DNA of 37,604 nucleotides, taken from NCBI GenBank assembly GCA_011371455.1, contig DRQN01000140.1:1-37604 (forward strand), written 5' to 3'. The notes beneath the pieces were generated by a model, which worked only from the letters and a program-made list of their open reading frames with translations, was not told the origin of the DNA and made no database searches. A program made the translations under genes and the position numbers. The DNA comes from Gammaproteobacteria bacterium (GTDB lineage: Bacteria > Pseudomonadota > Gammaproteobacteria > SZUA-152). Below, piece after piece: positions 1 through 37,604 of the stretch. Position 1 is the stretch's first letter; each line of letters begins with the position of its first letter.

Positions 1-163
1 ATGAAAGTTCATGGGCGCCGTTTTGCAATACCTCGTCGAGGCCATGGATGTGTGTCGGGGCGGTGCCTTTGAAGGCCTGTTTTACCTTTGATTGGGCGAA
101 AAACGGGCTTTCGATTCTGGCCAGGTCCTGCCACTCGATATCCCAGCTCTCTTTCAGTCTCAT
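1..163 (-). CDS. Partial unidentified protein, N-terminal 54 residues
   Basis: An ATG at 163-161 follows a good ribosome binding site (AAGGAGT, about 7 bases upstream) and opens a frame that stays open to the window edge. It gives 54 residues beginning MRLKESWDIEWQDLARIE and including the stretch THIHGLDEVLQNG. It has no signal peptide or membrane segment, and the composition is that of an ordinary soluble protein. I do not recognise the family, and no catalytic motif is visible in this fragment. Another frame on the same strand is also open here, but its arginine/proline-rich product and lack of a binding site make it the poorer choice. The gene is transcribed leftwards out of the window. 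Confidence 0.6.
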   Translation of the reverse strand, partial: MRLKESWDIEWQDLARIESPFFAQSKVKQAFKGTAPTHIHGLDEVLQNGAHELS

Positions 164-378
164 GGGGGTGACTCCTTGTTCTGATTTTCCGAATCCGTGA
201 GTACGGGGTGGGTGGCATTTATGGTATTGATTTCATGGGAAAATGAAAGGCCTGCCCTTGTCGGACACCCTGTTTTGGCCTGTCCTAGCCCATCTTCGGC
301 ACGCGTGGGTGTATGCTGGGGATGGGAAATCGCTCCCGACCCAGTGTGCAGGTTGGGAAAAGGGTCCGCGAATGAACG

Positions 379-432
379 CCAATGAACGCGATTGCTTCAA
401 TGACGCCATTTGCGTTGATTCGCGTTCATTGG
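379..432. repeat. Inverted repeat (13-bp arms)
   Basis: CCAATGAACGCGA at 379-391 is exactly complementary to TCGCGTTCATTGG at 420-432, so the 54-base stretch can fold into a hairpin with a 28-base loop. GAATGAACGC also occurs just before the left arm, giving a short direct repeat. There is no U-tract, so an intrinsic terminator is unlikely. Confidence 0.6.
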
Positions 433-483
433 TGGATTGAATGATTCGGGAAATAGCCGGCCCGGTGACGTTCCCGCAGTCGT

Positions 484-512
484 GTAGGTTGGGGTGAGGC
501 ACGAACCCCAAC
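484..512. repeat. Dispersed GTAGGTTGGGGTGAGG palindromic repeat, copy 1
   Basis: The unit starts GTAGGTTGGGGTGAGG and ends CGAACCCCAAC. Its two ends are complementary (GTTGGGG with CCCCAAC), so it is a small hairpin. Two further copies in opposite orientation lie at 27029-27058 and 27077-27106. Similar short palindromic repeats occur between genes in many gammaproteobacteria. Confidence 0.7.
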
Positions 513-551
513 GGGGCTGGCTTATGGCCGCCATAATTCCGTGCAGGTTGA

Positions 552-845
552 TATTAACCCGGCGACAATATAGATCATGTTCAGGACTTCAAGCGTTCTC
601 CAGATCAAGGCGTCACTCGCCGTCAATGGTGGTTCCCTTGGCAAGAACGCAGAGCTGGAGGACGCTTGAAGCCCCTAACCGATTGTTTTCATAATGAAAG
701 GCCGTCGTGTGCCGCTGCGCAGACTGCACTGTCTTTACAATCAAAGCCAAAGCTTGCGGTAGGCCCACTACAGCTGCGCTTTGATGCCTTGCTGCGCAGC
801 GGCACACGACGGCTGAACATAATCTATATTGTCGCCGGGTTAATA
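552..845. repeat. Nested multi-hairpin palindromic element, about 294 bp
   Basis: The outer arms 552-584 and 813-845 are 33-bp inverted repeats with one mismatch; they begin TATTAACCCGGCGACAATAT. Inside are three more pairs: 587-603 with 655-671 (17 bp, one mismatch), 701-722 with 792-813 (22 bp, perfect), and 740-747 with 778-785 (8 bp). The pairs are nested or side by side without crossing, so the whole stretch can fold into one closed multi-branched structure. No coding frame with a binding site spans it. It could be a non-autonomous (MITE-like) element or a structured RNA; the sequence alone does not decide. Confidence 0.75.
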
Positions 846-848
846 AAA

Positions 849-866
849 CCTGAATCCGTGGATTTA
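849..866. repeat. Partial copy of dispersed CCTGAATCCGTGGATT palindrome
   Basis: CCTGAATCCGTGGATTTA matches the first 16 bases of the palindrome found complete at 12476-12495. It lies a few bases outside the right end of the multi-hairpin element and 20-40 bases past the stop of the sodium channel gene. Confidence 0.6.
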
Positions 867-888
867 TGCTCGCCGTCACAACTCACGA

Positions 889-1725
889 TTAGTCAGGCCC
901 GGCATTTTTTCGTAACAGGAATTTCAGCTCGTCGATGTCCTGCTTCAAGCCTCGGATTTCTTCGCTCAGCTGCTGGTGCTCACCGTGCACGACTTCTTCG
1001 ATGGCTTCTTTGTCCTGCTCCAGCTTGCTTGCCTGCACACTCTGCATGGCATCCACGATGATGGCAATAAACAGATTCAGCATGGTAAAGGTGGCGATCA
1101 GGATGAAGGGGATAAAGAACGCCCAGGCATAGGCGTGGGTCTCCATCACCGGTCTGACGATGCCCATGGACCAGCTTTCCAGGGTCATCACCTGGAACAG
1201 GGTGTACATGGAGTCACCCAGCGAGCCGAACCATTGGGGGTGGGCGTCACCGAACAGCTCCGTCGCCATCACCGAGAATATATAGAAGATGATCGACATC
1301 AGGCCCGCCACCGAAACGATGCCGGGGATGGCGCCCAATAGCGCCTCGGCCACCACGCGTAATTGCGGAACCAGCGAAATCAAGCGCAGCACTCGCAGGA
1401 TGCGCAACACTCGCAGCACCTCGAGCGGCCCGCTGGTGGGCACCAGGGCGATTGCCACGATCAGAAAATCGAAGACATTCCAGGCGCTGCGAAAAAAATG
1501 CCCGCGGAAGGCGAACAGTTTCACCCCGATTTCGATAACGAACACCGCCAGCACCACGGTATCGACAAGGCTCAGCCAGCGGCCATATTGCGCCTCGAGG
1601 GCATCCGAAGTGGCCATGCCCAGGCTCACGGCATTCAACAGAATCAGGCCAATGATCAGGTGCTGTATCGGCTTGGACTCGACCCATTCACCGGCGCGAG
1701 TGCGTAAGGATGTTTCTGGACTCAT
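889..1725 (-). CDS. Bacterial voltage-gated sodium channel (NaChBac/NavAb type)
   Basis: This encodes a 278-residue single-domain, six-helix ion channel expected to assemble as a homotetramer in the inner membrane. S1-S3 lie at about residues 20-95. S4 carries arginines every third position (R105, R108, R111, R114). The pore helix and filter read TLESWSM at 181-187, the signature of bacterial sodium channels such as NavAb, where the filter glutamate (here E183) selects Na+. S6 is at about 200-228, and a charged, heptad-like tail (233-273) fits the C-terminal coiled coil of this family. The start at 1725 has AGGAAA five bases upstream; an in-frame start at 1818 would add a proline/arginine-rich leader and is unlikely. 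The gene stands alone and is flanked by gene-free DNA, so its role (motility, pH or salt response) is not given by context. Confidence 0.93.
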   Translation of the reverse strand: MSPETSLRTRAGEWVESKPIQHLIIGLILLNAVSLGMATSDALEAQYGRWLSLVDTVVLAVFVIEIGVKLFAFRGHFFRSAWNVFDFLIVAIALVPTSGPLEVLRVLRILRVLRLISLVPQLRVVAEALLGAIPGIVSVAGLMSIIFYIFSVMATELFGDAHPQWFGSLGDSMYTLFQVMTLESWSMGIVRPVMETHAYAWAFFIPFILIATFTMLNLFIAIIVDAMQSVQASKLEQDKEAIEEVVHGEHQQLSEEIRGLKQDIDELKFLLRKNAGPD

Positions 1726-1997
1726 ACTTTCCTCATTGTCACAAAGGTGCCCCTGGCAACGGCTTCGCGGTTTGCGCGGGCCATGGGTCAGGGGCATCCA
1801 ATAATCTTTCGGGGTCATCCTTCACAAGTCCGTGCCCGGCCATACGCCTCTCCCGCTGTTGCCAGGGCGAGGAATGAAGCAGGGCAGGTTTGGAAAGAGT
1901 GGGATTATTGCTACGGAAGTCTCATTTCCGCTTGCCAGGTCAGATTCGACCCTGGCCGCATCGGCGGGTTCAACCGGAAGGTTGCACACCCCCGGAT

Positions 1998-2816
1998 CTA
2001 TTCATTCAGATCTCTACCGTATGCAACATAAGTATAGGGCATTTGGTAGTAATTGAAGAATTTTGCCGTCTTCGCGTATGAGGTCTTTTTGAACACATGG
2101 GACAGATTGATGCCCACCGCCACATAGACGTTTCTTTCCCTGTCCTGTTGCGAGCCAGACGAATAGTGGCGCGTGTAATAGCCCAACTGAAGATCCAGGT
2201 ATTTGAGATATTTCTGGCGAACAGATGAAAAGCCATCCAGCTTGAGTGCGACAAGGAGCTTCATGTTGTCGTAATCCGTGAAGATGTCACCCTGCTCGCC
2301 GGGAATGTACTCGACACGAAAATCGATTTTCCTGGCGAGCGCCGGACGGCTATAAAAAAAATAGCCGGTGATGGCGCCCAGCGCGTTCATGATGAAGTCC
2401 TTGCGCGAAAAGCCATGGCCGCCAAAAGAGTCACCGAACTCCATGTATCCCATCAGGCCGAAGGCGGACAGGGAGCCCAACAAGGCGGCATCCTGCGCCC
2501 CATAGCCCCAGGATCGATAGAGCGAGGAAAGGCCGTGGGAAAGGGCATAATTCGCATAGAAATGCCCCAGCTTGTCCATCCCGCCACTGCCGTCGTTCTC
2601 TCCAAACCAGCCGTCGTCTTCCATATGGGGGCGCTGAGTACCGTAGTCCCAAGTGGCGAAGCCCCAGGCGGAAATCAGGGCCGCGCCCGCGACATTGCTC
2701 CAGATGACCTTGTCCTTCTTCGATAGCCCGGCCAGGCGCCGGTCATCGTCACTCGCAGATAGCGGTGCATTGAACAAGGCACAGGCTAACAAGAGGCCGA
2801 GTCGTCCGTATCTCAT
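1998..2816 (-). CDS. Exported DUF2279/YfiM-like protein
   Basis: This encodes a 272-residue protein with a signal peptide (MRYGRLGLLLACALFNAPLS, cleavage probably near residue 22). The middle (about 75-160) has the DKLGHFYANYALSHGL stretch followed by hydrophobic, glycine-rich segments and GFSRKDFIMNALG, resembling the DUF2279 (YfiM) family of predicted periplasmic or envelope proteins. The C-terminal third is rich in tyrosine and alternating polar/hydrophobic residues (YLDLQLGYYTRHYS, NVYVAVGINLSHVF), which suggests beta strands near or in the outer membrane. GAGG sits six bases before the ATG. The biochemical function is unknown. The family call is by motif resemblance only. Confidence 0.75.
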   Translation of the reverse strand: MRYGRLGLLLACALFNAPLSASDDDRRLAGLSKKDKVIWSNVAGAALISAWGFATWDYGTQRPHMEDDGWFGENDGSGGMDKLGHFYANYALSHGLSSLYRSWGYGAQDAALLGSLSAFGLMGYMEFGDSFGGHGFSRKDFIMNALGAITGYFFYSRPALARKIDFRVEYIPGEQGDIFTDYDNMKLLVALKLDGFSSVRQKYLKYLDLQLGYYTRHYSSGSQQDRERNVYVAVGINLSHVFKKTSYAKTAKFFNYYQMPYTYVAYGRDLNE

Positions 2817-2852
2817 GCCATGCCTCTATGGCTCCGTTTCCATCGACAGGGG

Positions 2853-3248
2853 TCAGGAGGAAGACGACACGGCCTCCGGCCGTCCCTTCCTGTCCACCGC
2901 CACATAGGTCAAGGTGGCTTCGGTGACCTTTACCACCTCGATGCCTTCACGGTAGCGCTCGGCGTAAACCTCGACGGATACCGTAATCGAGGTACGACCG
3001 ACCCGCTCGACCTGCGCGTAACAACTCAACAGGTCACCGACATACACCGGCTTCTTGAAATGCAGCGCATTGACTGCCACCGTGACTACCCGCTTGCCGG
3101 CATGGCGGATGGCGGCAATGGAGCCGGCGATGTCCACCTGCGACATGATCCAGCCACCGAAGATGTCGCCACCGGCATTGGTGTCGGTAGGCATGGCGGG
3201 GACGCGGGTGGTCGGCTCGCCCTCGGGCAGTCGGCATCGATCAACCAT
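2853..3248 (-). CDS. yciA: Acyl-CoA thioesterase, YciA-type hotdog protein
   Basis: This encodes a 131-residue single-hotdog thioesterase that hydrolyses acyl-CoAs to free acid and CoA in the cytoplasm. The N-terminal motif PTDTNAGGDIFGGWIMSQVD is almost identical in layout to E. coli YciA and contains the family's conserved acidic residue at the end of the motif. The length matches YciA (132). The ATG at 3248 lies one base past the stop of the acyl-CoA synthetase gene, so translation is probably coupled. An in-frame start at 3287 would lie inside the synthetase gene and add a non-conserved leader. Pairing with a synthetase suggests it controls acyl-CoA levels or frees CoA during beta-oxidation. 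Confidence 0.9.
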   Translation of the reverse strand: MVDRCRLPEGEPTTRVPAMPTDTNAGGDIFGGWIMSQVDIAGSIAAIRHAGKRVVTVAVNALHFKKPVYVGDLLSCYAQVERVGRTSITVSVEVYAERYREGIEVVKVTEATLTYVAVDRKGRPEAVSSSS

Positions 3249-3249
3249 A

Positions 3250-5046
3250 TCAGTGCCCCGCGTAGAGCTGTTCGATGAGGTCGGCATTGCGCTCGATGAT
3301 CACCCGGCGGCGCAGCTTGAGGGTCGGTGTCAGGGCTTCATTGTCGATGGTCCACGGCTCCAGGGTCAGCGCCACGGCGCGAATGTCCGCATAGCCCGGG
3401 AAGTCGTGCAGGCGCTGCTTGATGTGTTCACAAACCATCTGCCGCGCCTCCTCGTCCTGCAATGCTTGCGGATCTTCGGGGTCCAGCCCCAGCTTGCAGG
3501 CCTCGACACTCCAGTGCTTTTTATCCAGCACCACCAGCGCCGTCAGATAGGGCCGGCCCTCACCGATCACCAATACCTGGTCGATGAGCGGATCGAGGGC
3601 GATGGCCATTTCCATGTCCGCCGGGGGCACTTTTTCCCCGTTGGACAGGACGATGATGTCCTTCAATCGACCCGTGATATAAATATGGTTATTCTCGATA
3701 CGCGCCTTGTCACCGGTGTGCAGCCAGCCTTCTTCGTCGATGACCTCGCGCGTGGCCTCGGGGTTGTGCCAATAGCCCATCATCACCGCCTCGCTACGCA
3801 CCAGCAGCTCGTCGTCTTCGCCAATGCGCACCTCCACCCCGTCGAAGGCGATGCCGACGCTGGCCGGGTCGTTGTCATCGATGGGATTGCCCGACACCAT
3901 GGGGCTGATTTCCGTCAGGCCATAGCCCTGCACCAGATTGAGCCCCAGGCCGAGAAACAGCTTCGCCACCTTGGGCGACAGCGGCGCACCGCCGCAGATA
4001 GCCAGCCGCAGGCGGCCACCCAGCTTGTCCAGTACCTTGTCTGCCACTACCCGCTTCAGAATCGGCCAGGCCAGGCCGCCGCTGCCACCGTTGAAACGCC
4101 GCCAGCCGGCCTCTACCGTGGCATGAAACAGCTTGCGCGCCAGCGGTGGTTTTTCTTCCAGCCCGGCCATGATCTTGTTGTAGACCCGCTCGTAGATGCG
4201 CGGCACGGAAATCAGGATGGTCGGCCTCTGCGTCAGCAGGTCCTCCCCCAGATCCTGCACCGAGCGGGCGAATGCCACCGTCGAACCGCACATCACCGGA
4301 ATGTAATAGCCCAGGGTGCGTTCCAGCATGTGCGACAGAGGCAGGAAGGACAACAACACGTCCTCACGATAAATAGGGAAGCTGGGCAGCGCCGAATGGG
4401 CATTGGAAAGAATGTTGCGATGACTCAGCATGACGCCCTTGGGCCGCCCGGTGGTACCGGAGGTATAGACGATAGTGGCAAGATCGCCAGGTTGCGGGCT
4501 GGCCAGCGCCAACTGGTCACTCCCTTCGCGCGCGCCCTCCCGCTCCCACGCCTGCAGGCTCATCATGCGCGGGTAAATCACATTCGGCTCGCACTCCTGC
4601 AGCGTGACCAGGCGCACCAGGCCCTGCAACTGCGGCGAAATGGGTTCGAGGATATCCAAGGTTTCCTGCCCCTCCACCAACAGCACCTTGGCCCCGGCAT
4701 CCTGCAGCACATAGGCGACATTCTCCGCGCGGTCGTTGGTGTACAGCGGCACCACCACCAACCCCAGACTCAGCGCCGCCTGCTCGAACATGATCCACTG
4801 CGGACAATTGCGCAGCATGATGGCAACGCGATCACCGGCCTCGATATCTTCCTTGCTCAGGGCGGCGCGAATCTTTTCGATGTGATCGTAGGTCTGCTCC
4901 CAGCTCAGTTCCATCCATTGCTGGGCGGTGTGATCGAAATAGCGATAGGCGATGGCCTTGGGTGTGCGCGCGACACGTTCGCGAAACAGACCGTGCAGGC
5001 TGACCGCCGTGCCGGGTGAAACAATATCCAGCGTTCCTTGTTGCAT
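3250..5046 (-). CDS. AMP-forming long-chain acyl-CoA synthetase
   Basis: This encodes a 598-residue adenylate-forming enzyme that activates fatty acids to acyl-CoA with ATP. The P-loop motif YTSGTTGRPKG is at residues 194-204, QGYGLTE at 373-379, GWLHTGD at 440-446 and the hinge GRLKD at 459-463. The C-terminal TLKLRR probably carries the catalytic lysine of the family. The length and lack of a signal fit the FadD15/COG1022 group rather than E. coli FadD (561 residues). I chose ATG 5046 because GGTGGA lies six bases upstream; a GTG at 5058 is also possible but has no binding site. It heads a two-gene unit with the thioesterase. The 108 bases upstream contain a dispersed palindrome. Confidence 0.93.
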   Translation of the reverse strand: MQQGTLDIVSPGTAVSLHGLFRERVARTPKAIAYRYFDHTAQQWMELSWEQTYDHIEKIRAALSKEDIEAGDRVAIMLRNCPQWIMFEQAALSLGLVVVPLYTNDRAENVAYVLQDAGAKVLLVEGQETLDILEPISPQLQGLVRLVTLQECEPNVIYPRMMSLQAWEREGAREGSDQLALASPQPGDLATIVYTSGTTGRPKGVMLSHRNILSNAHSALPSFPIYREDVLLSFLPLSHMLERTLGYYIPVMCGSTVAFARSVQDLGEDLLTQRPTILISVPRIYERVYNKIMAGLEEKPPLARKLFHATVEAGWRRFNGGSGGLAWPILKRVVADKVLDKLGGRLRLAICGGAPLSPKVAKLFLGLGLNLVQGYGLTEISPMVSGNPIDDNDPASVGIAFDGVEVRIGEDDELLVRSEAVMMGYWHNPEATREVIDEEGWLHTGDKARIENNHIYITGRLKDIIVLSNGEKVPPADMEMAIALDPLIDQVLVIGEGRPYLTALVVLDKKHWSVEACKLGLDPEDPQALQDEEARQMVCEHIKQRLHDFPGYADIRAVALTLEPWTIDNEALTPTLKLRRRVIIERNADLIEQLYAGH

Positions 5047-5081
5047 GACATCCACCACTCATTGTTATGTTGATATTAACC

Positions 5082-5101
5082 CCTGAACCCATGGATTCAG
5101 G
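5082..5101. repeat. Dispersed palindrome, CCTGAACCCATGGATTCAGG
   Basis: This is a near-palindromic 20-mer related to the copies at 12476-12495 and 23776-23795. It lies upstream of the acyl-CoA synthetase gene. It is directly preceded by GTTGATATTAACCC (5069-5082), which is identical to bases 547-560 at the left end of the multi-hairpin element, so the two repeat families are found side by side twice in this window. Confidence 0.65.
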
Positions 5102-5154
5102 CAGCCTTTTAGGATCAAGGCAAACGTTGACAAAACCTCAATCGGGCTGGGACG

Positions 5155-7197
5155 TCACTCGCCCCGCTCCTCCAGGGGCAGCAGGCTTTCGTCCGCCCGG
5201 AAGCGCTCGCCATATTTCTTCTCCAACTCGGTCAGTTTCGCCATCAGCCCGGCGCGCCCGCTCTGCTCGATATAGTGCATCGGGCCACCACGGAAGGGGG
5301 CAAAGCCGGTACCGAAGATGATCCCCGCATCGAGCAGATCCGCACCGTTGACCACGCCTTCACGCAAACAGGCGAGGGCCTCATTGAGCAGGCGGGCGAT
5401 CAGGCGGTCCTGGGTATCGGGCGGGCAGTATTCGCCGCGACCCGGCTTGGCGCCCAGCGGCTTGCCCTGCTTGTCATAGCGGTAGAAACCATGGCCGCTC
5501 TTCTTGCCCAGGCGACCCGCCTTCACCAGTTCACGCAGGCGGCCAGGCACCTCCACGCCCAATTCCTTCGACAGGATTTCCGCCACTGACAGGCAGATAT
5601 CCAGCCCCACCGTATCCGCCAGCAGGATCGGCCCCATGGGCATGCCGAACTTCAGCGCCTCGGCATCGATCACCTTGGGCGCCAGGCCCTCGGCCTCCAT
5701 CGTCACCGCCTCCAGCAGGTAGGGCATCAGCACACGATTGACGAGGAAGCCGGGGCTGGAATCGACCGGCAGCGGCAGACGGTCGATGTGGCGGGTGAAG
5801 GCCGCCGCCTGGGTGGCCGCCTCGGCATGGGTGTCCGCGGTGGTGACGATTTCCACCAGCTGCATCTTCGCCACCGGGTTGAAGAAATGCAGGCCCACCA
5901 GCCGATTGGGATCGCTCAGGGCCTCGCCCAGTACCTGCAGCGGGATGCTGGAGGTATTGGTGGCCAACAGCGCACCCGGCTTCATGCGGGGCTCTATTTC
6001 CCGATAGAGGTTCTGCTTCGCCTCGACATTTTCGAAGATCGCCTCGATCACCACGTCGGCCCGCGCCAGTCCCTGGCCGCGCCGGTCCGGCATCAGCCGG
6101 TCCAACGCCTGCTGGATCAGGCGCGGTTGCCTGAGTTTCTTCTTGAACAATTTGGCGGCGCGCTTCATCACCCGCGCCAGGTGCTCATCGCTGCGATCCT
6201 GCACCGACACCTGCAGGCCGCGCAGGGCGCACCAGGCGGCGATGTCGCCGCCCATCACGCCGCCGCCGATGACGTGAACCCGCTGCGGCGCAAAGGCCTT
6301 CTTGTCGCCCAGCGACTTGAGTCTTTCCTGCAGGAAGAACACCCGCACCAGATTGCGCGCCGTGTCACCGATGATCAGGCGCGCCACGGAGCGCTCCTCC
6401 GCTTCCAGCACGGCGGGCTTGTCGGTGCCGAATTCACGCCAGATGTCGATCACGGCATAGGGCGCGGGATAGTGCTCCGGGCGCGCCTTGGCGGCGACCT
6501 TGTTGCGCAGCACCCGTGCCAGCAGCGGCCGTAGCAGGGCATTGTCACCCAGTGTCGACAGCAAACCGGCGCGCTGCCGGGGCGGCTGGGTCTTGATCAG
6601 CTCCCGCGCGGCGCGCCGCAGGTGGCGCCGGGGCACGGCATGGTCCACCAGGCCGATCTTCTTCGCCGCGCGGGCGCTGAGGCTGCGGCCGGTGAGCATC
6701 ATGTCCATGGCGGCGGTGGCGCCCACCAGCCGTGGCAGGCGCGCCACACCGCCAAAGCCCGGATGGATGCCGAGACGCACTTCGGGCAGACCCAGGCGGG
6801 TGCTCTGATCATCGTCGGCGATGCGGTAGTCACAGCCCAGGGCCAGCTCCAGGCCGCCACCGAGGCAGTAGCCGTTGATCAGCGCCATCGTCGGACAACG
6901 CAGGTTTTCGAGGCGATTGACCACACCCTGACCACGACGGATCAGCTTGCGCGCCTCCTCCATGGTTTCGATGCGGGTGAATTCCTTGATGTCCGCGCCG
7001 ACGATGAAATCCTTTTTCGCCGACTGGATCACCAGCCCCGTGGGCCGCTGGGCCTCCAGCTCGCCGAGGATCTCGTCCAGCTCCTCCAGCAGTTCGTGGT
7101 TCAACGTGTTGGCGCTGCCGCCGGCCTGGTCGACAGTCAGCCAGACGATGCCCTCGGCATCCGTTTCGCGCTGCCAATTATCGTTTTTCGTTGTCAT
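5155..7197 (-). CDS. fadJ: Multifunctional enoyl-CoA hydratase / 3-hydroxyacyl-CoA dehydrogenase (FadJ/FadB type)
   Basis: This encodes a 680-residue beta-oxidation enzyme carrying out hydration of enoyl-CoA and NAD-dependent oxidation of 3-hydroxyacyl-CoA. The N-terminal crotonase domain (1-190) has the oxyanion-hole stretch IVGADIKEF near 65-73 and the two catalytic glutamates E117 (GGGLELALGCDY) and E139 (LPEVRLGIHPGFGG). The dehydrogenase domain has the Rossmann motif GGGVMGG at 311-317 and HFFNPV at 437-442 with the catalytic histidine. It is slightly shorter than E. coli FadB/FadJ (about 715-730). The start at 7197 has GGGAG overlapping the thiolase stop four bases away, so the two are co-translated. 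Upstream in-frame starts would lie inside the thiolase gene. The FadJ rather than FadB label follows from its FadI-like partner and is tentative. Confidence 0.93.
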   Translation of the reverse strand: MTTKNDNWQRETDAEGIVWLTVDQAGGSANTLNHELLEELDEILGELEAQRPTGLVIQSAKKDFIVGADIKEFTRIETMEEARKLIRRGQGVVNRLENLRCPTMALINGYCLGGGLELALGCDYRIADDDQSTRLGLPEVRLGIHPGFGGVARLPRLVGATAAMDMMLTGRSLSARAAKKIGLVDHAVPRRHLRRAARELIKTQPPRQRAGLLSTLGDNALLRPLLARVLRNKVAAKARPEHYPAPYAVIDIWREFGTDKPAVLEAEERSVARLIIGDTARNLVRVFFLQERLKSLGDKKAFAPQRVHVIGGGVMGGDIAAWCALRGLQVSVQDRSDEHLARVMKRAAKLFKKKLRQPRLIQQALDRLMPDRRGQGLARADVVIEAIFENVEAKQNLYREIEPRMKPGALLATNTSSIPLQVLGEALSDPNRLVGLHFFNPVAKMQLVEIVTTADTHAEAATQAAAFTRHIDRLPLPVDSSPGFLVNRVLMPYLLEAVTMEAEGLAPKVIDAEALKFGMPMGPILLADTVGLDICLSVAEILSKELGVEVPGRLRELVKAGRLGKKSGHGFYRYDKQGKPLGAKPGRGEYCPPDTQDRLIARLLNEALACLREGVVNGADLLDAGIIFGTGFAPFRGGPMHYIEQSGRAGLMAKLTELEKKYGERFRADESLLPLEERGE

Positions 7198-7201
7198 CGT
7201 A

Positions 7202-8536
7202 TTACTCCCGTTCCAGCAGCATCGCACCGCCCTGGCCGCCACCAATGCACAGGCTGGCCATGCCGCGCCGTGCCCCCATGCGTTCCAGCACATGCAACAG
7301 ATGCAGCACGATGCGCGCGCCGCTGGCGCCCACCGGATGGCCCAGGCTCACGCCGCCGCCATCCACGTTGAGACGCTCCTGGTCCAGCTCGCCCATCGCC
7401 GCCGCCGTGTGCAGTTCCTTGCGGCAATAGTGGTAGTCCTTCCAGGCCTCGATATTGGCCAGCACCTGCGCGGCGAAAGCCTCGTTGATCTCCCAGGCAT
7501 CGATATCGTCGAGCTTGAGCTTGTGCCGTTTCATCAGCGGCGTCATGGCGTGTACCGGGCCAAGGCCCATCTGCGCCGGGTCCAGCCCCGCCCACTGGCT
7601 GTCGACGATACGCCCCAGCACCGGCAGATCCCACTTCTTCACCGCCTGCTCGGAAGCCAGCAGCAGCACCGCCGCGCCGTCGGTGACCTGGGCGCTGTTG
7701 CCGGCGGTGACATTGCCAAAGGGCCGGTCGAAGGCCGGCTTCAGCCTGCTCAGGCTGGCCATGCTGGTATCACGGCGCAGGCCGTCGTCGGCCTCATAGT
7801 AGTGACCGCCGGTATCGAACAGGGTTTCGATTTCCTGCAGATAGCCGGCATCCTGGGCCGCCGCGAGTCGCTGATGGGAACGCACCGCGTAGGCATCCAT
7901 CTGTTGGCGCGTGATGCCGAAACGGTCGGCGAGGATCTCCGCCGTCTGCCCCATGGACAGCCCCACCACCGGGTCGGTGAGGCCACGCAGCAGGGCGATG
8001 ACCGGCTTCAGGTAGGCTGGACGCAGGCTGCCCAGGGCCTTGGCGCGGGCGCCCAGGCCCTTGGCCTTGTACCACTCGCCCAGCCAGGCCACCATCGGCT
8101 CCGCCAGCAGCACCGGGGCGTGGCTCATGGCCTCCACACCGCCCGCCAGCACCAGGTTGGCGCGGCCGTGGGCGATGCTCTGCGCGGCGCTGTCCAGGGC
8201 CTGCATGCCGGAGGCGCAGTTGCGCTGCACGGTCCAGGCCGGCGTTTCCTGGCTGACGCCAAGGCGCAGGGCGATGACGCGGGCGATATTGGCCTCGTCC
8301 GGGCCGGGCATCACGCAGCCGAGGATGACCTCGTCGATATCACCCGGCTCAAAGGACTGCCGCGCCAGCAGGCTGCGCCCCGCCGCCACCGCCAGGTTGG
8401 CGGCATTGAAGGGGCCGGGCTTGCCGCGCGCCTTGAGAAAGGGCGTGCGCGCGCCATCCACCACGTATACCGTGTGCACCACCCGGCGCGGCTGGGTGGT
8501 TCGCCTGTTGTTCGTGCCTTTGTCGTCATCCGTCAT
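7202..8536 (-). CDS. fadI: Acetyl-CoA C-acyltransferase (thiolase, FadI type)
   Basis: This encodes a 444-residue thiolase that cleaves 3-ketoacyl-CoA with CoA, the last step of beta-oxidation. The nucleophilic cysteine is C107 in NCASGMQALDSA; NEAFA, GHPVGASGA (H400) and CIGGGQGGA (C430) supply the other active-site elements. The length is close to FadI (436) rather than FadA (387), which with the following gene suggests the alpha/beta complex of the FadIJ kind. GAGGAAG stands about seven bases before the ATG. It is separated from fadE upstream by 196 bases holding a hairpin repeat, so it may have its own promoter. Confidence 0.93.
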   Translation of the reverse strand: MTDDDKGTNNRRTTQPRRVVHTVYVVDGARTPFLKARGKPGPFNAANLAVAAGRSLLARQSFEPGDIDEVILGCVMPGPDEANIARVIALRLGVSQETPAWTVQRNCASGMQALDSAAQSIAHGRANLVLAGGVEAMSHAPVLLAEPMVAWLGEWYKAKGLGARAKALGSLRPAYLKPVIALLRGLTDPVVGLSMGQTAEILADRFGITRQQMDAYAVRSHQRLAAAQDAGYLQEIETLFDTGGHYYEADDGLRRDTSMASLSRLKPAFDRPFGNVTAGNSAQVTDGAAVLLLASEQAVKKWDLPVLGRIVDSQWAGLDPAQMGLGPVHAMTPLMKRHKLKLDDIDAWEINEAFAAQVLANIEAWKDYHYCRKELHTAAAMGELDQERLNVDGGGVSLGHPVGASGARIVLHLLHVLERMGARRGMASLCIGGGQGGAMLLERE

Positions 8537-8637
8537 GCCTGCTTCCTCTCTCTCAAAAGCGATGGGTTGTTTTTTTCCTCGCTACGCGTTGCGATATGTC
8601 AGACAAGGAGCGGGCCATGCCCGCGAAAAGACCGTTT

Positions 8638-8700
8638 GCCATAGAGGCACGGAGAAAAACAAGTCAATGATTTCTCTGTGTTCTCCATGCCTCTGTGGCA
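8638..8700. repeat. Composite inverted repeat between fadE and fadI
   Basis: GCCATAGAGGCACGGAGAAA at 8638-8657 is complementary, with mismatches, to the stretch at 8672-8700 that ends CTCCATGCCTCTGTGGCA. The arms belong to the same CACAGAGGCACGGAG family as the elements at 18740-18911 and 19717-19843. A small GCGGGC/GCCCGC hairpin lies just before it at 8610-8624. It lies in the gap between the end of fadE and the start of the thiolase gene. Confidence 0.7.
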
Positions 8701-8732
8701 AGAAAGGCACATTTCGCTGGCATGGCTCGTTC

Positions 8733-11189
8733 CTACGATTGTTCCGTGCGGCACACCAACGCCTCCTTCTCGAACTCGTCCACGGCGATGGCCTCGCGAC
8801 GCGCGCTGTCGGCAGCCTGCCACTGTTCGTACTCCACATCATTGATCACGCGCAAGCGATGTGCGTCGGCCATCAGCTCGGCCTCGGGCGCATTCGCCAG
8901 CTCGCCGTTGCGCACCGCCGTGCGCACACGCTTCTCCACGGGCGCCACCGCCACGATGGCCTCCAGCGCATGTTCCAGCACGCCGATGGCATGGCCGGTG
9001 TCCTGCGGCGCAAACAAGCCGCGAGTAAGGCGGTCGCGTGCCTCCGAGGGCGCCAGCAGCAGATCGGCGCATTGGTGCCCGAGACGGTCCGACGGACCCG
9101 TGAAGGGACGCCCCAGCGGAAACACCACGAGCCGCATCAGCCAGGCCGCCGGGCGGCTGGGGAAGTTCCTGAACAGGCCGCTGAAACCGAGCTGGATCTG
9201 GTGCAGAGCGTGCTCACACACCCATTGCAGCAGCGGCAGATCCTGCACCGGGCGGCCCTGGTCCTCGAAACGTTTCAGCGCCGCGGAGGCCAGATAGAGC
9301 CAGCTGAGGATGTCCGCCAGGCGACCGGAGAGCTTTTCCCGCCGCTTGAGGCTGCCGCCCAGCACCAGCATGGAGACATCGGCGACGAAGGCGAAGGCAG
9401 CGCTCATGCGCGTCAGCTGCTGGAAATAGCGCCGCGCCGGGTTGCGCAGGTCGCCATGCAGCGGGGTGCGCGCCAGGTGCGCGCCGGTGAGGCCGAGAAA
9501 CGCACTGCGCACGGCATTGGAGATGGCGAAGCCGACATGGCCGGTGAAGGCGGGGTCGAAGGCCGCGGCGTCCCTGGCCGCCACCGCCTGCATCTCACGC
9601 AGCACGAAGGGGTGGCAACGCACCGCGCCCTGACCGAAGACGATCAGGCTGCGGGTGAGGATGTTGGCCCCCTCCACGGTGATGCTGATGGGGATGGCCT
9701 GGTAGACCCGCCCGGCGAAGTTGCGCGGCCCCATGCAGATGCCCTTGCCGCCCTGCACATCCATGGCGTCGTTGACCACCGTGCGCATGGCCTCGGTGAG
9801 GTGATATTTGACCACCGCGGAGATCACCGACGGGCTCTCGCCCTGGTCCACGGCGACGGCGGTGAGGGTGCGCGCGGCATCCATCGTGTAAGTCAGCCCG
9901 GCGATGCGCGCCAGCGCCTCCTCCACGCCCTCGAAGCGGCCGATGGGGGTCTTGAACTGCTTGCGCACCCGCGCGTAGGCGCCGGTGGCGCGGCTCATCA
10001 GTTTGCCGGCGCCGGTGGACAGGGCCGGCAGCGAGATGGAACGCCCGGCGGCCAGACATTCCATCAGCATGCGCCAGCCCTGCCCGGCGCGCGCCTGGCC
10101 GCCGATGACCCAGTCCATGGGGATGAACACGTCGCGGCCACGTGTTGGCCCGTTCATGAAGGCCTGGTTGAGCGGGAAGTGACGATGGCCGACCTCCACC
10201 CCCGGGGTGTCGGTGGGGATCAGGGCGCAGGTGATACCGAGATCCTGCTTGCCGCCGAAGGCATCGCCCAGCAGGCCGTCGGGGTCGTACAGCTTGAAGG
10301 CCAGGCCCAGCACCGTGGCCACCGGGGCGAGGGTGATGTAGCGTTTGTCCCAGTTGAGGCGGATGCCCAGCACGTCGGACTCGCCATTGAAATCGGCGCG
10401 ACAGACCACGCCGCTGTCGGTCATGGCGGCGGCATCGGAACCGGCCTCGGGCGAGGTGAGGGCGAAACAGGGGATCTCCTCGCCCCTGGCCAGGCGCGGC
10501 AGGTAGTAGTCCTTCTGTTCATCGGTGCCGTAGCGCAGCAGCAGCTCGGCGGGGCCGAGGGAATTGGGCACCATCACCGTCACCGCCGCGGTGACGGAGC
10601 GGCTGGCCACCTTCATCACCACCGCCGAATGGGCCAGGGCGGAAAACGCCAGCCCGCCGTAGTGACGCGGGATGATCATGCCGAAAAAGCCCTCGGTCTT
10701 GAGGTAGTCCCACACCTCGGGCGGCAGATCGCGGTCGTTCTGGGTGATGTGCCAATCGTCGACCATGGCACACAGGGTCTCCACCGGGCCGTCGAGAAAG
10801 GCGCGCTCCTCGGGACTCAGCTTGGGTGGCGGCGTCTCCATCAGCTTCGACCACTTCGGCATGCCGGAAAACAGCTCACCGTCCCACCACACGCTGCCGG
10901 CCTCCAGGGCCTCGCGCTCGGTGGCGGACATGGCGGGCATGATCTTGCAAAAGCGCTTGAACAGCGGGTCCGTGAGCCAGGCGCGGCGCAGGGAGGGCAC
11001 GTTGAGCGGCACCGCGATGGCGAGAAACACGATCCAGGCCAGCGCCTGCGGCCCGGCACCGGCGCCACCCCACAGCCCCCAGGCGATCAGCAAGGCCGCC
11101 AGCAGCAGGGAGCCTGCCAGCAGTGACCACCGCAGATAGAACGTCAGACCGAGGGTGAAAACGAACAGACCAAACCAGACCATGCCCAT
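8733..11189 (-). CDS. fadE: Acyl-CoA dehydrogenase FadE
   Basis: This encodes an 818-residue FAD-dependent acyl-CoA dehydrogenase catalysing the first step of fatty-acid beta-oxidation. The length matches the long gammaproteobacterial FadE form (E. coli 814), not the usual 380-residue enzymes. It begins with two hydrophobic segments (about residues 4-35 and 43-60) that should anchor it to the inner membrane. The dehydrogenase core follows, with CFALTSPEAGSDA in the FAD/substrate region, and a long C-terminal domain typical of FadE. AGGAGC is placed five bases before ATG 11189. The gene starts 12 bases after the C92 hydrolase gene and is probably co-transcribed with it. Confidence 0.95.
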   Translation of the reverse strand: MGMVWFGLFVFTLGLTFYLRWSLLAGSLLLAALLIAWGLWGGAGAGPQALAWIVFLAIAVPLNVPSLRRAWLTDPLFKRFCKIMPAMSATEREALEAGSVWWDGELFSGMPKWSKLMETPPPKLSPEERAFLDGPVETLCAMVDDWHITQNDRDLPPEVWDYLKTEGFFGMIIPRHYGGLAFSALAHSAVVMKVASRSVTAAVTVMVPNSLGPAELLLRYGTDEQKDYYLPRLARGEEIPCFALTSPEAGSDAAAMTDSGVVCRADFNGESDVLGIRLNWDKRYITLAPVATVLGLAFKLYDPDGLLGDAFGGKQDLGITCALIPTDTPGVEVGHRHFPLNQAFMNGPTRGRDVFIPMDWVIGGQARAGQGWRMLMECLAAGRSISLPALSTGAGKLMSRATGAYARVRKQFKTPIGRFEGVEEALARIAGLTYTMDAARTLTAVAVDQGESPSVISAVVKYHLTEAMRTVVNDAMDVQGGKGICMGPRNFAGRVYQAIPISITVEGANILTRSLIVFGQGAVRCHPFVLREMQAVAARDAAAFDPAFTGHVGFAISNAVRSAFLGLTGAHLARTPLHGDLRNPARRYFQQLTRMSAAFAFVADVSMLVLGGSLKRREKLSGRLADILSWLYLASAALKRFEDQGRPVQDLPLLQWVCEHALHQIQLGFSGLFRNFPSRPAAWLMRLVVFPLGRPFTGPSDRLGHQCADLLLAPSEARDRLTRGLFAPQDTGHAIGVLEHALEAIVAVAPVEKRVRTAVRNGELANAPEAELMADAHRLRVINDVEYEQWQAADSARREAIAVDEFEKEALVCRTEQS

Positions 11190-11201
11190 ATGCGCTCCTG
11201 T

Positions 11202-12119
11202 CTATCTCGTGATCGACGATTGCTTTGCCGCATCCGGCAACGGTTCGTCGTCTTTCCCCACGGCTGGCGTCTCGCCGACCTGCACCGGAATCATGCCATC
11301 CTCGCCGGGGATGAAACATTCGTTCTCGTCATTGCACACCACGCCGTCCGTATCCCACGGCAGCTGGCGGTAGACGGCCAGATCGTTCAGCCCCAGCAAC
11401 GGGTACTTGATGATCTCGAAATAGGGGGAGGTGTCGAAGTCGCGCGGCACATAGAGGCGGGTGTTGCGCTTGTAGAGCTTGATGGCGCCGTTTTCCTCGC
11501 GGTGGATCACCGGCAGGATGGGGAAGTGCACCGAGGAAAAGGCCGCCGCGATCATGGTCGAACACACGGTGCGGGTCGGCACGCCGACATTGTGCTCGAA
11601 CAGGCTGGAGCGCCAGCGGCGCGGGATGATGCCGTAGGGAAACAGGAAACGCGCCAGGTCCAGCAGCTGGCGCACATCGTATTCGCGCCCCAGGTGCTTC
11701 ACCGCAAAGGCCAGCACACGGCCCGCATCCGCGCGCGACAGCCCCGCCGGGCGGCAGATGCGCACGTGCTCACCGGCATATTTCTTCAGCGGCGAGACCA
11801 CCGTGCCCTCGCCCAGCAATGGTTCGATGATGAGCTGATCCGAGGGATCACCGTCATACAGCCAGTTGACGTGCTCGCGCACGTTCTCGTCCTCGATGTC
11901 GTGCAGGCGGCCGATATACAGCGCCGAGTGCGTCCACTGGCTCTGGGTAATGGTCTTGATCACCTCGCTGACCCGCGCCCGGCCCTCCACCAGCAGCACG
12001 TCGCAGGGGCGAATCTCGAAACTCAGGCGTTCAAAATCACATTGCGGCACGCCGGACGGCTCCCCCTCCCGGACGAGCCAATCGACAACCTTCCTGCCAA
12101 GCCAACTAAACGGATTCAC
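11202..12119 (-). CDS. YiiX/YebB-like papain-fold hydrolase (peptidase family C92)
   Basis: This encodes a 305-residue protein resembling the permuted NlpC/P60 (papain-like, C92) hydrolases. The order is reversed relative to classical enzymes: the histidine comes first in TQSQWTHSALYIG (H64), an acidic residue is in IIEP (E99), and the cysteine comes later in RTVCSTMIAAAF (C186). The FEIRPCDVLLVEG strand before the histidine motif is typical. No signal peptide is evident. Proteins of this fold act on amide or ester bonds in peptides or lipids, but the substrate is unknown. Its position 12 bases ahead of fadE suggests a link to acyl-lipid turnover. The C-terminal 50 residues are acidic and proline-rich. 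Confidence 0.85.
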   Translation of the reverse strand: MNPFSWLGRKVVDWLVREGEPSGVPQCDFERLSFEIRPCDVLLVEGRARVSEVIKTITQSQWTHSALYIGRLHDIEDENVREHVNWLYDGDPSDQLIIEPLLGEGTVVSPLKKYAGEHVRICRPAGLSRADAGRVLAFAVKHLGREYDVRQLLDLARFLFPYGIIPRRWRSSLFEHNVGVPTRTVCSTMIAAAFSSVHFPILPVIHREENGAIKLYKRNTRLYVPRDFDTSPYFEIIKYPLLGLNDLAVYRQLPWDTDGVVCNDENECFIPGEDGMIPVQVGETPAVGKDDEPLPDAAKQSSITR

Positions 12120-12127
12120 GCCGGTAT

Positions 12128-12346
12128 TCAGTCTTTACCATCAGATTTATCTATCCCTATATAACAGCAATCGGCCTTTCGATTAAGCATAGTTCGTCCG
12201 CCAGGCGTTTTCACATTGTGGCAATCCCCTGAACACTGATACGGCCCCTTTCTCCCAATCATTAGTTCTACCTGAATCCGTGGCTCATTTACCAAACCAT
12301 GGCCTCCGTGTTTCCATCCCGGCCCGTCATTATTCACCACGGGCAT
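12128..12346 (-). CDS. Doubtful small cysteine-containing protein
   Basis: This is a 72-residue frame starting at an ATG preceded by GGGGCGAG, a possible ribosome binding site. The product has the clustered cysteines of YQCSGDCH and DCCYIGI (four cysteines in all) plus several histidines and lysines, which could bind a metal. There is no signal peptide or membrane segment. Against it: part of the frame (12271-12284) coincides with a half copy of the dispersed CCTGAATCCGTGG repeat, the region is gene-poor, and I do not recognise any family. It lies just upstream of the C92 hydrolase gene on the same strand (8 bases between stop and next start). Confidence 0.3.
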   Translation of the reverse strand: MPVVNNDGPGWKHGGHGLVNEPRIQVELMIGRKGPYQCSGDCHNVKTPGGRTMLNRKADCCYIGIDKSDGKD

Positions 12347-12475
12347 GACTCGCCCCGAGAGGGGGGAAGTCAGTATCGCAGGGCATGGGATACGCTAGGA
12401 AGTTGTGTCTGATGATACGTTTTTGTCCCCACTCTTCCATGATCAGGGGTGTGGCCAGCGGGCTCATGACGATTA

Positions 12476-12495
12476 CCTGAATCCGTGGATTCAGG
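12476..12495. repeat. Dispersed palindrome, complete copy
   Basis: CCTGAATCCGTGGATTCAGG is a nearly perfect palindrome: CCTGAATCC pairs with GGATTCAGG across a two-base centre. It lies about 12 bases upstream of a TATAAT box and 45 bases before the AEC permease start, so it could overlap the -35 region or serve as an operator. Related copies are at 5082-5101 and 23776-23795, with partial copies at 849-866 and 12271-12284. Confidence 0.65.
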
Positions 12496-12506
12496 GATTA
12501 GTCAGG

Positions 12507-12512
12507 TATAAT
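12507..12512 (+). promoter_or_regulatory. Possible -10 box for the AEC permease gene
   Basis: This is a perfect TATAAT hexamer 28 bases before the ATG at 12540. The matching -35 position falls within the dispersed palindrome and has only a weak hexamer (TGGATT, 15-base spacing). Transcription would start near 12519, leaving a short leader. Confidence 0.35.
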
Positions 12513-12539
12513 CCCTCGCCCATTCCGGCCGGACACCCC

Positions 12540-13457
12540 ATGACCGAAATCCTCACCCAGGCCGCCCTGCTGATCCTTGCCGGCACCCTGTGGAACGCCT
12601 TCCGCATCGGCGGGCAGGATCCGCAAGTGGTGCGCCGCGCCATCGGCGACCTGGTCTACTTCCTGCTGCTGCCGGCGCTGGTGCTGTCGGTGCTGTGGTC
12701 GGCGCCGCTGGGGCTGAACAGCCTGCGCATCGCCGGGGCCGCCGCCGCGGGCGTCATCGCCGGCCTGCTGCTGGCCGCCCTGTGGTACGCCTGGCGCCAC
12801 GCCCCGCGCCACCGCGCCGGCGCCCTGATCCTCGCCGCCGGCTTCCCCAACGCCACCTACCTCGGCCTGCCGGTGCTGGAACACACCCTCGGCCCCTGGG
12901 CGCGCAGCATCGCCATCCAGTACGACCTGTTCGCCTGCACCCCACTGCTGCTCAGCGCCGGCATCCTGCTGGCGCGCAGCTATGGCAACCACCAGGAAAC
13001 CGGCCCGGTGTGGCAGGCGCTGTTGAAAGTCCCCCCGCTATGGGCGGCGCTGGCGGCCATCGCCCTCAACCTCGGCGAGGTGCCGCGTCCCGAGTGGCTG
13101 GGCGGCCTGCTGGCGATGACCGGTAACGCAGTGATCCCCTTGATGCTGTTCGCCCTCGGCCTCAGCCTGCGCTGGGACCCGGAAGCCGCGCGCCGCCTGC
13201 CGGCGGTGGCGCCGGTGCTGCTGATCCAGCTGGCCCTGGCGCCGCTGCTGGTGTGGGGGCTGGGCGGGACCATCGGTCTCACTGGCGACACCCTCGCCGG
13301 CGTGGTGCTGGAGGCCGCCATGCCCAGCATGGTGCTGGGGCTGGTGCTGTGCGATCGCTTCGGCCTCGACACCGGCCTCTACGCCGTCACCGTCACCCTC
13401 GGCACCGCCCTCAGCCTGCTCACCCTACCGCTGTGGTCCGGCCTGCTGCTGCCGTAG
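12540..13457 (+). CDS. AEC-family (auxin efflux carrier) permease
   Basis: This encodes a 305-residue integral inner-membrane protein with about ten hydrophobic segments arranged as two five-helix halves. The GFPNATYLGLPVLE motif in helix 4 and the matching AAMPSMVLGLVL near the C-terminus are typical of the auxin efflux carrier/malonate transporter family. The substrate cannot be told from sequence. I chose ATG 12540, which aligns with the usual family N-terminus; an upstream in-frame ATG at 12405 would run through the palindrome and the TATAAT box. The binding site is weak (CCGGAC). Confidence 0.9.
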   Translation: MTEILTQAALLILAGTLWNAFRIGGQDPQVVRRAIGDLVYFLLLPALVLSVLWSAPLGLNSLRIAGAAAAGVIAGLLLAALWYAWRHAPRHRAGALILAAGFPNATYLGLPVLEHTLGPWARSIAIQYDLFACTPLLLSAGILLARSYGNHQETGPVWQALLKVPPLWAALAAIALNLGEVPRPEWLGGLLAMTGNAVIPLMLFALGLSLRWDPEAARRLPAVAPVLLIQLALAPLLVWGLGGTIGLTGDTLAGVVLEAAMPSMVLGLVLCDRFGLDTGLYAVTVTLGTALSLLTLPLWSGLLLP

Positions 13458-13511
13458 CGCTGCGAAAACAGGGTAAACTACCCGTTCACCCGGCAATAAA
13501 CGAAGAGCAAA

Positions 13512-14456
13512 ATGCGTAATAACCCCGACACCCTGGCCCGCTTCGGCCTGCTGATCCTCACCCTGCTGTTTACCTCCGGCATAGCCGCCCGCAGCCTGCC
13601 GGCCCAGGCCAAAACGCCGTTTTACACCGAAAGCGAAAACCTGCAGCCCCTCACCATCGGCAGCGCCGCCGAGCTGGAGGCCCTCTTCGACCAGCTGGGC
13701 TACCGCTGGCCACCGGGCAACCAGGTTCCCGCCATCGCCCTGCAGCGCCTGCCGCCAGACTTCGCCGAGATCCGCAGCAGCACCGATCGCAAGCACCTGT
13801 TCCTGCGCGCCCTGCTGCCCATCGTACTGGCGGAAAACCGCCGCCTGCGCGAACAGCGCCAACTGGTGCAGCTGCTCCTGGCCAACCCCCCGCTGGCCAA
13901 TGGCAGGCTGGAAAAATGGCTGAATGAAACCGCCCGTAGATACCGCATCCGCGGCGACCTGCGCCAAGCCGGGAACCGTATCGAATTACTGAAGAGACTG
14001 GATGAAATCCCCACCGCCCTGGTGCTCGCCCAGGCCGCCCTCGAATCCGGCTGGGGCACCTCCCGCTTCGCCCTCGAAGGCAACAGCCTGTTCGGCCAGT
14101 GGACCTATGAAAAGACCGGCGGCCTGACCCCGGAAAAGCGCGACGAAGACGCCACCCACTCGGTCAAGGCCTTCCCCAACCTGCAAGCCTCGGTGCGCGC
14201 CTACCTGCACAACCTCAACATCGGCCATGCCTACGGAGAGCTGCGCGACACCCGCGCCCGCCTGCGCGCCGCCGGCCAGAAACCGGGACCATTGCAACTC
14301 GCCGCTCACTTGCAACGCTACTCACAGCGCGGCGAAGACTACGTGCGGGAAGTCCAACGCATGATCGCCGGCCGCGATCTCGCCGCCCTGCACCTCGATG
14401 GCGCCAGCGAACCGCGCCTGGTGGCAATGAATACGATGGCGAATCAGGAGTCGTAA
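13512..14456 (+). CDS. Bax-like glucosaminidase-domain protein
   Basis: This encodes a 314-residue exported protein with an N-terminal hydrophobic signal (about residues 10-27) and a C-terminal N-acetylglucosaminidase-type domain (PF01832, about 165-290). The motif AQAALESGWGTSRFALEGNSLFG contains the glutamate expected to be catalytic in this fold, and FGQWTY follows as in E. coli Bax. It probably trims peptidoglycan glycan strands in the periplasm. GAAGAG precedes the ATG. It begins 54 bases after the permease stop and may be read from the same transcript. It converges on yggX with 95 bases between. Confidence 0.88.
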   Translation: MRNNPDTLARFGLLILTLLFTSGIAARSLPAQAKTPFYTESENLQPLTIGSAAELEALFDQLGYRWPPGNQVPAIALQRLPPDFAEIRSSTDRKHLFLRALLPIVLAENRRLREQRQLVQLLLANPPLANGRLEKWLNETARRYRIRGDLRQAGNRIELLKRLDEIPTALVLAQAALESGWGTSRFALEGNSLFGQWTYEKTGGLTPEKRDEDATHSVKAFPNLQASVRAYLHNLNIGHAYGELRDTRARLRAAGQKPGPLQLAAHLQRYSQRGEDYVREVQRMIAGRDLAALHLDGASEPRLVAMNTMANQES

Positions 14457-14551
14457 CACCGGGAGGAATGCGACAACCCGTCATGGGACGTGTGGCCGCT
14501 CAGCATCACACGCACATGATGCGGGAGGAAAGGAAGCCCTCGCGGACGAAT

Positions 14552-14836
14552 CTACCTCGGCGAGCCCGGCGCCCGGTAGCCGTCGGGGGTACCGCCCATG
14601 TTGCCTTCGCCGAAGAAAAAGCCGCGCATGTGGCTTTCGATCAGTTCGATGCTGGCCGGGTCGGCGGTACTGAGGCCGTTTTCATTGATGATCATGGCCA
14701 GGCGTTGCAGCCACTGCTGCCAGCCTTCCCGAGAAACGTTCTCGTAAATACGCTGACCCAGCTCTCCGGGGTGCGGGACGCTTTCCAGGCCTTCGGCCTT
14801 CCGTTTCAGTACCACGCATTCCACCATTCTGCTCAT
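14552..14836 (-). CDS. yggX: Fe(II)-trafficking protein YggX
   Basis: This encodes a 94-residue small cytoplasmic protein of the YggX family, which protects iron-sulphur clusters and takes part in Fe2+ handling. The conserved cysteine is C7 (MVECVVL), followed by the [14 protein letters not shown] and LMINENGL-like stretches of the family; the length matches E. coli YggX (91). The ATG overlaps the tatC stop in an ATGA, so it is the translationally coupled last gene of the tat unit. In many gammaproteobacteria yggX follows mutY, so its place behind tatC is a local arrangement. Confidence 0.95.
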
Positions 14837-15903
14837 TGCTTTTGCTCCTCGGGCCCGTCGGGGCCGTTTTTCGTTTCGTGGCTGTCCTGATGCCCGTTGC
14901 CGTCTGCTTCGGCGGCCGCTTCCTCGGCTTCGATGCGGTCCAGTTCGGCATCCATTTCTTCTTCGCTGAGAGGCTCGTACTCGCCGTGCCCGGAATCGTT
15001 GGCATCTTCTTCGTCGCCGTAGCCCGTGGCAGGATCGTCCTGCGCCGGTACCACATCGGCCACCGTGGCCGCGCTTCCGGCAGTGGCGGCGGCTGCGGCG
15101 CCCGCCGTGGTGCTCGTCGTTGCCGGCGCCGTCCCATCGATGCCGCTCTCCGCTTCCTCATCCTTGCGGTCTCGCACATACCAGCGGGAGAAGACCAGCC
15201 CCATCTCGAACAGTATCCACATGGGCACCGCCAGCAGGGTCTGTGAAATGACGTCCGGCGGCGTCAGCAGCATGCCGAAGACGAAGGCGCCGACAATGAT
15301 GTAGGGGCGCTTCCGGGCCAGGGACTCGGCGGTGGTCATGCCGCTCCATACCACCAGGATGGTGGCGATGGGCACCTCGAAGGCGAGGCCGAAGGCGAAG
15401 AACATCTTCAGCACGAAGTCGAGGTAGCGGCTGATGTCGGTCATCACCTCGACGCCCTCGGGGGCGACGCCGGTGAGGAAACCGAACACCAGCGGGAAGA
15501 CGATGAAATAGGCGAAGGCCATGCCGGCGTAGAACAGGACGGTACTGGAGAGCAGCAGCGGGAACACCAGCTTGCGCTCACGCTGGTAGAGGCCGGGGGC
15601 GATGAAGGCCCAGGCCTGGTAGAGGATATAGGGCACGGCGATGAACATGGCCGTGACCAGGCTCAACTTGAAGGGCGTGAGGAAGGGCGAGGCGACTTCC
15701 GTGGCGATCATGCTGGTGCCGACCGGCATGTGGCGCATCAGCGGCTCGGCGAGGAATTGGTAGAGGTCGTTGGCGAACGGGAACAGGCCGAGAAAGATCA
15801 GCGTGATCGCCAGCACCACCCGCAACAGGCGGTCGCGGAGCTCGATCAGGTGTTTGACAAAGGGCTGCTCGAGTGGCGGCGGATACTCACGCGGATTGGT
15901 CAT
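14833..15903 (-). CDS. tatC: Sec-independent translocase subunit TatC with long acidic C-terminal tail
   Basis: This encodes the core subunit of the twin-arginine translocase, which recognises RR signal peptides and exports folded proteins. Residues 1-247 are a standard six-helix Tat[10 protein letters not shown] at the N-terminus, [19 protein letters not shown], and LTPPDVISQ before the last helices. E. coli TatC ends near 258, but here an additional tail of about 109 residues (248-356) follows: first Thr/Ala-rich, then acidic ([21 protein letters not shown]), ending in polar repeats. It should lie in the cytoplasm. The start overlaps the tatB end by 17 bases, and its stop overlaps yggX. Confidence 0.96.
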
Positions 15904-16333
15904 GCTTTGCGTCGTTGGCCTTCAGCGGTTCATTGGGGGAAGGCGGCGCTGCCTGGGTGGTGGGCGTTGCGGCGGCCGTGGGGCGTGCCGTCGGCGACGA
16001 CTCGCTTTCTTCGCTGTCGTCCTTGTCTTCTGCCTTTGGCGGGTAATCCGGCTTGAGGCTCGGCACCGACAGGCTTTCGCGCACTTCGTTGGCGGTCTGT
16101 TCGATGATCTCGTGCGCGGACTTGATCCTGGCCTGCTCTTCCATCAGGCGCCTGAGTTCATCGGCCTTGCTCAGTTCCTTGTTGATTTCGGCCTGGGTGG
16201 TGCTGACGAAGCGCCGCGCGCGGCCGATCCACATGCCGGCGGAACGCGCCACGCCCGGCAGGCGCTCGGGGCCGATGACCAGCAGGGCCACGACGCCGAT
16301 CAATCCCAGTTCCCAAAAGCCGATATCGAACAT
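15887..16333 (-). CDS. tatB: Twin-arginine translocase subunit TatB
   Basis: This encodes a 148-residue inner-membrane protein with one N-terminal membrane helix ([21 protein letters not shown]), the GPERLP hinge and the following amphipathic helix ([15 protein letters not shown]) that define TatB. The remainder is a charged helix and a Pro/Thr/Ser-rich tail. TatB forms the receptor complex with TatC. The ribosome binding site is weak. It overlaps tatC by 17 bases. Confidence 0.95.
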
Positions 16334-16421
16334 GATTTACTACAGGGTCGTCGAGCAGCCAGCGCATGCCGGCAAAATAAAGCCGAAGCCTCGTTTTTAC
16401 CCGCCCCGGCTGGCCCCGCGG

Positions 16422-16658
16422 TCAGACCTTGTCTTGTTCCTTGGTGGTGGTTTTGCTGGCGACCTCGCCTTCGATCACGTCGGCGCCCTTGTCGATGCGC
16501 ACGGTGTCCTCGGGCTTGCTCTCTTCTTCCTTCATCGCCGACTTGAAGCCCTTGATGGCGGAACCCAGATCGCCACCCACGTTGCGCAGGCGCTTGGCGC
16601 CGAACAACAACAACACGATCAACAGAATGATGACCAACTGCCAGATACTGATACCCAT
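16422..16658 (-). CDS. tatA: Twin-arginine translocase subunit TatA
   Basis: This encodes a 78-residue pore-forming component of the Tat system. It has a short membrane helix ([20 protein letters not shown]), the FGAKRL hinge, the amphipathic helix [17 protein letters not shown], and a polar tail ending in TTKEQDKV. It lies 88 bases ahead of tatB and 44 bases after the HIT gene, so the three tat genes follow the histidine unit on the same strand. Confidence 0.96.
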
Positions 16659-16702
16659 ACCCTAACTCTCCAAACCGATGACGGTTTTGTTGTCCAGTGA
16701 TG

Positions 16703-17041
16703 TTATGCAAAACCCGGCAGGCGTCCGCCGCCGAGCAGATGAATGTGCAGGTGAAAGATCTCCTGCCCGCCGCCGGGGCCGGTATTGACGATGGTGCGAT
16801 AGCCGTCATCCAATCCCTGTTCCTTCGCCAGTCGCGGCAACAGGCGCACCATGTGCGCGATCAGCGCATCGTGCGAACCGTCCAGCTCATCGAGCGTGGG
16901 GATGTGCTCACGCGGAATGATCAGCAGATGCACCTCGGCCTTGGGGTAGATGTCGCGGAACACCACGACCTGGTCGTCTTCGTAGACGATATCGGCGGGG
17001 ACATCGCCCGCGGCAATCTTGCAGAACAGGCAATCACTCAT
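16703..17041 (-). CDS. HIT-family nucleotide hydrolase (HinT type)
   Basis: This encodes a 112-residue histidine-triad protein. The triad motif HLHIHLLGG lies at 97-105, and the N-terminus [19 protein letters not shown] is typical of the HINT branch, which hydrolyses purine nucleoside phosphoramidates. ATG 17041 overlaps the hisE stop in an ATGA, fixing the start; longer in-frame starts would lie inside hisE. HIT genes are often found between hisE and tatA in gammaproteobacteria. Confidence 0.95.
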
Positions 17042-17358
17042 GACTCGCTCCTCTGTGCCTTTTCCACCAAGCCGGAGAGGCCGAAGCGCCGCTGCAACTC
17101 TGCCAACACCTGTTCCGGCCCCAGCCCCTGCTGGGCCAGCAATACCAGGGAATGAAACCACAGATCGGCCACTTCGTACACGATCTTTTCGGCATCGCCG
17201 TCTTTTGCCGCCATCACGGTCTCGGTGGCCTCTTCGCCGATCTTCTTCAGAATCGCATCCAGGCCCTTGTCGTACAGGCCGGCGACGTAGGAGCTGTCGG
17301 GCGATGCGCCCTTGCGGGATTCCAGCACTTCCGCCAGTTGTTGCAGCACCTCGCTCAT
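17038..17358 (-). CDS. hisE: Phosphoribosyl-ATP diphosphatase HisE
   Basis: This encodes a 106-residue all-alpha MazG-like enzyme for the second step of histidine synthesis, removing pyrophosphate from PR-ATP. The metal-binding [18 protein letters not shown] and [15 protein letters not shown] motifs are present. It is a separate protein here, whereas in E. coli HisI and HisE are fused. Both ends overlap neighbours by ATGA (hisI before, the HIT gene after). Confidence 0.96.
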
Positions 17359-17738
17359 GAATAGATCTCGTCCGGGTTCTTCAGCACCGCGTCCGTCTCT
17401 GTCCAGCGTCCGTTTTCGAAACGGCGGTAGAAACAGCTCTCGCGGCCCGTGTGGCAGGCAATGCCGCCCACTTGTTCTATGGACAACAAAATCACGTCGG
17501 CGTCGCAGTCGAGGCGCATCTCGCGGATCTTCTGCACATGGCCGGATTCCTCACCCTTGCGCCACAGCTTACCGCGCGAGCGCGACCAGTACACCGCCCG
17601 GCCCTCCTCGGCGCTGAGCCGCAGGGACTCGCGGTTCATCCAGGCGAACATCAGCACCCGGCCGCTGTCGGCGTCCTGGGCGATCACCGGCACCAGGCCG
17701 TCGGCGTCCCACTCGATCTCGTCGAGCCAGTCGCTCAT
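17355..17738 (-). CDS. hisI: Phosphoribosyl-AMP cyclohydrolase HisI
   Basis: This encodes a 127-residue zinc enzyme opening the adenine ring of PR-AMP (third step). LDCDADV supplies the Mg-binding aspartates D77, D79 and D81 and zinc ligand C78. C95 (ACHTGR) and C102 (SCFYR) complete the zinc site. The start at 17738 has AAGGAA eight bases upstream; a longer frame to 17852 would include a hairpin repeat arm and is rejected. It is coupled to hisE and lies 202 bases after hisF. Confidence 0.96.
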
Positions 17739-17782
17739 GCCGGTAATTCCTTCCGCGCGGGATGTTTCGAGTTCCGGGATGT

Positions 17783-17916
17783 CAACGCAAAGGCGCAAAG
17801 GACGCAGAGAACGGCGATAAAAAATATCTTTGCGTCGGTACGAACGGGCCACCGGCAGCGAATATCCGCCCTCCCGTTCCCATCTTTTTCCCTTTGCGCC
17901 TTTGCGTCCTCTGCGT
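17783..17916. repeat. Large inverted repeat between hisF and hisI
   Basis: CAACGCAAAGGCGCAAAGGA at 17783-17802 (arm continuing to 17813 with CGCAGAGAACG) is complementary to 17890-17916, which reads CCCTTTGCGCCTTTGCGTCC then TCTGCG. The arms enclose about 75 bases. It belongs to the GCAAAGGCGCAAAGG family also seen at 22228-22430 and 26221-26300. Confidence 0.8.
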
Positions 17917-17940
17917 CAATCACGCGGCAACGAAACGACC

Positions 17941-18708
<768 letters not shown>

Positions 18709-18739
18709 TGTCTATTCTCAGGTAAATTCAGAAAACTTT

Positions 18740-18911
18740 GCCACAGAGGCACAGAGTACACGGAGGGAATTCATGTTGGCTCGTCATCCCGGATACAACG
18801 GGAATCCGGAATCCAGGCTTGCACGTGATGCCGCATGGATTCCCGCCTGCGCGGGAATGACGAAGAAAGAAACATTTCGATCTTCTCTGTGTCCTCCGTG
18901 CCTCTGTGGCG
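18740..18911. repeat. Composite nested inverted repeat between hisA and hisF
   Basis: The outer arm GCCACAGAGGCACAGAGTAC (from 18740, to about 18767) is complementary to the stretch ending CCTCCGTGCCTCTGTGGC (to 18911). Inside are a CATCCCGGATACAACGGG-type repeat and the common ATTCCCGCCTGCGCGGGAAT palindrome (18839-18858). The inner start (ATTCATGTTGGCTC) resembles that of the element at 19717-19843, so the two are related copies of one composite. Confidence 0.8.
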
Positions 18912-18921
18912 AACAAAAAAC

Positions 18922-19668
18922 TCAATCCCCGGCAGCCGCCAGCTCGTCCGCCAGCTTCTGGCCCTCGACGAAGTCCAGGCTGCCCTCGTAGATGGCCCGC
19001 CCGGTGATGGCACCGATGATGCCCTCGTCGGCCACCTCGGCCAGGGCGCGGATGTCGTCCAGGTTGGTGATGCCGCCGGAGGCGATCACCGGGATGTGGA
19101 TGGCGGCGGCCAGCTTGGCCGTGGCCTCGACGTTGACGCCGCTCATCATGCCGTCGCGGGAGATGTCGGTGTAGATGATGGCCTCCACGCCGTCTTCCTC
19201 GAAGTGCCGGGCCATGTCGATGACGTCGTGATGCGAGAGCTTGGACCAGCCGTCGATGGCCACCTTGCCGTCCCTGGCGTCGAGGCCGACGATGACGTGG
19301 CCGGGGAAGCTCAGGCACAGGTCGGAGACGAAGTGCGGCGCCTTCACCGCGCGGGTGCCGATGATCACGTAGGCGACGCCGGCGTCCAGGTAGGTGGCGG
19401 CGGTGTCCTCGTCGCGGATGCCGCCACCGATCTGCACCGGCAGGTCGGGGCAGGCCTCGACGATCTCGTGCACCACGTCGGCGTTCACCGGCTTGCCCTC
19501 GAAGGCGCCGTTGAGGTCCACCAGGTGCAGGCGCCGCGCGCCGGCCTCCACCCAGCGGCGGGCCATGGCCACGGGGTCATCGGAAAAGATCGTGTCGTCT
19601 TCCATGCGGCCCTGCTTGAGGCGGACGCACTTGCCGTCCTTGAGGTCGATGGCTGGAATCAGGAGCAT
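18922..19668 (-). CDS. hisA: ProFAR isomerase HisA
   Basis: This encodes a 248-residue TIM barrel isomerising ProFAR to PRFAR. The catalytic aspartates are in [10 protein letters not shown] (D8) and GLDARDGK (about D130). GGGIRDE and ASGGITN bind the substrate phosphates. It has the internal half-barrel symmetry it shares with HisF. The gene is separated from hisH upstream by 189 bases with an inverted repeat. Confidence 0.97.
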
Positions 19669-19716
19669 GCGCTATTCCTCGTTATGCGGTTTCTATCGCT
19701 GCAAAAATCATTATTC

Positions 19717-19843
19717 GCCACAGAGGCACGGAGTACACAGAGGAAATTCATGTTGACTCACCATTCCGGATGTAGCATAGCGGAATTCCGGAATGACAAA
19801 AGAAACACGTCGAATATCTCTGTGTCCTCTGTGCCTCTGTGGC
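19717..19843. repeat. Composite inverted repeat between hisH and hisA
   Basis: GCCACAGAGGCACGGAGTAC at 19717-19736 (arm to about 19743) is complementary to the stretch at 19816-19843 ending TGTGCCTCTGTGGC. The interior starts ATTCATGTTGACTCACCATT, close to the interior of the element at 18740-18911, and contains a CATTCCGGA/GGAATTCCGG pair. Confidence 0.8.
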
Positions 19844-19857
19844 AATCATTCTTCCCG

Positions 19858-20508
19858 TCAAACCCGCCCATCCCAGGCGACGAAGTTGGCGTACAGCTGC
19901 AGCCCGTCGTGCTGGCTCTTCTCCGGGTGGAACTGCACCGCGAACACGGCGCCCCTGGCCAGCGCCGAGGCGAAGGGGAAGCCGTACACCGTGGAGGCGG
20001 CGATGGGTTCCGGCCCGGCGGGCTGGGCGTAGTAGCTGTGCACGAAATAGAAGCGCGCGTCCTGGGGGATCTTCGCCCACAGGGGGTGGGGCATGGTCTG
20101 CGTGACCTGGTTCCAGCCCATGTGCGGCACCTTGAGGCGCTCGCCGCTCACCGGGTCGGTGAGATCCTCGGGAAACGGCTCCACGGTGCCCTCGAACACC
20201 CCCAGGCAGTCCACGCCCTCGTTCTCGGCGCTGCGCTGCAGCAGGGCCTGCATACCCACGCACACGCCCAGCAGGGGGCGGCCCTCGGCCACCACGTCCA
20301 GCACCACGCGGTCCAGGCCGCGCCCTTTCAGCTCGGCCATGCAGTCGCGCATGGCGCCGACGCCGGGCAGCACCACGCGGTCGGCCTCGCCGATCTCGGC
20401 GGCGTCGGAGGTGACCCGCACCCGGTGGCCGCCCGGCACGTGCTCCAGGGCCTTGGCCACCGAGTGCAGGTTGCCCATGCCGTAGTCGATTACCGCGACG
20501 GTGTTCAT
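19858..20508 (-). CDS. hisH: Imidazole glycerol phosphate synthase glutaminase subunit HisH
   Basis: This encodes a 216-residue class I glutamine amidotransferase supplying ammonia to HisF. The nucleophile is C83 in [10 protein letters not shown], and the His/Glu pair is in VQFHPEKSQ near residue 195. The oxyanion strand LPGVGAM is at 48-53. It starts four bases after the hisB end. It is separated from its partner hisF by hisA, as usual in the hisBHAF order. Confidence 0.97.
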
Positions 20509-20511
20509 GGC

Positions 20512-21105
20512 CTACAGCGCGCCCTTGGTCGACGGCAACTGGCCGCCCAGGCGCGGGTCCTGCGTCATGGCCATGCGCAGGGCGCGGCCGAAGGCCTTGA
20601 ACACGGTCTCGGCGATGTGGTGGGCGTTGCGGCCCTGCAGGCAGTCGAGGTGCAGGGTCACCTGGGCGTGGTTGACGAAGCCCTGGAAGAACTCGTGCAC
20701 CAGCTCCAGGTCGAACTCGCCCACGCGCTCGCGCGGGAACTCAACGCGATTCTCCAGCCCTGGCCGCCCGGAGAAGTCGATCACCACCCGCGACAGGGCC
20801 TCGTCCAGCGGCACGTAGGCGTGGCCGTAACGGCTGATGCCCTTCTTGTCGCCGAGGGCCCGGGCGATGGCCTGGCCGAGGGTGATGCCGACGTCCTCCA
20901 CCGTGTGGTGGGCGTCGATCTCCAGGTCGCCCCTGGCCCGGATGTCCAGGTCGATGAGGCCGTGGTGCGCCACCTGGTCCAGCATGTGGTCGAGGAAGGG
21001 CACGCCGGTGTCCAGCTTCGAGGCACCGCTGCCGTCGAGGTCGATACTGACGACGATCTGCGTCTCCAGCGTGTCGCGCTTTACGGTGGCCTTGCGTTCA
21101 GCCAT
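20512..21105 (-). CDS. hisB: Imidazoleglycerol-phosphate dehydratase HisB
   Basis: This encodes a 197-residue manganese enzyme removing water from IGP. The two metal-binding motifs are [10 protein letters not shown] (HH at 66-67) and [17 protein letters not shown] near the C-terminus. It is the monofunctional form: the N-terminal histidinol-phosphatase domain of the E. coli enzyme is absent, so that activity must come from a gene outside the window. The start at 21105 has AGGAGA upstream. Confidence 0.97.
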
Positions 21106-21143
21106 GGGGGAAGTCTCCTGCGATTGAAGGGTAGAGCATACCG

Positions 21144-22217
21144 TCAAGCGATAGCCGATTGAAGCGCTTGGAGAAAGGCGCCGTTCTCCTCGGGCCTGCC
21201 GACGGTAACGCGCAGGCAGCCGGCCAACGGCCCGCCGGCGGGATCGAGGTTCTTGATCAGCACGCCGTCGGCCTTCAGGGCGGCGAACACGGCACCGGCG
21301 TCGCCGTGCACGCGGAACAGGATGAAATTGGCGCGCGAAGGGTAGGGCGTGACGCCGGGCAGGGCGTCCAGGGCCTGCCACAGGGTCTCGCGGTCGGCCG
21401 TGATCCGGCGTGTCTGCGCCTCCAGCACCTCGCGGTGTTCGAGGGCGAAGTCGGCGCTCACTTGCGTCAGCACGTTGATGTTGTAGGGCAGGCGCACCTT
21501 GTCGAACTCGCCCAGCCAGGCTTCGGGGCCGGCCAGCAGGCCCAGGCGCAGGCCGGCCAGGCCCATCTTCGACACGGTGCGCATCACCAGCAGGTTGTCG
21601 TACTCGCCCAGGCGCGGCATGAAGGAGGCCTCGGCGAAGGCGTGGTAGGCCTCGTCCACCACCACCAGCCCCGGCGCGGCCTCGATGATGGCGCGCACGT
21701 CATCGGCGTCGAACAGGTTGCCGGTGGGGTTGTTGGGGTAGGCGAGGAACACCACCGCCGGGCGGTGCTCATTGATGGCTGCCAGCATGGCCTCTCGGTC
21801 GAGACCGAAATCATCCGCCAGCGGCACGCCCACGTAGTCCATGCCGCAGAAGGTGGCGATCATGCGGTACATGACGAAGCTGGGCTCGGGGGCGAGGATG
21901 GTCCGCCCCGGCGCGGCCACCGCCTGGCTGACGATCTGGATCAGCTCGTCGGAGCCGTTGCCCAGCATCACCGCCTGTCCCCCGGGCACGCCCATGGCCT
22001 CGCGCAGGCGTGCGCTCAGGGCGCGCGCGGCGGGGTCGGGATAGCGGTTCAGGGCCGCGCCGCGCAGGCGTTCGAGCCATTCCTCGACCATCGCCTCGGG
22101 CCAGGTGTAGGGATTTTCCATGGCGTCCAGCTTGATGAGATCGCCCGGGTCCGGCACGTGATAGGCGGCCAGGGCGCGGATCTCGGGGCGGATCCATTGG
22201 GTGATCTTGTCGGGCAT
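21144..22217 (-). CDS. hisC: Histidinol-phosphate aminotransferase HisC
   Basis: This encodes a 357-residue PLP enzyme of fold type I converting imidazole acetol phosphate to histidinol phosphate. The PLP-binding lysine is K217 in [23 protein letters not shown] (159-167) and [10 protein letters not shown] are the other landmarks. Two ATGs (22217 and 22223) fit the family N-terminus, and neither has a clear binding site. The arm of an inverted repeat ends just upstream (about 22228), so the leader is made of repeat sequence. The longer frame to 22271 translates the repeat and is rejected. Confidence 0.95.
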
Positions 22218-22227
22218 GATCATTTTC

Positions 22228-22430
22228 AACGCAAAGACGCAAAGGCGCCAAGGTCGCAAAGGAAAGGACACGATTCGCTGCGCTTTCGGTCATTCCGGCG
22301 CATGCCGGAATCCAGGCATCTCGGACCACTGGAACCCGGCATGCGCCGGGATGACGAGCTAATCAGATTTTTGTGCATCTTCCACTTCGAATTTCTTTGC
22401 GGCCTTCGCGACCTTGGCGCCTTTGCGTTG
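22228..22430. repeat. Large nested inverted repeat between hisD and hisC
   Basis: The left arm 22228-22262 (CAACGCAAAGACGCAAAGGC, then GCCAAGGTCGCAAAGG) is complementary to 22395-22430 (containing CGACCTTGGCGCCTTTGCGTTG with small differences). Nested inside is a pair built from CATTCCGGCGCATGCCGGAA (about 22290-22309) and a CCCGGCATGCGCCGGGATGA stretch. It fills nearly the whole gap between the two genes. Confidence 0.8.
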
Positions 22431-22439
22431 AAGGCTTTT

Positions 22440-23735
22440 TCACTTGATACGGTATTCCGCCGAGCGGGCATGGGCGTCGAGGCCCTCGCCGCGGGCCAGG
22501 ATGGAGGCGGTCCGGCCCAGATCTGAGGCACCCTGTTCCGAGCAGAAGATGAGGCTGGAGCGCTTCTGGAAGTCGTACACCCCCAGCGGCGAGGAGAAGC
22601 GCGCGGTGCGCGAGGTGGGCAGCACGTGGTTGGGGCCGGCGCAGTAGTCGCCCAGGGCCTCGGCGGTGTAGCGGCCCATGAAGATGGCGCCGGCGTGGCG
22701 GATGCGCGGCACCAGGGCCTCGGGGTCCGCCACCGACAGCTCCAGGTGCTCGGGGGCGATGAAGTTGGCCACCTCGACGGCCTCGTCCATGTCCTTCACC
22801 TGGATCAGGGCACCGCGGTCGCCCAGCGACTTGCGGATGATGGCCTCGCGGTCCATGGTCGGCAGCAGCCTCTCGATGCTGGCGGCGACACGCTCGATGA
22901 AATCGGCGTCGGGGCTGACCAGAATGGCCTGGGCATCCTCGTCGTGCTCGGCCTGGGAGAACAGGTCCATGGCGATCCAGTCGGGGTCGGTGTCGCCGTC
23001 GCAGACCACCAGGATCTCCGAGGGTCCGGCGATCATGTCGATGCCCACGGTCCCAAAGACGTAGCGCTTGGCGGTGGCGACGAAGATGTTGCCGGGGCCG
23101 ACGATCTTGTCCACCGGCGGTACCGTCTCGGTGCCATAGGCCAGGGCCGCGACTGCTTGAGCTCCTCCAACGGCGAACACGCGGTCCACGTCGCACACGG
23201 CGGCGGCGGCCAGCACCAGTTCGTTGACCTCGCCGTCCGGGGTGGGCACCACCATGACCAGTTCCTCCACCCCGGCCACCTTGGCGGGGATGGCGTTCAT
23301 CAGCACCGAGGAGGGATAGGCCGCCTTGCCGCCGGGCACATACAGGCCGACGCGATCCAGCGGTGTGACCTGCTGGCCCAGCATGGTGCCGTCCGCCTCG
23401 CGGTAGCTCCAGCTCTCCTGCACCTGGCGCTGGTGGTAGCGGCGCACCCGTTCGGCGGCCAGCTCCAGGGCCTGGCGCTGATCGGCGGGCAGGCCATCGA
23501 GGGCCTGCCGCAGGCGATCCACGGGGATCTCCAGCTCGCCCATGCCGGCCACCGACATGCGGTCGAAGCGGTTGGTGTATTCCACCAGGGCGGCGTCGCC
23601 GCGCTCGCGGATGGCCTGGATGATCTCCTTGACGATGTCGTTGACGGCATCGTCGGAGACACCCTCCCAGGCGAGCATTTTTTCCAGCTTGGGCCAGAAA
23701 TCGTCGGCGGTGGTGTCGAGGCGTGTAATGCTCAT
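22440..23735 (-). CDS. hisD: Histidinol dehydrogenase HisD
   Basis: This encodes a 431-residue zinc-dependent enzyme oxidising histidinol to histidine in two NAD-linked steps. Typical segments are [20 protein letters not shown], the [16 protein letters not shown] region, [15 protein letters not shown], and GPSEILV. Length and ends match the family. The start at 23735 gives the usual N-terminus; longer in-frame starts would run into the lipoprotein gene. It has no clear binding site, and a copy of the dispersed palindrome lies 41 bases upstream. Confidence 0.97.
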
Positions 23736-23775
23736 GGTCGGCTGTACTTCGATTGATTTGAAAAGGTCATCGTTA

Positions 23776-23795
23776 CCTGAATCCGCAATTTCAGG
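23776..23795. repeat. Dispersed palindrome, variant copy
   Basis: CCTGAATCCGCAATTTCAGG is an imperfect version of the palindrome at 12476-12495, with the outer CCTGAA/TTCAGG arms kept and the centre changed. It sits in the 76-base gap between the lipoprotein gene and hisD. Confidence 0.55.
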
Positions 23796-23811
23796 GCGAA
23801 GCCCGAAAATG

Positions 23812-26175
23812 CTATTCCATCGCTCCCAGGTCGTTGACGGAGGCACGCGGCGCGCTTTGCTGATGCCGCACGTACTGCCGGGTGACGCCGGGAAGACCCG
23901 CCGGGATCGCCTGCGCCGTGCCTTGCAGCAACGGGGTGTCCAGCGATTCCAGCGTCTCCCTGTCGATGGGCGCCGGCGCGGTGGAAACATCCAGCAGGTT
24001 CGCCGCCCCGTTCACGCTCGGGCCATCGGACGGGACGCCATAGTAACACTCGGAAGCCGCACCATCGCCCTGCCAGGTATCGGTCATCCAGTTCACGCCG
24101 AAGTTGATCGTTCCCTGGTTCGTGTCGTCGAGGCAGAAGTAGGACGGCTCGCCGCTCTCGCCCGTGAAGTAGATGATGTTATTGAAGACCTCGAGCGTTT
24201 CCCGCGAACGTACGGTGTCGTTACGATTGCCCAGGTAGAAGAGACGGAATCGCCAGACGTCGCTCAGGTCCTGCTCGATGGAAAGCGTGTTGTGGTAGAA
24301 ATAGAGGGTGCCGGCGCGGGACAGGGCCGGATCGTTGTCGCTGCCGTAATGGACGATATTCCCGGCCACCGTCTGGCTGCCCACGTGGCGGAAGAAATTT
24401 CCGTACACATGGGTTTCGCGATAGGCCGCATCGGCCGCCTGCACCTTGGCGAGGCGGTCGGGGTCGATGCCGGGGCAATTGTTCACGTCGGTGCAGCCCA
24501 GTTCGTTCAGGTACTCGGAGACGAGGTACCAGGGCGCCGCATCCTCCACCTCCACCAGATCCAGCATGCGGGAACTGCCGCTGTCGAACCAGTTGTAGCG
24601 GATCACGGAGCCCGCCACGCGCTCTTTCAGGGTGACGCCGCTCGAGGCGGGGGCATTGGCGCCGAAGCGGTTGTATTGATACACCACGCCGATGGCCTGG
24701 ATATACACGCCATGTTCCAGGTAACTGCCCGCCTGGCCGTGGCCATGCAGATAGTTGCTCTCGATGAGCAGGTTGCGGGTCAGATGGGCCTCGTTATAGC
24801 CCTGAGACATGGTGAAGATGCCGTTGCCGCAATTCTCCAGTTCGTTGCCGCGGATCACCACATTGTCGGCGGCCTGGATGCGGATGCAGGCGGCGCCGTT
24901 TTCGTAGTTGTCCGTGCTGCCGTCCATGCGGGTGTAGCTGAAGGTGTTCTTGGCGTTACGGATATGCAGACCCTCGATCACCACGTTGTGGACCTTGAGG
25001 CCGTAGTCCCGGTTGTACAGCATCACCATCGCCAGTCCTTGCATCGGCGCATAGCCGCCATAGGCGTCGCTGTCATCCGGGTCGTTCACCGCCCCGTCGC
25101 CGTCCAGGATGGGGCGTTCGCCGTTAGGGCCTGGCACACCACAGAGACGGATGGGCTGGTCCTCGCTGCCGTTGGTGCGGATGACGATCTTCTCCCGGTA
25201 GGGTTCTGTCCGGTAATGGATGCGCACCGTGTCGCCCGGGCCGAGACTGCCCCAGGGCACGTCGGCAATGCTGGTGTAGGTCTGACCGGGACCAACCGGA
25301 TAGTCGTTGCCGCTGCCGGTGTGGACGCAGGAGCCGGTGACCACGAAATCATCGTTCATGATGGTGCCGGTGGCCTCGGCGGTCGCCAGTTCGGCATTGA
25401 CGGGCTGGCTCAACCGCAGCTGGAAGGTCTCGTCGCCTTCCACCTCGGTATCGCCGAGGATGGTGACCGGCACCGTGGCGGTCGTGGTGTTGGCCGGAAT
25501 AATCAGGGTGCCGCTGGCGGACTGGTAGTCGCTGCCGGCCTGCGCGGAGCCATCGACGGTGGCGTAATCCACGCGCACCTCGCCGCTGGCCGGCGCATCC
25601 AGGGAGACGGCAAAGGCCAGTTCGTGGCTGCCGCTGTCACCCTCGCTGGTGGCGGCGGGCGTCACGCTGATACGGGCCAGGCCGGCGCTATCGTCGTTGA
25701 GGATGGTGCCGGTGGCCTCGGCGGTCGCCAGCTCGGCATTGACGGGCTGGCTCAACCGCAGCTGGAAGGTCTCGTCGCCCTCCACCTCGGTATCGCCGAG
25801 GATGGTGACCGACACCATGGCGGTCGTGGTATTGGCCGGAATAATCAGGGTACCGCTGGCGGACTGGTAGTCGCTGCCGGCCTGCGCGGAGCCATCGACG
25901 GTGGCGTAATCCACGCGCACCTCGCCGCTGGCCGGCGCATCCAGGGAGACGGCAAAGAGCAGTACGCGGCTGCCGCTGTCGCCCTCGCTGGTGGCGACAG
26001 ACGTCACGCTGATGCGGACCGGGTCGGCGGCTCCGTCGTCATCATCGGTCTTGCTGCCGCAGGCGGTCAGGACGAAGCCCAGCAGGACAACGAAAATGGC
26101 TCGCTGCCAGGCGATCCGTGTGTGTACCAGGCAAGGCCGGAAGCCGGCGGTGATATCGAGGCGATTGATGTTCAT
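23812..26175 (-). CDS. Calx-beta / parallel beta-helix lipoprotein inside the his operon
   Basis: This encodes a 787-residue secreted protein. A signal with lipobox LTAC puts the lipidated cysteine at residue 39, followed by SKTDDDD; the early aspartates leave retention in the inner membrane or export both possible. Two Calx-beta-like repeats (54-167 and 168-281) with [16 protein letters not shown] and [11 protein letters not shown] motifs are nearly identical. From about 300 on, repeated short strands with [31 protein letters not shown] and [14 protein letters not shown] indicate a right-handed parallel beta-helix, as in polysaccharide lyases and some adhesins. No lyase catalytic set could be identified. 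I chose ATG 26175 because the frame then begins directly before the signal; the binding site is weak. The gene lies between hisG and hisD and is unrelated to histidine synthesis by sequence. Confidence 0.88.
25333..26016 (-). repeat. 342-bp tandem duplication coding for two Calx-beta repeats
   Basis: Bases 25333-25674 and 25675-26016 are two in-frame copies, 342 bases (114 codons) apart, with only scattered differences along much of the length. For example, the segments around 25361-25500 and 25703-25842 differ at only a few positions. The similarity at synonymous sites points to a recent duplication or ongoing gene conversion within the lipoprotein gene. Confidence 0.9.
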
Positions 26176-26220
26176 GGCATTGGCTCTGCGGTAGTGGTGG
26201 AACCTGTGTGATTGACACAA

Positions 26221-26300
26221 ATATCGCAAAGACACGGAGGCCGCAAAGGAAAAGTGTCTGTATTGTGAAAAACTTTGCGTTCTTTGCGCCTTTGCGCTGA
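26221..26300. repeat. Inverted repeat between hisG and the lipoprotein gene
   Basis: TATCGCAAAGACACGGAGGC (from 26221, arm continuing CGCAAAGG to 26248) faces a partly complementary stretch at 26271-26300 (CTTTGCGTTCTTTGCGCC then TTTGCGCTGA). It is the shortest and least perfect member of the GCAAAGGCGCAAAGG family in the window. Confidence 0.7.
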
Positions 26301-26326
26301 AATTCCGTACCCTGAAAATACCGCCA

Positions 26327-26980
26327 TCAGCCCCGCTGCGCCACCGCTTCGGCGATGTCGTCGATGACGGTCTTGACGCGTTCGTGCTTCATCTTCATCG
26401 AGGCCTTGTTGACGATCAGGCGCGAGCTGATGTCGGCGATGTGCTCCAGGGGTTCAAGGCCGTTGGCGCGCAGGGTGTTGCCGGTGTCCACCACGTCGAC
26501 GATGCGATCGGCCAGCCCCACCAGCGGCGCCAGTTCCATGGAGCCGTAGAGCTTGATGATCTCCACCTGCTCGCCACGCGCGGCGTAGAAGCGCCGCGTG
26601 CAGTCGACGAACTTGGTGGCCACGCGCAGGCGGCGGCCGTCGTTGCCGCTGTCGCCCACCCGCCCGGCGGTCATCAGCTTGCAGGTGGCGATCTTCAGGT
26701 CGACGGGTTCGTACAGACCCTCACCGCCGTGCTCCATGAGCACGTCCTTGCCCGCCACGCCGAGGTCGGCGGCGCCGTACTGGACGAAGGTGGGCACGTC
26801 GGTGGCGCGCAGGATCAGCAGCTTGACGTCCTCGCGGTTGGTGTCGAGGACCAGCTTGCGGCTGGACTCGGGGTCGTCCACCGGCTCGATGCCGGCATGC
26901 GCCAGCAGCGGCAGCGTCTCCTTGAAGATGCGCCCCTTGGAGAGCGCGATCACCAGCGCGTCGTTGTCCGAACCACTCAT
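26327..26980 (-). CDS. hisG: ATP phosphoribosyltransferase HisG, short form
   Basis: This encodes a 217-residue enzyme joining ATP and PRPP, the committed and feedback-controlled step of histidine synthesis. [15 protein letters not shown] at the N-terminus, [10 protein letters not shown] and the PRPP loop [14 protein letters not shown] are present. It lacks the C-terminal ACT-like regulatory domain of the long form, so it should need the HisZ partner, which is not in this window. ATG 26980 is preferred over a GTG at 26992. The start lies 150 bases after murA, across a pair of inverted dispersed repeats. Confidence 0.96.
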
Positions 26981-27028
26981 CCCATCAATCACTCAACACG
27001 AAACAATAAACACTCAGCACCCAGCCCC

Positions 27029-27106
27029 GTAGGTTGGGGTGAGGAACGAACCCCAACAGGGGAGCTTCAGCACGTCGTTGGGGTTCGCAAGCTCACCCCA
27101 ACCTAC
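27029..27106. repeat. Inverted pair of GTAGGTTGGGG repeats between murA and hisG
   Basis: One copy reads rightwards at 27029-27058 (GTAGGTTGGGGTGAGG... CGAACCCCAACA) and a second leftwards at 27077-27106 (GTTGGGGTTCGCAAGCTCAC then CCCAACCTAC). Together they can form a hairpin of about 78 bases in addition to the small hairpin within each unit. No U-tract follows, so it is not a standard terminator. Confidence 0.75.
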
Positions 27107-27130
27107 AATCTCAGCACTCGGCACTGGATT

Positions 27131-28399
<1,269 letters not shown>

Positions 28400-28411
28400 C
28401 TACCTGTGCTG

Positions 28412-28442
28412 CAAAAAGCAAAAAAGCCACCGAGCGGGTGGC
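28412..28442 (-). terminator. Intrinsic terminator after ibaG
   Basis: On the minus strand the sequence reads GCCACC-CGCTC-GGTGGC followed directly by TTTTTTGCTTTTT: a six-pair GC-rich stem, a five-base loop and a long U-tract. It lies 33 bases after the ibaG stop and 22 bases before murA. This is the clearest intrinsic terminator in the window. Confidence 0.85.
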
Positions 28443-28474
28443 CGTCGTGCGAGAGCGATCGCGTTGACGCGGCC

Positions 28475-28720
28475 TCAGCCGGCCGCCACCTGCGCCCACT
28501 GTTCGGGGGTATAGGCCTTGATGGTGACGGCATGCAGGGCGCCACTGGTGATGAGATCGCCGAGGGTGGCGTAGACCATCTTCTGCCGCGCCACCGGGAG
28601 CTTGCCCTCGAACTGGGGCGAGACCACCACCGCCTGGAAATCACAGCCCTCGCCGGTCACGTGCACCTCGGCATCCGGCAGGCCGGCCTCGATGAGGCTT
28701 TTGACTTCACTGTTTTCCAT
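28475..28720 (-). CDS. ibaG: BolA-family protein IbaG
   Basis: This encodes an 81-residue BolA-like protein, which works with monothiol glutaredoxins in iron-sulphur cluster handling. The helix-turn-helix-like class II KH fold shows as EVKSLIEAGLPDAEVHVTGEG...DFQAVVVSPQF, with the conserved KMVYATLGDLI segment and a histidine in ALHAVTIKAYTPEQW. GGAG is six bases before ATG 28720; the longer frame to 28768 adds a cysteine-rich leader not seen in the family. Confidence 0.93.
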   Translation of the reverse strand: MENSEVKSLIEAGLPDAEVHVTGEGCDFQAVVVSPQFEGKLPVARQKMVYATLGDLITSGALHAVTIKAYTPEQWAQVAAG

Positions 28721-28788
28721 CTCGAACTCCACGAATTCCCTGCACCAACACCGCAAGGGCGCGTGCAATCAGGCGCGTAGGATACCGC

Positions 28789-29562
28789 CTAGCGCCTGAT
28801 TTTGTAACCCTTGCGGAGCAGATACAGGCCAAGCCCGGCAAGCAGAAACAGAAACCCCAGCGACACCGACAGGCTCAACGCCACGCTGGCGTCACCCTGG
28901 CCGAAGAAGCCCCAGCGGAAGCCGTCGATGAGATAAAAGAACGGATTGAAGTGCGAGATCTGCTGCCACACCCCGGGCAGGGAATGGATGGAATAGAACA
29001 CCCCGCTGAGAAAAGAGAGGGGCAGGATGAAGAAATTCTGAAACCCGGCCAGCTGGTCGTACTTGTCGGCCCAGATGCCGGCGATCACCCCCAGCGCGCC
29101 GAGGGTGGCGCTGCCGATCACCGCGAACACGGCGATGGCCCAGGGGTGCGCCAGGGGCAGGTCGACGAACAACACCGCTACCGCGTACACCGCCAGCGCC
29201 ACCAGCAGGCCGCGCACCACCGCGGCGAGCACGAAGGCAGCGAAGAATTCCAGGCTGGAGAGGGGCGCCAGCAGTACGAACACCAGGTTGCCGGTCATCT
29301 TCGACTGGATCAGGCTGGAGGAGCTGTTGGCGAAGGCGTTCTGGATGATGGACATCATCATCAGGCCGGGGATCAGGAAGGCCGTGTAGCCAATCCCTTC
29401 GTAGACCTCGACGTGGGCCTCCAGCGCCTGGCCGAACACCAGCAGGTACAGCAGCGCCGTGACCATGGGCGTGAGCACCGTCTGCACCGTCACCTTGAGG
29501 AAACGCCGCACCTCCTTGGCGAACAGGGTGTAAAAACCGCGGACATTGAAGCCGGCGCTCAT
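28789..29562 (-). CDS. ABC-2 type transporter permease (YadH-like)
   Basis: This encodes a 257-residue inner-membrane permease with about six helices, of the ABC-2 type used by exporters. NVRGFYTLFAKEVRRFLKV at the N-terminus, the FLIPGLMMMSIIQNAFANSSSSLIQSK region and FNPFFYLIDGFRWGFFG match the YadH group. The substrate is unknown. GGAGG precedes the ATG, and it overlaps the ATPase gene by four bases (ATGA). Most likely it forms an exporter with the preceding gene. Confidence 0.92.
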   Translation of the reverse strand: MSAGFNVRGFYTLFAKEVRRFLKVTVQTVLTPMVTALLYLLVFGQALEAHVEVYEGIGYTAFLIPGLMMMSIIQNAFANSSSSLIQSKMTGNLVFVLLAPLSSLEFFAAFVLAAVVRGLLVALAVYAVAVLFVDLPLAHPWAIAVFAVIGSATLGALGVIAGIWADKYDQLAGFQNFFILPLSFLSGVFYSIHSLPGVWQQISHFNPFFYLIDGFRWGFFGQGDASVALSLSVSLGFLFLLAGLGLYLLRKGYKIRR

Positions 29563-30482
29563 GCGTCCTCCCCCGATTGGCCGGTGAGGCGCAGAAAGAC
29601 CTCTTCCAGGCCCACTTCCTCGGTGCTCAGATCCACCACCGTGAGACCCGCCGCCTGCAGCGCCGCCAGTACCCCGCCGATGGTGTCGCGCTCGCGGTGC
29701 AGGCGGAAGGTGAGGCAGTTGTCATCGGCGCTGGTCAGCAGCGGCGCCAGCGCCTCCGGCAGCTGAAAGGTCGTGCGGTCCACGGTGATGTGCAGGGTGC
29801 GCCAGGGGTAGCGCGCCAGCAGGTTCTGCTTGCTGTCCCGCGTCACCAGTTCGCCATGATTGAGAATGGCGATCTCGTCGCACAGGGACTCGGCCTCTTC
29901 CAGATAGTGGGTAGTGAGCAGGATGGTGTGGCCCTCGCGGTGCAGGCGGCGGGCGAAGCGCCACAGGGACTGACGCAGCTCCACGTCGACGCCGGCGGTG
30001 GGCTCGTCCAGCACCACCACCTCGGGCCGGTGCACCAGGGCCTGGGCGATGAGCACGCGGCGCTTCATGCCGCCGGAGAGTTCCTGCAGATTGGCATCGG
30101 CCTTGTCCGCCAGGGACAGGGTCTCCAGCAGCTCCTCGATCCAGGCCTCGTTGCCGCGCCCCAGGCCGAAGTAGCCCGATTGCAGGCGCAGCACCTCGCG
30201 CACGGAAAAGAACGGGTCGTAGACCAGCTCCTGCGGCACCACGCCGAGGGCGCGCCGCGACTGGCGCCAGGCCGACACCACGTCGTGACCCATGACGCTG
30301 ATGGCACCCGCATCGGCCCGCGCCAGACCGGCCATGATGCTGATCAATGTGGATTTGCCGGCGCCGTTGGGGCCCAGCAGGCCAAAGAAGGCGCCCCGTG
30401 GCACCGCCATGGAGATGCCCTTGAGGGCCTGCAGGGACGCAAAGCGCTTGTGTACCTGCTGAATGGAAATGGCGGTGCTCAT
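29559..30482 (-). CDS. ABC transporter ATP-binding protein (YadG-like)
   Basis: This encodes a 307-residue cytoplasmic ATPase. The Walker A motif GPNGAGKST is at 37-45, the signature is LSGGMKRR, Walker B and D-loop are VVLDEPTAGVD, and the switch histidine is in LLTTHYLEEAE. The C-terminal 80 residues form the regulatory extension common in ABC-2 exporters. It begins 41 bases after the mlaB end, so it is probably transcribed with the mla genes. In E. coli yadGH is elsewhere. Confidence 0.93.
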   Translation of the reverse strand: MSTAISIQQVHKRFASLQALKGISMAVPRGAFFGLLGPNGAGKSTLISIMAGLARADAGAISVMGHDVVSAWRQSRRALGVVPQELVYDPFFSVREVLRLQSGYFGLGRGNEAWIEELLETLSLADKADANLQELSGGMKRRVLIAQALVHRPEVVVLDEPTAGVDVELRQSLWRFARRLHREGHTILLTTHYLEEAESLCDEIAILNHGELVTRDSKQNLLARYPWRTLHITVDRTTFQLPEALAPLLTSADDNCLTFRLHRERDTIGGVLAALQAAGLTVVDLSTEEVGLEEVFLRLTGQSGEDA

Positions 30483-30523
30483 GGGAATCTCTGTCGAAGC
30501 GGGCGGACGCCCGGGCAGGACGG

Positions 30524-30826
30524 CTACGGCTCGAGCGGCAACAGTTCATCGACGCCGCTGACCCGCGCCAGCGCCAGCAACTGGGCCGGCACATGGATAA
30601 AGGCGATGCGGCGCCCGCGGCGCCGCGCCTCGCGCAGCCAGTCGACCAGCAGGGCGAGGCCGGCGCTGTCGGCACGGGTGACGTCCGCCAGGCTTACCCG
30701 CACCTCGCCGGGCTCGCGGAACAACTCGCCGCCACGCCCCGCCAGCGCCGGCACGCTGCCGAAATTCAGCTCGCCTGCGAGCCGGTAATGGCCGGGCGAG
30801 GCTGCTTCGAGGCGCGCCTCAGTCAC
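30524..30826 (-). CDS. mlaB: STAS-domain protein MlaB
   Basis: This encodes a 100-residue STAS protein expected to bind MlaF and stabilise the MlaFEDB complex. RLAGELNFGSVPAL is the first strand and helix, and DVTRADSAGLALLVDWLREA contains the conserved DSAG-type loop. I chose the GTG at 30826, whose codon overlaps the end of mlaC by eight bases and which fits family length. A longer frame from 30883 is possible but lies deep in mlaC. Confidence 0.88.
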   Translation of the reverse strand: MTEARLEAASPGHYRLAGELNFGSVPALAGRGGELFREPGEVRVSLADVTRADSAGLALLVDWLREARRRGRRIAFIHVPAQLLALARVSGVDELLPLEP

Positions 30827-31460
30827 GCCTCGCCTGCTGGTTGCGCTCAGCGAGGCTGGCGATGAGCCTGGGCAGGCCACCACTGCGGATCTCCTTGGAG
30901 AAGGCGCTGCGGTAATTGGTCACCAGGCTGACGCCATCGATGTTCACGTCGTACACCAGCCACTCGCCATCCTTGGTGCGGTACATCTTGTAATTGATGG
31001 GAATGGGGAAACCGGAATCCACCTCCACCTCGGTGCGCACCGTGACCTCGGTGGCGTCCTTCTTGGCGCGCAGGGGCAGGAATTCGATCTTCTGGTCGTA
31101 ATTGTCATTCAGGGCCGCGGCATAGGTGCGCACCAGCAGGGTGCGAAACTCCTTCACGAACTGTTCGCGCTCGGCCGGGGTGGCCTTGCGCCAGTGCTTG
31201 CCCAGCACCCAGCTGGACATGCGGCGGAAATCGAAATGCGGCAGCACGATCTCGTCGACGATCTCATACAGCCGCTGGGGGTCCTTCTCGATCTCCGCCT
31301 GCTCGGCCCTGAGGGCCTTGAGGATCCGGTCGGTGGTCTCTATCACCAGCTGCTGCGGCGACTGTTCCACCTTCGCCGCCACCAGCGACGGCAGCCCCAG
31401 CAACAGCAGACCCAACATCAACACCCGGCCCGCAGACCGCCAACCCGTTCCTCGCATCAT
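30819..31460 (-). CDS. mlaC: Periplasmic phospholipid shuttle MlaC (Ttg2D)
   Basis: This encodes a 213-residue periplasmic lipid carrier with a signal peptide (cleavage near residue 29, after LVAA). The MlaC fold shows as LYEIVDEIVLPHFDFRRMSSWVLGKHWRKATPAEREQF-type helices, followed by the beta sheet VEVDSGFPIPINYKMYRTKDGEWLVYDVNIDGVSLVTNYRSAF, in segments. It moves phospholipid between the outer membrane and MlaD. The start overlaps the stop of the TolC-family gene (ATGA). Confidence 0.94.
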   Translation of the reverse strand: MMRGTGWRSAGRVLMLGLLLLGLPSLVAAKVEQSPQQLVIETTDRILKALRAEQAEIEKDPQRLYEIVDEIVLPHFDFRRMSSWVLGKHWRKATPAEREQFVKEFRTLLVRTYAAALNDNYDQKIEFLPLRAKKDATEVTVRTEVEVDSGFPIPINYKMYRTKDGEWLVYDVNIDGVSLVTNYRSAFSKEIRSGGLPRLIASLAERNQQARRD

Positions 31461-32824
31461 GGAATATCCCCTGTCACCACCCGCAGGCGCTCGACATGCA
31501 TGTTGTAAGCGTTCACCACCCGGAGGTAGTCCCCGTAGGCCGCCACATAACCCTGAAAGGCCGCCACCAGCCGGTCGGTTTCCTCTATCCCGGCCTCGAA
31601 ATCCGCATAGGTGCTGATCAGCCAGCGGCGCCCCGAGCGGCTGCCCTCATATAGCTGCTGCACCATCTCATGATGGCTGTGCACCGCGTGGTACTGCTCG
31701 GCAACCTGAAAGGGAATGCCCATGCGCGCCTGGTCGCGCAGCGCCAGGGTGGCATCCAGCTCGGCCTTGGCCTGCGCCACCTGCGCCGGCTGGCGGCCGC
31801 TGTCCCAGTCCCACTTGAGGCCGATCACCGGGGTCATGCCGGCGAAGTAAAAGGGATCGTAAATACTCACGTCGGTGAAGTCGCGGCGCCCCGGGGCGTA
31901 GGAAATGGAGCCCGCCACGCCGGCATAGATATTGGGCAGGGACTCGCTGCGCTTGGCCAGCATGAACTCCCGGCGCGCATCCAGGCCCGCCGCCAGCTGG
32001 CGCACCTCGGGCCGCTGCGTCATGGCCTTGGCGGTCAGTTCCTTCAGGCTGCCCTCCGGCAGGGGCAGGGGCTTGAGGCGCTTGTCCGCCACCTGCACCT
32101 CGCTGTTCGGCCCCAGCCCGGTGAGGATGCGCAGGCCTTCCAGGGCGGTGCGCTCATAGCCTTGCGCCTCGGCCTGGTAGCGCTGCACCAGCGCCACGCC
32201 GGTCTTCAGGGCGAACAGGTTGGACTGCTTGGCGTCGCCCTCCCCCTTGTCCAGCCAGTCCTGCAGCAGGTCGAGCGCCGCCTGTAACTTGTCGTGCATG
32301 TCATCGAGCAGGCGGCGGGTGTCGCGCGCCGCCAGATAGCCGTAATAGGCCTTGGCGACGTCCATGCGCGTCTGCGCGCGCGCCAGGCGGACATCGCCTC
32401 GCTTGACCTGGATATTGCCCGCCGCGGCCTTGGAATAGTGGGTGATCTTGCCGAAGGTGTGCAGCGGCTTGATGAGCCTGGCCTCGAGGTAATACCACGG
32501 CGACAGGCCGTTGATGTCGAAGGCGTCGGAGGGAATGCCGATGCTTTTGGTGCCGTCCGTGTTGGTGGTCTCGAAGATACCGCCGCGCACCTTGGGCGCG
32601 AAACCGAGGAAGGTGTTCAAATCCAGGGCCCAGCCACCGGCACCGCGCACCTCGCGCAGCTGGGCGCGCGCGCGGTCCACGTGGTACTCCTTCTCGGCGA
32701 TGCGCGGATCCACCGCCAGGGCGCGATCGACCGCCTGTTGCAGGTCCAGCACCACGGTCTCGGCCTGGGCCCGGGGCAGGGGCAGCAGGACGAGCAGCAG
32801 CAGAAGGGTCAGGCGGGATCTCAT
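31457..32824 (-). CDS. TolC-family outer-membrane protein within the mla operon
   Basis: This encodes a 455-residue protein with a signal peptide ending near residue 21 (PRAQA). Two repeated long helical regions, rich in Ala/Leu/Gln with heptad spacing (ARAQTRMDVAKAYYGYLAARDT; the AELDATLALRDQARMG region), alternate with beta segments. This is the layout of TolC-like outer-membrane channel proteins, which form trimers with a periplasmic tunnel. It lies one base after mlaD and overlaps mlaC by four bases, so it is translated as part of the mla set. In E. coli the set has no such gene; the outer-membrane partner MlaA is encoded elsewhere. A role as outer-membrane partner for lipid transport is inference. 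Confidence 0.9.
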   Translation of the reverse strand: MRSRLTLLLLLVLLPLPRAQAETVVLDLQQAVDRALAVDPRIAEKEYHVDRARAQLREVRGAGGWALDLNTFLGFAPKVRGGIFETTNTDGTKSIGIPSDAFDINGLSPWYYLEARLIKPLHTFGKITHYSKAAAGNIQVKRGDVRLARAQTRMDVAKAYYGYLAARDTRRLLDDMHDKLQAALDLLQDWLDKGEGDAKQSNLFALKTGVALVQRYQAEAQGYERTALEGLRILTGLGPNSEVQVADKRLKPLPLPEGSLKELTAKAMTQRPEVRQLAAGLDARREFMLAKRSESLPNIYAGVAGSISYAPGRRDFTDVSIYDPFYFAGMTPVIGLKWDWDSGRQPAQVAQAKAELDATLALRDQARMGIPFQVAEQYHAVHSHHEMVQQLYEGSRSGRRWLISTYADFEAGIEETDRLVAAFQGYVAAYGDYLRVVNAYNMHVERLRVVTGDIP

Positions 32825-32825
32825 G

Positions 32826-33287
32826 TCACTTGTCCGCCTGACTGACCAGGAACTGGCCGATGAGCTGCTCCAGGATCACGGCCGACTGGGTCAGCTGGAT
32901 GCGGTCGCCATCGCGCAGATAGGTTTCCGCACCACCGGCCTCCAGGCCGATGTATTGCTCGCCGAGCAGGCCGGCGGTGAAAATGCTGGCCGAGGTGTCT
33001 TCCGGCAGGTTGTCGTAGCGCGGGTCGATGCTCATGGTCACCACCGCCTCGTAGATCTCCTTGTCGAAGCCGATCTTCGACACCCGCCCCACCACCACCC
33101 CGGCCATGGTCACCGGCGAGCGCACCTTGAGGCCGCCGATGTTCTCGAAACGGGCGGTGATGGCATAGCCCTCCTCGCCGCTGAAGGCGCGGATGTTGCT
33201 CACCTTCATGGCCAGCATCAGCAATGCCGCCATGCCGGCGATGACGAACAGGCCCACCCAGATCTGCACACTGCGTGATTGCATCAT
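32826..33287 (-). CDS. mlaD: MCE-domain substrate-binding protein MlaD
   Basis: This encodes a 153-residue inner-membrane-anchored protein with one N-terminal helix (IWVGLFVIAGMAALLMLAMKV) and an MCE domain (about 38-115; FENIGGLKVRSPVTMAGVVVGRV, and TAGLLGEQYIGLE). MlaD forms a hexamer passing phospholipid to or from MlaFE. The last segment is short, as in E. coli MlaD (183). It starts 15 bases after mlaE. Confidence 0.95.
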   Translation of the reverse strand: MMQSRSVQIWVGLFVIAGMAALLMLAMKVSNIRAFSGEEGYAITARFENIGGLKVRSPVTMAGVVVGRVSKIGFDKEIYEAVVTMSIDPRYDNLPEDTSASIFTAGLLGEQYIGLEAGGAETYLRDGDRIQLTQSAVILEQLIGQFLVSQADK

Positions 33288-33302
33288 TTGTCCATTCCCA
33301 AG

Positions 33303-34085
33303 TTATTCGTCCCCAAACATCAACGCGGTCAAGACGAAATCCAGCCCCAGCACCGCCAGCGAGGCGTGCACCACGGTACGCGTGGTGGCGCGGCTCACGC
33401 CCTCGGAGGTGGGCACCGCGTCATAGCCCTCGAACACCGCGATCCAGGTCACCACGAGGCCGAACACCATGCTCTTGATGACGCCATTGGCGATGTCCTC
33501 GTAGAGGTCCACCTTGGCCTGCATCTGCGACCAGAAGGCGCCCTCGTCCACGCCCAGCAGGCCCACGGCGACGAAGTGGCCACCGAGAATACCCACCGCG
33601 CTGAAGATGGCCGCCAGCAGCGGCATGGCGATGATACCGCCCAGCAGGCGCGGCGCCACCACCCGGTGCAGCGGATTCACCGCCATCATTTCCATCGCCG
33701 ACAGCTGTTCGGTGGCCTTCATCAGGCCGATCTCGGCGGTCAGCGCCGAGCCGGCACGGCCTGCGAACAGCAGCGCCGCCACCACCGGCCCCAGTTCGCG
33801 CACCAGCGACAGCGACACCACCACCCCCAGTGACTCGGTAGCGCCGAAGTCCACCAGCGTATTGTAGCCCTGCAGGGCCAGCACCATGCCAACGAACAGG
33901 CCGGACACGGCGATGATCAACAGGGACAAGACACCGCTGGCATAGATCTGTTTCATCACCAGGCCAAAACGCGGCAGCAGGCCCGGGAAACCCGCCAGCA
34001 CATGCAGCAGGAACAGGTGAGCGCGGCCGATGCGCTCGGTGACCCCCAGGGTGGTTGCACCCAGGCGTTGCAGGAAGCCCGTCAT
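33303..34085 (-). CDS. mlaE: Phospholipid ABC transporter permease MlaE
   Basis: This encodes a 260-residue permease of the MlaE/YrbE family with about five or six helices. The family signature [22 protein letters not shown] is split across 117-140, and [18 protein letters not shown] follows. It pairs with MlaF in the inner membrane. GGAGG is upstream of ATG 34085, which overlaps the mlaF stop (ATGA). The same frame stays open far upstream through mlaF, but that extension is a shadow in the wrong frame. Confidence 0.96.
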
Positions 34086-34918
34086 GAACCCTCCGCCAGC
34101 AGGTCGGCGCGGTAATCGGGCGCCGGGTAGTGGAACGGCACCGGGCCGTCGCTCTGTCCCTGCAGGAATTGCTGCACCCAGGGTGAGGTGGACTGCCGCA
34201 ACGACGCCGGCGTGCCGCGCTCCACCACCTGACCCTCGGAAATCACATACACATAATCGGCAATGGACAGGCTTTCCTGCACATCGTGCGAGACCAGCAC
34301 CGAGGTCAGCCCCAGGGCGTCGGTGAGGCGGCGCAGCAGGCTCACCAGCACCCCCAGGGAAATGGGGTCCTGGCCGGTGAAGGGCTCGTCGAACAGCACC
34401 ATCTCCGGGTCCAGGGCGATGGCGCGGGCCAGGGCCACGCGCCGCGCCATGCCGCCGGAGAGCTGCGCCGGCATCAGATCGCGGGCACCGCGCAGGCCCA
34501 CCGCGTGCAGCTTCATCAGCACCAGGTCGCGGATCATGCGCTCCGGCAGGCGAGTGTGCTCGCGCAGCGGAAAGGCGACGTTTTCGAACACCGACAGGTC
34601 GGTGAGCAGCGCGCCGTTCTGGAACAGCATGCCCATGCGCTGGCGCAGGCGGTACAGCGCCTTGCTGCGCAGCCTGGCGACGTTCTGCCCGGCCACCTCC
34701 ACGCTGCCGGCATCGGGACGCAACTGGCCACCGATGAGGCGCAGCAGGGTGGTCTTGCCGGTGCCGCTGGGGCCCATGATGGCGGTCAGCCGGCCACGCG
34801 GGATGTCCATGTCGATGCCGTCGAAGATCACCTGTTCGCCACGCGCATAGCGCAGACCGCGGATGCGCACCCAGGCCTCCGGCAGGGCTTCCGGTGTGGA
34901 ATGCCGTTGCGCGTTCAA
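34082..34918 (-). CDS. mlaF: Phospholipid ABC transporter ATP-binding protein MlaF
   Basis: This encodes a 278-residue ATPase of the Mla transporter. Walker [10 protein letters not shown] is at 49-57, the signature is LSGGMARR, Walker B is [13 protein letters not shown] and the switch is VSHDVQES. The first codon is TTG at 34918, overlapping the stop of the preceding gene (TTGA) but without a binding site. A GTG at 34870 (residue 17) is preceded by GGAGG at five bases and would also give a normal MlaF, so the true start is open. Confidence 0.95.
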
Positions 34919-35628
34919 CGCAGTGTCTCGGCGGCGGGCAGCATGTCGGCAATCATCATCGTTACTCGCAGGGCCTCGATATCCGGGGCCTCACCCTCCA
35001 GCATCAATAAAACGGTGTCGCTATCGACACCGAAACTCAAACAATTCTCCACCACCTCGCGCCACTGGCGCGGCGTGCGCACGGTGGCATCGGTGCGCGC
35101 CAGCGCCAGCGCACCCGGCATCCAGCGCGGCGCCCCCTGGCCGACACACCAGGGCAGGTCGATGCCGCAATCCAGCAAGCGTTGCCGGCCCGCCTCGCTG
35201 GGCACCAGCCCCGGCGGCAGGATCACCGCCACCGGCGCCAGCCGCTGCGCCCGTTGCAGGGACAATACCAGTTGCGCCAGATCGGCATCGCAGTGCGCGG
35301 GGCGCAGCAGGATACCACCAATCTGCGCCGCCAGCGGCGCCACCAGTGCCTGGAACTGCGTCCAGCCGGTACGCAGGTCGGCCACTTCGAGGAAAAACCG
35401 GAATGCCTCATCGGTGTCTTCCTGCCAGCGTTCGACTTCCAGCGCATCCACCGTCGGCCAGTAATCCGCCGGCACCACCACGGCGCGAAACTCGTTGCTG
35501 TAGTAGGACAGCTGCCAGTCCGCCGGCAGGCCCTCGGGATAGAAATTGTCCACCCAGGCCCGGTGTCGCCAACCGCGTGCAGCCACCAAAAATGCCCCGC
35601 CATCGCCGTGCGACCGCTTTACCGCCAT
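34915..35628 (-). CDS. DUF72-like protein upstream of mlaF
   Basis: This encodes a 237-residue soluble protein. The N-terminal [23 protein letters not shown] resembles the start of DUF72 (YecE) TIM-barrel proteins, with FYP, LP, W and YYS in the same order, and the rest has a barrel-like strand/helix alternation. The second half (about 175-237), with [34 protein letters not shown], looks like a separate small domain. The function of DUF72 proteins is unknown. AGGGGAAT precedes the ATG, and the stop overlaps the mlaF start, so it is the first gene of the mla operon here. Confidence 0.72.
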
Positions 35629-35720
35629 GATTCCCCTGTCTTGACCGACTTGCTTTTTGTTGGCGCCACATACTGTGACATTCCGGCGCAGAATAAAACA
35701 GGTAATACTGCCTCAACATG

Positions 35721-35746
35721 GTATCCAAATGTATCCGGAGGTATCC
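35721..35746. repeat. Three GTATCC boxes at 10-base spacing
   Basis: GTATCC occurs at 35721, 35731 and 35741, exactly one helical turn apart, in the 127-base gap upstream of the DUF72-like gene and just past the metallopeptidase stop. Phased hexamers of this kind can be binding sites for a multimeric regulator; no regulator is suggested by the neighbours. Confidence 0.45.
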
Positions 35747-35755
35747 GCGGTCGTC

Positions 35756-36538
35756 TCATTCAATCCAGTAGATCTCACGCGCCGTCTGCGGGCCGATCAG
35801 CGCCTGGGCAAGGCTGCGCGCCTGCACCGCCTCGCCCGGCGCAACCGGTATGCGTCCGGCCATGATCTCCGCCAGCTTCTGTGGCAACAGCGGCTGGCGG
35901 TCCGGTTCGGCATAGCCGGTGGGGTAGATGGGCAGGTTCGTGGCCGGGTCGTACTTGTCCGTGGCACCCACCGTGTGCAACAGCTCGTGGGCAATGACCA
36001 GCCGGTTGGTGCCGGCCATGCGCCTCGTTGCGAACAGGTTGACCATGCCCAGCAGGCCCTTCTGCAGGCCCAGCGAATGGCGCAGCCTTGGCTGAGCCTG
36101 GGGGTCGAAGTACAGCAGGAACATCTGGATGTCCGCCGGCGGACCCGCTTCGCGCGCCACGCGCCAGGCCCAGTAACGGATCTTCAGGCTCCACACCACG
36201 TTACCGAGGATGCCGGGCTGCAGCGGCGGCTGCGGTGGCAGCTCCTCCAACACCGGCCCCATCACCAGTTCGAAGGGCTGTCCCAGGGACAGCTGGTAAA
36301 AACCGGCCTCCTCATCGAAGAACGACTCGATATCGGCAAAGCTGTCCCGGTCGAGACGGCGGATATAATCCGCCGCGGCCTGGCTGCCATCACCATTGAT
36401 GGGGTAGAGGGCCACCACCAGCGGCCGGTCCCAGTCCGTGGTGCGCAGCCAGGTGAGCAGGTTGCTGGCCGCCACCGCAAACAGGATCAGCAGCAAAAAC
36501 AGAATCCGCAACAGGCGGAACTGCCCGCCCGCGCTCAT
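35756..36538 (-). CDS. Membrane-anchored putative zinc metallopeptidase with metzincin-like motif
   Basis: This encodes a 260-residue protein with an N-terminal membrane helix (about 9-28) and an external domain. The zinc-binding motif HELLHTVGATD is at 184-194: H184, catalytic E185, H188, then G191 and D194 in the HExxHxxGxxD pattern of metzincins that use aspartate as third ligand. M226 in AEIMAGRI, 32 residues later, could be the Met-turn. I do not recognise a named family. The last 35 residues contain AREIYWIE. It overlaps the DUF2905 gene by four bases and so belongs to the rpiA side of the locus. Its substrate is unknown. Confidence 0.75.
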   Translation of the reverse strand: MSAGGQFRLLRILFLLLILFAVAASNLLTWLRTTDWDRPLVVALYPINGDGSQAAADYIRRLDRDSFADIESFFDEEAGFYQLSLGQPFELVMGPVLEELPPQPPLQPGILGNVVWSLKIRYWAWRVAREAGPPADIQMFLLYFDPQAQPRLRHSLGLQKGLLGMVNLFATRRMAGTNRLVIAHELLHTVGATDKYDPATNLPIYPTGYAEPDRQPLLPQKLAEIMAGRIPVAPGEAVQARSLAQALIGPQTAREIYWIE

Positions 36539-36741
36539 TTACGCAGCAACCACAGCAGCAGGGAAAGCACCAGGCTGATGATGATCGAGGTGGTCAGCGG
36601 AAAATAAAAGCGCGCATTGCCCCGCTCGATGACGATATCACCGGGCAGGCGTCCAAGCCCCAGCTTCATCAGCCAGGGCCACAGCAGACCCACGGCAAGA
36701 AAGAAGATGCCCAGGCCGATGAACAGGCGCGGAAGACTCAT
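36535..36741 (-). CDS. DUF2905 small membrane protein
   Basis: This encodes a 68-residue protein with two membrane helices (about 5-24 and 47-66) separated by the conserved LGRLPGDIVIERGNARFYFPL loop, which defines DUF2905. The function is unknown. It starts 48 bases after the rpiA stop and overlaps the metallopeptidase gene, so the three are probably co-transcribed. Confidence 0.92.
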   Translation of the reverse strand: MSLPRLFIGLGIFFLAVGLLWPWLMKLGLGRLPGDIVIERGNARFYFPLTTSIIISLVLSLLLWLLRK

Positions 36742-36789
36742 TGCCGTGAACGGCCCGCTCGCAGGGCCGCGGGGGGCGGCGATGCGCCG

Positions 36790-37446
36790 TCAGGTGAGGG
36801 TCTTGACGCCATCCGGGGTACCCAGCAGCAGCACGTCCGCCGGGCGCATGGCGAACAGGCCGTTGGTGACGATGCCGACGATGTTGTTGAGCTGCTGCTC
36901 CATCTCCACCGGGTTCATGATCCGCAGGCCGTGCACGTCGAGGATCACGTTGCCGTTGTCGGTGACGAAGCCTTCACGATAGGCCGGCTGGCCGCCCAGC
37001 TTGACCAACTCGCGCGCCACGTAGCTGCGCGCCATGGGGATCACTTCGATGGGCAGCGGAAATTCGCCCATGATGTCCACCAGCTTGGATTCGTCGGCGA
37101 TGCAGACGAACTTCTCCGCCACCGCGGCGACGATCTTCTCGCGCGTCAGCGCCCCGCCACCGCCCTTCATCAGGTGCAGGTACTTGTTGGACTCGTCGGC
37201 GCCATCCACGTAGACGTCGATGGTGCTGACCATGTTGAGGTCTTCCACCGGGATGCCGTGGCCCTTGAGGCGCGCGGCGGAGGCCTCGGAGCTGGCCACG
37301 GTGGTCTCGATCTGGCCCTTGATCCTGGCCAGCTCATCGATGAAATAGTTGGCCGTGCTGCCGGTACCCACGCCGACGATCATGCCGGGCTCGATGTAAT
37401 CGATGGCGGCCTTGGCCACCGCCTGCTTCATTTCGTCTTGATTCAT
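36790..37446 (-). CDS. rpiA: Ribose-5-phosphate isomerase A
   Basis: This encodes a 218-residue enzyme interconverting ribose 5-phosphate and ribulose 5-phosphate in the pentose phosphate pathway, which also feeds PRPP for histidine synthesis. [13 protein letters not shown] (25-37) binds phosphate; DGADE (81-85) and [12 protein letters not shown] (93-104) hold the catalytic D81, D84, K94 and E103. The length matches E. coli RpiA (219). ATG 37446 has GGGAAG six to seven bases upstream; in-frame ATGs at 37467 and 37476 would add a short polar leader. Confidence 0.97.
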
Positions 37447-37490
37447 TTTCTGCTTCCCGTTTTCCATTTTGTCCACTCAGGGCTGGCGGC

Positions 37491-37496
37491 AGTATA
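37491..37496 (-). promoter_or_regulatory. Possible -10 box for rpiA
   Basis: On the minus strand the hexamer reads TATACT, 44 bases upstream of the rpiA ATG, in the gap between the divergent rpiA and ilvA starts. No good -35 hexamer stands at the right distance, so this is a weak call. Confidence 0.35.
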
Positions 37497-37553
37497 CCGC
37501 AAGCACCGCGCCCTGCGCCTGACAGGCGCGCGTCGAGCTGATACCGTTGCGGC

Positions 37554-37604
37554 ATGTTAGATTACTACACCAAAAAGATACTCAACGCGCGCGTCTACGA
37601 GGTC
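37554..37604 (+). CDS. ilvA: Threonine ammonia-lyase IlvA, N-terminal fragment
   Basis: ATG 37554 opens a frame running off the right edge: MLDYYTKKILNARVYEV (17 residues). This matches the N-terminus of biosynthetic threonine deaminases (KIL-ARVY-V pattern), which start isoleucine synthesis by turning threonine into 2-oxobutyrate. The divergent placement beside rpiA is common in pseudomonads and related gammaproteobacteria and supports the call. Only the first residues are visible, so the catalytic lysine cannot be checked. Confidence 0.8.
   Translation, partial: MLDYYTKKILNARVYEV

Follow-up and report, generated by a model that had tools for sequence, protein, structure and literature searches.

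Why does a gene for a surface lipoprotein lie inside the histidine operon of a gammaproteobacterium, and what might its product do? The window, by which we mean the whole stretch of DNA analysed here (37,604 nucleotides), is the whole contig C140 of a genome of 2.1 Mb in 240 contigs, 74% complete. A sequence-only reading had placed a lipoprotein gene between hisG and hisD on the same strand, and ORF calling with translation confirmed both flanks and a real gene with the same ends, composed as follows:

26330–26992, minus strand: hisG (PF01634, 1e-51)
23812–26175, minus strand: lipoprotein gene, 787 amino acids, with lipobox, two Calx-beta repeats and beta-helix head (ORF, translation, Pfam)
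26059–26118, minus strand: signal peptide and lipobox (inspection of the translation)
25348–26016 (upper bound approximate), minus strand: two Calx-beta repeats forming the stalk, 342-nt tandem unit (PF03160 in two stretches; 95% identical 300-nt direct repeat)
23815–25320, minus strand: 502-residue right-handed beta-helix head, protein residues 286–787 (AlphaFold2 pLDDT 94.0, pTM 0.94; PDB folds)
22443–23735, minus strand: hisD (PF00815, Histidinol_dh, 3.4e-172)

The domains named in that reading stand. Inspection shows the lipobox LTAC of a bacterial lipoprotein, and Calx-beta scores 127.8 bits in two stretches against a PF03160 cut-off of 27. The window protein stays just under the Beta_helix cut-off (PF13229, 24.8 against 25.9 bits), which the relative L085 passes with 27.8 bits; here the beta-helix is backed by the confident model. 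Scores for NosD were below their cut-offs (PF05048, 21.6 against 23.6; TIGR04247, 15.6 against 300). That these domains have no link to histidine synthesis was also upheld. The Calx-beta units at 25348–25989 are 94–95% identical to each other in their 342-nt tandem, and the repeated Calx-beta stretch of the congener G001 is 99% identical over 205 nt, which suggests that the repeats may have been homogenised within each lineage.

On the same strand as the lipoprotein gene lie murA, hisG, hisD, an aminotransferase gene in the hisC position and a His_biosynth gene of the hisA/hisF type. A scan for sigma-70-like promoters gave 0 sites, hence none between hisG and hisD, and a terminator scan gave 3 sites against 2.7 expected, 0 of them between the two genes. 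Since no promoter- or terminator-like site was found there, co-transcription of the lipoprotein gene with the his genes is plausible. Codon use, which had been put forward as a check on origin, did not set the gene apart: the figure for the whole gene (0.101) falls within the span of nine host genes (0.071–0.154) and so carries no mark of recent arrival, and only the short Calx-beta part, taken alone (0.205, 238 codons), lies outside that range. We therefore rejected foreign codon use of the whole gene. Elsewhere in the window, a 775-residue ORF at 18835–21159 (plus strand) runs opposite other ORFs, has no Pfam match and is probably a chance ORF in GC-rich DNA.

We compared the hisG–hisD junction across a family set of 24 genomes, with hisG found in 20 and hisD in 20, measuring the gap between the match ends of the two genes. 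In 17 of the 18 genomes with both on one contig the gap is 35–327 nt, against 2,594 nt in the window, and among these 18 the lipoprotein gene lies between hisG and hisD in the window only. The family-wide, tightly spaced presence that would mark an operon gene was thus not found, in keeping with the earlier view that the gene is out of place here; its absence from 17 of 18 genomes indicates that it was added in the window lineage (or lost many times). The congeners are seven genomes, window included. Four of them (G003, G004, G005 and G006) have an empty junction with a gap of 93–240 nt, and G004 carries a homologue at another site, adjoining genes for LptE and for DNA polymerase III delta (holA-type). 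The homologue lies beside hisD in G001 and beside hisG in G002; both contigs end inside the lipoprotein gene, breaking in the Calx-beta repeats. Among 90 loci of relatives (L066–L155, including the 80 kept in a named scan), some of them cut by contig ends, hisD occurs only in L076 and hisG or murA in none. We conclude that the lipoprotein gene is not a normal his-operon member. In one open-access library we found no paper on a comparable his-operon insertion, or on Calx-beta in connection with hydrothermal vents.

The 5′ end of the gene resembles that of its neighbour. Congener hisD begins MNITRLDTxxxDFW, and the lipoproteins of the window and of G002 begin in a hisD-like way, that of G002 as MNITCLDATTNGFW. 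The two starts at the window junction are:

26135–26249, minus strand: leader and first ~14 codons of the lipoprotein gene, with homology to G003 across the spacer of its empty site and the start of its hisD (115 nt, leader included; local alignment score 93, whereas 1,000 mononucleotide shuffles reach 29 at most; the upstream part overlaps a dispersed repeat, which contributes part of the score)
23692–23737, minus strand: native hisD start, direct-repeat partner of 26135–26177 (score 37 against a shuffle maximum of 27; 33 against 32 on coding nucleotides alone)

With leaders included, the window gene aligned to hisD above its own mononucleotide shuffles for six of eight sources, hisD of G001 and L076 not rising above theirs (25 against 26 and 29). 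Six of seven control starts with leaders scored 12–21, and hisC scored 34 because of its CTTTGCG repeat. A cleaner test used the first 48 coding nucleotides only, with 500 dinucleotide shuffles. The window gene then scored 25–48 against hisD starts, above all 500 shuffles for 8/8 although three by one point, and the G002 gene scored 34–46, clearly above all 500 for 8/8; six control starts gave 10–21. The G004 homologue at its other site has no hisD-like start and begins MVDRWLWYRVILVIF after AGGAGG. The window ORF has an alternative upstream GTG at 26235, and we favour the ATG at 26175 because it aligns with the hisD start codon. Directly after the hisD-like part, the window and G002 genes share the residues [FP]CLV, which favours one origin for both his-located genes. 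The hisD-like start was seen in these two genomes only, the contigs of G001 and L076 beginning downstream of it. The insertion probably left its scar here: the lipoprotein gene would open with a fused duplicate of the hisD start, and hisD has kept its own. A general habit of capturing starts from neighbours was rejected: in a survey of 31 loci (L076–L106; 26 tested, 24 scored, L089 and L102 being too short), with the first Met of each ORF taken as the start and 60 shuffles each, the window gave 37 against 29 and otherwise only L081 exceeded its own shuffles (26 against 23), its short match lying in the leader and far downstream, not at the start.

Repeats on both sides of the gene, at 26221–26300 and 23776–23795, had been suggested as marks of how it was inserted. 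Neither fits that role.

26221–26300, no strand assigned: dispersed intergenic repeat, not insertion-specific (19 matches in its own genome to 26200–26330; similar elements in empty sites)

The 19 matches count the stretch itself and are mostly to parts of it, and CTTTGCG-type sequence is seen by eye in the empty hisG–hisD spacers of G003, G004 and G006; because the repeat is dispersed in the genome and has similar sequence in empty spacers, it does not mark the insertion. Positions 23776–23795 are part of a small hairpin, and the 80-nt spacer stretch that holds them folds no better than shuffles (z −0.06). Further palindromic intergenic repeats occur at 22225–22432, 22289–22355 and 27030–27105, of the types CTTTGCG, ATTCCGGC and GTAGGTTGGGGTGAG (the last by eye). 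Because the hisC ORF, as called from 22271, extends into such a repeat, its true start is probably downstream. Between the lipoprotein gene and hisD of L076 and G001 we observed a further element with three strong hairpins:

L076 1785–1925 and G001 contig C978 4581–4721: ~140-nt hairpin element (RNA fold z −5.7)

This element has at least 40 matches in G001 and none in the window genome, and presumably resembles IS200/IS605-derived miniature elements.

Divergence across the junction is uneven. G001 and L076 differ at 17 of 2,456 sites over the part of the lipoprotein gene present, the spacer and hisD nucleotides 1–443, and at 75 of 850 sites in the remainder of hisD. Fisher values for this comparison are approximate, the breakpoint having been picked after looking, and we therefore used a permutation test, in which 0 of 500 permutations gave a change point as strong as that at hisD nucleotide 443. 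Further downstream the identity is 89–96%, falling to 82% and below where the contig ends. G002 and G001 are 98.9% identical over 366 nt of the lipoprotein gene and 95.7% in their FadE genes. The low-divergence block suggests that the gene may have passed between genomes by homologous recombination, with the exchange in hisD; a similar block between G001 and L076 could also arise from an assembly that is a chimera of strains. The L076 contig (DRKU01000044.1), which carries the homologue beside hisD, is binned in MAG HyVt-448 (G394), where we found another hisD at 77%, a FadE match at 64% and one copy of the ~140-nt hairpin repeat. Given this second, more distant hisD, the distant FadE and the single repeat copy, L076 is probably a misbinned contig of the window genus.

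For the history of the genus we used a FadE tree instead of murA/hisG/hisD supermatrix trees, which were dropped because the reading frame of murA is broken in G004 and some of the genes are missing from G001, G002, L076 and the outgroups; an RNA polymerase marker, found in four of seven genomes, was left out of the trees. In the FadE tree the window joins G006, and G001 and G002 join G005, both G006 and G005 being empty at the junction. The tree of heads places the window together with L077, which is labelled Thermaceae (99/97), and apart from the his-located heads of G001 and L076, a placement that would count against one vertical origin. One clade of the three his-located heads is weak though not rejected (p 0.073), and a single clade with the G004 copy added gives p 5e-5.

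Of 369 genomes of the class searched with the head, five gave a match, the genome of the window being one of them. In the named scan, of which the best 80 of 184 loci were kept, L076–L106 are 49–79% identical to the window head and bear bin labels that include Gammaproteobacteria, Thermaceae, Parvularculaceae, Hyphomicrobiales, Desulfobulbaceae, Deferrisomatales, Campylobacterota lineages and Planctomycetota lineages; single labels may be wrong, and all assemblies are MAGs. In the family to which the L091 genome belongs, 151 genomes were sampled and 5 carry the head, at 60–61% identity. Sample codes other than 4281-140 we take to denote vent samples. Gene GC is 46.7–50.4% against 40.5–43.6% in the flanks at four Campylobacterota-labelled loci, and within 5 points of the flanks at the other 22 loci measured. 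The code 4281-140 belongs to a hydrothermal-deposit MAG set, according to PMC9793634; the sample codes were not found in PMC12043954. By eye, the stalks of relatives vary (Calx-beta, an FN3-like stretch, acidic repeats, Gly- or Ser-rich, or none), and lipoboxes are present in many, L083–L085 carrying an ordinary signal peptide instead.

The search for homologues and their neighbourhoods, also proposed from the sequence, placed relatives at several other, clade-specific sites. All-against-all comparison revealed a neighbourhood common to the Sedimenticola-type loci L083, L084 and L085 and to L106, a nusB region (nusB by eye) common to L090, L096, L097, L098, L104 and partly L102/L103, a ~280-residue neighbour common to L089, L091, L093 and L095, and one neighbour common to L079 and L086. 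These shared groups led us to reject a reading of no conserved neighbours. Other residences are beside comM and ABC-F genes, or beside dcd, GGDEF and Ala_racemase-like genes. Because places differ between clades and are shared within them, the gene appears to move between places, but not often. Plasmid and phage collections gave no match and viral contigs only three distant loci (31–33%); no close relative in these collections points to an origin from viruses, phages or plasmids. In another family, two genomes have several head matches, four in G233 (L066, L070, L073 and L075) and three in G333 (L067, L071 and L074), two of those in G333 side by side; a group II intron-type reverse transcriptase is seen by eye near L066.

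A first AlphaFold2 model of the head from 10 sequences reached pLDDT 78.6, and with 36 sequences the prediction became the confident right-handed beta-helix of pLDDT 94.0, as the sequence-only reading had expected. The fold is borne out by 50 listed VIA entries (Z 20.6–28.0, mostly within model residues 3–449). The top entry is the alginate lyase PsAly (Z 28.0, rmsd 2.1, 272 aligned), followed by a Geobacillus virus protein (Z 25.9, rmsd 2.5, 278 aligned) and the lyase RbmB (Z 25.5, rmsd 3.2, 306 aligned); hydrolases, epimerases, tailspikes and the adhesin PfbA stand lower. The first Foldseek match is not a lyase but the GH136 lacto-N-biosidase BsaX (E 1.9e-6), with PL6 lyases from E 1.5e-5 and chondroitinase B at 4.7e-4. 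A single-sequence search of the PDB gave no match at E ≤ 1, hence no sequence similarity to PL31 or PL6, and a profile search gave 19 matches at E ≤ 10, all of them to phosphoketolase or spike proteins, with the best at E 0.16; we found no credible sequence relative in the PDB, and so none of known activity. Residues invariant in 36 of 36 sequences include H203, Y206, K232, R234, R241, Y242, R251 and D254 (head numbering). According to PMC6796002, polysaccharide lyases are proposed to work through side chains of His, Tyr, Lys or Arg. From the modelled fold we infer that the head may be a polysaccharide lyase or close kin, held on a stalk at the outer surface.

Taken together, we consider it fairly probable that the gene encodes an evolutionarily mobile, stalked, polysaccharide-lyase-like surface lipoprotein that was inserted between hisG and hisD in one genus with a captured start. 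This reading draws from the data on the anatomy, the hisD-like start in two genomes, the patchy presence, the low-divergence block with its hisD breakpoint and the predicted fold. The sequence-only reading had missed the captured start, the spread of the head over several phyla and the recombination-like breakpoint in hisD. The main rival to the lyase is an adhesin: a non-enzymatic adhesin or matrix anchor, whose beta-helix binds polysaccharide or a surface without cutting, like pneumococcal PfbA, is possible if on the unlikely side. PfbA itself appears in the list of matching folds (Z 21.8, rmsd 3.7, 339 aligned), adhesins and tailspikes have the same fold and Calx-beta stalks are common in adhesins, whereas the top fold matches are mostly lyases, hydrolases and epimerases, and the invariant ionisable residues cluster in sequence at head positions 203–254.

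The history of the insertion admits a rival of similarly limited probability, in which the gene entered the genus ancestor long ago and then dropped out cleanly several times as the two hisD starts recombined with each other, horizontal spread playing only a small part. The junction residues [FP]CLV common to the window genome (G000) and G002, the empty nearest relatives G006 and G005 and the flanking direct repeat agree with such a history; against it, the gene block is less diverged than its flanks between G001 and L076, the gene itself is little diverged between G002 and G001, and the closest head to that of the window is L077. It is very improbable that a lipoprotein contig was wrongly joined to hisG or hisD in assembly or binning. 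Although all genomes are MAGs, L076 is probably misbinned in a MAG with a second hisD and two contigs break in Calx-beta repeats, the same neighbour recurs in three congeneric assemblies and L076, and a hisD-like start in two genomes would be unexpected from random joining. We give still less credence to a functional his-operon member, such as a periplasmic sensor tied to amino-acid supply: the shared strand and the lack of promoter- or terminator-like sites between hisG and hisD would suit one, but the gene is missing from that junction in all other testable family genomes and the relatives elsewhere have hisD only in L076.

For the expression, topology, mode of movement, activity and substrate of the inserted, lyase-like lipoprotein we propose the following. 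A single surface-lipoprotein gene with relatives elsewhere in other bacteria would have entered the hisG–hisD junction in one gammaproteobacterial genus, leaving it with two hisD-type starts. Of these, one would still head an intact hisD, and the other would now supply the lipoprotein gene with its opening ~14 codons and, in the window, with its leader. The lipoprotein gene would thus stand collinear with the his genes and begin at a hisD-type start. Through this duplication the gene could be lost cleanly, and hisD could act as a homology arm for transfer between species. The lipid would hold the protein at the outer membrane, the stalk of interchangeable repeats would extend the head, and the beta-helix with its invariant His, Tyr, Lys, Arg and Asp may cleave, or else bind, an extracellular polysaccharide. 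The fullest version, a stalked surface polysaccharide lyase family exchanged among bacteria of several phyla, some of them from hydrothermal vents, with the his operon of one genus as a landing site that supplied a captured start, movement by a hisD arm and clean exit via the duplicated start, is tentative and, as a whole, rather unlikely. The locus would show at the single-codon level that a duplicated start can let an unrelated gene into a biosynthetic operon and leave that operon unbroken, and it points to a stalked beta-helix family across several phyla, whose substrate would tell which extracellular polysaccharide matters to them.

Among known systems, PsAly of Paenibacillus sp. FPU-7 (6kfn), which we take to belong to family PL31, has a right-handed beta-helix like the window head. 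Its catalysis uses Tyr184 and Lys221, according to PMC6796002, and the window family likewise has an invariant Tyr and Lys in the helix, a likeness drawn from sequence. Unlike PsAly, the window protein is a stalked lipoprotein, and its head, at 16% identity, has no sequence match in the PDB. The Vibrio polysaccharide lyase RbmB (9ozl/9ozd) also shares the beta-helix fold and, according to PMC11637428, cuts a biofilm polysaccharide; the window head differs from it at 14% identity, and no biofilm locus was seen in the window or in those neighbourhoods that we inspected. GH136 lacto-N-biosidases, PL6 lyases and chondroitinase B are alike in fold by Foldseek, at identities of only 10–16%. The homologue L116 of Paenibacillus koleovorans, by comparison, is 38% identical over head residues 3–413. 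It lies in a 1,662-residue ORF with SLH domains and is therefore probably also at the cell surface, although anchored by SLH domains and not, like the window protein, as a lipoprotein. In the parts of the literature accessible to us we found nothing that equates the thiopeptidoglycan lyase of P. koleovorans with the L116 protein. This species presumably degrades bacterial sheaths, and L116 is a candidate lead for its sheath-degrading enzyme.
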